A DNA stretch of 64,000 nt, taken from the NCBI RefSeq assembly GCF_013394165.1, contig NZ_CP041330.1, positions 2,038,501-2,102,500 of the forward strand, written 5' to 3'. Positions 1 to 64,000 of this stretch are shown here, one piece after another (the stretch's first letter is position 1; the number at the start of each line of letters is the position of its first letter). This DNA is from Pseudoalteromonas sp. Scap06 (lineage in GTDB: Bacteria > Pseudomonadota > Gammaproteobacteria > Enterobacterales > Alteromonadaceae). Made by a program: the position numbers and the translations under genes. The notes beneath the pieces are model-generated. The model saw only the letters and a program-made list of their open reading frames with translations, had not been told where the DNA came from and did no database searches.

Positions 1-1477
1 CACTCTTACCGCCTTTAGCACTGACACTGTAAACCCCAGGGTGCAGTGACCATTTAGGATTTAAAATACTGCCACCACTGGCTTTACGATAAACTACAGT
101 TTTGCCATCAGGGCTAAAGGTAGGCTCTACATATTTACCCGGTTCATCGGTAATCGTATCGCCGCGACCACTTCGTGCAGAGACAACGCGCACTGTGCCT
201 TGTTCGTTATCGTCCCACGTGGTGTAGACAATTTTTTTACCATCACGCGAGTACTGTGGAAATAACTCATAATGATCGGTTTGCTTGGTTAAACGTTTGA
301 TTTTTCCTGAGTCTAAATCGCGTTTATAAATATGACCCAGTGCTTCAAACAATGCCGTTTCACCATCTGGGCTAATTTGTACATTTCGCAGCATTTTTAC
401 ATCAAATTCTTCAGTATCGATATTTTGAGTAAAGCGCACCGCTTTTTGAATTTTTTTCGTGGTGTCTATTTTGAATGCAATATCGCTGACAGATTTATCA
501 TCGACATTGAGTTTATGAATGGTGCCACCAGCCCAAAATACTAACTCTTCATTATCTGGTGTCCACGCAATTGTTGGGTATACCCCATGAATAGCCCATG
601 TTTCTTGCATATCGCGCTCTAGCTTGTCATATAGCTTGGTATGCTCACCGCTGGTTAAATCGTATAAGTACAAGCTAGTTTGAAAGTCATCACGCTTTAC
701 ATAGGCAAGTTTTTTACCATCAGGTGACGGAGTTGGTCTGATTGCCCCACCCATACCACTAATAATCGTTTCTATTTCACCGGTTTCACGATCATAGCGC
801 TTAATTTTATAAATACCCGCAACCGAATCTTTTGAGTAATGAAAGGTTTTACCTGGGGTGGCATCATGAGAAAAATAAACATAACGGCCATCAGGTGAAA
901 ACATCGGCTCACCTAAATCTTTTTGATCGTTTTCACGTTTAGTCAGTTGTACCCCTTTACCACCCGCTTTGTGATAAAGCCAAACTTCACCCGCGCCCAA
1001 AGAACGACTGGCGGTAAAGTGCTTACGTGCAACTAAATAATCGCCATCAGGGCTCCATGCCGGGCTATTAAGTAAACGAAACGTTTCGTCCGTTACTGCA
1101 GTTTGATTCTCGCCATTAACGTCCATAACCCAAATATTATCACCGCCCCCCTGATCTGAGGTAAATGCGATATGTTTACCATCTGGGCTAAAACGCGGCT
1201 GCATTTGCCATGCGATATCTGAGGTTATTTGAGTGGCTTTACCACCACTCATTGGCATAGTGTAAATATCGCCCAGTAAGTCAAATACTAAGGTTTCTCC
1301 ATCAGGGCTTATATCTACATTCATCCATGTGCCTTGCTCTACACTAATAGAAGCATCTACAAATTGCCCTTTTGGTGAATCAACTTGCCATTTTTTTTCA
1401 TCTGTTTGCTCTGCGTGTACTTGACCCAATGCCAATGAAACTGATAACGCAAGCGCTGTTTGCAGCATTTTCTTCAT
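1..1477 (-). CDS. TolB-like beta-propeller protein, probably the N-terminal part of a secreted amidohydrolase (partial)
   Basis: Open frame that begins at ATG 1477 and runs off the left edge, so about 492 residues are visible. It starts with a Sec-type signal peptide (two Lys, hydrophobic core, cleavage near VHA-E). It then carries a series of PD40/TolB-like propeller repeats recognisable by the recurring SPDGK core, for example FSPDGKHIAFTSD and FSPDGRYVYFSHD. In Alteromonadales this kind of N-terminus (WMNVDISPDGETLVFDLLGD) is commonly followed by a metal-dependent amidohydrolase domain, giving proteins of about 1,000 residues. That domain would lie outside the window, so the catalytic assignment is inference. 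The first gene inside the window is also on this strand but about 100 bp away, so this gene probably has its own promoter. Confidence 0.75.
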   Translation of the reverse strand, partial: MKKMLQTALALSVSLALGQVHAEQTDEKKWQVDSPKGQFVDASISVEQGTWMNVDISPDGETLVFDLLGDIYTMPMSGGKATQITSDIAWQMQPRFSPDGKHIAFTSDQGGGDNIWVMDVNGENQTAVTDETFRLLNSPAWSPDGDYLVARKHFTASRSLGAGEVWLYHKAGGKGVQLTKRENDQKDLGEPMFSPDGRYVYFSHDATPGKTFHYSKDSVAGIYKIKRYDRETGEIETIISGMGGAIRPTPSPDGKKLAYVKRDDFQTSLYLYDLTSGEHTKLYDKLERDMQETWAIHGVYPTIAWTPDNEELVFWAGGTIHKLNVDDKSVSDIAFKIDTTKKIQKAVRFTQNIDTEEFDVKMLRNVQISPDGETALFEALGHIYKRDLDSGKIKRLTKQTDHYELFPQYSRDGKKIVYTTWDDNEQGTVRVVSARSGRGDTITDEPGKYVEPTFSPDGKTVVYRKASGGSILNPKWSLHPGVYSVSAKGGKS

Positions 1478-1576
1478 GCTTATCTCACTTATTATTGTTG
1501 CTGTGTGTTGCTCTATTACATGATTGCAACAAAAACGCTAGCAAGTTACCAGCGTAATAGGATGAAGTGCATAAAA

Positions 1577-2401
1577 TTAATGCCAAACAATAGGATCAAA
1601 TTGATAAAAATCTACCAGCAAACGGTAAATTTCAGGGTCATCGCGGCGTAAATCTGCGGGTTTTTCTAAGAACGTTTCGGTGATCACCGCAAAAAATTCT
1701 GCCTCATTTGTGGCTCCGTAGCTATGAATAACATGCGGCATGTTATAAGCAACGTGTGTTTTTAACTGCGAAAACGCTCGGCTAAATACCTTGCCCCATT
1801 GTTGATAGTGAGTCTGTGATGTAAGTAATGGCGTGCCGGTGGTTTTACCGGTCTCTTGATCAAGTTGATGCGCAAACTCATGAAACACTAAATTATGCCC
1901 GTCACTGGGTAAGCGGTTACCCTCAAGCACATCATGCCAGCTCAGCACCAGTGTGCCTCCTGGCCATGACTCACCTTGCCTTACGGTATTATGAAAACTA
2001 ACAAGTCCTGCGTTATCGCGACTTGATTGAGGCGCATAATAGGCGCTGGGATAGAGTAAAATTTCCTTCACGTTTTTATACAAAGGCCAAGGTTTATTTA
2101 GTACCAGCAGGCAAGCATCGGCGGCAATAATGAGTTTCATTGCTTCAGTTAGTTGCAACCCATCACAGCCAACAAAGCGCTTTTCATTTAAAAACCACAC
2201 AATATGACGAGCCAACTTGGCTCGATCTGCATCAGTCATTTTGTTATAAATTGGCATAGCCCGCAGCAACAGCGCATGCTGTTGTGGGCTTAATGATAAA
2301 TGACTGTATTTACGGCGCCACAGAGTATTTTGAATATCAGGCCAACGCCAAAAAATAACGACAAACGCAAAAAGTAAGAAAATCAATAATCCGTTTACCA
2401 T
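1577..2401 (-). CDS. mtfA: MtfA-type zinc peptidase (M90 family)
   Basis: 274 residues, close to the usual MtfA length of about 265. An N-terminal hydrophobic segment (residues 3-19) suggests membrane anchoring, which E. coli MtfA lacks. The zinc motif HEFAH is at residues 174-178 (H174, E175, H178), followed by QLDQETG, which is typical of the family. E. coli MtfA is a cytosolic peptidase that binds the glucose repressor Mlc and so affects ptsG. Whether that partner exists here is unknown, since many marine Alteromonadales lack a glucose PTS. The gene is flanked by a secreted propeller protein downstream and a LasA-like protease upstream, with no sign of a shared operon. Confidence 0.88.
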   Translation of the reverse strand: MVNGLLIFLLFAFVVIFWRWPDIQNTLWRRKYSHLSLSPQQHALLLRAMPIYNKMTDADRAKLARHIVWFLNEKRFVGCDGLQLTEAMKLIIAADACLLVLNKPWPLYKNVKEILLYPSAYYAPQSSRDNAGLVSFHNTVRQGESWPGGTLVLSWHDVLEGNRLPSDGHNLVFHEFAHQLDQETGKTTGTPLLTSQTHYQQWGKVFSRAFSQLKTHVAYNMPHVIHSYGATNEAEFFAVITETFLEKPADLRRDDPEIYRLLVDFYQFDPIVWH

Positions 2402-2472
2402 TTAATAGCCCTATAATTATCTATACAGTATTAATTGGTCCATAAAACTAGAATTCAATTATTTAACACTAA

Positions 2473-2510
2473 ATAAAAAGCCACACATCTGTTAGAGCGT
2501 GGCCTTTTCT
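2473..2510 (-). terminator. Rho-independent terminator of the LasA-like gene
   Basis: On the minus strand, a GGCCAC...GTGGCT stem is followed by a T-run, about 30 bp past the stop of the M23 peptidase gene. The loop is long, so this is a moderate call. Confidence 0.5.
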
Positions 2511-2540
2511 TTAACAAGTGAACTGTTTATTTATATCATT

Positions 2541-3749
2541 CTAGCGATACAAAGGCTGCCATGCACATGTACGATAGCCATATCGTTCAAAATAGAAACG
2601 ATTACAGTTGGTGTCATAATTACTTGAGCCAACATCAATGCGATGCTCACTTATATATTTATTATGCAGAGAAACCTGTTGCCCATTATACAATAAAGTA
2701 AAGTGGACATGAGGACCTGATGATTGGCCGCCCTCACACAATGCTTGATTATAATTATTTGCATAGCGACCTAACCATGCACCAGGTTGAACATAATCAC
2801 CACTGCTATATTGAAGGTTTGACATGTGGTAGTAGTTGGTTGAATAGCCACTGGCGTGTGTTACTCGAATATTGCAGGAAGAAAAGCGAGTTACCGTTCC
2901 GCCATGCGCAGCTTGAACAAACGGAGTATTAGCGCCCCAGCCACCAGAGCCATTGTTAAAATCAAGTGATGAGTATGGGTAGCCAGAACCTGTATTTGAG
3001 TGAGCGCCACCACTGTACCAATAGCCAGACGGCCACGGTAAATTCATTTCAAAACTAGCGGCTAAAAGTTGCTTTTCATTATTTTGATCTACACTATTCA
3101 ATGAACGTTGCAATTGACTAGTGTTACTAGGAAATACACGGTCAAACGTAGCTAAAAACTCAGTCAAAGTCTGTTGATTATTTTTAGAGTTTGATGCCAG
3201 TCTATCGCTATCTGCAAACAGACTTACTAGAGCCGCAGTTGCAGCTGTGCTACTCGTAGTTTGGGTTGCCTGATTGCGTTTTTTTAACTTATCTTGTGAC
3301 TCTTGCCACTGCTTATATGCATAAAAGCGTTGACTTAATTTCATCACTACGTCTTTTACTTGCGCATCAAAACCATGCTTGTCTGTTATACCAGCTAAAG
3401 GGTTCTCAATATCAGCATTTGGGTTTGAAAGTAAGCCACTTTGTTGCTCTATCAGCGCTAAAATTACTTTTGGATTAATACTGGTATAACCTGCCCAGTG
3501 TAAAATGAGCTCTTTTTTATCTTCAATTGCTGACGCATGCAAAGAAAAAAAGTTATCCCAATCTTCGTTTAATAATGAGTCATTAAACACAAATTGCGTA
3601 TCATCAATAGTCAGTAAAGAGTTAAGCTTGAGTGATGCTAAAGCCTGTTTAGTAAACAAAAAGTCATCATGCTTATCGCCTTCTGCTAATACCACGGGTG
3701 AGGCCCCTAGAAGACTTGCGAATGTAATATTAATTATCTTGTTTTTCAT
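2541..3749 (-). CDS. Secreted LasA-like M23 metallo-endopeptidase (elastinolytic/staphylolytic type)
   Basis: 402-residue preproprotein. It has a signal peptide (about residues 1-22), a propeptide to about residue 230, then a mature domain of about 170 residues closely resembling Pseudomonas LasA and the Pseudoalteromonas elastase pseudoalterin. Visible signatures are HSNTGSGYPYSSLD (H250, D263), YYHMS (H308) and GPHVHF (H347, H349). By analogy with LasA, H250, D263 and H349 hold the zinc, and H308 and H347 are catalytic. Two Cys pairs, C292/C338 and C382/C395, match the LasA disulfides. The expected activity is cleavage of Gly-rich peptide bonds in elastin or peptidoglycan bridges. The propeptide is expected to fold and inhibit the enzyme until secretion through the type II system. 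It is monocistronic with its own terminator. Confidence 0.9.
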   Translation of the reverse strand: MKNKIINITFASLLGASPVVLAEGDKHDDFLFTKQALASLKLNSLLTIDDTQFVFNDSLLNEDWDNFFSLHASAIEDKKELILHWAGYTSINPKVILALIEQQSGLLSNPNADIENPLAGITDKHGFDAQVKDVVMKLSQRFYAYKQWQESQDKLKKRNQATQTTSSTAATAALVSLFADSDRLASNSKNNQQTLTEFLATFDRVFPSNTSQLQRSLNSVDQNNEKQLLAASFEMNLPWPSGYWYSGGAHSNTGSGYPYSSLDFNNGSGGWGANTPFVQAAHGGTVTRFSSCNIRVTHASGYSTNYYHMSNLQYSSGDYVQPGAWLGRYANNYNQALCEGGQSSGPHVHFTLLYNGQQVSLHNKYISEHRIDVGSSNYDTNCNRFYFERYGYRTCAWQPLYR

Positions 3750-3959
3750 CTTATATTCCTTAAGTAAAAAGCAAAAAAACCCCTAATGGGTACACAAGGT
3801 ATAGCACCCAAATTAAAATAAAGTTAATTAATATTACTTATGCTTACATATAATTACTTAATGAATTAACTTAACCTACACAAATAATAAAGAAGTTGAA
3901 ATTCTCTATATGATAAAAGCTGTCGGAAAAAACGATTTAACGCATTAAAGCAGCTCTTT

Positions 3960-6848
3960 TTAGGAAGCTATGCACTCAACCCTATTTCGGCCATTGTTTT
4001 TTGCCTTGTATAAAGCTTGATCAGCACGAGATAATAACCGATCATAATCATCGACGTTATCTGAGTCAGAAACACCAAAGCTCACGGTTACGCTAAGCCC
4101 TTGGGCAATAGACGAAAAGTCTTTATTTTCAATTTCTTTGCGTAATTGTTCACATAATTTCTGTGCTTGCACAGTATTCATGTCAGGAAATACAAATGTG
4201 AATTCTTCACCGCCCCAACGAGCCACTTCTTGCTCGCCTTCACAATGCGCTTTAAGAATATTGGCGACTTCACATATAACCTGATCGCCAATCAAATGAG
4301 ACCAACCATCATTAATGCGTTTAAAGTGGTCAATATCCATAATGGCAATCGCAAGCGGAGTATTACGCGCTTTAAAATCTGTAAAGTTGTCGGCCAGCCA
4401 ACCATCAAATGCACGGCGATTCGGTAAGTCGGTGAGCTGATCATGGGTAGCTTGATAAGCAAAGGCACTAGCTTGCTCTTGCAGTGCTTGGGTTTGCTTC
4501 ACCACTCGGCTAGTTAGCTCTTTTTCTACTTGCTTATAGCGATACAAGCGATAACGATATGCACTATATATGACAACCACAAAAATAAAAAACACCACTA
4601 GCTTAAAGCTGGTTTTTTGCCAAAAATGCGATTGAATTTCAAAATGAATCACTTTGTCATTTTGCTGCCAATCGGTATTAGGATAGGCAGAACGCACTGC
4701 AAATGAATATTTACCCGCGGGTAAATTAGTATATTCAGCTGTTGCAATATGAAAACGATCAACCCATTCATCGTTAAAGCCTTTCATTTTTGTTTGAAAG
4801 TTTAATCGCTGCGGCATGATAAAACTTAAGCCCGCATAATGGAACGACAGTCGTGTAACTCCAGGTGGCAAAACAAGTGTGTCACCATCAACAGGCAATA
4901 ACATGGGTTTACCATCTACAGAAAAACTTTCTACAATAGTTGGTAACGGTATCTCGGTGGCTTCTTTTAATCGTGCGGGTTTAACCGTACTCACCCCTTT
5001 TGCGGTGGCAAACCAAATAGTACCATCTGAATGCGCTGTAGCCGAAGGCGTTGACCCTCCATTGGCTTGCGCACTGAGCATGCCATCGCCCTCATCGTAT
5101 AATTGAAAAGCTAGCGTCTGACTACCTTTTGTAGCTGAATCTAGCAGCTGATTAACCTGCTTATAATTAACTTCAATAATGCCACGGTTACTTGATAGCC
5201 AAAGTGAATCTTTAAAGGGCACAATTTGAAAAAGCTTATCAACCGGTAATCCTAACTCCCTCCCTAAAATAGTCATATGGCCATTTGAATGTTGATAACG
5301 CAATAAACCTCTATCGGTCGCCATCCAGGTATATTTATCGTCAATATAAAAGCCAAACGCATATTTAGCCAAAAACGCTTCAGGGAACTGAATTGGTTGA
5401 AATTTCTCCGTATTGGTATTATAAACTACTACGCCATTGCCAGTTCCTATCCAAATATTTGCCCTCTTATCTTCACTCAAAGCTAGAATAAAGCCACTCG
5501 GCAACTCTTTCTCATTAGTAAATTGGTCTAAGCTGCCGTCGGTATTAACTCGCGTTAACCCCATGGCTGAACCTACCCATAAACGATTTTTTGAATCAAA
5601 AAGTAACGATCGTACTTCATTACTACCAAGGCCATTATCACGATTTAAGTAAGGTACAAGCTCGTTATTAACCACCTTCAACACACCTGAAGTGTATGTA
5701 CCGACCCAAACATCACCTTGGCTTTGTTCAAGTAAGCTCAATACTGAATAAGGAGAGCCTTGCTTAGTACCTTTAAGATGGGTAATTTTATTGTTTTGCA
5801 GCCGATCTAAGCCTGTACTCCCGCCTATCCATAAACTGCCATCAGAATGTGACAGTACCGTGCGTACATAATCGCTAGATAAGCCTCGCTTTTTTCCCCA
5901 CGATGAAAACGGGGCTTCTCTTAACCTAAATACACCCGCGTTGGTCCCTACCCAAATACTGTTTTCTCTGTCTTGTAATAACGACAATATGCGGTTTGCA
6001 GGTAAGCCATTTTTAGCATCTAATTGCTCTATGCCATCAACACTGAGTCTAAATACCCCTTTATTAATAGTGCCAAACCACAAATCACCATGGTTATCTT
6101 CTAATAAACTAGAAATAGACTCTGCATTAAGCTGTGGATGGGGTGACTCAAACACATTGCCATTTAATACTCGCGCACCTCTTTCACTTCCAATAACAAG
6201 GCGTCCTTCACGGGTAATCAATAGAGTATATACAGGTGCATCTGGCAAACCATGATGTGGAGTCATCAATGTAGGCGTGTAATTAACTATTTTATACAGC
6301 CCATCACTGGTTGCCGCCCATATAATGCCCTGCTTATCTTCAATTATTCTGTAAGCACTGACGTTTTGTATTATTGGGATATCTTGAGTGCTTTTGGCAG
6401 GTCGATAAAACACACCATCATTTTCAAGTGCTAACCACAAATCCTCGTTTTTACTCTTAAATACGTGATTAACCATTGCTTGGGCGTTAGGTTGAGTGTC
6501 CCATTGTCGGTGCTGATATAAACTAATACCGCCGCGCGCTCCGGCTATGAGTAAGCCGCCATCGGATGTAGGAGTAAGCGCACGTACGCCTGAATCGGGC
6601 AAATCAGTAATTTCTGAGCGGGTAAATAGTTTAAATTCTTGACCGTTAAAGCGGGCAAGCCCTTCCCAAGTAGCCACCCATAAATAGCCATCTTGTGTTT
6701 GTGCAAGGCTATTAATGCTATTGTGAGGAAGGCCCGAACGGGTATTCCACGTTTCAAAAAAATAATCGCGCAACGGCAGCCGAGTCTGTTGCTGAGCATT
6801 AACAGTAAAAATCACCAACAAGAAACATAAAATCACCAAGCGATTCAT
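3960..6848 (-). CDS. Periplasmic propeller-sensor diguanylate cyclase (Reg_prop / Y_Y_Y / GGDEF)
   Basis: 962 residues. A signal peptide (1-18) is followed by many two-component-regulator propeller repeats (about 30-640), with hallmarks such as GYLWVATWEGLARF and SIWVGTNAGVFRL. A Y_Y_Y domain (about 690-750, LPAGKYSFAVRSAYP) and one membrane helix (about 765-785) come next, then a cytoplasmic GGDEF domain from about 810 to the C-terminus. The active-site motif is GGEEF at 879-883, and DIDHFKRIND supplies metal and substrate residues. The RxxD inhibitory I-site is absent (E870-G-E-Q873 at that position). The protein probably converts an extracellular polymer or ligand signal into cyclic di-GMP. 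In many bacteria this sensor architecture ends in a histidine kinase; here the output is a cyclase. The neighbouring secreted peptidase is transcribed separately. Confidence 0.92.
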   Translation of the reverse strand: MNRLVILCFLLVIFTVNAQQQTRLPLRDYFFETWNTRSGLPHNSINSLAQTQDGYLWVATWEGLARFNGQEFKLFTRSEITDLPDSGVRALTPTSDGGLLIAGARGGISLYQHRQWDTQPNAQAMVNHVFKSKNEDLWLALENDGVFYRPAKSTQDIPIIQNVSAYRIIEDKQGIIWAATSDGLYKIVNYTPTLMTPHHGLPDAPVYTLLITREGRLVIGSERGARVLNGNVFESPHPQLNAESISSLLEDNHGDLWFGTINKGVFRLSVDGIEQLDAKNGLPANRILSLLQDRENSIWVGTNAGVFRLREAPFSSWGKKRGLSSDYVRTVLSHSDGSLWIGGSTGLDRLQNNKITHLKGTKQGSPYSVLSLLEQSQGDVWVGTYTSGVLKVVNNELVPYLNRDNGLGSNEVRSLLFDSKNRLWVGSAMGLTRVNTDGSLDQFTNEKELPSGFILALSEDKRANIWIGTGNGVVVYNTNTEKFQPIQFPEAFLAKYAFGFYIDDKYTWMATDRGLLRYQHSNGHMTILGRELGLPVDKLFQIVPFKDSLWLSSNRGIIEVNYKQVNQLLDSATKGSQTLAFQLYDEGDGMLSAQANGGSTPSATAHSDGTIWFATAKGVSTVKPARLKEATEIPLPTIVESFSVDGKPMLLPVDGDTLVLPPGVTRLSFHYAGLSFIMPQRLNFQTKMKGFNDEWVDRFHIATAEYTNLPAGKYSFAVRSAYPNTDWQQNDKVIHFEIQSHFWQKTSFKLVVFFIFVVVIYSAYRYRLYRYKQVEKELTSRVVKQTQALQEQASAFAYQATHDQLTDLPNRRAFDGWLADNFTDFKARNTPLAIAIMDIDHFKRINDGWSHLIGDQVICEVANILKAHCEGEQEVARWGGEEFTFVFPDMNTVQAQKLCEQLRKEIENKDFSSIAQGLSVTVSFGVSDSDNVDDYDRLLSRADQALYKAKNNGRNRVECIAS

Positions 6849-6958
6849 CAGACACTGCCTTTATAATTATTAGTTTTTATATTTGAGTAAATTCAAGGTG
6901 AAAATTTAATTAGAAAACATCACCAACAAATAATAACATAAGATTTACAACTTTTTCA

Positions 6959-7621
6959 TTAAGTATTATCACTCAAACTATCAAATGTATGTTGCAATCG
7001 TTGGATGAACTTAGCCACATGTAGTCCATCTAATAACGCATGATGGACATCAATTGATAGTGGCATTTCGCCTGTATCGGGGTTGTATTGACCAAACACA
7101 AATTTAGGGATGCCACAGCTTTGGCCCTGGGTAAACGCATGCGAAAAGCTGCTAAAGTTTAACCAAGGTAAAACAGAAACGTGAATTAAATCAGCTTGTC
7201 CTTCAGTTGCTGCAAAGGCATCAGAAAACAGCGGGTTTAACCTTGCTTCATGACTAATCGCTTTTGCTTTATTAGCAAACTCATTTAACGAGTTTTGCTG
7301 TTTAAAATAACTAAAGCGAAACGAGTCATCATCGGCAAGCTCAACCACACTCGCGCGCGTGGTGTTTAAATAATAAGGTTTTTGATTAACAATACGCAGC
7401 ATCATCGGCTCATACTCATGACATGCTTTTAATAAGCAATAAACATAACCATGAAAAAAAGCACGATTAGTTTGTTTACACGCGGTATATAACTTTTTAG
7501 CACTGAGCTTTACACAAACATTAAAATAAGGCTGAGTGAAGTTTTGAAACAATTCAAAATGTTGTTTGCGCGGCCACTGATCAAAATCAATAGCCCGAAG
7601 AGATAAATCGGCAGAAGACAT
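6959..7621 (-). CDS. Chloramphenicol acetyltransferase family protein (CAT type A fold)
   Basis: The C-terminus carries the catalytic motif HHALLDG (HHxxxDG), with SIDVHHALLDGLHVAKFI matching classical CAT. The N-terminal part, IDFDQWPRKQHFELF, aligns with the CAT start region. Aligning with E. coli CAT favours the ATG at 7621 (Ser-Ser-Ala follows), giving 220 residues, the normal CAT size. An in-frame upstream ATG at 7675 would add an 18-residue hydrophobic stretch without homology and has no good ribosome site. The family transfers acetyl from acetyl-CoA to a hydroxyl group, chloramphenicol in the resistance enzymes. The gene has ordinary local base composition and no mobile-element flanks, so it is probably a native chromosomal variant whose true substrate is unknown. 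Confidence 0.85.
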   Translation of the reverse strand: MSSADLSLRAIDFDQWPRKQHFELFQNFTQPYFNVCVKLSAKKLYTACKQTNRAFFHGYVYCLLKACHEYEPMMLRIVNQKPYYLNTTRASVVELADDDSFRFSYFKQQNSLNEFANKAKAISHEARLNPLFSDAFAATEGQADLIHVSVLPWLNFSSFSHAFTQGQSCGIPKFVFGQYNPDTGEMPLSIDVHHALLDGLHVAKFIQRLQHTFDSLSDNT

Positions 7622-7725
7622 AAAGTATACACAGAGCAAAAGTAAAATTTTACCTCGCTTTGCCTGTATTCGCATTAATTAAAATGATGCTTTGGGTGTA
7701 GTTATACCAAAGTCTTATATAGGCA

Positions 7726-7754
7726 TAAAAAAAGGAGCGATAGTCGCTCCTTAG
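7726..7754 (-). terminator. Terminator of leucine dehydrogenase gene
   Basis: Perfect stem AAGGAGCGA / TCGCTCCTT with a 3-nt loop. On the minus strand it is followed by a run of seven T, 20 bp after the ldh stop. Confidence 0.85.
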
Positions 7755-7772
7755 TTGAACTAAATAAAAAAC

Positions 7773-8813
7773 TTAAAGTCCGTTTTCAATAATTTCTTGA
7801 GCAAGTTCATCAGCAATTAAATGCGTTGATTTTTGTTCTTTTTCACTACGGGTAAATATTTCGCTTAATGTATCGAAAATTTTCTCTACGTGTTTATTAG
7901 ACGCCTCTTTACTGTAACCTTCAGGCGCTGTTTCGTAATACACGTTAATAATACCGCCTGCATTTATTACATAATCTGGTGCGTATAAAATACCTTTTTC
8001 ACGTATAATTTCACCATGGCGTGATTCTGCAAGCTGATTATTTGCACAACCTGCAACAATAGTCGCTTTTAAGCGAGGGATTGTTGTGTCATTAATAGTG
8101 GCACCTAACGCACAAGGCGCATATACATCAACATCTAAGTCGTATATTTCATCAATACCAACCGCTGTTGCACCAAAATCGTTGACTACACGCTCAACTG
8201 CAGCTTGGTTAATATCAGTAACAAATAATTGTGCACCAGCTTCAGCCAAATGCTTACATAATCCATAAGCTACTGCACCTAATCCTTGCACAGCTACTTT
8301 AATGCCTGAAAAATCTTGAATGCCGCGTTGGTGATGAAGTGCTGCTTTCATACCTAAAAATGTGCCGTAAGCTGTAAATGGCGATGGGTTACCACTTTTG
8401 CCTTCAAGGCCTAGCACGTAATTTGTTTCTTTGTTCATCAAAGCAACATCATCACAGGTGATGTTTACGTCTTCTGCTGAGTAGTAACTGCCATTTAAAC
8501 GCTCTAATTGACGACCAAATGCACGGAATAACTGTTCAGACTTGATCTCTTTTGCATTGCCAATAATAACTGACTTACCACCACCAAATGGCAAGCGTGC
8601 CACAGCATTTTTATAGGTCATCCCTTTTGATAAGCGCAATACGTCGTAAACTGCATCCTCATCGTTGGAATAATCCCACATTCTACAACCACCTACAGCT
8701 GGGCCTAAATTTGTGTTATGTACCGCAATAATAGCCTTTAAACCAGACGCTTTGTCTGAACAAAAAACCACTTGTTCATGGTTATCAAATTCAACTTGAT
8801 TAAATACAACCAC
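7773..8813 (-). CDS. ldh: Leucine dehydrogenase (Glu/Leu/Phe/Val dehydrogenase family)
   Basis: 346 residues, the normal size for NAD-dependent leucine dehydrogenases. The substrate-binding motif RLPFGGGKSVI places the catalytic Lys at K80, with K68 (MTYKNA) as the second conserved Lys. The dinucleotide-binding loop is VAVQGLGAVAYGL in the C-terminal Rossmann domain. The enzyme reversibly deaminates leucine, isoleucine and valine to 2-oxo acids in the cytoplasm, the entry step to branched-chain amino-acid breakdown. It is monocistronic, with a strong terminator downstream and a long upstream region holding a MerR/LiuR-like palindrome. Confidence 0.92.
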   Translation of the reverse strand: MVVFNQVEFDNHEQVVFCSDKASGLKAIIAVHNTNLGPAVGGCRMWDYSNDEDAVYDVLRLSKGMTYKNAVARLPFGGGKSVIIGNAKEIKSEQLFRAFGRQLERLNGSYYSAEDVNITCDDVALMNKETNYVLGLEGKSGNPSPFTAYGTFLGMKAALHHQRGIQDFSGIKVAVQGLGAVAYGLCKHLAEAGAQLFVTDINQAAVERVVNDFGATAVGIDEIYDLDVDVYAPCALGATINDTTIPRLKATIVAGCANNQLAESRHGEIIREKGILYAPDYVINAGGIINVYYETAPEGYSKEASNKHVEKIFDTLSEIFTRSEKEQKSTHLIADELAQEIIENGL

Positions 8814-9033
8814 TTTAAATACTCCGAAAATAATGGGCCCTTTTGGGCAAGCACGCTACAAATTGACGAGACTTTATCACTTCAGTTGATGGTTCGCCAC
8901 ACTATGAGTAGATAAACCAAATAAACCGCACTCAATAGAAAAATAAAACGGTTTATCGCGATAAATAAGCATAAAAAATTTAATAATAATTATATTATTA
9001 AGTATAAAAGCTAAAAACGTCATCGCGATTAAA
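8814..9033. other. AT-rich leader region upstream of ldh
   Basis: Between the ldh start and the candidate operator I see no reading frame of note. It is AT-rich, with TTATTAAT-like tracts and a short GGGCCC-centred inverted repeat (gggccctttt) about 20 bp above the start codon. Confidence 0.3.
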
Positions 9034-9051
9034 GTTTACGCTTACGTGAAC
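9034..9051 (-). promoter_or_regulatory. Near-palindromic operator upstream of leucine dehydrogenase, LiuR-like
   Basis: GTTTACG-CTTA-CGTGAAC is symmetric at 6 of 7 arm positions. On the minus strand it lies between a GTGACG (-35-like) and a TTTAAT (-10-like) separated by 17 bp, as expected for MerR-family control. LiuR, a MerR-type regulator of branched-chain amino-acid degradation in gammaproteobacteria, uses a similar ACG...CGT motif. It sits about 220 bp upstream of the ldh start, so a long leader would be needed. The regulator assignment is inference. Confidence 0.4.
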
Positions 9052-9191
9052 GTCACTTTGAATTTATATGTAAACTTAATAGTACATCTTGAAAAAGAAC
9101 ACTACATCATAAAATACAATGGGTTATATAATATCTGTCTGCGCAGTATAAACTGGTCTGAGGTGTTTAAGTATCTGCAAATTTTAAAAAT

Positions 9192-9220
9192 AAAAAAACG
9201 AGCACGGGGTGCTCGCTTTT
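9192..9220 (-). terminator. Terminator of the fumarase gene
   Basis: CGAGCAC / GTGCTCG stem with a GGG loop, followed on the minus strand by seven T, about 25 bp past the fumarase stop. Confidence 0.85.
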
Positions 9221-9244
9221 ATGATTGCTGTTTATACAGAAAAC

Positions 9245-10771
9245 TTACTTCATTTTACTGTCTAGTTCTTCAATTTTTGCTTTCCAAATTGCAGGACCTT
9301 GGGTGTGAGCATTTTCACCTTCGCTGTCAACGGCTACCGTTACTGGCATATCTTCTACTTCAAATTCGTAGATAGCTTCCATACCTAAATCTTCAAAGGC
9401 AACAACACGTGCTTTTTTAATTGCTTTAGATACTAGATAAGCCGCACCGCCTACAGCCATTAAATACACTGACTGATGCTTTTTAATAGACTCAACCGTT
9501 GCAGGGCCACGTTCAGCTTTACCAATCATTCCCACGATGCCTGTTTTTTCTAACATCATGTCAGTAAATTTGTCCATACGAGTAGCCGTTGTCGGGCCTG
9601 CAGGACCTACTGCTTCATCGCCTACTGCATCCACAGGACCAACGTAGTAAATAAACTTGTTATCAAAATCAACACCTTCAGGTAAACCTTCCCCTGAGTT
9701 GATCATATCTTGCAGACGCTTATGAGCAGCATCTCGACCCGTTAAAATAGTACCTGAGAGTAAAACGGTTTCACCCATTTTCCATTCTTTAGTGTCTTCT
9801 TTAGTCAGGGTATCTAAATTAACACGGCGTGTGCCCTCACCGACTTCGAAAGTCACTTCTGGCCAGTCTTCTAATTTAGGTGCTTTTAAATTCGCAGGGC
9901 CTGAACCATCAAGCGTAAAGTGAACGTGGCGCGTAGCAGCACAATTTGGGATCATAACCACTGGCTTTGAAGCCGCGTGAGTTGGCGCCGTTTTAATTTT
10001 AATATCAACAACCGTGGTTAAACCGCCAAGACCTTGCGCACCAATACCTAATTTATTCGCACGTTCAAAAATTTCTAAACGCAGCTTTTCTTCTGTTGTT
10101 TCTGCGCCGCGCTCAATGAGTTCATGAATATCAACCGGATCCATTAATGATTCTTTCGCCATTACCGCTGCTTTTTCTGCAGTGCCACCAATACCTATGC
10201 CTAGCATACCTGGTGGACACCAACCCGCCCCCATTGTTGGTAACGTTTTTTCTACCCACTCGGCCACATCGTCAGATGGGTTTAACATCACCATTTTACT
10301 TTTGTTCTCTGAGCCACCACCCTTAGCAGCCACCATCACCTCAACTTTATCGCCTGCAACTAAGTCAATGTGTACAACTGATGGCGTATTATCTTTAGTA
10401 TTTTTACGTGTTCCCGCAGGGTCGGCAACAATCGATGCACGCAATGGGTTATCTGGATTTAAGTACGCACGACGCGTCCCCTCATCTACCATTTGTTGTA
10501 CTGTTAAGTCGGTTTTATCCCAATTAACATCCATACCTACTTTTACGAAACAGGTGATGATCCCAGTATCCTGACACAGCGGGCGCTTACCTTCTGCCGA
10601 CATACGCGAGTTAATTAAGATTTGTGCAATCGCATCTTTAGCGGCTTTGCTTTGCTCTTTGTTATACGCTTTTTCTAGCGCTTGAACAAAATCAAGAGGA
10701 TGATAAAACGAGATGTATTGCAAGGCATCTTCAATGCTATCAATAAAGTCTTGCTGACGAATTGTACTCAT
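9245..10771 (-). CDS. fumA: Class I fumarate hydratase, iron-sulfur dependent
   Basis: 508 residues, a single chain containing both the alpha and beta domains of class I fumarases. The probable [4Fe-4S] ligands are C66 (PLCQDTG), C185 (GWCPPG) and C277 (IPNCAATRH). Other family signatures are AAKGGGSENKS and VGPAGPTTATRMD (C-terminal beta domain). It interconverts fumarate and malate in the TCA cycle and needs an oxygen-sensitive cluster. E. coli FumA and FumB are about 548 residues; the shorter form is common in marine gammaproteobacteria. It is divergent from pabB with 166 bp between the starts. The symbol is by family, since no ortholog distinction between fumA and fumB can be made. Confidence 0.92.
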   Translation of the reverse strand: MSTIRQQDFIDSIEDALQYISFYHPLDFVQALEKAYNKEQSKAAKDAIAQILINSRMSAEGKRPLCQDTGIITCFVKVGMDVNWDKTDLTVQQMVDEGTRRAYLNPDNPLRASIVADPAGTRKNTKDNTPSVVHIDLVAGDKVEVMVAAKGGGSENKSKMVMLNPSDDVAEWVEKTLPTMGAGWCPPGMLGIGIGGTAEKAAVMAKESLMDPVDIHELIERGAETTEEKLRLEIFERANKLGIGAQGLGGLTTVVDIKIKTAPTHAASKPVVMIPNCAATRHVHFTLDGSGPANLKAPKLEDWPEVTFEVGEGTRRVNLDTLTKEDTKEWKMGETVLLSGTILTGRDAAHKRLQDMINSGEGLPEGVDFDNKFIYYVGPVDAVGDEAVGPAGPTTATRMDKFTDMMLEKTGIVGMIGKAERGPATVESIKKHQSVYLMAVGGAAYLVSKAIKKARVVAFEDLGMEAIYEFEVEDMPVTVAVDSEGENAHTQGPAIWKAKIEELDSKMK

Positions 10772-10937
10772 AGTGGTTCCTTAAGTTGTTGTTACGCACG
10801 CTGCACGTAAGCGATATCAAACCCGTGACGGTGGTTCGAACTGTTTTCAACCACAGCGCTCACTAAACGCTGCCAAATAAATTTGACTTATGATACCCTC
10901 CCAGCCCGTTTCGAGCCAGTTCTTAAAGGGATACTAA

Positions 10938-12296
10938 ATGCTAAACAATAAAAAAAATTGTGTTGAATTAGCCATATCACAAAATTGTATAGAGGTATTT
11001 TCGCATTTTGCTCATTTGCCCTACGCCATTTTGCTAGATTCGGGTGATAGCGATCACATTAACAGTCGTTTTGACATAATTGCTATTGAGCCTCAAAGCA
11101 CTCTGGAAGTTAAAAATAATCTAACCGTTTTTAATAACCAAGCGAGTGCTAAAAGCTGCTTTGAAATAATGAACGATGAATTAGCTAAGCTTGATACAAC
11201 AAAAGCCGCCCACAATTTACCCTTTAACGGTGGCTGGCTTGGTTATTTTGGTTATGACTTAGGGCGTACCATAGAGCAACTGCCAAGCAGTGCTTTAAAC
11301 GATATTGATTTACCACAAATGGCCGTTGGACTTTACCTTGATGCACTGATTTACGATAAACAACTGGATACTTGGTTTTATGTTTCGCAGCCCAATGTAA
11401 ATCGTCTCTGGTTGTATCAGCAATATTTAACGCAACCACCTAAGCACGAAAGCTTTTCGCTTACATCACAGTGGCAGTCAAATATGAGTCAGAGGAGTTA
11501 TAGCGAAAAGTTTGCAGCGATTGAAGAATACTTAAAAAGTGGTGATTGTTATCAAATTAACCTAGCGCAGCGTTTTAGCGCACATTACCAAGGGTCTCCT
11601 TGGGCGGCTTATGTTAAATTAACGCAGGCCAATAAAGCGCCTTTTTCTAGTTTTATAAATCATCCGCAAGGCGCTATTTTATCAATATCACCCGAGCGTT
11701 TTATTGCAGTGCACGACAACAAGGTAGAAACAAAACCTATTAAAGGCACGCTACCACGTAAAGCCGATGCTTTAGAAGATGCAAAACAAGCCACACTTCT
11801 GGAAAATTCCAGTAAAGACCGCGCTGAAAATGTAATGATAGTAGACCTGCTACGAAATGATTTAGGTAAAGTCGCAAAACCGGGCTCTGTTGTTGTACCT
11901 TCTTTATTTGCTATTGAAAGCTTTCCGGCAGTACACCATTTGGTAAGTACAGTTACATCCATCCTTGATGAAGGAAAAACAGCAGTCGATCAACTTGAAG
12001 CTGCATTCCCTGGAGGGTCTATTACCGGGGCACCAAAAGTGCGCGCAATGGAAATAATAGAAGAGCTGGAGCCACACAGACGCAGTATTTATTGTGGCTC
12101 TATTGGCTATATTAGCGCCTGCGGTAATATGGATACCAGTATTACCATTCGAACTTTAGTTACTCATCATCAGCAAATACATTGTTGGGCTGGCGGTGGC
12201 ATTGTTGCTGATTCAAAAGTCGAATTGGAATATCAAGAAACATACGATAAAGTAAATAAAATACTCCCTATATTAAATGAAGGTCGCTTTGAATAG
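10938..12296 (+). CDS. pabB: Aminodeoxychorismate synthase component I
   Basis: 452 residues, matching PabB (about 453 in E. coli). Chorismate-binding motifs are ISPERF, KPIKGTLPR, a DLLRNDLGK block and GGSITGAPKVRAME. The PIKGT form is typical of ADC and anthranilate synthases. With the glutaminase PabA it converts chorismate and glutamine to 4-amino-4-deoxychorismate for folate synthesis. A good ribosome site (AAGGG) lies 7 bp before the ATG. Its last codons overlap the start of the Nudix gene, so the two are probably translationally coupled; pabB followed by a CoA pyrophosphatase gene is also the E. coli order. Confidence 0.93.
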   Translation: MLNNKKNCVELAISQNCIEVFSHFAHLPYAILLDSGDSDHINSRFDIIAIEPQSTLEVKNNLTVFNNQASAKSCFEIMNDELAKLDTTKAAHNLPFNGGWLGYFGYDLGRTIEQLPSSALNDIDLPQMAVGLYLDALIYDKQLDTWFYVSQPNVNRLWLYQQYLTQPPKHESFSLTSQWQSNMSQRSYSEKFAAIEEYLKSGDCYQINLAQRFSAHYQGSPWAAYVKLTQANKAPFSSFINHPQGAILSISPERFIAVHDNKVETKPIKGTLPRKADALEDAKQATLLENSSKDRAENVMIVDLLRNDLGKVAKPGSVVVPSLFAIESFPAVHHLVSTVTSILDEGKTAVDQLEAAFPGGSITGAPKVRAMEIIEELEPHRRSIYCGSIGYISACGNMDTSITIRTLVTHHQQIHCWAGGGIVADSKVELEYQETYDKVNKILPILNEGRFE

Positions 12297-12864
12297 TGAA
12301 ACCATTTCGGCTCGTTTTCAATTAAACCGCAGTTTAGCCGTGGATCAGCTCAAAGATAATAAAAAAAAGCGCGCCAGTGCAGTGATGCTACCTTTGATTG
12401 ATATAGATAACGAAGCACATGTTTTATTGTGTAAGCGGCCAACCTATTTACATCACCACCCTGGGGAGATTTGTTTACCGGGTGGTAAATTTGAAATTAA
12501 TGATGTTAACCTGCGCACTACGGCACTGCGTGAATTACATGAGGAGCTAAACATTCCCCCGCATAATGTTCAAGTTTTAGGCCAGCTGCCGGAATACTCT
12601 ACCCTTACTGGATTTACTATACGTCCTTTTGTGGGCTTAATTAAAAAAGAAACGGTATGGGAGAACGATCATAACGAAGTACAAGCCAGCTTTTTACTCT
12701 CTATAAAAGCACTGAACAACGAAGCTAATTGGCAACCAATCCCCTTTGAACGTAATGGAAAAGCCCTAACTTTAAATGGCTTTATCACTCCTCACGGGCT
12801 TTTGTGGGGTGCCACAGCCAGCATTATTAAAAACTTTACAAAACAACTCGCCATACCAGTTTAA
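12277..12864 (+). CDS. nudL: Nudix CoA pyrophosphatase (NudL-like)
   Basis: 195 residues with the Nudix box GGKFEINDVNLRTTALRELH followed by EELN (Gx5Ex7REUxEExGU pattern). This is preceded by LLCKRPTYLHHHPGEICLPG, as in YeaB/NudL CoA diphosphatases. It should split CoA and its derivatives to 3',5'-ADP and 4'-phosphopantetheine. The ATG at 12277 overlaps pabB by 20 bp. A TTG at 12289 has a better-spaced AAGG and could be the real start, removing four residues. Confidence 0.88.
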   Translation: MKVALNSETISARFQLNRSLAVDQLKDNKKKRASAVMLPLIDIDNEAHVLLCKRPTYLHHHPGEICLPGGKFEINDVNLRTTALRELHEELNIPPHNVQVLGQLPEYSTLTGFTIRPFVGLIKKETVWENDHNEVQASFLLSIKALNNEANWQPIPFERNGKALTLNGFITPHGLLWGATASIIKNFTKQLAIPV

Positions 12865-12965
12865 ATCTTTGCTAATAAGGGTTACACACCTGCATTTCCA
12901 CGTTATTATAGTCGACCGTTCAAAGAACAGCTTAATGCTGAGAAAACTAAGTAGAGACACACATT

Positions 12966-14342
12966 ATGATCAGTGCATTTGACATGTTTAGCATTGGTAT
13001 TGGCCCCTCATCGTCACATACCGTCGGCCCAATGCGTGCATCACGCTTATTTGTTAATGACCTAGATGAGCAACAACTATTAGCAAATGTAACCGATGTA
13101 AAAGTAGAGCTTTACGGCTCACTGGGGCAAACAGGTGTTGGTCATGGTTCGGGAAAAGCAGTGATCCTTGGCCTAGCCGGTTATGACCCTGAAACCATTG
13201 ATGCCGATTTAGTGGACGATATTTTAGCAAAAATAGAAAATGAGCAGGTTATTTATCTAAACCAAACTCATAAAGCTAAATTCCCTAAACAAGGCGCTAT
13301 TGTTTTTCATCGTAGAAAAACACTCCCTAAACATTCCAACGCAATGGAAATTATTGCCTATAACAATGGCGAAAAAGTATATAGCAAAGTTTACTACTCT
13401 ATTGGTGGCGGGTTTATTGTTACAGATGAAGAGTTTGAAAAAGAAAAACAAGCGGCCTTAGATATTCGCGAAGAAAACCCTGCCCCGTTCCCGTTTGGAA
13501 CGGCTAAAGAATTACTCGAAATGTGTAAAGAGTCGGGTTACAGCGTATCAACGTTAATGATGAAAAACGAAAAAACCTTACGCAGTGAAGAAGCCATAAA
13601 AGATGAATTATTTAATATTTGGCAAGTAATGAAAGCCTGTATTGAACGTGGTATGCGTACCGAAGGTATTTTACCTGGTGGTTTGAAAGTAAAACGCCGT
13701 GCACCAAGCTTATATTTAAAGCTCAATGTAGAAGTGAGTAACGATCCACTTCGTGCTATGGATTGGGTTGATTTATTCGCATTAGCAGTGAATGAAGAAA
13801 ATGCAGCAGGCGGTCGTGTGGTTACTGCACCAACAAATGGTGCAGCTGGTATCCTACCAGCCGTATTAATGTACTATCATACTTTTATCAAAGAAGTTGA
13901 TCGCGACATTGCTACTCGGTATTTATTAACCGCGGCCGCTATTGGTATTTTATACAAAAAAAATGCCTCTATTTCAGGTGCTGAAGTGGGTTGCCAAGGT
14001 GAAGTTGGTGTTGCCTGTTCAATGGCTGCTGGTGCGCTGACTGAAATTGTTGGTGGTAACGTGGTACACGTAGAAAATGCCGCTGAAATTGGCATGGAAC
14101 ATAACTTAGGATTGACCTGCGATCCAGTGGGCGGCTTAGTGCAGGTACCTTGTATTGAGCGTAATGCAATGGGCGCTATTAAAGCAATTAATGCTTCTCG
14201 TCTTGCTATTCGCGGTAGTGGAGAACAAAAAGTATCGCTTGATAAAGTAATTAAAACCATGCTCGATACCGGTAACGATATGAAAACAAAATACAAAGAA
14301 ACCGCTCGCGGTGGATTAGCGGTTAACATTATCGAGTGCTAA
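12966..14342 (+). CDS. sdaA: L-serine ammonia-lyase, iron-sulfur dependent (fused alpha/beta)
   Basis: 458 residues, as in E. coli SdaA (454). The N-terminus [20 protein letters not shown] is diagnostic. Cysteines in [13 protein letters not shown] and in LTCDPVGG...VPCIERN fit the [4Fe-4S] ligands. It deaminates serine to pyruvate. It sits about 100 bp after nudL on the same strand and ends in a strong bidirectional terminator shared with cysB. Confidence 0.95.
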
Positions 14343-14352
14343 TTAGATAGCA

Positions 14353-14391
14353 TAAAAAAAGCCGCTTAGTTGCAAAACTAAGCGGCTTTTT
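14353..14391. terminator. Bidirectional terminator between sdaA and cysB
   Basis: 11-bp perfect stem GCCGCTTAGTT / AACTAAGCGGC with A-runs on the left and T-runs on the right, so it works for both converging genes. Confidence 0.93.
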
Positions 14392-14409
14392 CATTACTGT
14401 TTATGGCGG

Positions 14410-15683
<1,274 letters not shown>

Positions 15684-16439
15684 ATGATCGTTTCCATTAT
15701 AATTGTATTAATTGTTGCGCTTATCGTCATTGCACTGTGGGTTAGTGCTGTTCAACAACACAAAGAAAAACAAGAAGCTGAACGACGTAAAGAGCTAACA
15801 AAACAAAAAGCTATCATTGAAGAAACTGAAGAGGCGTTAATGAATAGCGCAAATATCCCTCTTTCAGAAGCAACTCAGCGAATATTACAACGTCGTATTC
15901 ATGATGCGCTAAGTAATATGGTGTCTATTTCAAGCGGTGGTAGCGGACTAAAAAACCGCTTAAAAGAAGCAAAAGAGCGACTACAAAATCCGATTCAAGA
16001 CGGCTCGGATGGTTTTGTTTTGCCAGGTAATGACAAGCAACTGATATCACTAATACAGGGTATAAAAAAGCTCCGTACTATTATCCGTTCTGAGCACAAC
16101 AAGGGGAAAGTTGACAGCCAAGCGTTTATTGCAGAAGACAAACGCCTTGAGAAGCTACAACTAAGAATCAACATTGAAAGCCAGATAAAACGTGGTCTAG
16201 CAGCTCAAACAGCCGGTATGGTTGGCTCTGCTAGGCAGTACTTTGAAAAAGCATCGACGACGCTAAACAGTGTGTCATTTAATGATGATTACATTACTGC
16301 AAAACGAGTTGAAGTTGAAGGCTATCTAGAAACAATAAGCACTGAATTAAAGGCATCAAACGCTACATCATTGAAGAAAAAGAACGAACAAGAGCAAGAT
16401 GATTTAGACGTACTGTTTGCACCGAAAAAGAAATGGTAA
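15684..16439 (+). CDS. Membrane-anchored coiled-coil protein of unknown function
   Basis: 251 residues. One N-terminal membrane helix (about residues 2-24, IVSIIIVLIVALIVIALWVS) is followed by a charged, mainly helical cytoplasmic part with coiled-coil character (residues 27-55 and 130-215) and an acidic-then-basic tail ending FAPKKKW. I do not recognise a named domain. It resembles conserved hypothetical proteins of Alteromonadales. It stands alone, divergent from cysB, with its own terminator. Confidence 0.75.
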   Translation: MIVSIIIVLIVALIVIALWVSAVQQHKEKQEAERRKELTKQKAIIEETEEALMNSANIPLSEATQRILQRRIHDALSNMVSISSGGSGLKNRLKEAKERLQNPIQDGSDGFVLPGNDKQLISLIQGIKKLRTIIRSEHNKGKVDSQAFIAEDKRLEKLQLRINIESQIKRGLAAQTAGMVGSARQYFEKASTTLNSVSFNDDYITAKRVEVEGYLETISTELKASNATSLKKKNEQEQDDLDVLFAPKKKW

Positions 16440-16452
16440 TTCATTATCTAAT

Positions 16453-16484
16453 AAAAAAGCCCATACAACTGTATGGGCTTTTTT
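16453..16484. terminator. Bidirectional terminator
   Basis: 14-bp perfect inverted repeat including AAGCCCATAC / GTATGGGCTT with an AACT loop and flanking A and T runs. It serves the upstream plus-strand gene and possibly the minus-strand permease. Confidence 0.92.
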
Positions 16485-16551
16485 ATAACTGAAATTTAGT
16501 CACTATATAAATTTACATACCCAAACTAAATCTAGCTATTTAACAAAAGCA

Positions 16552-17844
16552 TTAAGATAAAAATGCAAACTTAATAATAAACAGTGCCGTTAAAATCCAA
16601 ACACTAATACTTACCTGATCTTTTTTACCACACAGTACTTTAACTGCTGTATAAGAAATAAAACCCAGTGCAATACCGTGTGCAATTGAAAAGGTCAATG
16701 GAGTCATTAACAATACAACACTCACTGGAATTGCATCGGTCATATCATCCCAGTTTACAAACTTTAAGTTTTGTAGCATTAGAACAGATACATATAAGAT
16801 TGCCCCTGCTGTTGCGTATGCTGGTACCATTTGTGCCAAAGGTGCAAAAAACATCATTAATAAAAAGCAGCAACCTACAACTACAGCCGTTAAGCCCGTT
16901 CGCCCCCCCACTGATACCCCTGCTACAGATTCTATGTAAGACGTTGTTGTTGAAGTACCTAGCATTGCACCGGCAATGGTTGCAGTGCTGTCAGCGCTTA
17001 ATGCGCGACCCAAGCGCGGCATATTGCCGTTTTTATCTGCTAGGCCCGCTTTTTGAGTAACCGCTACCAACGTACCTGAGGTATCAAATAAATCAACAAA
17101 TAGAAACGCAAAAATAACACTCAACATAGACAGTTCAAAAGCAGCACTAAAATCAAGTTGCATAAAAGTTGGCATTATTGAAGGTGGCATTGCAACAACA
17201 CCATGATATTCAACTAACCCCATCGACACTGCAATCGCGGTAACGAGTAAAATACTAATTAATACACCGCTTTTAAAATCGCGATAAAGTAATGCCGCAA
17301 TAATAAAAAAACTAAAAATAGCTAATAGCGGACCCGGTGACGTTATATCGCCTAGCTGCACAAGTGTTGCTGGGCTTGATACAATAATACCAGCACTTTT
17401 TAGTGCAATAAGCGCTAAAAATGCACCAATACCGGTTGCTATTGCTTGTTTGAGCACCAGGGGGATTGCATTAATAATCCACTCTCGCACCTTAAATAAG
17501 CTTAATATTAAAAATATACACCCTGACATAAACACCGCGCCCAGCGCTGCTTGCCAGCTATAGCCCATACCTAACACCACGCCATAGGTAAAAAATGCAT
17601 TTAATCCCATACCCGGTGCCAATGCCAATGGATAATTGGCCCACAACCCCATAATAAAACACCCTATTGCAGCGGCAATACAGGTTGCAACAAAGGCAGC
17701 ACCTTGGTCCATGCCTGCTTCTGCAAGCATAGCTGGGTTAACGAATACGATATAAACCATCGTAATAAATGTAGTCATACCGGCAATACATTCACGGCGA
17801 ACCGAAGAATCATTTGCACGGATTTTGAATAAGGCTTCGAGCAT
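16552..17844 (-). CDS. NCS2-family purine (adenine/guanine/hypoxanthine) permease, AzgA-like
   Basis: 430 residues with about 12 to 13 hydrophobic segments. Hallmarks are FITMVYIVFVNPAMLAEAGM near the N-terminus, the NCS2 signature around LAPGMGLNAFF, and LFVDLFDTSGTLVAV. The cluster of AzgA-like proteins (GhxP, GhxQ, AdeP, AdeQ) imports purine bases with protons. The precise base cannot be read from the sequence. No purine riboswitch pattern is visible in the 118-bp upstream gap, and the gene is divergent from the Sel1-repeat gene. Confidence 0.92.
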   Translation of the reverse strand: MLEALFKIRANDSSVRRECIAGMTTFITMVYIVFVNPAMLAEAGMDQGAAFVATCIAAAIGCFIMGLWANYPLALAPGMGLNAFFTYGVVLGMGYSWQAALGAVFMSGCIFLILSLFKVREWIINAIPLVLKQAIATGIGAFLALIALKSAGIIVSSPATLVQLGDITSPGPLLAIFSFFIIAALLYRDFKSGVLISILLVTAIAVSMGLVEYHGVVAMPPSIMPTFMQLDFSAAFELSMLSVIFAFLFVDLFDTSGTLVAVTQKAGLADKNGNMPRLGRALSADSTATIAGAMLGTSTTTSYIESVAGVSVGGRTGLTAVVVGCCFLLMMFFAPLAQMVPAYATAGAILYVSVLMLQNLKFVNWDDMTDAIPVSVVLLMTPLTFSIAHGIALGFISYTAVKVLCGKKDQVSISVWILTALFIIKFAFLS

Positions 17845-17962
17845 AATAAACTTGTGGTTGTAAAAAGTGGCGAGATTTTAGCATAAAAATAACTTTTTAC
17901 AGGACATTTTACCTTGCTATATACTAAACTAGCTAAGTGATTAAAATAACAAACGAAGTAGC

Positions 17963-18424
17963 ATGATCAAAACGACACCAAGTGGCCAAGACTTAGAGCA
18001 ACAATTAGACAACATTCTTTCTTTTGTAACGCAACCAAGCGATGCAAATCCCCCTGCGAGCTCTAAAAACACCGATCAAGACACATTAAATAAAGCTCTT
18101 TATTACCTTAAAAATGAACAAGGCGCCTTAGCCGCAAAATGGATGCGTTTAGCAGCAATGGCAGGAAACTATCGTGCACAGTTTTACTTAGGGCTATTTT
18201 TCATTAAAGGCCAAGGTGTGCCACAAAGTGTATTTCATGGGGCTGCGTGGCTCAGCTTAGCTAGTAGCCAAGGATATGAGCCAGCAATAGAGGCAATGAG
18301 CGATATACGCAAACACATTAGTACCAAACGACTTAAAGACGCCCAGTGTTATGCCGCCAGCTTATATGAACAAATTCATCAGTTACAATTTTCACATTTG
18401 ATCCCTATAAGTCACGAAAAATAG
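17963..18424 (+). CDS. Small Sel1-repeat protein
   Basis: 153 residues. One clear Sel1/TPR-like unit and parts of flanking ones lie at residues 55-110 (AAKWMRLAAMAGNYRAQFYL, GQGVPQSVFHGAAWLSLA). There is no signal peptide, so it is probably cytoplasmic. The N-terminal 40 residues are low-complexity and polar. Sel1 proteins act as scaffolds; no partner can be named here. Confidence 0.78.
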   Translation: MIKTTPSGQDLEQQLDNILSFVTQPSDANPPASSKNTDQDTLNKALYYLKNEQGALAAKWMRLAAMAGNYRAQFYLGLFFIKGQGVPQSVFHGAAWLSLASSQGYEPAIEAMSDIRKHISTKRLKDAQCYAASLYEQIHQLQFSHLIPISHEK

Positions 18425-18703
18425 TTTTACTACCTAGTAACTCATTCCATCTGTAAATTAATTAAGCGTTTTATAAGTTAAATGCAACAACGCTTAATTT
18501 TTTAAACTACTGTATACCTCATGCATTTCAAGATTTATTTAGTTATAGATTAAAAAGCTACCGTCAAAAGTATTCATCCCCAAAAATTATAATCTATTGT
18601 TATATATGAACTATTTATTTTTAAATAGTTTCATTATCGTGCTCAGCTGAATAACTGTACAAAAAAATAGCAAAAAACACTTGCACCAAACAACTGTATA
18701 AAC
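18425..18703. other. Upstream region of sulA
   Basis: About 280 bp with no gene. It holds extra CTGTATA or CTGTAC words at about 18510, 18655 and 18694, and a Lac-type-unlike inverted repeat AACTATTTA / TAAATAGTT near 18608-18630. The strongest site is annotated separately. Confidence 0.4.
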
Positions 18704-18723
18704 TACTGTATACATGTACTGTA
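18704..18723 (+). promoter_or_regulatory. LexA (SOS) box of sulA
   Basis: TACTGTATACATGTACTGTA matches the E. coli-type consensus TACTGTATATATATACAGTA at 17 of 20 positions, including the left CTGT half. The right half reads ACTG instead of ACAG. An overlapping CTGT-N8-CTGT at 18694-18709 precedes it. It lies 25 bp before the sulA ATG, a position that would block transcription. Confidence 0.75.
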
Positions 18724-18748
18724 TAAAAACCCAGTGAGTGAGACGATT

Positions 18749-19183
18749 ATGTTACAGCCTATTACCGTAAGAACAGTTAAGAGCTACCAACAAGATGACC
18801 AATCTGATTGTGTTAACGTTGTACAAATTGAAGATGAGATTTCAGCGACGTTTGAATTATTAAAAGTATTACACCAATACAATAGCTTAAATGCATGGAC
18901 ACTTTTAATTGCGCCAGACCATGTACCTAGTAAAGCGTTACTTGATTCATGTTCAATTGATACCAGTAAATTATTAGTTATACGCCAAAAACATTTAGTT
19001 AATATAGAGTATGTTTTAAGTTCTGCACTTCACAATGGAAATTTTGCAGCGGTGATCACCTGGACCGACATAATAAATAATCAGCAACTATCACAGTTAT
19101 CATTAAACCTGAGCCATACACGCACTAAGCTGTATTGCTTTAGCAAAAAAAGCGCTCAAGCTGAGATTTCACTAACGCAATAA
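18749..19183 (+). CDS. sulA: SOS cell-division inhibitor SulA
   Basis: 144 residues from the ATG at 18749, which has a GAG ribosome site 6 bp away. An in-frame GTG at 18734 is possible but overlaps that site. The core WTLLIAPDHVPSKALLDSC...VITW lines up with the FtsZ-binding fold of E. coli SulA ([20 protein letters not shown]...VIGW). SulA caps FtsZ and stops division during DNA damage. The LexA box immediately upstream supports this call. The protein is weakly conserved between genera, so identity rests on motif plus context. Confidence 0.82.
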   Translation: MLQPITVRTVKSYQQDDQSDCVNVVQIEDEISATFELLKVLHQYNSLNAWTLLIAPDHVPSKALLDSCSIDTSKLLVIRQKHLVNIEYVLSSALHNGNFAAVITWTDIINNQQLSQLSLNLSHTRTKLYCFSKKSAQAEISLTQ

Positions 19184-19222
19184 GCTTGGTAAACTAGCGT
19201 TTTAATACACAGTACATTTATT

Positions 19223-19699
19223 ATGACCTCTAACGCCCTACTATGTTTTTGTGGCAGTCAGCAACTTTATGCTGATTGCTGTGAACCTTTTCATTTAAAA
19301 ACCAAACAGCCACAAACACCTGAGCAACTTATGCGTGCTCGCTACAGTGCATATGCGGTTAAAAAAGCGGCTTTTGTTCGTGAAAGTTACGCAAAAGAAA
19401 AGCAAGCTGAAAACTCACTATCAGAAATTAAGGACTTTGCAACTAGTTGCCGCTTTATAAACTTAACCGTATTAGATTCTGGTTATAATGATGAAACAGG
19501 GTTTGTAAAGTTTAAAGCCCATTACTTTTACCAAGACTTGTATTGCGAGCTGGCTGAGCATTCAAGATTTATTAAAGAAGATGAACAGTGGCGATACCTT
19601 GATGGTGAGATCACACCGGTTGCTGATATCAAAGTGAAACGCAATGATACTTGTCCTTGCGGCAGTAATAAAAAGTATAAAAAGTGTCATAGTGTATAA
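19223..19699 (+). CDS. ychJ: YchJ family protein with SEC-C zinc motifs
   Basis: 158 residues. The N-terminal CFCGSQQLYADCC and C-terminal CPCGSNKKYKKCH are both SEC-C-type metal-binding motifs, with a YchJ middle domain (LMRARYSAYAVKKAAFVRES). E. coli YchJ is about 152 residues and has no firmly established role. It follows sulA at a 40-bp distance but is probably transcribed independently of the SOS promoter, at least in part. Confidence 0.9.
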   Translation: MTSNALLCFCGSQQLYADCCEPFHLKTKQPQTPEQLMRARYSAYAVKKAAFVRESYAKEKQAENSLSEIKDFATSCRFINLTVLDSGYNDETGFVKFKAHYFYQDLYCELAEHSRFIKEDEQWRYLDGEITPVADIKVKRNDTCPCGSNKKYKKCHSV

Positions 19700-19710
19700 G
19701 TAACAACCAC

Positions 19711-19738
19711 AAAAAATGGGCCACTTGGCCCATTTTCA
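19711..19738 (+). terminator. Terminator after ychJ
   Basis: Stem AATGGGCCA / TGGCCCATT with a short loop and T-run, about 12 bp past the ychJ stop. Confidence 0.85.
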
Positions 19739-19766
19739 AAAACTACACTAAACGCAACTTAGCGCT

Positions 19767-20069
19767 TTATTCGTCATCATCTTCATCGAAGTCTTGACGC
19801 TGTGCAGGTCTTGCTAAAATCTCTAAGTAGAAAGAGGTTAAACCTTGCTTTTCAATTTCACTGATGTGATTGTTAATTTCAGCAACGTGAACAACTTGGG
19901 CTTCTTCAGCCGTGTTACCAAACTTACAATCGAATGCCCAGTAGTCGGCATCAACAGGTAAAGTTTTATTACGTTCTCTTTTCAAATATTTTTTCACTTC
20001 ATGCTTTGCAGCATCAACCATACGAGGGTATTTGATTTTCTCATGATTCAGCGTGAATGTTTTCTTCAT
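19767..20069 (-). CDS. DUF6172 family small protein
   Basis: 100 residues beginning MKKTFTLNHEKIKYPRMVDA and ending in an acidic tail DFDEDDDE. The region DADYWAFDCKFG and the overall length match a family of conserved gammaproteobacterial hypotheticals catalogued as DUF6172. It is cytoplasmic, with no known function. Convergent with ychJ. Confidence 0.72.
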   Translation of the reverse strand: MKKTFTLNHEKIKYPRMVDAAKHEVKKYLKRERNKTLPVDADYWAFDCKFGNTAEEAQVVHVAEINNHISEIEKQGLTSFYLEILARPAQRQDFDEDDDE

Positions 20070-20270
20070 TACGTTCCTAATTACCTTGGTTTAATGATAA
20101 TGGCATTTAATGTCATACCATTTGCGCCATTATAGCAATTGCATTTAAATTTTGGATGCTTTTTTTATATTAAATCTGTTATTAACATAAAGCACCTATA
20201 AAACCACTAATATAAACACGGTTTATTACAATCCAATGGCGCCTAAAAAATAGCATTTAATAAAATTCAA

Positions 20271-20798
20271 TTAGGCACTAAACAAATGTAATGGCTGGTG
20301 GAGGGCATCATTTTGTAAATCATCATAAAATGCCACCGCATCCATTTGAGGGTTTGATAGCTCGGTGTTGGTATTTTGAATTCGTCGACGTACCGCTAAT
20401 TCACAGTTATCAATTACGTTAAGTGGAATGTGGTTTTTATCATCACGAATATTAAATGGCTCAGGTTTTAAGCACTGAGTTAACTTTATCTCACTCATCC
20501 CTTCGGCGCTTCCCATTTTTGCTAAAAGTTCCGTGTTATTTTTGCCAATTAACATATTAAAACTCTCAGGCGCCAATGGCTGCTTTGGGCCCGCACCTAA
20601 GTGTTTACGCAAGGTCTCTTCATCAGCTTGATAACCACTTGCATCACTTTTAGGTAAGTGAAACTCACTAAAATCGAGCGCATCATGAGATAGCATTGCT
20701 AATAAAAGAGCAAATTCACCCCGACGGCTTTCATGCACACTTTTATTGAGTCGTGTTTTTAATTGACTCTCTGTGATTAACAAATCACCAATCTGCAT
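20271..20798 (-). CDS. Conserved hypothetical, VC2046/SO_2500-like
   Basis: 175 residues. The N-terminus (GDLLITESQLKTRLN, SRRGEFALLLAMLSHDALD) resembles the family named after Vibrio VC2046 and Shewanella SO_2500, whose function is unknown. There is no signal peptide or membrane helix. It is divergent from the tRNA-Tyr genes. Confidence 0.6.
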   Translation of the reverse strand: MQIGDLLITESQLKTRLNKSVHESRRGEFALLLAMLSHDALDFSEFHLPKSDASGYQADEETLRKHLGAGPKQPLAPESFNMLIGKNNTELLAKMGSAEGMSEIKLTQCLKPEPFNIRDDKNHIPLNVIDNCELAVRRRIQNTNTELSNPQMDAVAFYDDLQNDALHQPLHLFSA

Positions 20799-20867
20799 AG
20801 ACTTTAGCCTATTTAACTAATTAATAAGTATTTATCGGCTAAATTTGAATTTTCTTTAGCTTTTTTC

Positions 20868-20895
20868 TTTACTTAAATAAGAAGTTTGCTATTAT
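20868..20895 (+). promoter_or_regulatory. Putative promoter of the tRNA-Tyr pair
   Basis: TTTACT (-35-like), a 16-bp spacer and TATTAT (-10), followed by a GC-rich discriminator (CTGCCGCG) as is usual for stable-RNA promoters under stringent control. It lies 15 bp before the first tRNA. Confidence 0.5.
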
Positions 20896-20910
20896 CTGCC
20901 GCGTTGCATT

Positions 20911-20995
20911 GGAGGGGTTCCCGAGCGGCCAAAGGGATCAGACTGTAAATCTGACGGCTCAGCCTTCGCTGGTTCGAATCCAGCTCCCTCCACCA
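20911..20995 (+). tRNA. tyrT: tRNA-Tyr (GTA), copy 1
   Basis: 85 nt, class II tRNA with a long variable arm. The acceptor GGAGGGG pairs with TCCCTCC. The anticodon loop contains CTGTAAA with anticodon GTA at 20945-20947, the T-arm is GGTTCGAATCC, and CCA is encoded. Identical to the second copy 49 bp downstream. Confidence 0.97.
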
Positions 20996-21044
20996 CTTTT
21001 CTTAGGCTAAGTTAAGTGGGGCCAAATGCAATAAAAATTAGTGT

Positions 21045-21129
21045 GGAGGGGTTCCCGAGCGGCCAAAGGGATCAGACTGTAAATCTGACGGCTCAGCCTT
21101 CGCTGGTTCGAATCCAGCTCCCTCCACCA
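21045..21129 (+). tRNA. tyrV: tRNA-Tyr (GTA), copy 2
   Basis: 85 nt, identical in sequence to the first copy including the encoded CCA, with the same class II structure. The 49-bp spacer has no promoter of its own that I can see, so the pair is probably co-transcribed. Confidence 0.97.
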
Positions 21130-21160
21130 CTTCTCTTTACTACCTCGTTTTATGTTCTAA

Positions 21161-21856
21161 TTATTCAAAAACCCATTGTAAACTCATCCCATGCTTATTT
21201 AACCAAGCGCTTGCTTTTTTGTATTCTGAATAAAATAAACCTACACGATGCCAAAATTGTGCACTGTGATTTAAATACTTTAAATGCGCTAACTCATGCA
21301 CAATCACGTAGTCAATTACCCAGGTGGGTGCGCTTGCAAGGTGTAAATTAAAGGTAAGCTCACGCCTGCGGTTACAACTGCCCCAGCGACGCTTATACAA
21401 TTGAATACGAATATTACTCGGTAGCTTTTCACCCATCAGCTGACAATAGTAGTTAACTCGCATTTCAATATAGCTTTCTAATTTCTCATGCAAAAACTGC
21501 TCTAGCAAACTTTGATACATTTGCGTTCGATGCTTCACACGTGAAGAAAGACTCAGTAACAGTGTTTGGCTTTCATTGTGCTGCTGCCATTGAGTGCGTG
21601 CTGCGTTTTCAAATTGCACATTAACAGCTTCATTAAATAATTTAATGCTATTGGTTTTAAGTGGAAACTGTCGTGTATCGGCTTGAATTTGTTGCTTATG
21701 TAACTGAGCATCAATCCAGCCCTGTTTACTCAACAGCCATTCGTTAATTTGTGTTTTCGTTACAAAATGGGGCGCATACACAGTAAGTTCTCGTTGTGCG
21801 ACTTTAATAGCCACTGTTTTTCGCCGACGGCTTCTTCTTAACGTATAATCTAACAA
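21161..21856 (-). CDS. YgjP-like zinc metallopeptidase
   Basis: 231 residues. The motif HELAH at 187-191 plus H197 in LNHSAQFWHRVG, preceded by RWGSC, is the signature of the YgjP/SprT-like gluzincin family (M48-like). The N-terminal half contains the VAIKVAQRELTVYAP beta region typical of these proteins. There is no signal peptide. Its substrate is unknown; the family includes proteins adjacent to restriction enzymes. Confidence 0.87.
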   Translation of the reverse strand: MLDYTLRRSRRRKTVAIKVAQRELTVYAPHFVTKTQINEWLLSKQGWIDAQLHKQQIQADTRQFPLKTNSIKLFNEAVNVQFENAARTQWQQHNESQTLLLSLSSRVKHRTQMYQSLLEQFLHEKLESYIEMRVNYYCQLMGEKLPSNIRIQLYKRRWGSCNRRRELTFNLHLASAPTWVIDYVIVHELAHLKYLNHSAQFWHRVGLFYSEYKKASAWLNKHGMSLQWVFE

Positions 21857-22041
21857 TCTAAAGTGCCTATAAGTTATTATAAAATAAAACTTTCTCTATT
21901 AGCTTAATAAGTTAATTCGTAGGAGAAAAAACCAGTTAGTAGGTATCGTTTTAATATTGCTCGATACTAAATAGGCTAAACGATGGATCATAAATCTACC
22001 CTTGGCTATTTTAACTGTTGAAGTTTTACTAAACAAAGCCG

Positions 22042-22437
22042 CTAGCTCTCGAGTTGCACTTTTATGACATTATAATCATGAGAAGTGATTTCATGGCTAT
22101 TACCACTATTGTCTTTAAAATACATAGAAAAAGTCACGCCATGATCAGCCAATATGGTTTTCACTTGATGCTGCTTAAGATGCTTAAGCCAAATAACAAA
22201 TTGCTCCCCAGTTGCAGCAAAAGCGATTCCTTTACTACGCCCATCGCCTTCAAATAAAGCCAATCGTGTAGTAGCGCTTTCATCTTCAAGTGTTAAAGGA
22301 CCTTTTCCCTCTTCATTCCAAAAGGCTAACTCCTCTACTACGGTAAAACCAAGCACCTTTTCATACCACTCAATAGCTTGGTTGAGGCTTTGAACATTTA
22401 AATGACAATGATCAATTCCCGAAAGTTTAGGTGTCAT
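22042..22437 (-). CDS. VOC-family (glyoxalase/dioxygenase fold) protein
   Basis: 131 residues from the ATG at 22437, which has a GGTGA ribosome site about 8 bp away; a TTG at 22452 would add five residues. A beta-alpha-beta-beta-beta repeat pattern begins GIDHCHLNVQSLNQAIEWYE. H11 and the C-terminal acidic residues (SHEITSHD) are candidate metal ligands. It overlaps the end of the HD-domain gene by 11 bp, indicating coupled translation. Substrate unknown. Confidence 0.82.
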   Translation of the reverse strand: MTPKLSGIDHCHLNVQSLNQAIEWYEKVLGFTVVEELAFWNEEGKGPLTLEDESATTRLALFEGDGRSKGIAFAATGEQFVIWLKHLKQHQVKTILADHGVTFSMYFKDNSGNSHEITSHDYNVIKVQLES

Positions 22438-23098
22438 CGCGTTGTTCACCAATTTCAGACTTAAGCTGAGCTAAAAAGTCGTGCATGTATGCAGTGCGTC
22501 TTTGTGCTTCGGCTTTTGCAGAAGGAGTATTCATACTCTGGGCAATATGCAGTAATTTAATAAAAAAATGATCTAGGGTGTACTTTTTATCGTCAGCTTC
22601 TCGGTTTAAACAAAATGGATCATCGGGGTTGTATAATAATCGACTAATAGAGCCGCCTACTTTCATACAACGGCTTACGCCAATAGCACCCAAGGCATCC
22701 ATTCTGTCAGCATCTTGTACAATCTGTGCTTCAACCGTTTTAATAGCAATATTGGCGCTAAAACTATGTGCGGCAATGGCATGGTGAATATCATCAAATA
22801 GCGCGTCATCATAGCCAATAGACGCTAAAAAGTTAATCGCTTTATCCGCGGCCATTGTTGATGCCCTTGCTCTATCTGGGTGATTTTTAGCCACTGCAAC
22901 ACAATCATGCAACCAAGCTGCAGGCAATACAATCGCCATATCAGCCTGCTCTGCTATACATAGCTGCACAGCAACACGCACTACCCGTTCAATATGGGTA
23001 ATATCATGGGCAACATCCGCATGTACTAAGGATGTAATAAAGTCTCTGCATTGCTGATTAAGTTGCTGTAATGAGGGGCTAAGAGCTGAATTGTCCAC
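22427..23098 (-). CDS. HD-domain phosphohydrolase
   Basis: 223 residues with HD signature positions H (HDITHIERV), HD (AAWLHDCVAV), H and D (VQDADRMDALGAIG). It matches the YedJ-like HD family. Expected to hydrolyse a phosphate-containing small molecule using divalent metal; the substrate is not known. It forms a two-gene unit with the downstream VOC gene. Confidence 0.85.
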   Translation of the reverse strand: MDNSALSPSLQQLNQQCRDFITSLVHADVAHDITHIERVVRVAVQLCIAEQADMAIVLPAAWLHDCVAVAKNHPDRARASTMAADKAINFLASIGYDDALFDDIHHAIAAHSFSANIAIKTVEAQIVQDADRMDALGAIGVSRCMKVGGSISRLLYNPDDPFCLNREADDKKYTLDHFFIKLLHIAQSMNTPSAKAEAQRRTAYMHDFLAQLKSEIGEQRDDT

Positions 23099-23237
23099 CG
23101 AATTTCCAAAAATCTATTTAAACGAGTTAATAATGGCTACTTTACCGCGATTTATAAGCCCCTTGCAAAACATTCATTGTATGTTGCGCGAGCCTTGACT
23201 AAAATACAGCGCTTATTTATTACTACAGAGAAGCCTT

Positions 23238-24428
23238 ATGTCATCTGCCGTTTACCTGCAAGCTGGTCGCGATAAATCATTAAAAAGAAAACACCCTTGG
23301 TTATTTTCTAAAGCCATCAAAAAAATTAAAGGTAAACCTGGATTAGGTGACACGGTAACCATACACGACAGTGAGGGTAAATTTTTAGCCACCGCAGCTT
23401 ACAGTCCTCATTCACAAATACGTGCTCGTGTTTGGAGCTTTGACGAAAAAGAAGTGATTGATCAACATTTTTTTGAGCGTCGTCTTCGCCGTGCTTTAGA
23501 AGCTCGCAGCCATGCAATTGAAGAAGGTGGACTTACCGGCTTTAGGTTATGTGCAGCAGAATCAGACTACTTACCCGGTATTACCATAGATAAGTTTGAT
23601 AATGTAATTGTGTGTCAATTACTAAGCGCAGGCGCAGAACGTCATAAAGGTGAGATTGTTGGTGCTTTAATGGCTATTTTCCCAGGCTCTACTATTTATG
23701 AGCGCTCAGATGTAGATGTTCGAACCAAAGAAGGGCTAGAGCCTATTAAGGGCGTACTTTGGGGGAGTGAACCCACTGCACCTGTCATAATTGAAGAAAA
23801 TGGTTTAAAAATTGAAGTTGATATTCTAGAAGGCCATAAAACTGGTTTTTATTTAGATCAACGAGATAGCCGTGCTGCACTGGAGCGTTTTTCAAAAGAT
23901 AAAACCGTATTAAATTGCTTTAGTTATACGGGAACGTTTTCTCTTTATGCCCTGCGCGGTGGCTGTAAACATGTAACCAATGTTGATGTTTCACAACCAG
24001 CACTTGATACAGCGAAGCGCAATGTTGAGCATAACAACCTTGATTTAAATAAAGTCGACTTTGTAAAACAAGATGTCTTTAAATTATTACGCCAATACCG
24101 TGAAGACGGGGTGATGTTTGATACGATCGTTATGGACCCGCCTAAATTTGCCGATAACAAGGCGCAGTTAACTGGGGCGTGTCGCGGTTACAAGGACATC
24201 AATATGATTGCGATGCAAATTTTAAAGCCCGGCGGCACTTTGCTAACATTCTCATGCTCTGGTTTAATGGAACAAAACTTGTTTCAAAAAGTAGTCGCAG
24301 ATGCAGCCCTTGATGCAGGTAAGGATTTACTGATCATGGAGCGCTTAAATCAAGCAGCTGACCACCCTATTGCAGGCAGCTATCCTGAAGGTTTTTACCT
24401 TAAAGGGCTTATTTGTAAGGTTTACTAA
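23238..24428 (+). CDS. rlmI: 23S rRNA (cytosine-1962-C5) methyltransferase RlmI
   Basis: 396 residues (E. coli RlmI is 396). Domains are an N-terminal PUA (residues 1-75), a middle beta domain, and a C-terminal Rossmann methyltransferase with [25 protein letters not shown] and TFSCSG. The last Cys is the catalytic nucleophile type for m5C. It modifies 23S rRNA in the large subunit. The C-terminus converges with the PilZ gene only 15 bp away. Confidence 0.94.
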
Positions 24429-24443
24429 AAACTAATTAAGTAG

Positions 24444-24740
24444 TTAGTTAAACTCTACAATTTCAAGCCCTGCGGTTATCGTGCCATCCTCTTCTGTGCT
24501 GGCACGTATTACCTTAACGGTGGCTTTTAACGGTGCAATGCTCGGATGTGTTGATGCAATATCAACCGATAAAATTGAGTTAAGCTCTAACAAATCATCG
24601 AGTTGTAATGAAAGACCCGTTGCACTTAAATCAAGGCAGGTGCCAGTGTAACTGAGCCCAGCAACAGGCTCTATTGAGGTTAACTTCGCTGGCGTGTTAA
24701 CCTGCATACGTCTATAGTTTCGCTTATCTTCAGTAAACAT
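24444..24740 (-). CDS. PilZ-domain protein
   Basis: 98 residues. RRMQVNTPAKLTSIE gives the RxxxR-type start of a PilZ fold, and CLDLSATGLSLQL the (D/N)xSxxG motif, so both c-di-GMP-binding elements are present (R11/R12, D33, S35, G38 region). It sits 8 bp downstream of a CheY-like gene, so the pair probably forms one output unit. The GGDEF protein at 4-6.8 kb is a possible source of ligand. Confidence 0.87.
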   Translation of the reverse strand: MFTEDKRNYRRMQVNTPAKLTSIEPVAGLSYTGTCLDLSATGLSLQLDDLLELNSILSVDIASTHPSIAPLKATVKVIRASTEEDGTITAGLEIVEFN

Positions 24741-24748
24741 AATTCCCT

Positions 24749-25129
24749 CTACACAATATTATTAATTTTTTCTCGTAGTACAGCGATAGAAAAAGGTTTT
24801 ACAACGTAAGCATCACACCCTGCGTCAAAGCCAGCTTGTTGTTCAAGCTCCGACTCAAGTCCAGATATCATAACCACCGGAATGTTTTTTGTCTCTGGCG
24901 TGTGTTTAAGTATGCGACACGTATCATAACCATCGAGTCCTGGCATACACACATCAAGCAAAATAATATCGGGCGGATTTGCAATCGCAGATGCTAAACA
25001 ACTTTTACCTGAGTCAGCATAGCTCAAATCAAATATTGATGCTAACCCTGCTTTGAGTATTTCAAAATTGAAATACTCATCATCAACCACTAACAACTGT
25101 CGCGCTTTGTGTTTTATTAATGAGGACAT
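24749..25129 (-). CDS. CheY-like response regulator receiver
   Basis: 126 residues, a receiver domain only. Acidic pocket D16-D17 (LLVVDDEYF), phospho-acceptor D59 (IILLDVCMPGLDG), S89 and K111 (VVKPFS) are all present. No output domain is attached. The next gene codes for a PilZ protein, and no histidine kinase lies nearby, so the partner kinase is elsewhere. Confidence 0.93.
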   Translation of the reverse strand: MSSLIKHKARQLLVVDDEYFNFEILKAGLASIFDLSYADSGKSCLASAIANPPDIILLDVCMPGLDGYDTCRILKHTPETKNIPVVMISGLESELEQQAGFDAGCDAYVVKPFSIAVLREKINNIV

Positions 25130-25197
25130 AGGTATGTCATTTCCTTCTCAAGTTAGTCCCTCTGTTAACTTACTTAGCTTAATAGAGAATAAAGAGA

Positions 25198-28100
25198 TTA
25201 TTCAATTTCTTTTATCGCATTTAACACACGTTTTGCTGAAATTGGATAAGGCGTACCTAAGGTTTGTGCGAATAAGGATACGCGTAATTCTTGCTGCATC
25301 CAAAAAATAGCCTCAACATCAGTAGGCAATGGCATTCCTTTAGGTGTTTTATTCGTTAGTTTTTTATATTCTTGCGCTACTTTTTCAAGCTCTAACACAC
25401 ATAATCTATCACGATTTGGGTCAACAGGTAGTTTTTCTAGGCGTTTTTGAATCGCTTTTAAATAACGAATTAAATCGCCGAGTTTGTCTGCCCCATGTTG
25501 ACTGACAAAGCCTTTAAAAATAAGTGATTCTAGCTGAGACTTAATATCCCCATGAGCGGTGATCATGGTTAAATCTACACGCCCTTTCATTTTTTTATGC
25601 AGTGCATGCGCAATACTCAGCACTTGCTCAACCTGTGTAGCAATGGCCACAACGGTATCGCCTAACTCGCCGCGAATATGCTCTTTAACCGTTTCAAATG
25701 CCTCACTTGTACGAATGTCACCATATTTAACTAATAGGCTGTCAACGCCTGATGCAATGCAGTCATCAATTAAATCGGCAATTTTACCAAAAGGATTAAA
25801 GTACAATCCTAATTTAGCTTTGTTTGGTAGGTTTTGCTGCAGGTATTTAATTGGTGATGGCACGTTTAAAAGTACTAAACGACGTAAACCTTGCTGGTGC
25901 GCTAATTGCGCTTTTATTTCGTTATCGAATAGCTCTACTGCGGCCGTTGATTTTTTATCCACTAGTGCTGGGTAGGCTTTAATTTCGTATTGACCTTGCT
26001 TTTTCACATACGATGTTGGTAACTCACCAAAATCCCACTGGATTAAATCGGTTTTTTCTATGCCTTTGTCGGCCACTTTAGATAAGGTGTCTGTCACTTT
26101 GCCTTGAAGCTGCGCTTTAAGCTTAGCTAAATCGAGCCCACGGGCAAGAAGTTGGTCGTTTTCATCACGTACTTCAAACTGCAATCTTAAATGAGGAGCA
26201 AGGGCTGTTAAATCCCACGCCTCAGGGTCGACTCGCACGCCAGTCATGCGCAATAACCGATTACTTAGTGAGTCGATTAACGAGCCTTGTAGAGGCTCTA
26301 TGGCCGCTAAAACCGCGTCGGCATAATTAGGCGCAGGGACAAAGTTACGGCGAAGTGACTTTGGCAATGACTTGATTAACCCACAAATTAGCTCATGACG
26401 AAATGCCGGTATATGCCAATCAAAACCACTTTCTTGAACTTGGTTTAATAGCGCAACCGGTATTTGTACAGCAACACCATCAACTGCTTGGCCTGGATCA
26501 AAATGATAAGTAAGCGGCAGCATTAAGTTATCTTGTTGCCATGTATCTGGATAATCAAATTCAGTAATGCTACTTGCACCATGCTGCATGAGCTCTTCTC
26601 GCGTCATGTGCAGGTAGTGTTTGTCTTGCTGTTTTTGTGTTTTATACCACTTAATAAACGCAGCACGATTATTAATATCGTTCGGTATTTTTTTCTCGTA
26701 AAACTCAAATAAGGTTTGTTCATCAACTAAAATATCGCGCCTACGAGATTTGTTCTCGAGCACTTGAATATCTTCAATTAATTCGCGGTTATATTGTAAA
26801 AATCCTTCATTGAGCCCCAGCTCTTGTTCAACCAGCGCTGTGCGAATAAATAACTCACGGCTTACTTTTGGGTCAATATTGCTGTAAACACAGCGGCGCT
26901 TATTAACAATTAATAAGCCATACAAAGTTTGTTGCTCAAAGGCAATGACCGCACCGGGTTTTTTCTCCCAATGAGGCTCTGTGTAGCTGCGTTTTACTAA
27001 ATGCTGAGCGAATGGTTCTACCCAGTTCACATCAATTTTGGCATTAATACGAGCATAGAGTTTACTGGTTTCCACCAACTCAGCCGACATCATCCATTTT
27101 GGACTCTTTTTAAATAATCCTGAGCCTGGGAAAATATGAAATTGGCTATTACGCGCACCTTTATATAGCTGCTTTTCGTCTTTAAAACCGATGTGACTGA
27201 GCATGCCACTTAAAAGTGCTTTGTGAATAAGCTCGCTGTCTGCAACATTAGTGGTGGCTTTCATTTTCATTTCATTGCACACAGTGCTGATTTGATAAAC
27301 GATATCTTGCCATTCACGAATACGCATATAGGCTAAAAAGTCTTTTTGACATAACTTTCTAAACTGGCTGTTAGTCAGCTCACTTTGCTGCTCTTCTAAA
27401 TAATTCCACAGGTTTAAAAAGGCGATAAAGTCAGAATCAGGATCGTCAAAGCGACCATGTTTTTCATTTGCGGCTTGGCGTTTTTCTTGTGGTCGCTCGC
27501 GGGGATCTTGAATTGAGAGCGCGGCAACAATAACTATCACCTCACGCAATGCACCCAGTTTATGCGCAGTTAACACCATTTTTGCTAAACGCGGGTCAAC
27601 CGGCAAACGACTTAGCTCCCGCCCAGATTGTGTTAGGCTGGTTTTTTGATGACGCTTAGCCGCTTTTACTGCTTGTAGCTCTTCAAGCAATGTTAAACCA
27701 TCATTAATATTTCGGCTATCTGGAGCTTGCACAAAAGGAAATTGCGCCATATCACCCAGCCCAAGGGCTAACATTTGCAAAATAACTGATGCTAAATTAG
27801 TACGTAATATTTCAGGGTCAGTAAATTCAGGACGCGATAAAAAGTCATCTTCTGAATATAAACGAATACAAATACCCGCTTCAACACGTCCACAACGCCC
27901 CATTCGCTGATTAGCACTGGCTTGCGAAATAGGCTCTATAGGTAAACGTTGCACTTTTGTGCGATAACTATAACGACTAATTCGCGCTGTACCCGGGTCA
28001 ATAACATAACGAATACCAGGTACTGTTAGCGATGTTTCAGCGACGTTGGTAGAGAGTATAATATGGCGGCGCGAATGCGGCGCAAAAATGCGGTTTTGCT

Positions 28101-29091
28101 CAGCGTTCGATAGCCTTGAATACAAAGGTAATACATCAGTGTGTTTTAAATTACGCTTGCTTAGTGCATCAGCGGTATCGCGTATTTCTCGCTCACCATT
28201 CAAAAAGATCAGTATATCGCCAGGACCTTCGGCGCAAAGTTCATCTACCGCATCAAAAATCCCCTGAAGTTGGTCGCCTTCGGCTTCCATATCTTCTTTT
28301 TGAATATCACTAATTGGGTTATAGCGTACATCAACTGGAAACGTTCTTCCTGATACTTCAATAATAGGTGCATCATCAAAATGCTTAGAAAAGCGCTCAG
28401 GGTCGATAGTTGCTGAGGTAATAATAACTTTTAAATCGGGGCGCTTAGGGAGTAAATTTTTAAGATAACCTAAAATAAAATCAATGTTTAAGCTACGTTC
28501 ATGCGCTTCATCAATAATAATAGTGTCGTATTGATTTAAAAATCGGTCTTGTTGTATTTCAGCTAATAAAATACCGTCGGTCATCAGTTTGATGTAACTG
28601 TTATTAGATACCTGATCGCTAAAACGAATTTTAAAACCGACCTGCTGGCCAAGCTCGCATTGCATTTCTTCTGCGATACGGTTGGCAACACTGCGTGCTG
28701 CTAAACGCCTTGGTTGTGTATGGCCAATGTAGCCCTCAACGCCTCGGCCTAGCTCTAAACACATTTTAGGTATTTGTGTGGTTTTGCCTGAGCCAGTTTC
28801 ACCAGCAATGATCACCACTTGATTATTAGCAATGGCCTCTTTAATGGTGTCTTTTTTTTGACTAACCGGTAACTGCTCAGGGTAAGTAACTTTAGGTAGC
28901 CCAGCTAAGCGCTGCTCTCGCAGCGTTTGACTACGACTGATATCAGTCGCAATTTTTTCAAGCGCACTGGTAAGCTTTGCCTCGTCGGTGATTTTTTTAA
29001 CGCCGTGAAGACGTTTTTTAAAACTGAATTGATCTTTTTTTAAGCACGTTTTTAGCTCGCCAAACAACTGACCTAGGTTTACCACCTGCAT
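25198..29091 (-). CDS. hrpA: ATP-dependent RNA helicase HrpA
   Basis: 1,297 residues (E. coli HrpA is 1,300). Walker A GETGSGKT at 97-104, DEAH at 194-197, SAT, and the helicase C motif VIDPGTARISRY and QRMGRCGR. HA2/OB regions and the long C-terminal DUF3418 region (about 720-1290) complete the family order. DEAH-box helicase acting on mRNA or ribosomes in the cytoplasm. Monocistronic. Confidence 0.97.
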   Translation of the reverse strand: MQVVNLGQLFGELKTCLKKDQFSFKKRLHGVKKITDEAKLTSALEKIATDISRSQTLREQRLAGLPKVTYPEQLPVSQKKDTIKEAIANNQVVIIAGETGSGKTTQIPKMCLELGRGVEGYIGHTQPRRLAARSVANRIAEEMQCELGQQVGFKIRFSDQVSNNSYIKLMTDGILLAEIQQDRFLNQYDTIIIDEAHERSLNIDFILGYLKNLLPKRPDLKVIITSATIDPERFSKHFDDAPIIEVSGRTFPVDVRYNPISDIQKEDMEAEGDQLQGIFDAVDELCAEGPGDILIFLNGEREIRDTADALSKRNLKHTDVLPLYSRLSNAEQNRIFAPHSRRHIILSTNVAETSLTVPGIRYVIDPGTARISRYSYRTKVQRLPIEPISQASANQRMGRCGRVEAGICIRLYSEDDFLSRPEFTDPEILRTNLASVILQMLALGLGDMAQFPFVQAPDSRNINDGLTLLEELQAVKAAKRHQKTSLTQSGRELSRLPVDPRLAKMVLTAHKLGALREVIVIVAALSIQDPRERPQEKRQAANEKHGRFDDPDSDFIAFLNLWNYLEEQQSELTNSQFRKLCQKDFLAYMRIREWQDIVYQISTVCNEMKMKATTNVADSELIHKALLSGMLSHIGFKDEKQLYKGARNSQFHIFPGSGLFKKSPKWMMSAELVETSKLYARINAKIDVNWVEPFAQHLVKRSYTEPHWEKKPGAVIAFEQQTLYGLLIVNKRRCVYSNIDPKVSRELFIRTALVEQELGLNEGFLQYNRELIEDIQVLENKSRRRDILVDEQTLFEFYEKKIPNDINNRAAFIKWYKTQKQQDKHYLHMTREELMQHGASSITEFDYPDTWQQDNLMLPLTYHFDPGQAVDGVAVQIPVALLNQVQESGFDWHIPAFRHELICGLIKSLPKSLRRNFVPAPNYADAVLAAIEPLQGSLIDSLSNRLLRMTGVRVDPEAWDLTALAPHLRLQFEVRDENDQLLARGLDLAKLKAQLQGKVTDTLSKVADKGIEKTDLIQWDFGELPTSYVKKQGQYEIKAYPALVDKKSTAAVELFDNEIKAQLAHQQGLRRLVLLNVPSPIKYLQQNLPNKAKLGLYFNPFGKIADLIDDCIASGVDSLLVKYGDIRTSEAFETVKEHIRGELGDTVVAIATQVEQVLSIAHALHKKMKGRVDLTMITAHGDIKSQLESLIFKGFVSQHGADKLGDLIRYLKAIQKRLEKLPVDPNRDRLCVLELEKVAQEYKKLTNKTPKGMPLPTDVEAIFWMQQELRVSLFAQTLGTPYPISAKRVLNAIKEIE

Positions 29092-29213
29092 ACCTTATAA
29101 AAATTAGTCAAAGAGCCCCGATTGTAGCAAATTAAATGGCTGGGGTTAATCCTGTAAAGAATATAACAATCAGCGGATTATTATATAAACCACCAGCCAC
29201 TAACTAATAGTGT

Positions 29214-30254
29214 TTATTCGTCACTAAAAATACCTACGTAGGTTGCTTGCGTATTCGATTTACTCGCACGATACATGCCTGAAGTATTAAACGGCAGACT
29301 AATACTGCCTTTTGTATCAATAATAATAACACCGCCTGTGCCCCCTATCGGTTTAAGCACCTCGTTTATTACTTCATTACCTGCTTGGTCTATGGTTTTA
29401 CCTTGGTACTTTACTCGCGCACAAATATCACTTGCCACATTATAACGAATAAAATATTCGCCGTGCCCAGTTGCCGAAACCGCACATGAGGCATTTTCAG
29501 CAAAAGTGCCTGCGCCAATAACCGGTGCATCGCCAATACGACCAAAACGTTTTGCGGTCATTCCGCCGGTTGACGTGCCCGCCGCTAAATTACCTTGTTT
29601 ATCCAGTGCCACCGCTCCGACTGTGCCCACTTTATAATTTACTGGTAACGCTTTATGCGCTGCCTGATAATCTTTACTGGTATTTTTGCTCGCCTCGAGT
29701 TTCTTTTTGGCTTTTAATAAAGCCTCATAACGATGCTCAGTATCAAATATATTGTTCTCTACTAGGCTCACGCCTTGCTCTTTGGCAAACTCTTCTGCAC
29801 CTTGACCACTTAACATCACATGCACTGATTTTTCCATTACTAACCGGGCAAGTTTAATTGGACTTTCGATATGTTTAATACCTGACACAGCGCCTGCTTG
29901 ACGATTGCGACCATCCATTATAGAGGCATCTAATTCGTGACTACCATCATAGGTATATACCGCACCACGCCCGGCATTAAAATAAGGCGATTGTTCAAGT
30001 ACTTCAATGGCAGTAGTCACTGCATCAAGGCTTTCTCCGCCTTGTTCAAGTACCTTATATCCGGCCTCAACAGCTTCTGCTAATTTATTGCGATAAGCTT
30101 GCTCTTGATCTGCCGTAAATTTACTTTTTTCAATCGTGCCTGCACCGCCATGAATCGCAATGGCAAACGGCGTATTTGTGTTTTCACTCAATGCCTGCGT
30201 GCTCAACCCCATCAAACTTGTTGCAATGAGCCCTAATAATAGTGATTTTTTCAT
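29214..30254 (-). CDS. Periplasmic isoaspartyl peptidase/L-asparaginase (plant-type)
   Basis: 346 residues with a signal peptide (1-23). Ntn-hydrolase fold: HGGAGT near the N-terminus and nucleophile T211 in VGTVGAVALD, where the precursor autocleaves to alpha and beta subunits. GGMTAKRFGRIGDAPVIGAG is the substrate pocket. It hydrolyses isoaspartyl dipeptides and asparagine in the periplasm. Confidence 0.93.
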   Translation of the reverse strand: MKKSLLLGLIATSLMGLSTQALSENTNTPFAIAIHGGAGTIEKSKFTADQEQAYRNKLAEAVEAGYKVLEQGGESLDAVTTAIEVLEQSPYFNAGRGAVYTYDGSHELDASIMDGRNRQAGAVSGIKHIESPIKLARLVMEKSVHVMLSGQGAEEFAKEQGVSLVENNIFDTEHRYEALLKAKKKLEASKNTSKDYQAAHKALPVNYKVGTVGAVALDKQGNLAAGTSTGGMTAKRFGRIGDAPVIGAGTFAENASCAVSATGHGEYFIRYNVASDICARVKYQGKTIDQAGNEVINEVLKPIGGTGGVIIIDTKGSISLPFNTSGMYRASKSNTQATYVGIFSDE

Positions 30255-30337
30255 TGTGTGTTCTTTTATAAATACAGGATTAAAACCAATGTGAATGGTT
30301 ATGAAGAGTTTTTCAAGTGAACTGAGTTTAATGGCAC

Positions 30338-30365
30338 AAAAAAAGCGCCCTAAGGCGCTTTTTTA
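30338..30365. terminator. Bidirectional terminator-like hairpin between SapC and the isoaspartyl peptidase gene
   Basis: Perfect stem AAAAAGCGCC / GGCGCTTTTT with a CTAA loop. It lies just beyond the SapC stop on the minus strand and within the 5' region of the next gene on the same strand. Confidence 0.9.
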
Positions 30366-30378
30366 ATTTCGTTTAAAG

Positions 30379-31083
30379 TTACGCTTGTTGCGCTTTTAAA
30401 CGTGCTAAACGTGCTACTTGGTGTGTAGACGTTAAGAAAGAATAGATTGGTGCTAAATAACCGCGCTTACGAAGCTCAAGAAAGTCTGCATCGCTTAGCT
30501 CATTTAGTTTCTTCTCATCGATAAGGTAAATACCGTTGATGTCTTTTTTCTCACCTTTAATATCAACTGTTAGCGTTTGTGCTACCAGTAGTTCTTTATC
30601 AGCAAGGAATTTAGTGAACGCATCGGTTACTTGAGAAAACTCAATGAACGATACTAACGCTTCTTTACGACGCTTAAGGTAATCAGTTTCTTCACCGTTT
30701 TCGAATAATGCATTACCCTCTTCTTCACCAACTAATGAGCTCGCTTCGTCAATTACGATACCAAATTGATCTTGCTCTGGGTGCTTTACTAAACCTAATG
30801 GGTAACGCGTTGTTGCCATAGGCGCAAATGATGCTGTCCATTTGTCGCCATCAATAAATAAATTTTCGCCTGGCTCTAGGCCAAACATTGCAACCGCTTG
30901 AAAAGTACCTGTTTCGTTATTTTTAACAAAAGACATTGGGAATTCATTGGCGATACGCGCAAACTCATGTGCAACCACTGGCACTAAGTGTTGAGTTTTC
31001 ATAAATTCGATGTTGATGCCATTTTTAATTTTAGTGTTGGCATGTTTTTCGTTGTGTAAAGGCTGTACTTGTTGCTCCGCCAT
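30379..31083 (-). CDS. SapC family protein
   Basis: 234 residues. The region LVPVVAHEFARIANEFPMSF and the following FGLEPGENLFIDG match the SapC family first seen in Campylobacter S-layer loci. In Alteromonadales, Caulobacter and Xanthomonas, members accompany TIGR01782-type receptors and tryptophan-halogenase-like genes, as here. No signal peptide is obvious. Function unknown; the name does not imply an S-layer in this organism. Divergent from DUF6445 with 250 bp between. Confidence 0.85.
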   Translation of the reverse strand: MAEQQVQPLHNEKHANTKIKNGINIEFMKTQHLVPVVAHEFARIANEFPMSFVKNNETGTFQAVAMFGLEPGENLFIDGDKWTASFAPMATTRYPLGLVKHPEQDQFGIVIDEASSLVGEEEGNALFENGEETDYLKRRKEALVSFIEFSQVTDAFTKFLADKELLVAQTLTVDIKGEKKDINGIYLIDEKKLNELSDADFLELRKRGYLAPIYSFLTSTHQVARLARLKAQQA

Positions 31084-31236
31084 GTTACTGCTCCGTTATT
31101 TTATAAATTTGATTTATTACTGTTAGTGGCCTAAGGCTAATGGTTTTGGTGACAAAAAGGAAGTGAAAATTTTGTGTCATTTTGTACGTTATTAATTAAC
31201 AAATAAAGAAGGTAATTATTTGTACAATATGTAGTG

Positions 31237-31267
31237 TAAAAAACACTCTGCTGAGTGTTGTTTTTTG
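31237..31267. terminator. Terminator-like hairpin in the SapC/DUF6445 divergent spacer
   Basis: AACACTC / GAGTGTT stem with TGCT loop, flanked by A6 and T6 runs, so it could work on both strands. It lies about 65 bp before the DUF6445 ATG and 154 bp before the SapC ATG, an unusual place for a terminator. Confidence 0.6.
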
Positions 31268-31332
31268 TTTCATAATTATGGACTTTTGTTAGTATATTCA
31301 ACAATGTTGCGATTAATATCAGTTGAATTAAA

Positions 31333-32043
31333 ATGGAACACTACGAGTTAAACCCCGATTTTAGGGTTGAAATAGTTCATCTTGAAACTGAAAACGAAGA
31401 TGTGATCATCATCGATAATTTTCTAAAAAGTATTGAACCTGTGGTTAATTTTGCTGCGCATGTAGCGTATTTAGAGCCCGTTGGCAGCGATGGTACTTTA
31501 TTTCCCGGTAAGCGTGATGTAATGCCTGAACCTTATTACCGTGCTTTTAGGCAGCTATTACTATCTCTTCAAGCACGAGGTGTTTTTAACCGCGAGCATA
31601 AAGCACTCTATGTTCATCGTTGCAAATTATCATTAGTTACCCAAAAAGCCTGTGAGCTTAAGTTATTACAACGTATACCTCATATAGATTCGACCGATGA
31701 TAATACCTTTGCAGCAGTGCATTATATAGCTGGTAAAGAGTCTAACGGCACATCAATTTATCGCTATATTCCTGAAAACCTAATTAAAATAACGCCACGA
31801 AACCAACACCTTTTTAGCGATGTAATAGAACAAACCAAAAATAATGAATCAGAACATCAAGGGTATTTAAACAGTAATACCGCCTTATTCGAGCAAGTCA
31901 TTAATATTAAAGCAAAGCAAAACCGCGTGGTGTTATATAAAAGCAATTTACTTCATTGTGCTAACTTAGATAATGACTATGAATTCACAGGCGATATAAA
32001 AAATGGCCGTTTATCAATCTCTTCTTTTTTTAGAATTGACTAG
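31333..32043 (+). CDS. DUF6445 protein, possible Fe(II)/2-oxoglutarate-like oxygenase
   Basis: 236 residues. It is recognisable as the DUF6445 family that co-occurs with tryptophan halogenases and SapC. By eye it has an HxD motif at H117/D119 (RIPHIDS), H208 (NLLHCA) and R226 (NGRLSISSFF). That is the order and spacing expected of a double-stranded beta-helix Fe(II)/2-oxoglutarate oxygenase: HxD, then a distal H, then R. The stop codon TAG is the first three bases of the MITE-like element (see repeat). Confidence 0.7.
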   Translation: MEHYELNPDFRVEIVHLETENEDVIIIDNFLKSIEPVVNFAAHVAYLEPVGSDGTLFPGKRDVMPEPYYRAFRQLLLSLQARGVFNREHKALYVHRCKLSLVTQKACELKLLQRIPHIDSTDDNTFAAVHYIAGKESNGTSIYRYIPENLIKITPRNQHLFSDVIEQTKNNESEHQGYLNSNTALFEQVINIKAKQNRVVLYKSNLLHCANLDNDYEFTGDIKNGRLSISSFFRID

Positions 32044-32404
32044 GGTCTGTTGACCTTTGCGGATTAAAATTTGTTCAAACTAGGGACGATTTAATCGCGG
32101 CGCGAGGTTTGTAACCTAGTGGGCTCGATAACTGCTCCTGCGTTATTCTACTGGCTTACATCCATGTAAGAATAAGTAAAAGCCGAGCAAAGCTTCCGCG
32201 TCCTGCTCACGCCCCTTACCTACATCCATGTAGGCAACAAAGAGTAAATCGCCCCTAGGCAGAACCCTTCGGGCAGCGCCTGTTTGGCATTGATGCTGCG
32301 TTATCGCCTATTTATGGGGAATAACCACAACACATAGGCTCTGCCTTGCCTAAATACCAAACAGACTGCTGTAAATTTAACCTTGAAAGATCAACAGACC
32401 CTAG
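32040..32404. repeat. MITE-like element with 19-bp terminal inverted repeats
   Basis: The ends CTAGGGTCTGTTGA-C-CTTT (32040-32058) and, in reverse complement, CTAGGGTCTGTTGA-T-CTTT (32386-32404) match at 18 of 19 positions. Excluding the outer CTA/TAG, a TA dinucleotide flanks both sides, consistent with a TA target duplication. The inside has no reading frame. It holds two short palindromes with the same core, CTTACATCCATGTAAG (32155-32170) and CTACATCCATGTAG (32220-32233). Non-autonomous; no transposase is present in the window. Confidence 0.85.
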
Positions 32405-32451
32405 ACAACAGCCCAATAATCTAAATGTTAGTTTTTAATGGCGCATCAATT

Positions 32452-33972
32452 TTAATTTTTTTGTAAGCCGAACTGATGTATTTTATTAATAAGCTCTCTG
32501 TGTTTTGGCAATTCTGCTAATAACTGTTTTATCCGTTTGTTTTTAAAAGTACATTGCTTATCAGCTAGGGCTGTCACTTGCTCAGTCACAGCTTTTTTGC
32601 GAGGTAAAAAATTCATACCATAAAGCACGTAAAGATAATTTTCTAAATCAAATAAATCAAACTTACTGCTGAAGTCTTCTCGCAATGGCGCAAAGCTTTT
32701 CCATCGCGCTAAATTACTTGTAAGCTTACTTGAAACCCCTGACGCCTTGCGATTATCCTGCCAAAACAAAGAGTCACTTCTATCTGAAATACAATAATGC
32801 ATTTTAATAAAATCAAAGGTACTTTCCCAGACATGCGCGACATGCTTATTAAAGTCAGGTGCTATATACTCTATATCTGCCTTATACCGAGGAAAACGCT
32901 TTGATAATAAACCTGCTGAGAAATCGGTTATCAAAATAGCTGTCGCCTCAAGAGGCTCTACAAAACCCTGAGATAAACCAATAGCAACACAATTTTTATG
33001 CCAAAATAATTCTCTACGTCCTATCTTCATAGGAATTTTACGTGGCTGTAAATCGGTAAATTTATTACCAAGATAATGATGTAACTTTTTTACCGCTTGC
33101 TCTTCATCCATGTGTTTAGACGAATAAACAAAACCAACACCACGACGTTTGGTAAGTGCTATATCCCATATCCAGCCAGCTTGGTGCGCTGTGGCAATAG
33201 TATAAGGAAGGATTTCATCATCTAATGAGGTGGGTACTTGCAATGTAAGTGCTGTGTCTGTAAGTAATTCATCAGAGCGTTCTATAAAATCAACATTTAA
33301 TTTTTCACCAATAATGGCAGCGCTAAATCCGGAACAATCAATAATAAAGTCATAAGCTAGATGTTTATTATTGCTATCTATTAAGTGACTAATAAAGCCA
33401 TCATCGTCAATGGCAATATCTATAATGTCAGCATATAAATGCTTAATAGCAAACGCATCTTGGGCATGCTTCATTAAAAACGCAGCAAATTTTTTAGCAT
33501 CAAAATGATAGGCGTAACCATTAATTCCGACATACTCTGGAGTAGATATTGTTTTTGGCGCATATTTTTCTTCACAGCAAATTTCTTGCTTAGACACCGC
33601 ATTGGCATAACGGTTTTGTGATTCACCAGCTAGCCATTGTTGAGTCATTTCTTCGCCAAATATATGTGGATTATCGAATAAATGATGATAGTAATTTTCA
33701 CCATGCTTCGTTTTATCTAACCAATTTACAAATTTAATAGATTGCTTAAAGGTTACATCACACTCACGAATAAAATCAGTTTCACGAATACCAAACTTTT
33801 GAAGCGAATTACGAATTGAAGGCACCGTTCCCTCTCCTACCCCAATGGTGGGAATTGTCGGAGACTCTATCAATGTAATTTCAGTATTTGTTTCTAATAA
33901 TGAGTGACCTAAATGATTGGCTGCTAACCAACCGGCTGTCCCCCCACCAACAATTGCTATTTTTCTTATCAT
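32452..33972 (-). CDS. Tryptophan-halogenase-family flavoprotein
   Basis: 506 residues. GGGTAGWLAANHLG at residues 9-22 is the FAD-binding Rossmann motif. K76 in VTFKQSIKFVNW aligns with catalytic K79 of PrnA, and E342 in VEPLEATAIL with PrnA E346. GWIWDIAL at 266-273 matches the halogenase GWxWxI signature except that Pro is replaced by Ala. So the catalytic pair is kept. Family members linked to TonB receptors have unknown substrates, and a free-tryptophan role is not implied. It lies downstream of the receptor gene past a terminator. Confidence 0.9.
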   Translation of the reverse strand: MIRKIAIVGGGTAGWLAANHLGHSLLETNTEITLIESPTIPTIGVGEGTVPSIRNSLQKFGIRETDFIRECDVTFKQSIKFVNWLDKTKHGENYYHHLFDNPHIFGEEMTQQWLAGESQNRYANAVSKQEICCEEKYAPKTISTPEYVGINGYAYHFDAKKFAAFLMKHAQDAFAIKHLYADIIDIAIDDDGFISHLIDSNNKHLAYDFIIDCSGFSAAIIGEKLNVDFIERSDELLTDTALTLQVPTSLDDEILPYTIATAHQAGWIWDIALTKRRGVGFVYSSKHMDEEQAVKKLHHYLGNKFTDLQPRKIPMKIGRRELFWHKNCVAIGLSQGFVEPLEATAILITDFSAGLLSKRFPRYKADIEYIAPDFNKHVAHVWESTFDFIKMHYCISDRSDSLFWQDNRKASGVSSKLTSNLARWKSFAPLREDFSSKFDLFDLENYLYVLYGMNFLPRKKAVTEQVTALADKQCTFKNKRIKQLLAELPKHRELINKIHQFGLQKN

Positions 33973-34000
33973 AGTTAAACCACTTTATTGATTAGCTCAT

Positions 34001-34028
34001 AAAAAAGCCCAGTATTAACTGGGCTTTC
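34001..34028 (-). terminator. Terminator between the TonB-dependent receptor and halogenase genes
   Basis: Stem AGCCCAGT / ACTGGGCT with an ATTA loop and a T6 tract on the minus strand, 20 bp after the receptor stop and about 28 bp before the halogenase start. The halogenase therefore depends on read-through or on its own promoter. Confidence 0.88.
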
Positions 34029-34048
34029 ATTTTGTCATCTAAACCGAG

Positions 34049-36646
34049 TTAGAAACGAAGAGCAATACCCACTCTATAGCGTGCTTCACCTTCAAAACTC
34101 CACGCTGGATAGCCATTACGAAGCTCAGGTTTAACTTCTGCATCACCTGTTGCTGTACCTACCTGAATACTATCTTCTTCTGTTATATTAACAGCTTCAA
34201 ACGTTAGGTCTAAGTAGTCAGTTACAGCGTAGTTTGCAGTTAAATCAAGTGTACCGTAGTCTTGGTGTTCACGGTTACCGTAGAAATAAGGTGCTTCACG
34301 AACCATATACTCTGAACGCCAGTTATACGCTAAACGAACACTGTAGTTATCAGCTTCATAGTAACCTACCAAATTCACTGTATGTTCAGATGAATCTGAA
34401 AATAACTCGATACGGTCTGGGAAGTTTTCTGCAGGTGCTTCTGAGTCAACCCACGTATAATTTGCTTGATAACCAAAGCCACTATCAAAACCATCTTGGA
34501 TTTGAAGTTCAATACCTTGAATTTCACCACCTGAACCTGTGCCTTTGGTAGCCACTGTCCAGTTATCTACACCTGAATCAGGGTCAACGATCCCAATACT
34601 TTGATTAAGGATTTGATCAACTTTGGTAAATGATGAAATATTCTTAATAAAGTAAGTCGCACTTACCATGCCGTCGCCATCAAAGTAGTATTCAACACCT
34701 AAGTCTGACTGTGTTGCTTTAAATGGTTCAAGGCCGATATTACCGGTAGAAATAACTTCATTTCCTACAGTGCCATCTTCGTAACCTGATAGTGATGATG
34801 CAGCAAACATGTCAGTGTAGTTAGCACGCGAAATAACTTGCGCCGCAGAGAAACGTAAAATAACGTCTTCGGTTAAATCAAATGCAACATTTACACTTGG
34901 TAACACTTCATTATAATCTGCTTTCTCTGTGCTTAAACCATTGCCATAACTACCCGTAGCGTCTAGGGCATAGTAATCAGACTCCGCATCGGTTGACACA
35001 TAGCGAATACCGAAGTTACCACGAATGCCCTCTGCTGAGAAATTAGCCATCGCGTACAAAGAAATATTTTCTTCTTGGATCGTACCGTAACCAGACTTGT
35101 ATGCAATTGAGGTGTTATCGAAGCTTGTAATTGCTGCATAGCCATCACTGATCATTTGTCCTAAATTAGGCTCTGGTAACACGTAACCAGCACCTGATGT
35201 CACTGTACCCGAATAATATCGTGAGGCATCATAAGCTGAAATAGAGTCAACTAAGTTTGCCGTATACGTTTCTTGTTTTACTTCATGATCAGCCCAACGA
35301 AAGCCGGTTTTAATTGATGTGATAGCACCAAAATCTACAGGGAAAGTAAAATCAAGCTGTGCATAGGTTTCTTCATCCGTATTTGGCTGCTTTTTGAGTG
35401 CCCAGCCCGCAGATGATAATTCACCTTGAAAGTCATCGGGTGTGAAAGATTTATTCGCAACATCAATTTTTATTTCATCGCCAGTTGCATCATAGGTACC
35501 CGCGTAATCTGCTGCAGTACCTAACCAAAAACCATAGTTAGCTGTTAAATCTGTACCGCCATCTGATTGCGTGTTACCAATTCGGCCTTCAACCTCAAAA
35601 CTTTCGCCTACATACTTAAAGTCTAAATCAACAGTTTCTGACGTCATTGAACCCGCACGAGCCCAAGTTTGAGCCCAACCAGGGTTGGCACCGTTACCAG
35701 AACGACGATAAAAAGTACATGTACCATCTACATTGACTTGCTCACACGCTGCATCTTTGTCATCTGGAAACATAACAAATAACGACGTATTTGCATTATC
35801 TGCCGACAAATCTAGACTCATGATATTTAAACCAATTTCTAACTCATCACTGGGTCTGTATTGGAATGTTGCATTAATAGCTGTACGCTCTCGCTCTTGT
35901 TGGAATGTTGAAGGAACAATGTCACCCCAACCAACTAGCGATTCAATACCGTTACGCTGATAATTAGTTTCTGAGAATGCTGCTGACACAAGCGCACCAA
36001 AGGTTTCATCATCATTTTTCCAGCTATAAAGGCCAGAAATCTCTGGATCAATCTCTTCTGATATTGAACCGTAATCACCTTTAATGCTTGCAAATACTGT
36101 ATTTGAATCTAAATCTAATGGTTTGCGCGTATTAACGATAACCGTACCACCAATGCCACCTTCAACAATATCTGCTTGTGATGATTTGTATACTTCGATA
36201 CTACCAACCATCTCAGGCGGCAATAATGTATAGTTAAAACTACGATCAATGTTTTGTTGATCGTACCAGCCAGTTGAAGCCACAGAATGGCCATTTAGTA
36301 ATGTACGAGTTAGTTGCGCTGATGCACCGCGGATAGATACTTGTTGACCTTGGCCAAATGCTCTATTTACAGCAACACCAGAAATACGACCTAATGCTTC
36401 GCCTACATCGCTGTCAGGAAACTTACCGACATCTTCAGATGATAACGCGTCTACCACAGAATCTGAAAAGCGCTTAGTATTTAATGATGCTTCTAAAGAG
36501 CCACGAATACCGCGTACTTCAATAACCTCAACATCATTTTGAACTTTAACTTCATCGGCTGCGAATGCAGCACCAGTAAACCCAGCTCCCACAACTAAGC
36601 CGATATTTACTGCTAATAAGCTTTTTTTAAAATTTTTAGCTAACAC
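34049..36646 (-). CDS. TonB-dependent outer-membrane receptor (TIGR01782 type)
   Basis: 865 residues. Signal peptide to about residue 29 (AAFA-A). A TonB-box-like VIEVRG follows, then a plug domain with ALGRISGVAVNRAFGQGQQVS and NGHSVASTGWYD, and a beta-barrel ending in the aromatic C-terminus VGIALRF. It belongs to the receptor class of Caulobacter, Xanthomonas and Alteromonadales that often transports carbohydrates. GTG start with a strong AGGGGA ribosome site 6 bp away. Its ligand cannot be read off. The upstream operator and the downstream halogenase place it in one locus. Confidence 0.93.
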   Translation of the reverse strand: MLAKNFKKSLLAVNIGLVVGAGFTGAAFAADEVKVQNDVEVIEVRGIRGSLEASLNTKRFSDSVVDALSSEDVGKFPDSDVGEALGRISGVAVNRAFGQGQQVSIRGASAQLTRTLLNGHSVASTGWYDQQNIDRSFNYTLLPPEMVGSIEVYKSSQADIVEGGIGGTVIVNTRKPLDLDSNTVFASIKGDYGSISEEIDPEISGLYSWKNDDETFGALVSAAFSETNYQRNGIESLVGWGDIVPSTFQQERERTAINATFQYRPSDELEIGLNIMSLDLSADNANTSLFVMFPDDKDAACEQVNVDGTCTFYRRSGNGANPGWAQTWARAGSMTSETVDLDFKYVGESFEVEGRIGNTQSDGGTDLTANYGFWLGTAADYAGTYDATGDEIKIDVANKSFTPDDFQGELSSAGWALKKQPNTDEETYAQLDFTFPVDFGAITSIKTGFRWADHEVKQETYTANLVDSISAYDASRYYSGTVTSGAGYVLPEPNLGQMISDGYAAITSFDNTSIAYKSGYGTIQEENISLYAMANFSAEGIRGNFGIRYVSTDAESDYYALDATGSYGNGLSTEKADYNEVLPSVNVAFDLTEDVILRFSAAQVISRANYTDMFAASSLSGYEDGTVGNEVISTGNIGLEPFKATQSDLGVEYYFDGDGMVSATYFIKNISSFTKVDQILNQSIGIVDPDSGVDNWTVATKGTGSGGEIQGIELQIQDGFDSGFGYQANYTWVDSEAPAENFPDRIELFSDSSEHTVNLVGYYEADNYSVRLAYNWRSEYMVREAPYFYGNREHQDYGTLDLTANYAVTDYLDLTFEAVNITEEDSIQVGTATGDAEVKPELRNGYPAWSFEGEARYRVGIALRF

Positions 36647-36700
36647 AGGATTCCCCTCGAATCATTTTATTGGTTTTGTTTATCATTTTGCCTAACCGCC

Positions 36701-36716
36701 ATGACAGCGCTGTCAT
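36701..36716. promoter_or_regulatory. Perfect 16-bp operator palindrome upstream of the TonB receptor
   Basis: ATGACAGCGCTGTCAT is fully symmetric, with a CG-type centre typical of LacI-family operators. It is 54 bp above the receptor GTG and just downstream of a TACTAT (-10-like) sequence on the minus strand, suited to repression. NagR-type regulators of chitin/GlcNAc use in Alteromonadales have a similar operator; the actual regulator is inference. Confidence 0.7.
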
Positions 36717-37133
36717 AGTAGTAACAAACCATACATGCTAAATTACAATTTTGCTACATTTTTCCGCTCTTTTTGTATGAAATTTAACTTAATTATTATT
36801 AAGTCATTGATTTTAAATTGATTAATTATTTCATAAAAAAGCAGAGTTCGCCCAAGAATTACTCTCTATACTAGGTATGTAAATAATGACATGTTTATAC
36901 TTAATGTATTTAAAATAAGAGAGATTGCGAATAGCAGATAAGATTAATGGGTTATATAACTCCGCGCCGAACCAAAATTAACCTACTGTTTTTATTGATA
37001 AATATAAGTTTAGTTAGTGACTTTTAAAAATATAAGAGCATTAAAAAGGTACTTAGCTTAAGGGAAATATTTAAACTTCAAATGTTTACAGCACTTTGTT
37101 ATTAATTGATTAATGACAAAAACATGTCGCAAT
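36717..37133. other. Long AT-rich spacer between TonB receptor and pgl
   Basis: About 400 bp without a convincing reading frame. It has a TTAATTATTAATTAA-like tract and no further palindrome strong enough to list. Confidence 0.3.
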
Positions 37134-37168
37134 AAAAAAGGCCAGTAGCAAAAGCAACTGACCTTTCA
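37134..37168 (-). terminator. Terminator of the zwf-pgl unit
   Basis: GGTCAGTTGC / GCTACTGGCC imperfect stem followed on the minus strand by a T-run, about 50 bp beyond the pgl stop. Confidence 0.75.
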
Positions 37169-37216
37169 TTAAACCATCAATACAACATGGTTTTAAAGCA
37201 CCTAGTTTAGACTAAA

Positions 37217-37927
37217 TTAAGGTGCCCAATACACTTCAATGTTGATCTCAGGGTGATTTAGAACTGCACGTAACGGCATATCATTAACATTACCACCCGC
37301 TAAAGCTTGCTTATAAACAGCCAGCTTTTCATCGCCACTAATAAGTAATTTAACTACTTTAGACTGTAAAATTGCATTCAGCGTTAAGCTCATTCGTTCG
37401 GTAATACTACCTGTTACATCACTCTCAATTGCGTTAATGGCACACACAAGTTGGTTTGAATCTAAGCCGTTTTCCAGCCCTTGAGCATGTGGAAATAACG
37501 AAGCAGTATGTCCATCAGGGCCCATCCCTAAAATAGTGACATCAAACGGGCGCTTTAATGCTTGAAACTGCGCTTCACACGAATCAACACCTTGCTCTGC
37601 AGTGGCTGCTGCATTTTTCATGCTAATAAAATTAGCGGCTGCACCATGGTTTTGTAGCAAAGTACGCTTAATGAATGCTTCATTACTCTTTTCGTGACTT
37701 GCCTCAACCCAACGTTCATCAACCATAGCAACATCAACATGAGCCCAGTTTAAATCAAGGGTTGATAAATGCTTGTACGCAGGTTCAGGTGAAGATCCGC
37801 CTGAAACCATTAGCACTGCACGGCCATCAGCTTCAATCCCATTACGTAAGGCCTGCTCTAATGACTGAGATAATTCATCAGTTAAAGCGGCTTTATCGTC
37901 AAAAAACTTTTCTACTATTTTTGCCAT
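37217..37927 (-). CDS. pgl: 6-phosphogluconolactonase (DevB type)
   Basis: 236 residues. VLMVSGGSSP near the N-terminus and ILGMGPDGHTASLFP are diagnostic of Pgl/DevB. It hydrolyses 6-phosphogluconolactone. It lies 3 bp downstream of zwf, so the two are translated from one mRNA. Confidence 0.94.
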   Translation of the reverse strand: MAKIVEKFFDDKAALTDELSQSLEQALRNGIEADGRAVLMVSGGSSPEPAYKHLSTLDLNWAHVDVAMVDERWVEASHEKSNEAFIKRTLLQNHGAAANFISMKNAAATAEQGVDSCEAQFQALKRPFDVTILGMGPDGHTASLFPHAQGLENGLDSNQLVCAINAIESDVTGSITERMSLTLNAILQSKVVKLLISGDEKLAVYKQALAGGNVNDMPLRAVLNHPEINIEVYWAP

Positions 37928-37930
37928 TAC

Positions 37931-39403
37931 TTATGCCTTATCACCGGTGTTAAACCAAACATGGTTATTCTCTGCTAATAAATCATCAGCGTCTTCAGGA
38001 CCCCAACTACCCGCTCGGTACAATGAAGGTTTACCCTTCTCTTGCCAACGTTCAATAATTGGATCAATCCACTTCCAAGCTTGGCGTACTTCGTCGCGGT
38101 GAATAAATAACGAAGGATTATTAGCGGCTGCATCAAGCATTAAACGTTTATAAGCATCTGAATGGAAACCGTTACTATACGCTTGTGACAATTCAATATT
38201 CATCGTTACAGGTTCAAGTTGCATATCTAAGTTATCAAGACGCTTTGACATCAGCGTTAACTGAATGCTTTCTTGTGGCTGTAAGCGAATAATCAAACGG
38301 TTTGGTTCAATATTGCCTACGCTGTCTTCATAAACGTTATGTGATACTTTTTTATATTGCACTACAATTTCAGCGCAGCGCTTCGCCATGCGTTTACCGG
38401 TTCGCAGATAAAAAGGAACGCCCGCCCAACGCCAGTTATCAATATGCGCACGAATAGCAACGAAAGTTTCGGTTTTACTCGCCCCTTCGTTTAGCTCTTC
38501 AAGGTAACCTGGGACTATTTTACCGTTTAAATCACCGGGTACGTACTGACCACGAATAATATTATTATCAACATCTGTATCTTCAAGTGGACGTAATGCT
38601 TCTAATACTTTTAATTTTTCATTACGGATGCTGTTAGCGTTTAACTTATGCGGTGACTCCATAGCCACTAAACAAAGTAGTTGTAACAAGTGGTTTTGCA
38701 CCATGTCACGCAAGGCACCCGCTTTGTCATAAAAACCAGCACGGCTTTCAAGTCCTACTGTTTCTGACAAGCTAATTTGAATATTATCAATCGATTTAGC
38801 ATCCCACATGTTCTCAAATAATGAATTTGAAAAACGCAGAGCCATTAAGTTTTGAACCGTTTCTTTACCTAAGTAGTGGTCAATACGGAAAATTTGTTCT
38901 TCGTTAAAATACTGTGCAATTTTCGCATTAATTACTTCTGCTGACTCACCGCAGTAACCAATTGGTTTTTCTACTACAACACGCGAGTTCGCAGTAATTA
39001 GTTTTTTCGTTGATAATATTTCACAACAGGTGCCATAAACAGCAGGTGGAAGAGATAAGTAAAATACTCGTGATTTATCGCTATCATCTTCATCTAGAAT
39101 TTTTTTCAGTACATCCCAGTTATCATCCGCTTCGGTGACATTGCTCACTACGGGTACTAAAAAGTCTGAGAACGATTTCCAATCTTTTGCGTTATATTCG
39201 CCTTCGCTTAAAAATTCTTGTAAAGCTTTGTGTGCTGTATCGATGTATTCATCGCATTTACTTTGTTCGCGCACGGTAGGCAAAATACGTGAGCCTTGTG
39301 GTAAGTTACCTTCTTGATATGCTCGATACATTGCAGGAAGTAATTTGCGTAACGCAAGATCACCACCGCCCCCAAAAATTATAATATCAAAAGGATTAAG
39401 CAT
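37931..39403 (-). CDS. zwf: Glucose-6-phosphate 1-dehydrogenase
   Basis: 490 residues (E. coli 491). Cofactor motif IFGGGGDLALRKLLPAMY and catalytic RIDHYLGKE are present. It oxidises glucose-6-phosphate with NADP. It leads the zwf-pgl pair. The Entner-Doudoroff genes edd and eda, often next in this operon in gammaproteobacteria, are not here. Confidence 0.97.
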   Translation of the reverse strand: MLNPFDIIIFGGGGDLALRKLLPAMYRAYQEGNLPQGSRILPTVREQSKCDEYIDTAHKALQEFLSEGEYNAKDWKSFSDFLVPVVSNVTEADDNWDVLKKILDEDDSDKSRVFYLSLPPAVYGTCCEILSTKKLITANSRVVVEKPIGYCGESAEVINAKIAQYFNEEQIFRIDHYLGKETVQNLMALRFSNSLFENMWDAKSIDNIQISLSETVGLESRAGFYDKAGALRDMVQNHLLQLLCLVAMESPHKLNANSIRNEKLKVLEALRPLEDTDVDNNIIRGQYVPGDLNGKIVPGYLEELNEGASKTETFVAIRAHIDNWRWAGVPFYLRTGKRMAKRCAEIVVQYKKVSHNVYEDSVGNIEPNRLIIRLQPQESIQLTLMSKRLDNLDMQLEPVTMNIELSQAYSNGFHSDAYKRLMLDAAANNPSLFIHRDEVRQAWKWIDPIIERWQEKGKPSLYRAGSWGPEDADDLLAENNHVWFNTGDKA

Positions 39404-39531
39404 AGTTACTCTCTACGTTTATGCTACCTGCCACTACCGTATTGGTAATCAGTTATAGCGGTTTATTATCTGGATAATGTAGGCCTCAGCACAAAGCCTA
39501 CTAATGTTGTTCGTATATGCGCGATTAAAAT

Positions 39532-39581
39532 GGGTCTAGGGACACTGTAATTCCTCTCACAAAAATACAGGCCCTAGGACT
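39532..39581. repeat. Palindromic intergenic repeat between pgi and zwf
   Basis: Imperfect inverted repeat: CTAGGG-ACA-CTGTA on the left and TACAG-G-CCCTAG on the right, with a 16-bp centre. The outer arms GGGTCTAGGG and CCCTAGGACTCC add more symmetry. It resembles a compact transcribed hairpin or a small mobile palindrome, and it sits 128 bp upstream of the zwf start. Confidence 0.5.
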
Positions 39582-39636
39582 CCAGCGCTACCCGTTCAAA
39601 GGTATTTGGTTACTTATTATGTAATAAGTGAATATG

Positions 39637-41283
39637 TTACTGCGTACGGTATTGTTTGTAGTACGCCATTAAGCCTTGTGTTGAGCTGTCGTGCTCATTC
39701 ACCACGTTATCATCGGTTAATTCAGCTTCAATTTTAGATGCTAAGCCTTTACCAAGTTCTACGCCCCACTGATCAAATGAGCATATTTGTAAAATAATAC
39801 CGTGACAAAAAATCTTGTGCTCATACAGTGCAATTAATCGACCGACCGCTTTTGCATCAATCGTGTCTAATAATATAGACGTTGTTGGGCGGTTTCCTTG
39901 GTGAATTTTATGCTTTAGCAGCATTTCAATTTGTGCAGGCGTTTTGCCTTTGGCTGTTAAATCAGCCGTTATCTGCTGTGCATCGACCCCGTTCATTAGT
40001 GCTTCGGTTTGTGCAAAAAAGTTCGATAATAAAATATCGTGATGCTTATCTACGTTAACCTGAGGCTTTACAGAGCCAATAAAGTCCGCAGGGACAATTA
40101 CATTGCCTTGGTGCAAACATTGATAAAACGCATGCTGACCGTTTATCCCTGTCATACCCCAAATGATTGGCACGGTAGTGTATGGCACTGTCTGTCCATC
40201 AAAGGTTACATGTTTACCATTACTTTCCATTTCACCTTGTTGCAAATATGCTGGCAACATATGCAGGGCTTGGTCGTATGGCAAAATAGCTTGCGAATCA
40301 AACCCTAAAAAGCTGGTATTCCAAACACTGAGTAGCGCCATAATTAAAGGAATATTCTGTTCTAGCGGCGCCGATTTAAAGTGCTCATCAACTTCAAACG
40401 CTCCCTCTAAAATGGCCTCAAATGCTTCAAACCCAGCATAAAGTGCAATAGGTAAACCAATGGCACTCCAAAGTGAAAAACGACCGCCAACCCAATCCCA
40501 CATGGTAAATACGTTTTCGTCACTTATACCAAATGCAGCAGTTTTTTCTAAATTAGTGCTTACTGCAACAAAATGCTTTGCTATAGCGCTGTCATCCTTT
40601 GCACTGTCTAAAAACCAATCAACCGCTGTTTTTGAGTTAGTCATGGTTTCTGAGGTAGTAAATGTCTTTGACGAAATTACAAATAACGTGGTTTCAGGAT
40701 CTACTTTATCTAATACTGACGCAATTTGTACGCCATCTGCGTTTGAAACATAGTGAACGTTCAATGGCTTATCAACCACTGCTTTAAGTGCTTCAGTTGC
40801 CGTTTGCGGCCCTAAGTTTGAACCACCAACACCAATGCTAACCACATCTTTTACCGCTTTTCCGGTGTAACCTAGCCATTGACCACTTCGCACTTTTTCA
40901 ACAAAGGTCTTAATTTTGGCAAGTTCGCTATCGACCGCTTCTGTAATATTTTCGCCGTCAACAATAAGCGGTGTATGAGCGCGATTTCTAAGCGCAGTAT
41001 GTAAAACCGCACGGTCTTCGGTGATATTAATTTTTTCACCGGTAAACATTTTCTCACGCCATGCTTCAATATCGCATTCTTTCGCTAATGAAATTAATTG
41101 ACCAAATACGTTTTCATCTATGCGTTGTTTTGAGTAATCAAACAACACACCTGGGATTTGAGTAGAGAATTGAGAAAAACGAGAATCGTCTTGTGCAAAT
41201 AAAGTTTTCAGATGTGTGTGTGTCATCTTTTGTGCACTATTTTCTAGTGCTTGCCAACTTACTAACTCAGAACGGCTCGCCAT
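39637..41283 (-). CDS. pgi: Glucose-6-phosphate isomerase
   Basis: 548 residues (E. coli 549) with GVGGSNLGPQ, the SIS-fold phosphate-binding loop, and conserved catalytic surroundings (GQHAFYQ, HKIFCHG). It interconverts glucose-6-phosphate and fructose-6-phosphate. It is separate from zwf by 233 bp that hold a palindrome. A LacI-like half-symmetric operator is 173 bp upstream. Confidence 0.97.
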   Translation of the reverse strand: MASRSELVSWQALENSAQKMTHTHLKTLFAQDDSRFSQFSTQIPGVLFDYSKQRIDENVFGQLISLAKECDIEAWREKMFTGEKINITEDRAVLHTALRNRAHTPLIVDGENITEAVDSELAKIKTFVEKVRSGQWLGYTGKAVKDVVSIGVGGSNLGPQTATEALKAVVDKPLNVHYVSNADGVQIASVLDKVDPETTLFVISSKTFTTSETMTNSKTAVDWFLDSAKDDSAIAKHFVAVSTNLEKTAAFGISDENVFTMWDWVGGRFSLWSAIGLPIALYAGFEAFEAILEGAFEVDEHFKSAPLEQNIPLIMALLSVWNTSFLGFDSQAILPYDQALHMLPAYLQQGEMESNGKHVTFDGQTVPYTTVPIIWGMTGINGQHAFYQCLHQGNVIVPADFIGSVKPQVNVDKHHDILLSNFFAQTEALMNGVDAQQITADLTAKGKTPAQIEMLLKHKIHQGNRPTTSILLDTIDAKAVGRLIALYEHKIFCHGIILQICSFDQWGVELGKGLASKIEAELTDDNVVNEHDSSTQGLMAYYKQYRTQ

Positions 41284-41455
41284 GTAAACATCCCCTAATT
41301 AATTAATCTATTGATTTTAAGCATTTTATTTTATTTTTTACGACACTGAACAAGCGATTTTTGTAAAAAGCAAAGCCCAACATTATAGCTTAAATGGTCT
41401 AAATTGCGTTATTTTTATAAGCTTTGATGCAGATAATAGCGCAATTTTTTGCTTT

Positions 41456-41469
41456 TGACACCGGTATCA
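41456..41469. promoter_or_regulatory. Candidate operator upstream of pgi
   Basis: TGACACCGGTATCA is symmetric at 12 of 14 positions with a CG-type centre, in the LacI-family style of the receptor operator but with a different core. It is too far upstream to be certain. Confidence 0.35.
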
Positions 41470-41549
41470 TAAAATTAAAAATTGAATTTAACAACTGTTC
41501 ACCCCCTCTGCACAATGAACATTTTATTAATCTTCGATTAAAGCAGGCA

Positions 41550-41581
41550 AAAAAAAGACCGACACATGTCGGCCTTTTTCT
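41550..41581 (-). terminator. Terminator of the cysteine-desulfurase fusion
   Basis: CCGACA / TGTCGG stem with a 2-nt loop and T-tract on the minus strand, just after the fusion gene stop. Confidence 0.78.
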
Positions 41582-41593
41582 TTTATTAAACTA

Positions 41594-43849
41594 TTAGCTG
41601 GTCAATGCTAAACCACCCGATAAGTTAAAAACGCGGTTATAACCAAGTTCAATTAAGTTTGCCGCCGCAATTTTTGAACGATTTCCACTGCGACACACCA
41701 ATATGTATTGATTGTTTTTATCTAGTTGCCCTTGGGTGAGTGCATAGGCCATTCGGCTTAAAGGAATATTTAAAGTTTTAGCCTCAGGCACATTAAGCAA
41801 TCCACTGATATTGTTAGCGCCATGCTCATAAGGCTCTCGGGTATCAATTAAATATACACTGTTATGTGAAAGCATTTCCTTCGCTTGATTAAAACTAAGC
41901 TGCGAAGTTTCGACTTTAGGCTTTGCATTAACATAACCACAAAGCGAATTTGCTAATGTGTGTTGTTGTGAGTCTGCTTGTTGTTTTTGCATGGCAAATT
42001 CAGTATGGCTGATATCACCTTCAATAAGCGCTTTTAATAAAGGTGTTTGCTGCTTTTGCACAGCCCAATTCATGGCAAAACACTGTTGATAATCATGCCC
42101 AGAGCACACCACACTTTGCGGATTAAGCTCTGCAGTTAACTTAGTCAAAGAGTCTGCCATCTGCATCGCATCTCCCCCATCAAGTACTGTATTACCAAGC
42201 CCCGCAGGTAAAATTAAATCACCACAAAAACAGTACTGTACATCGCCGTTATTAGCCTTTAATAAATAACTCACGCTATCTTGGCTGTGTCCAGGCGTCG
42301 CTAGCTTTTCAAGTACTTGTTCGGTTAGTTGCAATTGTTCACAATTAACAGGCCAGCCTAATTGATCAACTTCACCAGCAACTAAATTTGTTTTGAGTGC
42401 GCTGCGCATTAAATCAAGAGCACAGTGACGATCTTGGTGCTCATGCGTGTTTAAAATAGCAGTAATAGTTAAATTTTGTGTATTCACTATTTTTTCAAAT
42501 CGAGGGATCAGTTCAATAATTGGGTCAATAATAATTGCCTGTTGATCATCAGCTACATACAACCAACTGCAAGCACCTTGGTGTCTAAATTGGGTAAGCC
42601 CCAAGGCACATACTTCTTGTGCTACTAAGCTACTATCAGAAATAACCAAACAATTTGCTTGTAACACTGTTTTAAGTGCGCGAATTTGTTCACATGCATA
42701 GTCTATTTGCGCCATAGTGGCAGCAGGCCCAAACGATAAACGAATCGCATTTTCACTTTGCCACTGTGACACTCCCATCGCATCAAGTACAAAGCTTTGA
42801 GTTGCGCCCGTACTACAGGCTGAGCCACCGCTGACTCTAATACCTGCAGCGTCAAATAAATCAATAACTTCTTTACTGGTTAAATCATTAACTGCAAAGT
42901 TTAGTGTTGTGGGCACTGAGCAGGCAAAATCATGATTAAAGGTAATACTTCCAAAGGTGTCAACTAAAGCGCTATGCAGTTTATCGCGATACAAATTAAG
43001 TACATCAGCTGATTTAAAAGTATCGTCTTGCTTATCAAGCAGCAAACTAAACAGCTTATTAAGCCCAGCAATACCGGGCAGGTTTTCTGTACCTGAACGC
43101 ATGCCACTTTCTTGGCCTCCACCAGCTATAAACGGCGTGTATGGGCTTCCTTTACGAATATACAATAATCCGATGCCTTTAGGTGCATAGAGCTTATGTC
43201 CTGAAAATGGCGCATAATCAATCGTGGTTTTGCTTAGGTTGAGTTGTTGTTTACCCAGTGCCTGCACACAGTCAACCATCCAAGTCACATCGTTATTACG
43301 ACTGCGGATCACCTTTTCTATAGCACTTAAATCTTGGTATACACCGGTTTCATTATTAACAGCCATAGTACAAATCATCAGGGCATTATCAATATGCTGA
43401 GCAATAAAGTCTAAGTCTAAAATACCGTCTCGGTTAACCGGAATAGCAATAATTTCAGCATTAATTTCAAGCACGGCATTCCAATGTTTTAATGTATTAG
43501 GCACCGCTTTATGCTCAGTTGCTCCATACAATAAAACCGGTTTAGATTTTGTGTGCTGTTTGGCATTAATTAAGGTTGATACGATAGCAGTTTGAATACC
43601 TTCGGTCGCACCTGAGGTAAATAATATATCGCCCTGTTGCGCACCAATCACGCTGCGCGCTTTTTGCCTCGTTTGTTCTAATAAGTGTTTGGCTTGAATA
43701 CCGGTTATATGGGGACTTGAGGGATTACCAAAACAAATTTGCATCGCATGGCACACCACCTCTGCAATACAAGGCAATACAGGTGTGGTCGCATTTGCAT
43801 CAAGATAAACTTGGCTGTTAGGTTCATCTGGCAATAAAAACTCTGACAT
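41594..43849 (-). CDS. Three-domain sulfur protein: cysteine desulfurase, MBL-fold hydrolase, rhodanese
   Basis: 751 residues. Residues 10-395 form a NifS/IscS-type class V aminotransferase: PLP Lys K219 (FSGHKLYAPKG) and active Cys C345 (GGSACSTG). Residues 420-600 are an MBL fold with THEHQDRH (H469, H471, D473, H475), H521, D544 and H585. That is the di-metal or persulfide-dioxygenase (ETHE1) pattern. Residues 655-751 are a rhodanese with C719 in CRSGNRS. All catalytic residues appear intact. A plausible reading is desulfuration of cysteine with the persulfide handed on to, or detoxified by, the attached MBL/rhodanese modules. It is monocistronic, and no Isc/Suf scaffold genes are near. 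Confidence 0.88.
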   Translation of the reverse strand: MSEFLLPDEPNSQVYLDANATTPVLPCIAEVVCHAMQICFGNPSSPHITGIQAKHLLEQTRQKARSVIGAQQGDILFTSGATEGIQTAIVSTLINAKQHTKSKPVLLYGATEHKAVPNTLKHWNAVLEINAEIIAIPVNRDGILDLDFIAQHIDNALMICTMAVNNETGVYQDLSAIEKVIRSRNNDVTWMVDCVQALGKQQLNLSKTTIDYAPFSGHKLYAPKGIGLLYIRKGSPYTPFIAGGGQESGMRSGTENLPGIAGLNKLFSLLLDKQDDTFKSADVLNLYRDKLHSALVDTFGSITFNHDFACSVPTTLNFAVNDLTSKEVIDLFDAAGIRVSGGSACSTGATQSFVLDAMGVSQWQSENAIRLSFGPAATMAQIDYACEQIRALKTVLQANCLVISDSSLVAQEVCALGLTQFRHQGACSWLYVADDQQAIIIDPIIELIPRFEKIVNTQNLTITAILNTHEHQDRHCALDLMRSALKTNLVAGEVDQLGWPVNCEQLQLTEQVLEKLATPGHSQDSVSYLLKANNGDVQYCFCGDLILPAGLGNTVLDGGDAMQMADSLTKLTAELNPQSVVCSGHDYQQCFAMNWAVQKQQTPLLKALIEGDISHTEFAMQKQQADSQQHTLANSLCGYVNAKPKVETSQLSFNQAKEMLSHNSVYLIDTREPYEHGANNISGLLNVPEAKTLNIPLSRMAYALTQGQLDKNNQYILVCRSGNRSKIAAANLIELGYNRVFNLSGGLALTS

Positions 43850-43956
43850 TAAAAACGCACCTTATTACTAAAAAATATATCTTATTCCCAATAGTACATA
43901 GTTTTAATAGGAATGAGTAATAATCTTTAGTAATTAAAGTGCGTTTACTATACTTT

Positions 43957-45033
43957 TTAGTTACCGAGCTCTTCTGCGAGCTCTTCATGTGTGGATGACC
44001 ACGCCTTAATCAGCGCTTTTACCAATGATGCTAATGGAATAGCAAAAAATACGCCCCAAAAACCCCACAGCCCACCAAAAAATAGTACGGCGACAATAAT
44101 AAACACCGGGTTTAAATCAACCGCTTCAGAGAACAATAAAGGGACTAACACATTGCCATCAAGCGCTTGAATAATGCCGTAAATAATTAAAATGGTCCAA
44201 AACTGGGTTTCTAAACCAAACTGAAACAGCGCCACCGCCGCCACAGGTATAGTCACCAGCGCAGCACCAACAAATGGAATGAGCACCGAAAAGCCAACTA
44301 ACACACCAAGCAGCGCCGCATAACGTAAATCCAATACCGTAAAGGCAATAAAGGACACCGAGCCAATAATTAAAATTTCGAATACTTTACCTCGAATATA
44401 ATTCATTATTTGCTGATTCATTTCATGCCACACTTGCAAAATTAAGCGTCGTTGGCGCGGGATCAGTTTAGCAATGCTGGCACTGAGCTCTACTTTGTCT
44501 TTAAGCATAAAAAATACCAGTAGCGGTACTAAAATAAGATAAATTAACCACGCAACAGCATCTTTTAATGAATTGAGCGATGCCGACAGCACCACTTGGC
44601 CAAATTCGAGCACTTTGGTTTCTACCGTTACCACAATAGACTGTACTTGCTCTGCACTAATAAGGCTGGGGTATTTAGCTGGTAGGTCGAGTAAAAACGA
44701 TTTACCTTGCTCTACCATATGCGGGGTTTCTTGCACTAAGTTACTACTTTGCTGCCAAAGTACCGGGCCTATAACCAATATTAAGGTGAGCATAATGCCA
44801 ATAAATATCAACATAACTATGCTAGTGGCAGTAAAACGCTTTAAGCCAACTCGCTCTAGGTGAACCACGGGCCAATCTAATAAATAAGCAATGATCAGTG
44901 CCACTAACACAGGCACAATTAATGGGCCAAAAAAGTACAACATGGCAACCAGTGCCAATAACAAAAAAAGTAAAGTAACTGAATTAGGATCAGAAAACTT
45001 TTTTTCATACCATGCTTTTACATATTCAAACAC
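43957..45033 (-). CDS. perM: AI-2E/PerM family membrane transporter
   Basis: 358 residues with about 7 to 8 helices, the pattern of the PerM/YfgO (AI-2E exporter-like) family. Key areas are GPLIVPVLVALIIAYLLDWPV and LIPFVGAALVTIPVA. It precedes bepA and arsC by context, an order shared with E. coli (yfgO-yfgC-yfgD). The substrate is not known for most members. It overlaps tusA-like by 8 bp. Confidence 0.88.
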   Translation of the reverse strand: MFEYVKAWYEKKFSDPNSVTLLFLLLALVAMLYFFGPLIVPVLVALIIAYLLDWPVVHLERVGLKRFTATSIVMLIFIGIMLTLILVIGPVLWQQSSNLVQETPHMVEQGKSFLLDLPAKYPSLISAEQVQSIVVTVETKVLEFGQVVLSASLNSLKDAVAWLIYLILVPLLVFFMLKDKVELSASIAKLIPRQRRLILQVWHEMNQQIMNYIRGKVFEILIIGSVSFIAFTVLDLRYAALLGVLVGFSVLIPFVGAALVTIPVAAVALFQFGLETQFWTILIIYGIIQALDGNVLVPLLFSEAVDLNPVFIIVAVLFFGGLWGFWGVFFAIPLASLVKALIKAWSSTHEELAEELGN

Positions 45034-45244
45034 GCAACGGCTCCACTAATAACAACGCTTGTTGTTTATTTAACTTGTAATAATACATTTTTTTTTGCAA
45101 ATATCGTTCAATATCATCTGTATTTTGCTCGCTTGAGATATTAAAGGTAATTGTTTGATTTAACGATATTGCCTCACGCAACCCTAATTTAAACTGAATA
45201 AATTGCTGAGGGCATTTATAAGCGCGCAAATCTAGCTCTAGCAT
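45026..45244 (-). CDS. TusA-like small sulfur-transfer protein
   Basis: 72 residues. C11 in AYKCPQQFIQFK is the conserved sulfur-carrying CP motif of the TusA/SirA family. Size (about 80 residues) and fold fit. It overlaps the start of the downstream perM gene by 8 bp. A role in persulfide relay or tRNA thiolation is inferred from the family. Confidence 0.75.
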   Translation of the reverse strand: MLELDLRAYKCPQQFIQFKLGLREAISLNQTITFNISSEQNTDDIERYLQKKMYYYKLNKQQALLLVEPLRV

Positions 45245-45387
45245 ACTCGTTTCACTACCTGTTCACATTAATAATAAGTCCTATACCAAGGCTAATTAAG
45301 ATTAACCACAGTTAAATTTAACTTTTTCTTAAAACAACCTCTGCAATGGTTTATCCTTATAGCATAGTTAGCTAAAAGGATACGTTA

Positions 45388-46032
45388 ATGCCTAATTCGC
45401 ATAATAAAGCGCAATTGCCTAGCAATCCAACTCTCAAAGAAATAAATTGGTTTAAAAAGCAAATTAATTGGGGAGAGCTGCCGCATTTTTATCATTTAGT
45501 AGCCTCATCGGTAAGTGAGTGTGAAAGCATTTTAGATCACGGGTTTGATAATGCTATAAAGCGTATCATCGACAAACGCAATTGGAACCTAGAGTCCTTG
45601 GGTATCGACCCAAACGAGCTTTTTGAGAAAGAGAGTAATAACAAGCCACGAATTTCGTTGCATCAAGTATTTACCGAACGCGGTTTTGAACTACAAGCGT
45701 TTCCTTATTCTAATGATACTACCATCGATAGATACGCTCGACATGATGAGTCAATGGAATTTATATTATGGGATCCATTAACCATGAAAACTGTGATTCG
45801 CATTAATCAACTACATAAATTCATAGGTTTTTATTTAGAACAAGGCGATGAAGCAGACAAAGCGCTTATATTGCATTCACATAAAGTAGTTCATAAGATT
45901 ATTGCTTTTTTACAAACTCAATTGAACATTGTTAAGGTTGATGGGGTCACAATAAAGTCGTTTTATCAATTATGTGAAAAGGACAGCCGTTTATATACAG
46001 ATGATCCAACAAGTGCCCCTGATAAAAAATAA
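45388..46032 (+). CDS. Conserved hypothetical protein upstream of bepA
   Basis: 214 residues, soluble, no signal peptide. The N-terminal block LKEINWFKKQINWGELPHFYHLVASS looks well ordered and the centre is rich in charged residues. I cannot assign a domain. It is 12 bp ahead of bepA and likely co-transcribed. Confidence 0.65.
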   Translation: MPNSHNKAQLPSNPTLKEINWFKKQINWGELPHFYHLVASSVSECESILDHGFDNAIKRIIDKRNWNLESLGIDPNELFEKESNNKPRISLHQVFTERGFELQAFPYSNDTTIDRYARHDESMEFILWDPLTMKTVIRINQLHKFIGFYLEQGDEADKALILHSHKVVHKIIAFLQTQLNIVKVDGVTIKSFYQLCEKDSRLYTDDPTSAPDKK

Positions 46033-46044
46033 ACAAGGAATATA

Positions 46045-47502
46045 ATGCAACTAAAATCCGCCTTTATCACTTTATGCAGTGCAGTGCTTACATTTAGCCT
46101 ACTAATGAGTGAGCCGTTAAAGGCACAAACAAATCTTCAACTGCCCGACTTAGGCACGTCTGCGCTGCAGGCATTACCACTGGAGAAAGAAAGAGCGATT
46201 GGTGAAGTGATGATGATGCAGATCAGAGGGTCTTCACCATTAATTAACGATCCAGTGCTTGATGAGTACCTAACAACCTTAGGCCGAAAATTAGTTGCGA
46301 ACGCCAATGATGTACGCTTCGGTTTTTCATTTTTTTGGTTAAATAACCCAGAAATTAACGCATTTGCATTTTATGGCGGTCATGTAGGTGTTCACACAGG
46401 CTTAATTGCTCAAGCCGATAACGAAAGTCAGTTTGCCTCAGTACTTGGTCATGAAATCGCGCACGTAACACAACGCCACTTAGCAAGGCGTATTCAGCAA
46501 CAACAAGACAATAGCGGTCTCACCATTGCCGGTATGATAGCCGGTATTTTAGCAACCGTTGTAGCCCCAGATGCAGGCATAGCAATTATTTCAGCCAGCC
46601 AAACACAGTCGGCATTTAGCCAACTCACCCATAGCCGCTCTGCCGAACAAGAAGCCGATAGAATTGGCATGCAAACCCTTAGCAATGCAGGATTTGATGC
46701 AAGAGCTTCTAGTGAATTTTTAACTAAACTGGCAGCGCAAATTCGTTATAAATATAAACCCCCGGCGTTTTTACTCACTCACCCGCTACCAGAAAGCCGC
46801 GTGTCGGATGTACGCTTGCGTGCCGAGCAATATCCAAAACGCCAAATAGGTTCAAGCCTTGATTTTAATTTAGCTAAAAGCCGTGTACTAGCACGCTACG
46901 ATAACGAGCCAGAAAATGCAGAGGCCTTATTTAGAAAGTTAATGCGCGAAAATACCTATAACAACGTAGCACTACAGTATGGTTTAGCAATTAGCTTAGT
47001 TGATCAAAAGAAAACGGATGAAGCGCAGCCTATCCTAGATGAGCTATTGGCAAGTGATCCTAAAAATTTATTTTATATTGATACAAAAACAGATTTGCTA
47101 ATTGCACAAAAAAAAGCAGCTGAAGCAGTTAGTTATTTAAGTGAGTTAAATAACTACCGGCCAAACAACCAAGTAATTACTTTAAATTTTGCAAACGCCG
47201 CGTTGGAAGCTGAGCAATATGAGTTAGCCGAAAATGTACTAAAGTCATTTTTATTAGAGAAGCCAGATCATAGTTTAGGTAAGCAGCTTTTAACCGATGC
47301 CTATAAAAAGCAAGAAAAATTAGCCGCGTATCACGAAGCAAACGCCGATGTGTTGTCGCAATATGGCGCATATTTAAAAGCGGCTGACGAAATACAAAAA
47401 GCACTTAATTTTGTTGAGCCAACTGAAAATGTGAAACAACAGCGTTTAAAAGCGTTACTCACACAATATCGGTTATTACAAAAAGAGCTTGCAAGGCTTT
47501 AA
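46045..47502 (+). CDS. bepA: Periplasmic metalloprotease/chaperone BepA (M48 with TPR)
   Basis: 485 residues (E. coli 487). Signal peptide to about residue 27. Peptidase motif HEIAH at 136-140 (H136, E137, H140), third zinc ligand E201 (SAEQEADRIGM) and H246 in LLTHPLPESR, the regulatory His switch of E. coli BepA, all at identical numbering. C-terminal TPR helices follow from about residue 300. It degrades or assists assembly of outer-membrane LptD. Confidence 0.96.
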   Translation: MQLKSAFITLCSAVLTFSLLMSEPLKAQTNLQLPDLGTSALQALPLEKERAIGEVMMMQIRGSSPLINDPVLDEYLTTLGRKLVANANDVRFGFSFFWLNNPEINAFAFYGGHVGVHTGLIAQADNESQFASVLGHEIAHVTQRHLARRIQQQQDNSGLTIAGMIAGILATVVAPDAGIAIISASQTQSAFSQLTHSRSAEQEADRIGMQTLSNAGFDARASSEFLTKLAAQIRYKYKPPAFLLTHPLPESRVSDVRLRAEQYPKRQIGSSLDFNLAKSRVLARYDNEPENAEALFRKLMRENTYNNVALQYGLAISLVDQKKTDEAQPILDELLASDPKNLFYIDTKTDLLIAQKKAAEAVSYLSELNNYRPNNQVITLNFANAALEAEQYELAENVLKSFLLEKPDHSLGKQLLTDAYKKQEKLAAYHEANADVLSQYGAYLKAADEIQKALNFVEPTENVKQQRLKALLTQYRLLQKELARL

Positions 47503-47556
47503 GTATTTGGCGAGTTCACCTAAAATAGCCACAATTTATACTTTGGATTTATTTTT

Positions 47557-47904
47557 ATGTCAGTTACTATTTACCATAATCCGCGCTGTTCAAAATCACG
47601 CGAAACACTTAACCTATTACAAAGTAAAAACATTGAACCGAGTGTTGTTGAATACTTAAAAACACCGCTTTCTCATGAGCAAATTAGTACCTTAGTTTCA
47701 CAACTGGGGCTTAATTCTGCCCGAGATTTAATGCGTACCAAAGAAGAGCAGTACAAAGCCCTTAATTTAAAAGATGAAAATGATGAGTCGGCACTAATTG
47801 CTGCCATGGTCGAACATCCAAAATTAATTGAACGCCCCATTGTTGTTAGCAACAACAAAGCAGCCTTGGGTCGCCCGCCTGAAAACGTATTAAGCGTTCT
47901 ATAA
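47557..47904 (+). CDS. arsC: Arsenate reductase (glutaredoxin-coupled, ArsC/YffB family)
   Basis: 115 residues with C11 in YHNPRCSKSRET as nucleophile and the family C-terminal block RPIVV. ArsC-like proteins reduce arsenate with glutaredoxin; the YfgD branch, typical of this synteny, may have other roles. Its TAA overlaps the ATG of the next gene (TAATG). Confidence 0.9.
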   Translation: MSVTIYHNPRCSKSRETLNLLQSKNIEPSVVEYLKTPLSHEQISTLVSQLGLNSARDLMRTKEEQYKALNLKDENDESALIAAMVEHPKLIERPIVVSNNKAALGRPPENVLSVL

Positions 47905-48458
47905 TGAGCACAACCATTGTGGTGCTGTACCACTCAAGCCATGGCTCTGTAGAAGCCATGGCGCATGAAATTGCAGAATCGATAGAACAACAAGGCGCAA
48001 CCGCCTTGCTGCGCACGTTTGTGGCTAAAAACCCGCACGACATTGTGATAAATAAAGACGATTTAGTTGCTTGTGATGGGCTTGCATTTGGCACACCTAC
48101 CCGCTTTGGCATGATGGCCGCACAGGCAAAGACATTTTGGGAAACCACCAGTGATCTGTGGCTTAAAGGCCAACTTATAGATAAGCCTGCCTGTGTGTTT
48201 TCATCATCGAGTAGTATGCATGGGGGAAATGAAGCAACCCTACTTAACTTGTCACTGCCGTTATTGCATCACGGGATGATGTTAATGGGGGTACCTTACG
48301 ATGTACCAGAACTTCTTGGCACTGAAACTGGAGGCACACCTTACGGCGCTTCCCACGTTGCTGGCAGCAGCAACAGCTCTACCCTAAGTAAAGATGAAAT
48401 TAAAATATGTCAAAGCGTAGGCAAACGCTTGACGCAAGTAGCGAGTAAACTTAAATGA
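47904..48458 (+). CDS. wrbA: WrbA-like NAD(P)H:quinone oxidoreductase (flavodoxin fold)
   Basis: 184 residues. VLYHSSHGSVEAMAH is the FMN-phosphate loop, and FGTPTRFGMMAAQAKTFWE is the flavodoxin/WrbA core. It reduces quinones with two electrons. Overlaps arsC by 1 bp and the DUF2069 gene by 4 bp (ATGA), an operon with coupled translation. Confidence 0.9.
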   Translation: MSTTIVVLYHSSHGSVEAMAHEIAESIEQQGATALLRTFVAKNPHDIVINKDDLVACDGLAFGTPTRFGMMAAQAKTFWETTSDLWLKGQLIDKPACVFSSSSSMHGGNEATLLNLSLPLLHHGMMLMGVPYDVPELLGTETGGTPYGASHVAGSSNSSTLSKDEIKICQSVGKRLTQVASKLK

Positions 48459-48907
48459 CCCAAAAGAGCGAGTCTGCTAAAAAGCCAGTGACCGTAAAAT
48501 TTCAGCGCCTAGCCTTATTTGGTTATTTTGGCCTGCTGATTTTAATGCCACTATGGATGTTTGTATTAGCCCCCAGAGAAGGCCACAGTAACGCATTTCT
48601 TTTTTTAGTCTATGTACTACCACTGTTATTACCTTTAAAAGGCATACTGCAAGATAAAACCTACACTTATGCGTGGGCTAATTTTATCGTTATGTTTTAT
48701 TTTATCCATGGCTTTACATTGCTATGGGTTGCTCAAGATGAACTCGTATGGGTATTACTAGAGTTACTTTTCGCCTCGTCTATGTTTATTGGCTGCACTT
48801 ACTATGCACGCCATAGAGGACAAGAGCTTGGACTTAAGATTCGCAAGCTTAAAGATGAACTTGCTGAAGAAAAAGCAGCGCATGAACACAATAAAAACAA
48901 CTCATAG
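48455..48907 (+). CDS. DUF2069 integral membrane protein
   Basis: 150 residues with about four membrane helices (residues 18-105) and a charged, coiled-coil-like C-terminal tail. It follows arsC-wrbA in Shewanella and Vibrio too, so the three genes form a conserved unit. No function is known. Confidence 0.85.
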   Translation: MTQKSESAKKPVTVKFQRLALFGYFGLLILMPLWMFVLAPREGHSNAFLFLVYVLPLLLPLKGILQDKTYTYAWANFIVMFYFIHGFTLLWVAQDELVWVLLELLFASSMFIGCTYYARHRGQELGLKIRKLKDELAEEKAAHEHNKNNS

Positions 48908-48924
48908 CTAGCAGCTCAAAACAT

Positions 48925-48954
48925 AAAAAACGCGCTTTATTAGCGCGTTTTTTT
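48925..48954. terminator. Bidirectional terminator between the arsC operon and the ankyrin gene
   Basis: ACGCGCT / AGCGCGT stem with a 5-nt loop, flanked by A6 and T7 runs. Confidence 0.9.
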
Positions 48955-48970
48955 GTAATTAAATAAATGG

Positions 48971-50308
48971 TTAAACTAACTCGCTTAAAGCAGCTAACCC
49001 CACTATGCAAGCTAAACCTAGCTGGGCTATAAGGCTAAAAGCCGATACCACTCTTAATAAAAACAATCCCCAAGGATGTTTAATATGCGGGTACAACGAA
49101 CAACGCTTTAAATTTGTCGCAAAGAAAAAACACACCACCGCCGTCATGGTCATAAAAAGAGTAAGCTCACTTTTTATAGTGATGTTTTCATCAAAAAAGA
49201 AAAACAACTGAAGTGGTAGCAATAACGCCACAACCGCGTGTAATACATGTACCTTTTTAATTCGCTCTAACTGCCCTTCAGGGGATAACTCTTTAATTCC
49301 AAAATCACGTTCAAGGCACTTAACTAAATTACTGGCTTTGATACTTACCGCTAAACGATAACAACTTAATCCATCGTTATTACGCGCTCTAAAGTCATAG
49401 CCCGCTTTAAGCAGTAAAATCATTAACGATTCATTTTTACTCATTACTGCGTAATGCAGCGCCGTATTACCTTTATTGTCGACGGCTTTTTTATCTTGGT
49501 ACTGCAGGAGTGTTTCAACTACATTTACATAGCCTTTTTCTGCTGCCCACATAAATGCTGTTTTGTTATCTTCATCGGTTAAAGCACCTGTAGCGCCCTG
49601 CTCAATAAAGCGCATCGCCATTGTTTGCTTAGCTTTTTTCTTGTTTAGGTGGGCAAGTAAAGCATTTTCTAACAACACAATAGAATCAACATCAGGCGAA
49701 ACCTGAGTTAATAAAGTAAAGTAATCTTTGCCTGCAGCTACCTTTTCGCTGGTGAGCTCTGCTAAATAGTCAATGTCTGCAATCGACTGAGGAATATACG
49801 CACTTAAGCGTTCTCTAAAGTCGACCTCTTGCCAAATAGATAGGGTGTCTGCTGCCGACAACTTGGCACCCTGTTCTAGGGCATGCTCTATTAGAGTGAA
49901 AAAGCGTTTACTAAAAAATAGGCTAATCAATGAAAGCGGCGTTTCAATATTATTTTGTGCCGATACACTTGCGTATTTTTCAAGTCGCTGACACAGCATT
50001 AACACAATATTTTCTATGTTGTAGTCATTAGCAAAATAGTGCTCTTTAAGTGCTGCAATATAGACTTGTGCATCCTCATCATATTCACAAATATGCTGAA
50101 AGTAACATTCTTCAAACGGCTCTATGGGGGTTAACCAGGTTAAATAATAAATTGGGGGCAAAACCGTGGTGCAAACACCATCATCTTCTTCAGTAGAACG
50201 ACAGGCAGGCCAAGCTTCTAAAGCATCTAAAATGAAGGCACCGTTTTGTTCAACCAGCCCTTTGACCAGTAACGGGTATTCCTTTGGCCAAATTAGTACA
50301 TTTTCCAT
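48971..50308 (-). CDS. Ankyrin-repeat protein with C-terminal membrane helices
   Basis: 445 residues. Three ankyrin units are visible at about residues 235-335 (GATGALTDEDNKTAFMWAAE, GNTALHYAVMSKNESLMILL, DGLSCYRLAV). The C-terminal 80 residues carry about three hydrophobic helices (VALLLPLQLFFFF and following). The N-terminal half has no clear domain. Likely membrane-anchored with a soluble repeat face; partner unknown. Confidence 0.8.
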   Translation of the reverse strand: MENVLIWPKEYPLLVKGLVEQNGAFILDALEAWPACRSTEEDDGVCTTVLPPIYYLTWLTPIEPFEECYFQHICEYDEDAQVYIAALKEHYFANDYNIENIVLMLCQRLEKYASVSAQNNIETPLSLISLFFSKRFFTLIEHALEQGAKLSAADTLSIWQEVDFRERLSAYIPQSIADIDYLAELTSEKVAAGKDYFTLLTQVSPDVDSIVLLENALLAHLNKKKAKQTMAMRFIEQGATGALTDEDNKTAFMWAAEKGYVNVVETLLQYQDKKAVDNKGNTALHYAVMSKNESLMILLLKAGYDFRARNNDGLSCYRLAVSIKASNLVKCLERDFGIKELSPEGQLERIKKVHVLHAVVALLLPLQLFFFFDENITIKSELTLFMTMTAVVCFFFATNLKRCSLYPHIKHPWGLFLLRVVSAFSLIAQLGLACIVGLAALSELV

Positions 50309-50454
50309 TAAAACAACACAACTCCAGTGTAGCTCGGGTGAGTGGTCAGTTATAACAGTTTTTAGCTGACACCACGCTTAATCAAAGAAGCCGATATTCT
50401 AACACAGCTAGGTTGCCAAGCTAGCGTAAACTCGTGCAATATAGGCCAAAATAC

Positions 50455-50491
50455 AAAAGCAACTAACGACATGCGCCATTAGCTGCTTTTA
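50455..50491 (-). terminator. Terminator of the MlaC-like gene
   Basis: AAAGCAGCTAA / TTAGTTGCTTT imperfect stem with a T-rich tail on the minus strand, about 30 bp after the stop. Confidence 0.55.
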
Positions 50492-50518
50492 CGGTTGGAG
50501 CTTTTAATTACAAAGGAA

Positions 50519-51112
50519 CTAACTTTGCTGAAGTTCTGCTGTGACTTGATCTAAACCCACATCAGAAATACGTTGAATGATCTCTTTTTGCTTAGCACTA
50601 AGTAACGAAATCCCCTCAGCAACAATATCGTATACTTTCCATTGCTGATCGTTCCCCAAACGAAGTTTAAAGTGTAAATCTATGGTGGGTTTATTAGCTT
50701 CAATAATTTGCGTTTTAACTGTGGCAAATTTAGAGTCGCTTGCAGCAGCGTCTTGCTCAAAAATTACATCTTGCCCTGTGTACTTCACAAGCGCACTAGC
50801 ATAAGTGCCCGTTAAGTAATGCTCTACCGCATCTATAAACGCAACGCCTTGTTCACGGTTAATGCCTTTAATATGTTTACCTAATAATTTAAACGACACA
50901 AACTTAATATCAATATGTGGCATCAAACGCTGCTCAACAATTAATGACATCGCTTCTTTGCTGGCATTACCTTGCGCATTTACCTGCCCAATATCGTTAA
51001 ATAATGATTCGGCTACAGTTTGCAATAATTGTTTAGGTGACGGCTGCGTTTGTGCAGTGAGTGCGCTACTAAAAAAAACAGCAATAACCACTAAAAGCTT
51101 TATAAGTTTCAT
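50519..51112 (-). CDS. MlaC/Ttg2D-like periplasmic phospholipid-binding protein
   Basis: 197 residues from the ATG at 51112, which puts a clean signal peptide (MKLIKLLVVIAVFFSSALTA) at the N-terminus; a longer frame starting at 51181 would precede it with an unlikely 23-residue stretch. The core QLLQTVAESLFNDIGQ and the KVYDIVAEGISLL block match MlaC. MlaC ferries phospholipids between outer- and inner-membrane complexes. It is a stand-alone copy, not in an mlaFEDCB operon. Confidence 0.83.
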   Translation of the reverse strand: MKLIKLLVVIAVFFSSALTAQTQPSPKQLLQTVAESLFNDIGQVNAQGNASKEAMSLIVEQRLMPHIDIKFVSFKLLGKHIKGINREQGVAFIDAVEHYLTGTYASALVKYTGQDVIFEQDAAASDSKFATVKTQIIEANKPTIDLHFKLRLGNDQQWKVYDIVAEGISLLSAKQKEIIQRISDVGLDQVTAELQQS

Positions 51113-51358
51113 AATAAATGCATAGTTTAAATAATTAAGTTTAGTGTAATCTACGCAAATAACAGGCAACAAAAAAGGCATAAATAAGCAACTTATTAAT
51201 GCCCAATTAGCACCAATAAAATTAATTAAATAAATTCAATTAGTTAAAAACTTTAGTTAACAAGCCATCTACAAGCGGATTTTTGTCCTCATTGAAAACA
51301 GTAATTCACCGCCCTTATCATTTAATTACTATTTAAATTTACCTACCAGTAGGTCGTT

Positions 51359-51895
51359 ATGAAAACCTCATTTGAGATGATTTCAATTATTGTTTTTTGT
51401 TTATTTTTACTGCCAACAAATGCAGCCTATGCATCCTCAAGCCATGGCTACGCTGTGGACTTATTAAAAGGCGAAGGTAATGTGACTGGGGTAAAGCTTG
51501 CGTATCAATATCATCCCAAGGGTGCACAAAACTTTGTTGGCGATGCCCGTTTTTATCTAGAAAGCAGCCTCAATCTGTGGCATTACCACCATGATCAACA
51601 GTCACAATCCAACCTAGTATTCGCTGTTTCACCAGTTGTGCAGTTTCCTGCATTTAGCGTATACAATACGCCATTCTATGTGGAGGCTGGTATTGGCTTT
51701 TCCCTACTTGATGAGCACCATTTTGCAGGTAAAAACCTAAGTACTCACTATCAGTTTGAAGATAGAATAGGCCTAGTGGCCGATTTTGGAGAAACCAACG
51801 TAGCACTGCGTATTATTCACTATTCAAACGCAGGATTTAAAGCACCTAATCCAGGAATAAACTTTTTAACATTGTCGGTAGCACAACGGTTTTAA
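51359..51895 (+). CDS. PagL-like lipid A 3-O-deacylase (outer-membrane acyloxyacyl hydrolase)
   Basis: 178 residues with a signal peptide (to AYA-S, about residue 25) and beta-barrel strand pattern. The end carries RIIHYSNAGFKAPNPG, matching the PagL catalytic H and S (H126, S128 in Pseudomonas), and ends in RF. The third catalytic position, Glu140 in Pseudomonas PagL, is Asn here (GIN). A neighbouring Glu could substitute, or activity may be altered. The role is lipid A remodelling. Confidence 0.78.
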   Translation: MKTSFEMISIIVFCLFLLPTNAAYASSSHGYAVDLLKGEGNVTGVKLAYQYHPKGAQNFVGDARFYLESSLNLWHYHHDQQSQSNLVFAVSPVVQFPAFSVYNTPFYVEAGIGFSLLDEHHFAGKNLSTHYQFEDRIGLVADFGETNVALRIIHYSNAGFKAPNPGINFLTLSVAQRF

Positions 51896-51979
51896 ACACC
51901 CGTAATAAACACTCAAAATGTTGCGGCTTATATTGAAAGCGGTCATAATTACTGCTTAAAAAACAATAAGGTCAACAAC

Positions 51980-52123
51980 ATGCAAATTTGGCAAATCGTA
52001 CTCGTTATCTCGATTGTACTGGCTATTGTTATCGGTAATTTAGCACTGCTGCGTTTAAGTGCAAAAAGCGAGTTTAAAGCCTCTCCCTCTATTATTCATA
52101 AAAAAGACATAAAAAAGCCCTGA
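51980..52123 (+). CDS. DUF2897 small membrane protein
   Basis: 47 residues, starting MQIWQIVLVISIVLAIVIGN. One membrane helix and a basic tail ending KKDIKKP. It matches the gammaproteobacterial DUF2897 family. The stop codon TGA is inside the terminator stem. Confidence 0.78.
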   Translation: MQIWQIVLVISIVLAIVIGNLALLRLSAKSEFKASPSIIHKKDIKKP

Positions 52124-52140
52124 ATATTCAGGGCTTTTTT
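52110..52140. terminator. Bidirectional terminator overlapping the DUF2897 stop
   Basis: AAAAAAGCCCTGAA / TTCAGGGCTTTTTT stem with a short centre. It serves DUF2897 and the convergent YjiH-family gene. Confidence 0.93.
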
Positions 52141-52154
52141 CGTTTAATTATTAC

Positions 52155-53543
52155 TTAACCAACTAACCAGTGTGCCATTAAGGCAATAACAGGCAATGTA
52201 ACTAATGTTCTGAGAATGAAAATAACAAACAACTCAAAAATATTAACTGGTATTTTACTTCCTAATAAAAGTGCGCCCACTTCAGACATATAAATAAGTT
52301 GCGTCACACTCATGGCTGCAATAATAAAACGTGTTACATCACTTTCAATTGAACCTGCAGCTAAAATAGAAGGAATAAACATATCTGCAAAACCGACCAT
52401 AATAGTTTGTGCAGCCATTTCAGCTTCTGGTACTTGTAAAAGCTCCAAGAACGGAATAAACGGCATACCTAAATACTGAAATATCGGGGTATATTCAGCA
52501 ATAATAAGTGCAAATGTACCCACAGCCATGACTACTGGTAATACTGCAAACACCATATCAAATGCATTGTGTATACCTTCTTCTAAGGTGCCCTTCAAGC
52601 CTGGCGCTTTTTCTGCTTTAGTTAATGCAACATCAAGTGAATGCTTAAATAATGTTTTGCCTTCAGGAACCAATTCAGCGTTTCCATCGGGCTCTTCACC
52701 ATCAATAAGCACGTCCTTTTTAAAACGCAGTGGTGGTAAACGCGGAACAATTATCGCAGCCACTACACCGGCTAAACACACGGTTAGGTAGAAAGGTGCA
52801 AATAAGTATTCAAGCTTTACTTGGCCAATAACAACTAAACAAAAGGTAATTGATACAGCAGAGAAAGTGGTACCAATAATCGCAGCTTCACGTTGAGTAT
52901 AATATTTATCTTCATACTGACGCGCAGTCATTAAAATACCTACGCTACCATCACCTAACCATGAAGCAACACAATTAACTGCACTGCGCCCTGGCACCCC
53001 AAACAATGGACGCATTACTTTAGTAAGTAAGGTACCCACCAGCTCAAGTAAACCAAAATTAAGTAATAACGGCAGTAATAAGCCCGCTAAAATAAACACC
53101 GAAAACAGCACCGGTAATAAATCTTTTAATACTAGCAAGCCAGTATTTTCTGAGGTAATAGCATGCGGTCCAACTTGAAAATAAGTTAAAAGCACAAACG
53201 CCATACCAAACAACCGTGTTACTAACCAAATCCAACTCACATTAAACAAATGATTTAATAAGCGAAATTTGGTTAAGCTTTTCGGTTTAAAGACACTAAG
53301 CACCAGCGACATTACACCAGTAATACAAATAATGGTAGCTATTAGCCCTAGTGCTATCTCACTGAATGAGGCTTGAATTGCCTTGGCCATTACCGCGATA
53401 GGTATCGTCATTATTTCGCCAGACGGTACTGGCGTCATGAACAAAAAAACGCCGATTAAAGAAGGAATTAAAAAAACCAACCATACTTTCAAATCATAAC
53501 TTTTTTGAACGGATGCTGGGCGTGATGAATCTAACTGAGACAT
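52155..53543 (-). CDS. YjiH-family nucleoside-recognition (GATE) membrane protein
   Basis: 462 residues from the ATG at 53543, preceded by ACAGGT at a good distance; a longer frame to 53567 has no ribosome site. About 10 membrane helices. SWLGDGSVGILMTARQYEDKYYTQREAA and the GFADMFIPSILA region are YjiH hallmarks. Transports or gates an unknown nucleoside-like substrate. Confidence 0.85.
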   Translation of the reverse strand: MSQLDSSRPASVQKSYDLKVWLVFLIPSLIGVFLFMTPVPSGEIMTIPIAVMAKAIQASFSEIALGLIATIICITGVMSLVLSVFKPKSLTKFRLLNHLFNVSWIWLVTRLFGMAFVLLTYFQVGPHAITSENTGLLVLKDLLPVLFSVFILAGLLLPLLLNFGLLELVGTLLTKVMRPLFGVPGRSAVNCVASWLGDGSVGILMTARQYEDKYYTQREAAIIGTTFSAVSITFCLVVIGQVKLEYLFAPFYLTVCLAGVVAAIIVPRLPPLRFKKDVLIDGEEPDGNAELVPEGKTLFKHSLDVALTKAEKAPGLKGTLEEGIHNAFDMVFAVLPVVMAVGTFALIIAEYTPIFQYLGMPFIPFLELLQVPEAEMAAQTIMVGFADMFIPSILAAGSIESDVTRFIIAAMSVTQLIYMSEVGALLLGSKIPVNIFELFVIFILRTLVTLPVIALMAHWLVG

Positions 53544-53560
53544 ATTTTCAACCTGTAAAA

Positions 53561-53593
53561 ACCACAAAAAGAGCTAAGTGCTCTTTTTGTGGT
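53561..53593 (-). terminator. Strong hairpin between bamC and the YjiH gene
   Basis: Perfect 14-bp inverted repeat ACCACAAAAAGAGC / GCTCTTTTTGTGGT with a 5-nt loop, followed by T-runs on the minus strand. It limits read-through from bamC into the YjiH gene, whose ribosome site follows directly. Confidence 0.88.
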
Positions 53594-53608
53594 AAGTATT
53601 TATAATTA

Positions 53609-54667
53609 TTAAATTTTAATACCGCGCTTAATTAACGCCGCTTCTAATGCTTGCTGTAAACCATTCATTGTACCTGGTTCAAGCGTTTCGCCTTTGTCAT
53701 CCATCCACGTAAGACTGGTGCCACCTTGCTTGGTTTTGCTAACCAAAATTTGGTATTGGCCTTCATCAATTGGTAATTCTGTTGGTTCATCGCCCCAAAT
53801 AGAATCCCATACGCTACTTTCTACTTTGGCGTAATCTGCTGTAATTAAACCTGTCTCTTGGTTTATTTCAACAATGGTGAAAGATAAGCGCTCTAAGAAT
53901 CCAGAAAAGCGATCGAATACTGTATCGTAGGCTTGCTCAGTAACAAGTGCTGCATTGCCTTTGTTATCAAACCCAAGCTCTAATGAAATTACCCCTTTAC
54001 GCTTACGCATATCAACTTCAAGTTGACGATAGCGGTAATCAAACTCACTTACTACTTGGTTAAGTGCACGTACTTCTAGCTGCTGTTTTAATAAATCAGT
54101 CAAAGGCTTATCGCCTTTAAAATCAATAAGCTCCGCAGTTAAAGACGCTGTACGTTGATGCTCTTTTTCTTCAATAGTAAATTTAAAACGTTCTAAATCA
54201 ACACTTTCATCATCGCCCCATAACCAGCTTTCCTCTGGCTTAACAATAGCGTACCAATCTGTTTCAAGTGTTCCTTGCATTTTGTTTTGTTGTGTCGCAC
54301 TAATGTTGTTGTCAGCAAGCACTGCTTGAATCGAGTCCCAAATGAATACATCTAAATCGTCAATGCCATCATTTTTATCAAAATAAATACGTGCTTGTTT
54401 ATCTGCTTCCTCAACCCAACTGCCTTTAGCAACCGTTAATACTTGCGCCGGCGGACGATAGTTTGTTGCCTCCGGATTATTATCATATTGACCCACATCC
54501 ATCTTATAAACAGGATCTTGAGCGGGTTGTGATAACGAAGCAGGTGCTTTAACCGGCTCATGGGCGCGGTAGTTACGCTCATTATGGGCATCACTTGTAA
54601 ATACACTACACCCTGACAAACTTACCAATACACTTACTGCAAGTGCTTTTGGGATCCAATACTGCAC
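53609..54667 (-). CDS. bamC: Outer-membrane assembly lipoprotein BamC
   Basis: 352 residues (E. coli 344). The lipobox LSGC makes it a lipoprotein. BamC's two helix-grip domains fit residues about 100-345, and the N-terminal unstructured stretch with YRAHEPVKAPASL binds BamD in E. coli. It forms part of the BAM complex. dapA, its usual upstream partner in gammaproteobacteria, is not next to it. Confidence 0.93.
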   Translation of the reverse strand: MQYWIPKALAVSVLVSLSGCSVFTSDAHNERNYRAHEPVKAPASLSQPAQDPVYKMDVGQYDNNPEATNYRPPAQVLTVAKGSWVEEADKQARIYFDKNDGIDDLDVFIWDSIQAVLADNNISATQQNKMQGTLETDWYAIVKPEESWLWGDDESVDLERFKFTIEEKEHQRTASLTAELIDFKGDKPLTDLLKQQLEVRALNQVVSEFDYRYRQLEVDMRKRKGVISLELGFDNKGNAALVTEQAYDTVFDRFSGFLERLSFTIVEINQETGLITADYAKVESSVWDSIWGDEPTELPIDEGQYQILVSKTKQGGTSLTWMDDKGETLEPGTMNGLQQALEAALIKRGIKI

Positions 54668-55021
54668 AGATAATTCTCCTTAGCATACCCTTAATTGTTT
54701 TAACAAATATATGAGTGGGTAATACCGATTTGGTTCAGTGTAAAATCAATATTAACTTTACATTTATAATTTGCTTATCTAACTGCATTAAGCCAACAAG
54801 ATGACCGACAGACTAAGCTACAAATAGACACATTTTTGCTATGGTACTTTCACAAGCTTGTAAAAACAAGAAACACTGCACTATTAACCGCCTAAAATTA
54901 ACCGTCGCTGTAGTTTAACGCGGGTTTTGTGTTAAACTTTGCTGCCGTGCAACGCTACGTGTTTATTTTTTGTTGCCAAGTCGGTTGTTATCATCCAAGT
55001 AACTTAGGTACTTTAAAACCC
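54668..55021. other. Divergent spacer between bamC and gcvR
   Basis: About 354 bp. No complete gene; in many relatives dapA occupies this point. A GTG-started 31-codon extension of gcvR runs into it but lacks homology. Confidence 0.4.
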
Positions 55022-55555
55022 ATGACTGCATTTTCAAATCATCAAATTGTTTTAACCGCAATTGGCGAAGATAGATCGGGCATCGTTAGTGAGCTTACGC
55101 AACTCGTCAGTGATTGCCACTGTAATATTATAGATAGCCGCATTGCTATTTTAGGCAACGAACTTACTTTTATTATGCTACTTAGCGGTGATATGTCAGC
55201 CATTAGCCGTATTGAGCACACCCTGCCTACCAAAGGTATGGAGCTTGGCCTGCTTACTATGATGAAACGCACTTCAAGCCATAATCAAAGCGAGTTTTGT
55301 GCAGGTTACACCCTAGAATATACTGGCATAGACACCCCTGGCACCTTGAGTAAAGTAACGCGCTTTTTTGCAGACAGTAATATTAATATTTGCTCATTAA
55401 AATCAGATACCTACGAAGAAGATACTGAACTTAAAATGCGCTGTGAACTTGAATTTAATATTCCCGTTGACGTTGACATTGACCAATTTAAAATTAGTTT
55501 TGAAAACCTTTCGCACGTTTTAAACGTAGATTACATCTTTCGACGTATTCGCTAA
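55022..55555 (+). CDS. gcvR: Glycine-cleavage repressor GcvR (ACT-domain)
   Basis: 177 residues from ATG 55022; an in-frame GTG at 54929 would add 31 unrelated residues. Two ACT domains: residues 8-75 (IVLTAIGEDRSGIVSELT) and 95-175 (YTGIDTPGTLSKVTRFFA). It works with GcvA to repress the gcv operon. Followed after 10 bp by bcp, as in E. coli. Confidence 0.9.
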   Translation: MTAFSNHQIVLTAIGEDRSGIVSELTQLVSDCHCNIIDSRIAILGNELTFIMLLSGDMSAISRIEHTLPTKGMELGLLTMMKRTSSHNQSEFCAGYTLEYTGIDTPGTLSKVTRFFADSNINICSLKSDTYEEDTELKMRCELEFNIPVDVDIDQFKISFENLSHVLNVDYIFRRIR

Positions 55556-55565
55556 GGAGTTTAGC

Positions 55566-56045
55566 ATGAACAAAATTACCCCATTACAAAGTGGCGACAC
55601 AGCACCGGCTTTTAGCTTACAAAACCAAAATGACGAAACCGTCGTGCTCAACGAGTTATTAAAAGAAAAACAAGTATTGGTATACTTTTACCCTAAAGCG
55701 TCAACGCCAGGCTGTACCATACAAGCCGAGAATCTGCGTGACCAACAAGCCGAGCTTGCAAAATTCAACACTCACGTGGTTGGTATAAGCCCAGATCCAA
55801 TTAAGCGCCTTAAAAACTTTGAAACTAAAAAAGAGCTTAACTTTGACCTACTTTCTGACGAAGATCATGCCATTGCTGAGGCATTTGGCGTGTGGGGATA
55901 CAAAAAGTTTATGGGCAAAGAATATGATGGTATCCACCGCCTCACTTTCTTAGTCGGTCAAGACGGTAAAATTAAACACTTGTTTGATAAATTTAAAACC
56001 AAAGATCATCACCAAGTGGTATTGGATTATTTAGCTGCTGAATAA
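55566..56045 (+). CDS. bcp: Thioredoxin-dependent thiol peroxidase (Bcp/PrxQ), one-Cys form
   Basis: 159 residues. Peroxidatic Cys C50 in STPGCTIQAENLRD. The resolving Cys that E. coli Bcp has five residues later is replaced (A-E-N), and no other Cys exists in the protein, so it must use an outside thiol. It reduces hydrogen and lipid peroxides in the cytoplasm. Probably operonic with gcvR. Confidence 0.93.
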   Translation: MNKITPLQSGDTAPAFSLQNQNDETVVLNELLKEKQVLVYFYPKASTPGCTIQAENLRDQQAELAKFNTHVVGISPDPIKRLKNFETKKELNFDLLSDEDHAIAEAFGVWGYKKFMGKEYDGIHRLTFLVGQDGKIKHLFDKFKTKDHHQVVLDYLAAE

Positions 56046-56080
56046 AGGCTAAAGGCTAAAGGCTAAAGGCTAAAGGCTAA
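56044..56080 (+). repeat. Heptanucleotide tandem repeat (AAAGGCT, five copies)
   Basis: AAAGGCT repeated five times plus a partial unit. It starts inside the bcp stop codon and ends just before the terminator. Confidence 0.95.
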
Positions 56081-56091
56081 ACAAGATAAAA

Positions 56092-56123
56092 TAAAAGCGT
56101 TGCTCAAGGGCAACGCTTTTTTG
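56092..56123 (+). terminator. Terminator after bcp
   Basis: AAAAGCGTTGC / GCAACGCTTTT stem with a TCAAGG loop and T-run. Confidence 0.9.
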
Positions 56124-56198
56124 TATTTATCGCTTTAGTACTTTAGCATTCCTGCCGATAGCTAAATTGGTAACGAATAACATTATGGATAATTAACC

Positions 56199-56645
56199 GT
56201 GATACAGCTAAATAAACACTCAGCCTTTGACGTTAAAATTGCAGCAGAAAAAATAAATGTTGCACAACAAACAAAAGAAACAACTAAAAATAAGGACAAC
56301 GCTGATTATCAATTATCAGACAGAGAGCGTAATAAACTCTCGGGAAAAGAGGCTGAGCAAAACGTTGAAAAAACCACAAATTCAGAAATACCTGAATATA
56401 TTGCAAAAATGATAGAGCAACTTAAAGAGCTCAAACAGCTGCTTGAAGAACAAAAAGAACAACTCACTCAATTACAAGCTCAATCGGACCAAGAAGACGA
56501 GGCTATACAAGCACAAATTGAAGCACAAGCAAACATCGTTTCATCAACACAATCTCAAGTAGTCGCGCTGGTGCAAATGATTAGCCAAGCCATGAAAGAT
56601 GCAGGTATTACAGACGCTGGCGCACTTGTCAGTGCCATTGTTTGA
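56199..56645 (+). CDS. Small coiled-coil protein, FlxA-like in character
   Basis: 148 residues with a GTG start and a GGA ribosome site about 9 bp away. The charged N-terminus is disordered. Residues about 65-125 form a Gln/Glu/Leu-rich coiled coil (QLKELKQLLEEQKEQLTQL) and the C-terminus is hydrophobic (VVALVQMISQAMKDAG). FlxA of E. coli has a similar composition, but the match is weak. Function unknown. Confidence 0.6.
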   Translation: MIQLNKHSAFDVKIAAEKINVAQQTKETTKNKDNADYQLSDRERNKLSGKEAEQNVEKTTNSEIPEYIAKMIEQLKELKQLLEEQKEQLTQLQAQSDQEDEAIQAQIEAQANIVSSTQSQVVALVQMISQAMKDAGITDAGALVSAIV

Positions 56646-56772
56646 ATTTTCAGAAACAGCGATTCAGCTTCATATAAATTTACTTTATAGTAGCGTTTTT
56701 GTGTTTACCTTCGACTTAATATTTCAATAGTAAATACGCCTACCCTAGCGATTAAAAATTACGTTATGCACT

Positions 56773-56796
56773 AAGTTTTAAGTTTTAAGTTTTAAG
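56773..56796 (+). repeat. Heptanucleotide tandem repeat (AAGTTTT, three copies)
   Basis: Three tandem AAGTTTT units plus a partial one in the spacer before the cassette region. A different unit, same length as the AAAGGCT array near bcp. Confidence 0.85.
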
Positions 56797-56983
56797 CTGT
56801 TCAAGAAGATTATTATTGTTGTTGTGACAGTACATTTAAAAGTTAGTAATTTACTTAACCCCTGAAACGTATTTTATTTTTATATTGCACATTAATTTGA
56901 TTACCTAGTCAGGCACACTAGCCAGTTGAACTCACAGCGAGAACCTGTCATCCAGATGAATCGTCATTAATTTAGTAATAATG

Positions 56984-57005
56984 AGAGGAAACTTTCCTCT
57001 TTTTT
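56984..57005 (+). terminator. Hairpin ending the region before the integron cassettes
   Basis: AGAGGAAA / TTCCTCT stem with a T7 run. No gene directly precedes it by less than 300 bp. Confidence 0.6.
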
Positions 57006-57137
57006 ACGTGTTTATATAAGCTACAGAAATTATAATATTTATAGCCGGCAATAACTTAAGCTATTTGCTATTAATGCAAGTTCACAAAATAAGGACGTTT
57101 TTGCGCTAAAATGGGGAAAGTGTCCTCTGATAAAGCT

Positions 57138-57144
57138 GTTAGCC
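57138..57144 (+). other. attC-type R' crossover site starting the first cassette
   Basis: GTTAGCC fits the integron consensus GTTRRRY at six of seven positions. A TTG start codon with an AGAG ribosome site lies about 14 bp further on, the usual spacing in cassettes. Confidence 0.5.
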
Positions 57145-57157
57145 AACTAGAGATAAT

Positions 57158-57681
57158 TTGGAGTATCAAGTTAGATACAACCCACATTCAGACCTTGCGA
57201 ATTTAGCTCAATATCAACTTGATTGCATTGAGACAAAAAATAGTTCTGGTCACTCCAATGGTATTAGTATGGATATGCAAGCATGTTTAATCTCACATGT
57301 ATTTCTGGCGGAGGTGTTAATAAATATGGCGGGTTTTGGCTTACTCCAAGAAAGCTTCAAAGAAAAGAAACCGTATCATTGGAAACGAAAAATGTTTTCT
57401 CGATTTTAAATGTCGAGCATATCGAAGGATTACATGAAGTCCTTGATGCACTTCGTGGTGCAAGAAATAGTTTGGCACATGCAAAGCCCGATAGATATGA
57501 ATACGATCTGGGTGACAGTGAAGTCGAATTTGCAGTTTTTAAGCGACCTTATAATGAACTCTTGACGATTGAATTTCTTAAGCATGCAAACTCAGCTCTC
57601 AATGAGCTTTCGTATGTAATGGGAAATAACGAGGACATAGAGGACTACGGGTTAATTACTTCTGCGGTTGAAGTTGGCTAG
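57158..57681 (+). pseudogene. Frameshifted cassette gene of unknown function
   Basis: Two overlapping frames share one gene. Frame one from TTG 57158 reads MEYQVRYNPHSDLANLAQYQ and goes off-frame at about 57388. Frame two then carries NVFSILNVEHIEGLHEVLDA and ALRGARNSLAHAKP to TAG 57681. Adding one A to the five-A tract in CGAAAAATG would restore one reading frame of about 175 residues. No known domain; the GARNSLAH motif recalls HEPN/MAE-28990-type helical domains, a weak resemblance. Confidence 0.65.
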
Positions 57682-57887
57682 CAAATTCTTCAAGAACGAT
57701 TCGCACGCGTGGCATTTTTACTATGCGTTGGTTTTAGTGGTTAAGGTAGTGTGCGGAAGCATTGGTATAGCAGTGAAAATGCTCTCTTTTGGCGAAGAGG
57801 CAAGAAAATTTCAGAGAACGATGTTAAAATTTCTAATGAGTCGTTCAAAAGGACAAAAAACCGATAACTTTTAACGAGGCGTTATAT
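57677..57887 (+). repeat. attC-like recombination site 1 (VCR-like)
   Basis: The left arm begins in the stop codon (TAGCAAATTCTTCAAGAACG) and continues with CACGCGTGGCATTTTTACTA, close to the start of Vibrio-type attC sites. The right end reads TTTTAACGAGGCGTTATATAC, with the R' core GTTATAT at 57881-57887. At about 210 bp it is longer than the usual 60-130. Confidence 0.7.
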
Positions 57888-57901
57888 ACTTAGGAGACCC
57901 A

Positions 57902-58219
57902 ATGTCAGCTATCGCTAATACACCTAAACCTCCATATTTTGCTGTGATTTTCACTTCTACGCGAACTGAAGATGATAATGGCTACGGTGAAACGGCAAAT
58001 AGGATGGTTGAGCTTGCTGAGCAACAACCTGGTTTTTTAGGCATAGAATCAGCTAGAGAAAATGTTGGTATAACTGTCTCCTACTGGGCAGATCTAGATT
58101 CAATTAAAAATTGGAAAGCTAACTCTGAGCACTTAGAAGCTCAAAAAACTGGTCGTAAGTCTTGGTACGATTCATTTAAAGTTCGTATCTCAAAAGTAGA
58201 GCGAGATTACGGCCTATAA
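57902..58219 (+). CDS. ABM-domain (antibiotic biosynthesis monooxygenase) cassette protein
   Basis: 105 residues with an ABM ferredoxin-like fold: EQQPGFLGIESARE, VSYWADLDSIKNWKANSEH. AGGAG ribosome site 6 bp before ATG. Such small monooxygenase-like genes are frequent in Vibrio superintegrons. The TAA stop is also the first bases of the next attC. Lies wholly between two recombination sites. Confidence 0.87.
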   Translation: MSAIANTPKPPYFAVIFTSTRTEDDNGYGETANRMVELAEQQPGFLGIESARENVGITVSYWADLDSIKNWKANSEHLEAQKTGRKSWYDSFKVRISKVERDYGL

Positions 58220-58317
58220 CAAGCGTATCAAATCTGACTCCGCAAGCTGTCGTTTTTGCAAAATACAAAAGGCGAAGAAGTGCGCTAACTCGCTCCACAG
58301 TTTATACAGGCGCTATG
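58213..58317 (+). repeat. attC-like recombination site 2
   Basis: The left end CTATAACAAGCGTATCAAAT and the right end TTTATACAGGCGCTATG pair in the core regions (GCGTATCAAA with TTTATACAGGC). The R' core is GCTATG rather than GTTATG, perhaps decayed. 105 bp. Confidence 0.65.
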
Positions 58318-58339
58318 TTCCTAAAAGAGTTTAAAATTA

Positions 58340-59548
58340 ATGTTTAATAATAAAAAGATGATTGCACTTTTCCTCTTTGTGGGGCTTATTAACACCGATG
58401 CATCTTATGCTAGTGGTATAGAAGATCTTCAGCTCATCCAAGTACTAAAAGATGACGTTAACGACTTTGATGGCTTAGGTAACCCTAGGAGTGTTAAGGT
58501 TATTTCGGATAATTCAAAGGTTTTTGTTTCTAGTGGAGACGATAATGCTCTCGCTGTTTTTAATTTAGACGAAAATTTTAAGCTAACTTTTAGCCAAGTG
58601 TTCAAAAATACCGCCACCAACATAAACGGTTTAGAAGGCGCCTCTGGTGTTACCTATTTTGATCTCGGTAATGAAATAGTCGTTACTGGATTCTATGATG
58701 GCGCCTTAACCAAATTCTCTAGAAATAATAATAGTTACCGTTTTAATCAATTTATCAGTGACGGTCTAAGCTATGAAAGAGTGTTTGATAGTAATGTGCC
58801 AATAGGCAAACTTGATAGCCTTGGTCTTTTAGGCGCTTGGAATATCGTCAAGGCTAACAACGAAAAGCAGCTCTTCGTTGCAAGCTATATGAGTAACGCT
58901 ATTTCTATTTTAGATGTAATGGAGGATAAAAAGGTTATTTTTAATAGAGTTATAAAAGACGCTAAGCCACTTAGTAATGATTTAGGGAAACCTATTGCCA
59001 TAGCTTTATCTCCACTAAATAATGAGTTGTACGTCCTAGGTTTTGATGGTCATCAATTAACCATTTATGATAGAGACCCTAGCGGTGACTTATTAGCAAA
59101 ACAAGTATTAAAAAATGACATTGCAGGTGTGAAGCAATTTATTAATCCACAAGAAATTGTTGTCTCACCAAATGGAAAATTTTTGTATGTTGCCTGTGCT
59201 GGGAGTAATTCTATTGTTGTTTTTCACAAATTGGATACCGGACAATTTACATTTTTACAGGCAATAAATAATTCGGATATTGGCGGTTCTGGCTTAGAGG
59301 GAGCAAGTAGCTTAGCGATATCGTCAGATGGCTTAAAAATATATGCAGCTGGGGAGTCGGGTAGCGGTCTATATTTATTTAGTGTGAAAGCTGATGGGCG
59401 ACTTAGCTATAAGAATAAGCTAGTAAATGTGCATGATGATGAATTAAATGGAATCTCATCTATTACTCTTACCGTTGATAATCGTCACTTATTGGTTGCG
59501 ACTGGTAAAGGTAATTCGTTATTTGTCTTTAAAATAAAGATACAATAG
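58340..59548 (+). CDS. Secreted beta-propeller (lactonase-like) protein
   Basis: 402 residues. Signal peptide to about residue 24 (SYA-S). Repeating units with SPNGKFLYVACAGSNSIVVF, SSDGLKIYAAGESGSGLYLF and VDNRHLLVATGKGNSLFVFK, as in seven-bladed lactonase/YncE-like propellers. No catalytic residue can be named. It begins 23 bp after attC 2, so it could be a third cassette; no matching attC is evident downstream. Confidence 0.75.
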   Translation: MFNNKKMIALFLFVGLINTDASYASGIEDLQLIQVLKDDVNDFDGLGNPRSVKVISDNSKVFVSSGDDNALAVFNLDENFKLTFSQVFKNTATNINGLEGASGVTYFDLGNEIVVTGFYDGALTKFSRNNNSYRFNQFISDGLSYERVFDSNVPIGKLDSLGLLGAWNIVKANNEKQLFVASYMSNAISILDVMEDKKVIFNRVIKDAKPLSNDLGKPIAIALSPLNNELYVLGFDGHQLTIYDRDPSGDLLAKQVLKNDIAGVKQFINPQEIVVSPNGKFLYVACAGSNSIVVFHKLDTGQFTFLQAINNSDIGGSGLEGASSLAISSDGLKIYAAGESGSGLYLFSVKADGRLSYKNKLVNVHDDELNGISSITLTVDNRHLLVATGKGNSLFVFKIKIQ

Positions 59549-59818
59549 ACGTCTCGAAACATAAATAGTGTTACCCAGTCGGATTCGTATAGTTTGCTAA
59601 GCGCCACTTCACTTTGTATTTTAACGAACTACTTCTCGCCGCTTAAAACAACACTCACAATGTCCGCTCGTGGCACTTTATAGTCTATGAAGCACCATTC
59701 AAAAAATTTGAGACACTTTTTTGTTGGGTTTCGCTGTACTCAACCCAACCTACGTAATATAACTCAACGCCGAGCAGCTGATCGCTTATAGCTAAGCACT
59801 TATAACTGCTCTTTCTGT
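59549..59818. other. Spacer between the propeller gene and queE
   Basis: 270 bp without a gene. It includes the hairpin repeat listed separately and some VCR-like words (CTCGTGGCAC near 59668). Confidence 0.35.
59722..59754. repeat. Palindromic repeat with GTTGGGTT arms
   Basis: GTTGGGTT-TCGCTGTACTC-AACCCAAC followed by CTACG, the same design as a common short repeat of gammaproteobacteria. Non-coding. Confidence 0.6.
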
Positions 59819-60496
59819 TTAACTAATTCCCAAAAACTTATGTACTTGAATTGATAAACGCCAGTTTTTGGCGATACAAGTATCAATGGCTAATTTAGTT
59901 GCCGACGTTTTTTGGCTGATTGGCTGTAAATATACCAGTTTTGGGTTAACACCCGTGGCGACAAATAACTCTTCCAGTTCTTCTACGTGCTTTTGCATAG
60001 CAACCGGATGTTTAATTTCATCGGCGCGTTGCATAGCACTGCTCAATACTTTGTAACCACCACGCATATTAATTTTTGGCGATACCGTAACCCACGTTTG
60101 GGCAGGGGCGAGAATTTCGAAGGTGCCACTGGTTTCTATTTGCGTGCTAAAGCCATGATCATGCAATAAATTACATACTGGATTTAAATCGTACATGCAA
60201 GGTTCACCACCGGTGATCACAACATGCTTGGCTGTATAGCCACGGGATTTAAATAACTCCAGGACCTGCGCGGCACTGGCCTCAGCCCAATGATCTGAGT
60301 CGGCTTTTTTTTCTACCGTGTCATCTAGTGATACTTTATATACATTATCAACATCCCAGGTTTGTTTAGTGTCACACCACGAACATCCCACAGGACAACC
60401 TTGCAGGCGTAAAAATATAGACGGCGTACCGGTAAAGCTCGCTTCACCTTGAATGGTTTCAAACACTTCATTAATTTTGTACAAAAGAAATCTCAC
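59819..60496 (-). CDS. queE: 7-carboxy-7-deazaguanine synthase QueE
   Basis: 225 residues (E. coli 223). CxxxCxxC radical-SAM cluster at C34, C38 and C41 (GCPVGCSWCDTK). GTG start with AGG at 6 bp; a TTG four codons later is an alternative. It converts CPH4 to CDG in the queuosine/7-deazaguanine pathway. Divergent from queC. Confidence 0.95.
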   Translation of the reverse strand: MRFLLYKINEVFETIQGEASFTGTPSIFLRLQGCPVGCSWCDTKQTWDVDNVYKVSLDDTVEKKADSDHWAEASAAQVLELFKSRGYTAKHVVITGGEPCMYDLNPVCNLLHDHGFSTQIETSGTFEILAPAQTWVTVSPKINMRGGYKVLSSAMQRADEIKHPVAMQKHVEELEELFVATGVNPKLVYLQPISQKTSATKLAIDTCIAKNWRLSIQVHKFLGIS

Positions 60497-60629
60497 TTAC
60501 AACCTGACGGCAAAATTGTTACTATTAAAAATCGCAAAGCACGGTGCAAAAATTGTCATTTATGCCTTGGCCGTGTAGTATATCGCGCCCTGATATAAAC
60601 CTCTATCAAAACTAAAGAGCAAACCACGT

Positions 60630-61286
60630 ATGACGCAAAAAGTAGTTGTTATTTATTCCGGCGGTATGGACTCATTTACTGTATTAAATAAAGCCTTGCA
60701 GCAAGGCCATGATGTTTATGCCCTCTCGTTTGATTATGGTCAGCGTCATGTTAAAGAACTTAAAGTTGCCGCCAACGTATGTGAAAAGCTAAATGTCCCG
60801 CACAAAATTGTTGATATATCAGCAATTAATCAGCTTATTGGTGGTTCGTCGTTAACAGACGATATTGATGTGCCAGAAGGCCATTACGAAGAAGAAAGCA
60901 TGAAAAGCACCATTGTGCCTAACCGCAATATGATTTTACTTTCCTTAGCGGTAGGTTATGCAGTGTCGCTTAAAGCGAGCAAAGTATATTACGGCGCGCA
61001 TTCAGGCGATCATGCAATTTACCCTGACTGTCGTCCTGAGTTTGTTAAAAAGATGGATGATGTATGTCGTATTGCAAATTACGATGCAGTAGAAATTTTT
61101 AGCCCGTATTTAAACAATACTAAAATCGATATTTTAACCGACGGTATTAAAATGGGCTTAGACTACAGCCAAACATGGACCTGTTATAATGGTCGTGACA
61201 AAGCGTGTGGTAAATGTGGTGCCTGCCAAGAACGTTTAGAGGCCTTTGAGCTTAACAACGTGACAGACCCGCTTGAATATGAGTAA
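60630..61286 (+). CDS. queC: 7-cyano-7-deazaguanine synthase QueC
   Basis: 218 residues. PP-loop [12 protein letters not shown] near the start; Zn-binding Cys at C185, C193, C196 and C199 (CGKCGAC). It makes preQ0 from CDG with ammonia and ATP. Divergent from queE across a 133-bp spacer. Confidence 0.96.
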
Positions 61287-61305
61287 AGTTCAACGTTAAT
61301 ACACT

Positions 61306-61332
61306 AAAAGGCTACCAAGGGTAGCCTTTTTT
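61306..61332 (+). terminator. Terminator after queC
   Basis: AAAAGGCTACC / GGTAGCCTTTT stem with an AAG loop and T-run. Confidence 0.92.
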
Positions 61333-61346
61333 GTTGCGATAAAACG

Positions 61347-61796
61347 TTAAAGCCAGCGTTTTACTCGTGATTTATAATCGTCAAATTGCTCACCAAATAA
61401 TTTGTGGAGCGCCCGTTCCTCTGGGATTATTTGAAATAAGGTAATGTAAGCAATAAACCCTGCTACACCTAAAAAAGCCCACATTGAACCCAACCACACG
61501 CCCCAGCCTGCTAATATAAACGCAAAACCTAAATACATCGGATTACGAGAGAATTTATAAACACCTGAGGTAACTAAACTAGACGCTTGTTCTGGTTTGT
61601 TAGGTAGTACTGTTGTTTTAGCAAACCGGAAACTCACGACCCCAGCAATACAAAATATACACCCAGTAGCGACAAGTGCTAGCGAGAGATAAGTAATAAA
61701 TGCGCTAAAATCAATCACGCTATAATGTGCAATCAGTGCCATTACAGCAGCAAAAAACACCACAACCACAACCGGTGGAATTTTATTATTTAACAT
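61347..61796 (-). CDS. Isoprenylcysteine-methyltransferase-like membrane protein (ICMT/PEMT family)
   Basis: 149 residues with about four membrane helices. The signature VTSGVYKFSRNPMYLGFAFI matches the SAM-dependent ICMT-like/phospholipid methyltransferase family. Bacterial members have unknown substrates. Converges with queC. Confidence 0.83.
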   Translation of the reverse strand: MLNNKIPPVVVVVFFAAVMALIAHYSVIDFSAFITYLSLALVATGCIFCIAGVVSFRFAKTTVLPNKPEQASSLVTSGVYKFSRNPMYLGFAFILAGWGVWLGSMWAFLGVAGFIAYITLFQIIPEERALHKLFGEQFDDYKSRVKRWL

Positions 61797-61970
61797 ACCT
61801 ACTCCTTGTATCGATTAAAAAACTTCATAATTACTATATGGTGGCATCACAAATAATAACAATGACTTATCGAATATTTATAAATACAAATAAAGTTACA
61901 ATTAATTAGCTTTATGAGCGCTTAATTATGGTTATAATTTAAGCTTAAATAAAAGTTAAAGGAAGTAATT

Positions 61971-62213
61971 ATGTCTGGCACAACAATGATAGTTCTCATT
62001 GTACTTATTTCTGTAGGTTCGGGAGTTATTTACGATATGTATAAAAAGCACCTTGAATTTAAACATAAAGTACAGGACAACAATCAAGACGAACACAAAC
62101 AACTAGCTGAGGTAACCGCTCAAGTGAGTGAACTTAAACAACGAGTACAAACACTTGAAGCCATTGTTACCGACTCAAGCTATAACGTAAAACAAGAAAT
62201 AAACAAACTTTAA
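61971..62213 (+). CDS. PspB-like small membrane protein
   Basis: 80 residues. One membrane helix (residues 5-22) and a C-terminal coiled coil LAEVTAQVSELKQRVQTLEA, the layout of phage-shock protein B. pspA and pspC are not adjacent, so assignment to the Psp response is uncertain. Confidence 0.6.
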   Translation: MSGTTMIVLIVLISVGSGVIYDMYKKHLEFKHKVQDNNQDEHKQLAEVTAQVSELKQRVQTLEAIVTDSSYNVKQEINKL

Positions 62214-62221
62214 TGTATACG

Positions 62222-63235
62222 TTACAAGTAATTTGGGTATAAATGTGCGTTTTCAGGCTGCTCAATGCCATGGGCAGCTAAAAAACCACCAATTGCTTGA
62301 CCACACCCTTGCGGTGCTCTGCCACTGTCTATTTCAAAATTTAACTGATTCGCCTCTTGTTTACCCATTGAGCACAAACTAACTGAACTTGGCGAACGCA
62401 TAGAAACACTTAACTCGCCTATTTGCTCCGCCTGTACATGCTTATTAAAACGTGCAAAACCTTGGTATTTAAAATGCTCGCTCACATAATCATTGCTTAT
62501 AGCAACCAATGCGGCAATAAAACTATGTAAAAAGCTATTTGTTGTTGTATCCGGTGCTAAGAATGACAAAGTTTTGTTATTAAACTCACTCAGCTGGCAA
62601 CTATCGCAATGAAGTTGAACCGTATACACCTGTTCACCGGTGATTATAGCTTGGCAGTTAATTAGCTCTATTTGGTTATCCGCAAACACAAGGCGCTCTA
62701 TCAGCTCGTTCAATGAAATATTTTTAAACGATGTACTTTTAACAAGCTCGGGATTTTGTGCCATAACGGGTAAATCATGATGATTATTAAATGGCGTACT
62801 AGTTGCGCCTTGGTGTTGCAGCTGAAAAAGCTCTCTAACCTCATGTTCACGCGCCACTTTTAACGCTAAAAATGCAGTTTGAATAAGCTCTGAAGTAGGT
62901 AAGTTTTGCTCTACTGGCCAACGGCGACCAAACAATAGTTTTTTTGCTTTATTATCAGCACGGTAATTGTCGGGACTAAGTACTGCTACTTGCAAATAAA
63001 CATCACTGTTTTTTTCAGCTGCTAACACACTAAAGTGGTTGGAAAAACTAATGTCGTTAAGTACTTCATTAACACTGGCCAGTGTATGCTTGTAACGCAA
63101 AAAATGCTGCGGAACAATCCAATTTTTATTAGCCAGTTGCACTAGGGGCGCATACGAAATGGGTTGCTCGTAGCTGTGTTGCCATTTTTGCCCATCACCT
63201 AATAATGACTCAATTTTTATATTGTTATCTGACAT
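62222..63235 (-). CDS. Conserved hypothetical protein of unknown function
   Basis: 337 residues, soluble, no signal peptide. A conserved-looking middle (LLFGRRWPVEQNLPTSELIQ) and a C-terminal GAP-like stretch (SGRAPQGCGQAIGGFLAAHG). No domain recognised. Confidence 0.55.
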   Translation of the reverse strand: MSDNNIKIESLLGDGQKWQHSYEQPISYAPLVQLANKNWIVPQHFLRYKHTLASVNEVLNDISFSNHFSVLAAEKNSDVYLQVAVLSPDNYRADNKAKKLLFGRRWPVEQNLPTSELIQTAFLALKVAREHEVRELFQLQHQGATSTPFNNHHDLPVMAQNPELVKSTSFKNISLNELIERLVFADNQIELINCQAIITGEQVYTVQLHCDSCQLSEFNNKTLSFLAPDTTTNSFLHSFIAALVAISNDYVSEHFKYQGFARFNKHVQAEQIGELSVSMRSPSSVSLCSMGKQEANQLNFEIDSGRAPQGCGQAIGGFLAAHGIEQPENAHLYPNYL

Positions 63236-63330
63236 ATATAAACCAAATAAATCTGCCCAGCGGCAAGATATTAACTATGAAGCACTTTACGAAGTTAATC
63301 ATAAAAAACGATCACACTTTTTGTCAGTAT

Positions 63331-63996
63331 TTAGCGTCCAAATACGTGTTGATACTCTGTTATAACTTTTTGATAGTAAAGTCTATCTTTATTGAGCATT
63401 CGGGTATAATGGTCAAGCAATTGTTGCTGATATTGATGATGTTGAGAGTTATGTATATCCCACATGTTAGCCCCCGTTTTAGTGATAGTGCCCGTGGCAT
63501 TAAAGCTGACTTGTAACACTTCGTAAAAACGCTTATTTTCAACAATAATTTGCTCGCTTTCGAGCTGCAAATTACACGCCTGTAAACCCGCACGTACCTT
63601 ATAAAGGTGCATAATAGGGCAAATAATAAAACGAAGTTGTTTAAGGCTTTGTGGGTTATTAGCAATAATTTGCTGAATTAGCTTTAAACATAAATCGCCC
63701 CCTACTCCAGCAATAACAATTACTTGCTTAGCACCTGTTGGCAGTTTAATTTGAGCAACATCTTCGCAGCGCACTTGCCATGAAGGCAAAGACTTTACTT
63801 GCTCAAATTGTTGTAGCGACTGCTCAAGCGCTTCCATTAACTCTGGAATAATATCAACAAAGTTTATTTGTTTGGCTATGCCGCGCTCAAGTAATGCCAT
63901 ACCTAAAAAGCCATGATCGCAACAACAATCCCAAACAATATCGTGCGGCTGTGTAATTAACGAATTGATGGCGTTTAAACGTTTACTCAGTTTCAT
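63331..63996 (-). CDS. TrmK-like tRNA (adenine-22-N1) methyltransferase
   Basis: 221 residues. DCCCDHGFLGMALLERG is the SAM-binding motif, and VIVIAGVGGDLCLKLIQQ and CPIMHLYKVRAGL match the TrmK/COG2384 family that methylates A22 of tRNA in Bacillus. Gammaproteobacterial members are less studied. Start codon is 4 bp from the window edge. Confidence 0.83.
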   Translation of the reverse strand: MKLSKRLNAINSLITQPHDIVWDCCCDHGFLGMALLERGIAKQINFVDIIPELMEALEQSLQQFEQVKSLPSWQVRCEDVAQIKLPTGAKQVIVIAGVGGDLCLKLIQQIIANNPQSLKQLRFIICPIMHLYKVRAGLQACNLQLESEQIIVENKRFYEVLQVSFNATGTITKTGANMWDIHNSQHHQYQQQLLDHYTRMLNKDRLYYQKVITEYQHVFGR

Positions 63997-64000
63997 TTAA

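Follow-up and report, generated by a model that had tools for sequence, protein, structure and literature searches.

The window analyzed here, a stretch of 64,000 nucleotides from the 4.13-Mb genome of Pseudoalteromonas sp. Scap06, encodes a protein in which a cysteine desulfurase (CD), a metallo-beta-lactamase (MBL) domain of the persulfide dioxygenase (PDO) type and a rhodanese follow one another. With moderate confidence we regard this protein as a single-chain relay, made under sulfur limitation, in which sulfur would pass from the CD to the rhodanese; such a desulfurase-to-rhodanese relay is favored over a persulfide-oxidizing enzyme. This reading rests on the complete CD and rhodanese active sites found in every set examined and on a predicted CysB-type operator. 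The CD, with PLP on K219, would desulfurate cysteine or a related cysteine compound and hold the sulfur as C345-SSH; from there it would pass to C719 of the rhodanese and on to an acceptor, which could be a small molecule or a protein. We infer the transfer, the substrate and the acceptor.

The fusion is encoded by one uninterrupted open reading frame of 751 residues at positions 41594..43849 on the minus strand; the plus strand over this interval is full of stops. The original prediction of a 751-residue frame is thus borne out, and all the ten residues that it had named are present at their expected positions. Its three domain assignments also agree with the Pfam profile search, which finds, in this order along the chain, Aminotran_5 (residues 14-384), Lactamase_B (425-491; 31.4 bits, cut-off 22.7) and Rhodanese (654-747). 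The CD domain (42659..43813, minus strand, residues ~13-397; Pfam and structure comparison) contains the PLP lysine K219, H113, the catalytic C345 and R370. The PDO/ETHE1-type MBL domain (41930..42622, minus strand, residues ~410-640; profile and structure matches) keeps H469, H521 and D544, and the rhodanese domain (41597..41902, minus strand, residues ~650-751; Pfam and structure match) has the active-site loop C719-RSGNRS. In the structure comparison the matches listed for the full-length model were only CDs and their kin, so the MBL and rhodanese domains were folded separately. An artifact of merged genes, which had been considered as a possible explanation, is rejected because full-length homologs occur in many separately sequenced genomes. 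As to whether the fusion is common and already characterized, the first holds; no characterization was found in the literature searched, where no title or abstract opening dealt with a CD-MBL-rhodanese fusion, a search with most subscription journals outside its scope, so that absence is unproven.

The residues H113, K219, C345 and R370 of the CD and C719, R720 and R724 of the rhodanese are invariant in 117/117 full-length homologs, in 120/120 of the Massilia-type proteins described below and in all the 121 distinct proteins of the locus set, which derives from 149 loci after 5 unmatched by the open reading frame pattern were dropped and 23 identical proteins were removed from the remaining 144. 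The CD has the hallmarks of group I enzymes, namely the PLP lysine in SGHK, the catalytic cysteine in a GSAC loop and fold type I. It shares with NifS and IscS (1ecx, 1p3w) about 33% identity, the fold, the PLP lysine, the catalytic cysteine and the substrate arginine; it differs from them in remaining under the NCBIfam equivalog cut-offs (283.8 of 530.75 bits for NifS, 227 of 643.2 for IscS) and in having three extra invariant cysteines, C160, C194 and C386. These are found in 121/121 locus proteins, where C194 adjoins the DCVQ aspartate, and in 120, 119 and 120, respectively, of the 120 Massilia-type proteins. Among 19 pairs of sequences, saturated dS values excluded, the CD shows the lowest dN/dS (0.02-0.09), while values for the rhodanese range from 0.02 to 0.22. 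Since at least two other, separate CD-type matches are found in the genome (frames of 411 and 412 aa; five matches counted, three listed), the suggested role outside Fe-S assembly is plausible.

A homolog search identified 3186 homologs among 7997 candidates scored; the best 120 of these are all at least 49% identical to the window protein, 117/120 are longer than 700 aa, and the closest named ones among the matches listed belong to Pseudoalteromonas. The fusion is present in 43/394 genomes of an order-level sample (E <=1e-95), in 1/369 of a class sample, this one being the window's own, and in 10/398 of a phylum sample, own genome included. In a scan of named genomes (best 80 loci) it occurs in Pseudoalteromonas, Shewanella, Thalassotalea, Thalassomonas, Colwellia, Rheinheimera, Psychrobium, Paraglaciecola and unclassified Gammaproteobacteria. 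The phylum sample has a single match beyond the order, and its sequence is the same as that of a protein of Massilia forsythiae; a search with the latter yields at least 120 proteins, own record included, of which the named ones listed are from Massilia and Herbaspirillum. In the protein of these genera, desulfurase and rhodanese flank an MBL remnant that is shrunken and metal-free: HxHxDH is found in 0/120, and the middle segment has a median of 194.5 residues, compared with 252 in one canonical relative.

The second support for the relay is found upstream of the gene, where a 20-base motif, WTATTaCTTTTaGTTATAag, recurs across unrelated gene neighborhoods (51 non-redundant upstream regions). 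In the window it corresponds, by matrix match, to the candidate CysB-type operator ATATATTTTTTAGTAATAAG (43861..43880, minus strand), predicted at 31 to 12 bases upstream of the ATG, which is an unusual position for an activator to bind. The motif has a log-likelihood of 249, compared with at most 70.3 in five shuffles that preserved base composition alone and were given 12 starts each, as opposed to 60 for the real set; neither dead or eroded loci nor similar upstream regions entered the training. Of the 120 fusion upstream regions 23 score below 12 bits, even though the matrix was trained on some of them. When a matrix trained on fusion promoters only is applied with 277 other upstream regions as the background, cysJ reaches or exceeds their 95th percentile in 9/12 genomes, and cysK does so in 11/12; as the 12 genomes are related, rank tests over them overstate the evidence. 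None of 1000 column-permuted matrices reaches the observed mean (4/24 cys upstream regions, near-identical ones from Shewanella, were dropped for this control), and none of 300 resampled sequence sets is as good. The cysD upstream regions are weak: 3/13 exceed 8.5 bits, the 95th percentile of a clean null, and 0/13 reach that of the first null, which was biased by pattern-selected loci and by the fusion's own operator and was replaced for this reason; cysD does not head its operon in every case. Plain-pattern counts are uninformative, with 50 matches and 43 in the backward control for the window genome and 43 and 46 for a Shewanella-type genome (G040), so that the operator argument rests on the position-weight matrix. 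In G040 the core pattern is matched perfectly at two places only, in the fusion promoter and ahead of a cysK-like gene, and matches with two mismatches precede cysG-cysD in this genome and cysJ in that of the window; these gene names are our own assignments, made from sequence. Upstream of the fusion in G040, two operator copies (0 and 1 mismatch) are found 20 bases apart (G040:C1:591556-591593).

When the fusion-promoter matrix is applied to 59 upstream regions of E. coli, cysP ranks first, cysJ about 6th, cysD 8th and cysK 11th; zipA and cysZ (9.6 bits) outscore the last three, with cysP ahead. Permuted matrices perform as well in 3/1000 cases, and the rank test gives p 2e-4, with a null from which two divergent neighbors sharing a cys site were left out and in which 39 low scorers were set to 0. 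CysB activates such cys promoters in E. coli and Salmonella, according to PMC3773388 and PMC11329422. The same papers describe proteobacteria without a distinct CysB motif (PMC3773388) and a very weak CysB consensus (PMC11329422); for this reason it is only as our inference that CysB is named as the acting factor. A conserved operator common to cysJ and cysK, weak at cysD and detectable at E. coli CysB promoters points to a place for the fusion in the sulfur-starvation regulon, and this regulatory evidence favors sulfur limitation instead of the role in sulfide homeostasis that had been put forward.

The operator is part of an inverted repeat (43853..43946, minus strand) lying between the stop of the gene for an AI-2E family transporter and the ATG of the fusion. 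RNA folding predicts here a hairpin of -32.8 kcal/mol (z -5.26, 0/200 shuffles as good), whose 3' arm spans the operator and the likely ribosome-binding site AAGGTG. In this region AAACGCA is kept in 12/12 close relatives and GGTGCGTTT in 11/12; the structure could represent paired operator half-sites or a hairpin that blocks translation. It was rejected as a repeated element, the window genome having no second copy of the inverted repeat, and an Rfam search gave five matches, none at gathering score.

The TusA-like gene that had been pointed out about 1.2 kb upstream of the fusion is a real open reading frame (45026..45244, minus strand, 72 aa, with CPQQ instead of CPxP), whose relevance to the fusion is judged incidental. 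It adjoins the AI-2E transporter gene (43957..45033, minus strand; Pfam PF01594), and this pairing is independent of the fusion: in 15 AI-2E loci, from 16 genomes where the fusion is elsewhere or was not found, a TusA-like frame lies just upstream in 12 and is missing in three (L156, L157 and L164). TusA was consequently rejected as a partner, its proximity being no specific evidence of a link with the fusion. Among 91 fusion loci a TusA-like gene is nearby in 38 and an AI-2E gene in 38, and over 51 loci no neighbor is constant across genera, as would be expected of an operon partner. The TusA-like protein beside AI-2E has no CPxP in the window and in 4/4 congeneric loci (CPQQ, CPQL, CPAL); in other genera CPxP is found in 7/8 loci where the protein is present, and the second proline seems to have been lost in the window's genus.

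The middle domain poses a different question. Its proposed PDO/ETHE1 ancestry is supported by profile matches, the best one being to BpPRF (E 1.4e-40, positions 21-353 of 357, spanning nearly all of MBL and rhodanese), which is also the best Foldseek match. BpPRF (Burkholderia/Paraburkholderia phytofirmans, PDB 5ve3-5ve5) likewise carries an MBL and, after it, one catalytic rhodanese on the same chain; unlike the fusion, it is a two-domain protein, and the extra N-terminal CD domain sets the architecture described here apart from BpPRF-type PDO-rhodanese fusions. The two domains of the model are positioned relative to each other differently from those of BpPRF (rmsd ~16 A over both), which may be a limit of the model. 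Thus, the suggested kinship with PDO-rhodanese fusions stands, the CstB-type structure being a more distant match than BpPRF: Staphylococcus aureus 3r2u, recorded as a metallo-beta-lactamase family protein and which we take to be CstB, also combines a PDO-type MBL with a rhodanese, but its match is weaker (1.1e-27), it is longer (466 aa) and it has no CD. Kinship with type II PDOs was rejected in favor of type I enzymes, since the MBL profile match to 4ysk (1.2e-15) is no better than that to glyoxalase II (3e-15). Among NCBIfam models glyoxalase II is the best one for this domain, at 78.3 bits under a cut-off of 200.8, and the motif is HxHxDR instead of the dinuclear-site HxHxDH of GloB; the sulfur-dioxygenase model Blh follows behind it with 26.3 of 625 bits, an order that counts against the PDO reading.

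Comparison with AcPDO, based on motif alignment and spacing, shows what has changed in the active site. The iron ligands of AcPDO, H57, H113 and D130 (PMC6060420), correspond to H469, H521 and D544, so that the iron triad is present; D61, H171 and C224 map to D473, H585 and C637, and equivalents of H59 and Y173 are also shared with AcPDO and other ETHE1-type PDOs (MxPDO 4ysb, human ETHE1 4chl). Conversely, H62 is replaced by R474, R139 by N553 and D141 by V555, and neither the D61-H62 pair of THxHADH nor the glutathione-site pair is complete. The metal motif therefore reads H469-E-H471-Q-D473-R474, with arginine in place of the last histidine of HxHxDH; of the metal site originally proposed, H469, H471 and D473 stand within it, while H475 falls one residue past the motif and is not conserved (histidine in only 5/117 homologs longer than 700 aa, with arginine at position 474 in 96/117). 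According to PMC6060420, activity is undetectable in AcPDO D61A, H62A and H171A and amounts to 0.4% in R139A and 1.5% in D141A; R139 belongs to the glutathione site, and its counterpart is R142 in BpPRF. The ancestral domain could have turned persulfide sulfur into sulfite, which can be reused by the sulfite reductase CysJI, itself apparently controlled in the same way as the fusion. In the window's lineage the iron ligands are kept and the catalytic second-sphere histidine and the glutathione-site Arg/Asp pair are lost, and because of these losses its middle domain is probably no longer a glutathione-persulfide dioxygenase.

Across relatives the middle domain is unstable in evolution, while the catalytic residues of CD and rhodanese are invariant in every set examined. 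Among the 121 distinct locus proteins it is canonical in 59, altered in 52 and dead or eroded in 10. Canonical domains retain H62 in 59/59 and R139 in 58/59, with D141 kept in 7 and replaced by asparagine in 52. In the window-type domains (41/121) the ligands and the equivalents of H171 and C224 are retained in 41/41, H62 has become R in 39 and K in 2, R139 has become N in 38/41, and several residues occur in place of D141 (A 15, S 12, V 3, L 3, H 2 of 41). A Thalassotalea type (11/121) has lost D61 and H62 and kept R139 and D141; three full-length domains of the Pseudoalteromonas rubra type are dead, without ligands, and seven are eroded, with motifs gone and proteins shortened to 615-682 aa. 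C637 is kept in 111/111 proteins with ligands and lost in 3/3 dead and 6/7 eroded ones. Two other cysteines, C540 and C590, do not vary within the window-type clade (41/41 each) or the three dead full-length proteins, and are mostly other residues in canonical relatives. On a CD-domain tree, built by a quick method, the five MBL states need 6 changes, the minimum possible being 4; canonical members form two groups, one with some Pseudoalteromonas, and the others fall into one clade of Thalassotalea, one of Pseudoalteromonas and a Massilia row with a long branch and an unsure placement. In the 19-pair set dN/dS of full-length MBL domains is 0.06-0.17, above that of the CD, and that of eroded remnants 0.24-0.38. 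The domain of the window's clade, with values of 0.06-0.16 and the residues kept in 41/41, is not simply dead.

These data bear on what the middle domain contributes. The fold and PDO ancestry, the iron ligands, the further AcPDO equivalents and the purifying selection on the MBL would suit an enzyme active in three steps, namely the formation, channeling and oxidation of persulfide, as the original prediction had it with a "perhaps". For the window protein we consider this quite unlikely: three positions are replaced at which each single alanine change leaves AcPDO with at most 1.5% activity (PMC6060420), and 10/121 locus proteins have a dead or eroded domain and 120/120 Massilia-type proteins one without its motif, the other two sites being intact in all. 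Such an enzyme is more likely for the 59 canonical relatives, Shewanella, Colwellia and Rheinheimera among them, and the dioxygenase may still be active in Shewanella-type members. An altered site that is conserved and not drifting, as the constancy of the ligands, R474, N553 and C637 in the window-type set indicates, could otherwise belong to a domain re-specialized to bind iron and act on a persulfide of its own chain (C345-SSH or C719-SSH) or on a non-glutathione thiol; the glutathione-site pair would have gone while the ligands stayed. This is unlikely, given the variable D141 position and the complete loss of the MBL domain in close relatives, and we are no more inclined to accept its extended form, a sulfur-starvation enzyme with a channel from the CD over the iron site to the rhodanese, own-chain persulfide in place of glutathione persulfide and a conserved HxHx[DE]R as signature.

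In a further reading the rhodanese would draw sulfane sulfur from thiosulfate, with sulfite set free, and the persulfide would be used or redistributed by the CD. The MBL-rhodanese half is closest to BpPRF, which the title of the BpPRF paper reportedly assigns to sulfur assimilation, and the predicted CysB-type operator would fit as well; however, the invariant CD active site is left unexplained, and we hold such thiosulfate assimilation to be very improbable. The CD-to-rhodanese relay, which we prefer, has its own difficulty, since a cysteine-consuming enzyme made under sulfur shortage is a paradox that counts against it if cysteine itself is the substrate. The paradox would be resolved by some substrate other than free cysteine, or by the use of thiosulfate through the rhodanese.

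A cysteine desulfurase under a regulator of sulfur assimilation, as the operator suggests, would be unexpected. The names under which these proteins are found in databases, "aminotransferase class V-fold PLP-dependent enzyme" and "cysteine desulfurase", conceal both the fusion architecture and the states of its domains. Indeed, the family offers a natural series of canonical, altered, dead and eroded middle domains, which lets one ask what an oxidizing domain adds to a desulfurase-rhodanese enzyme.
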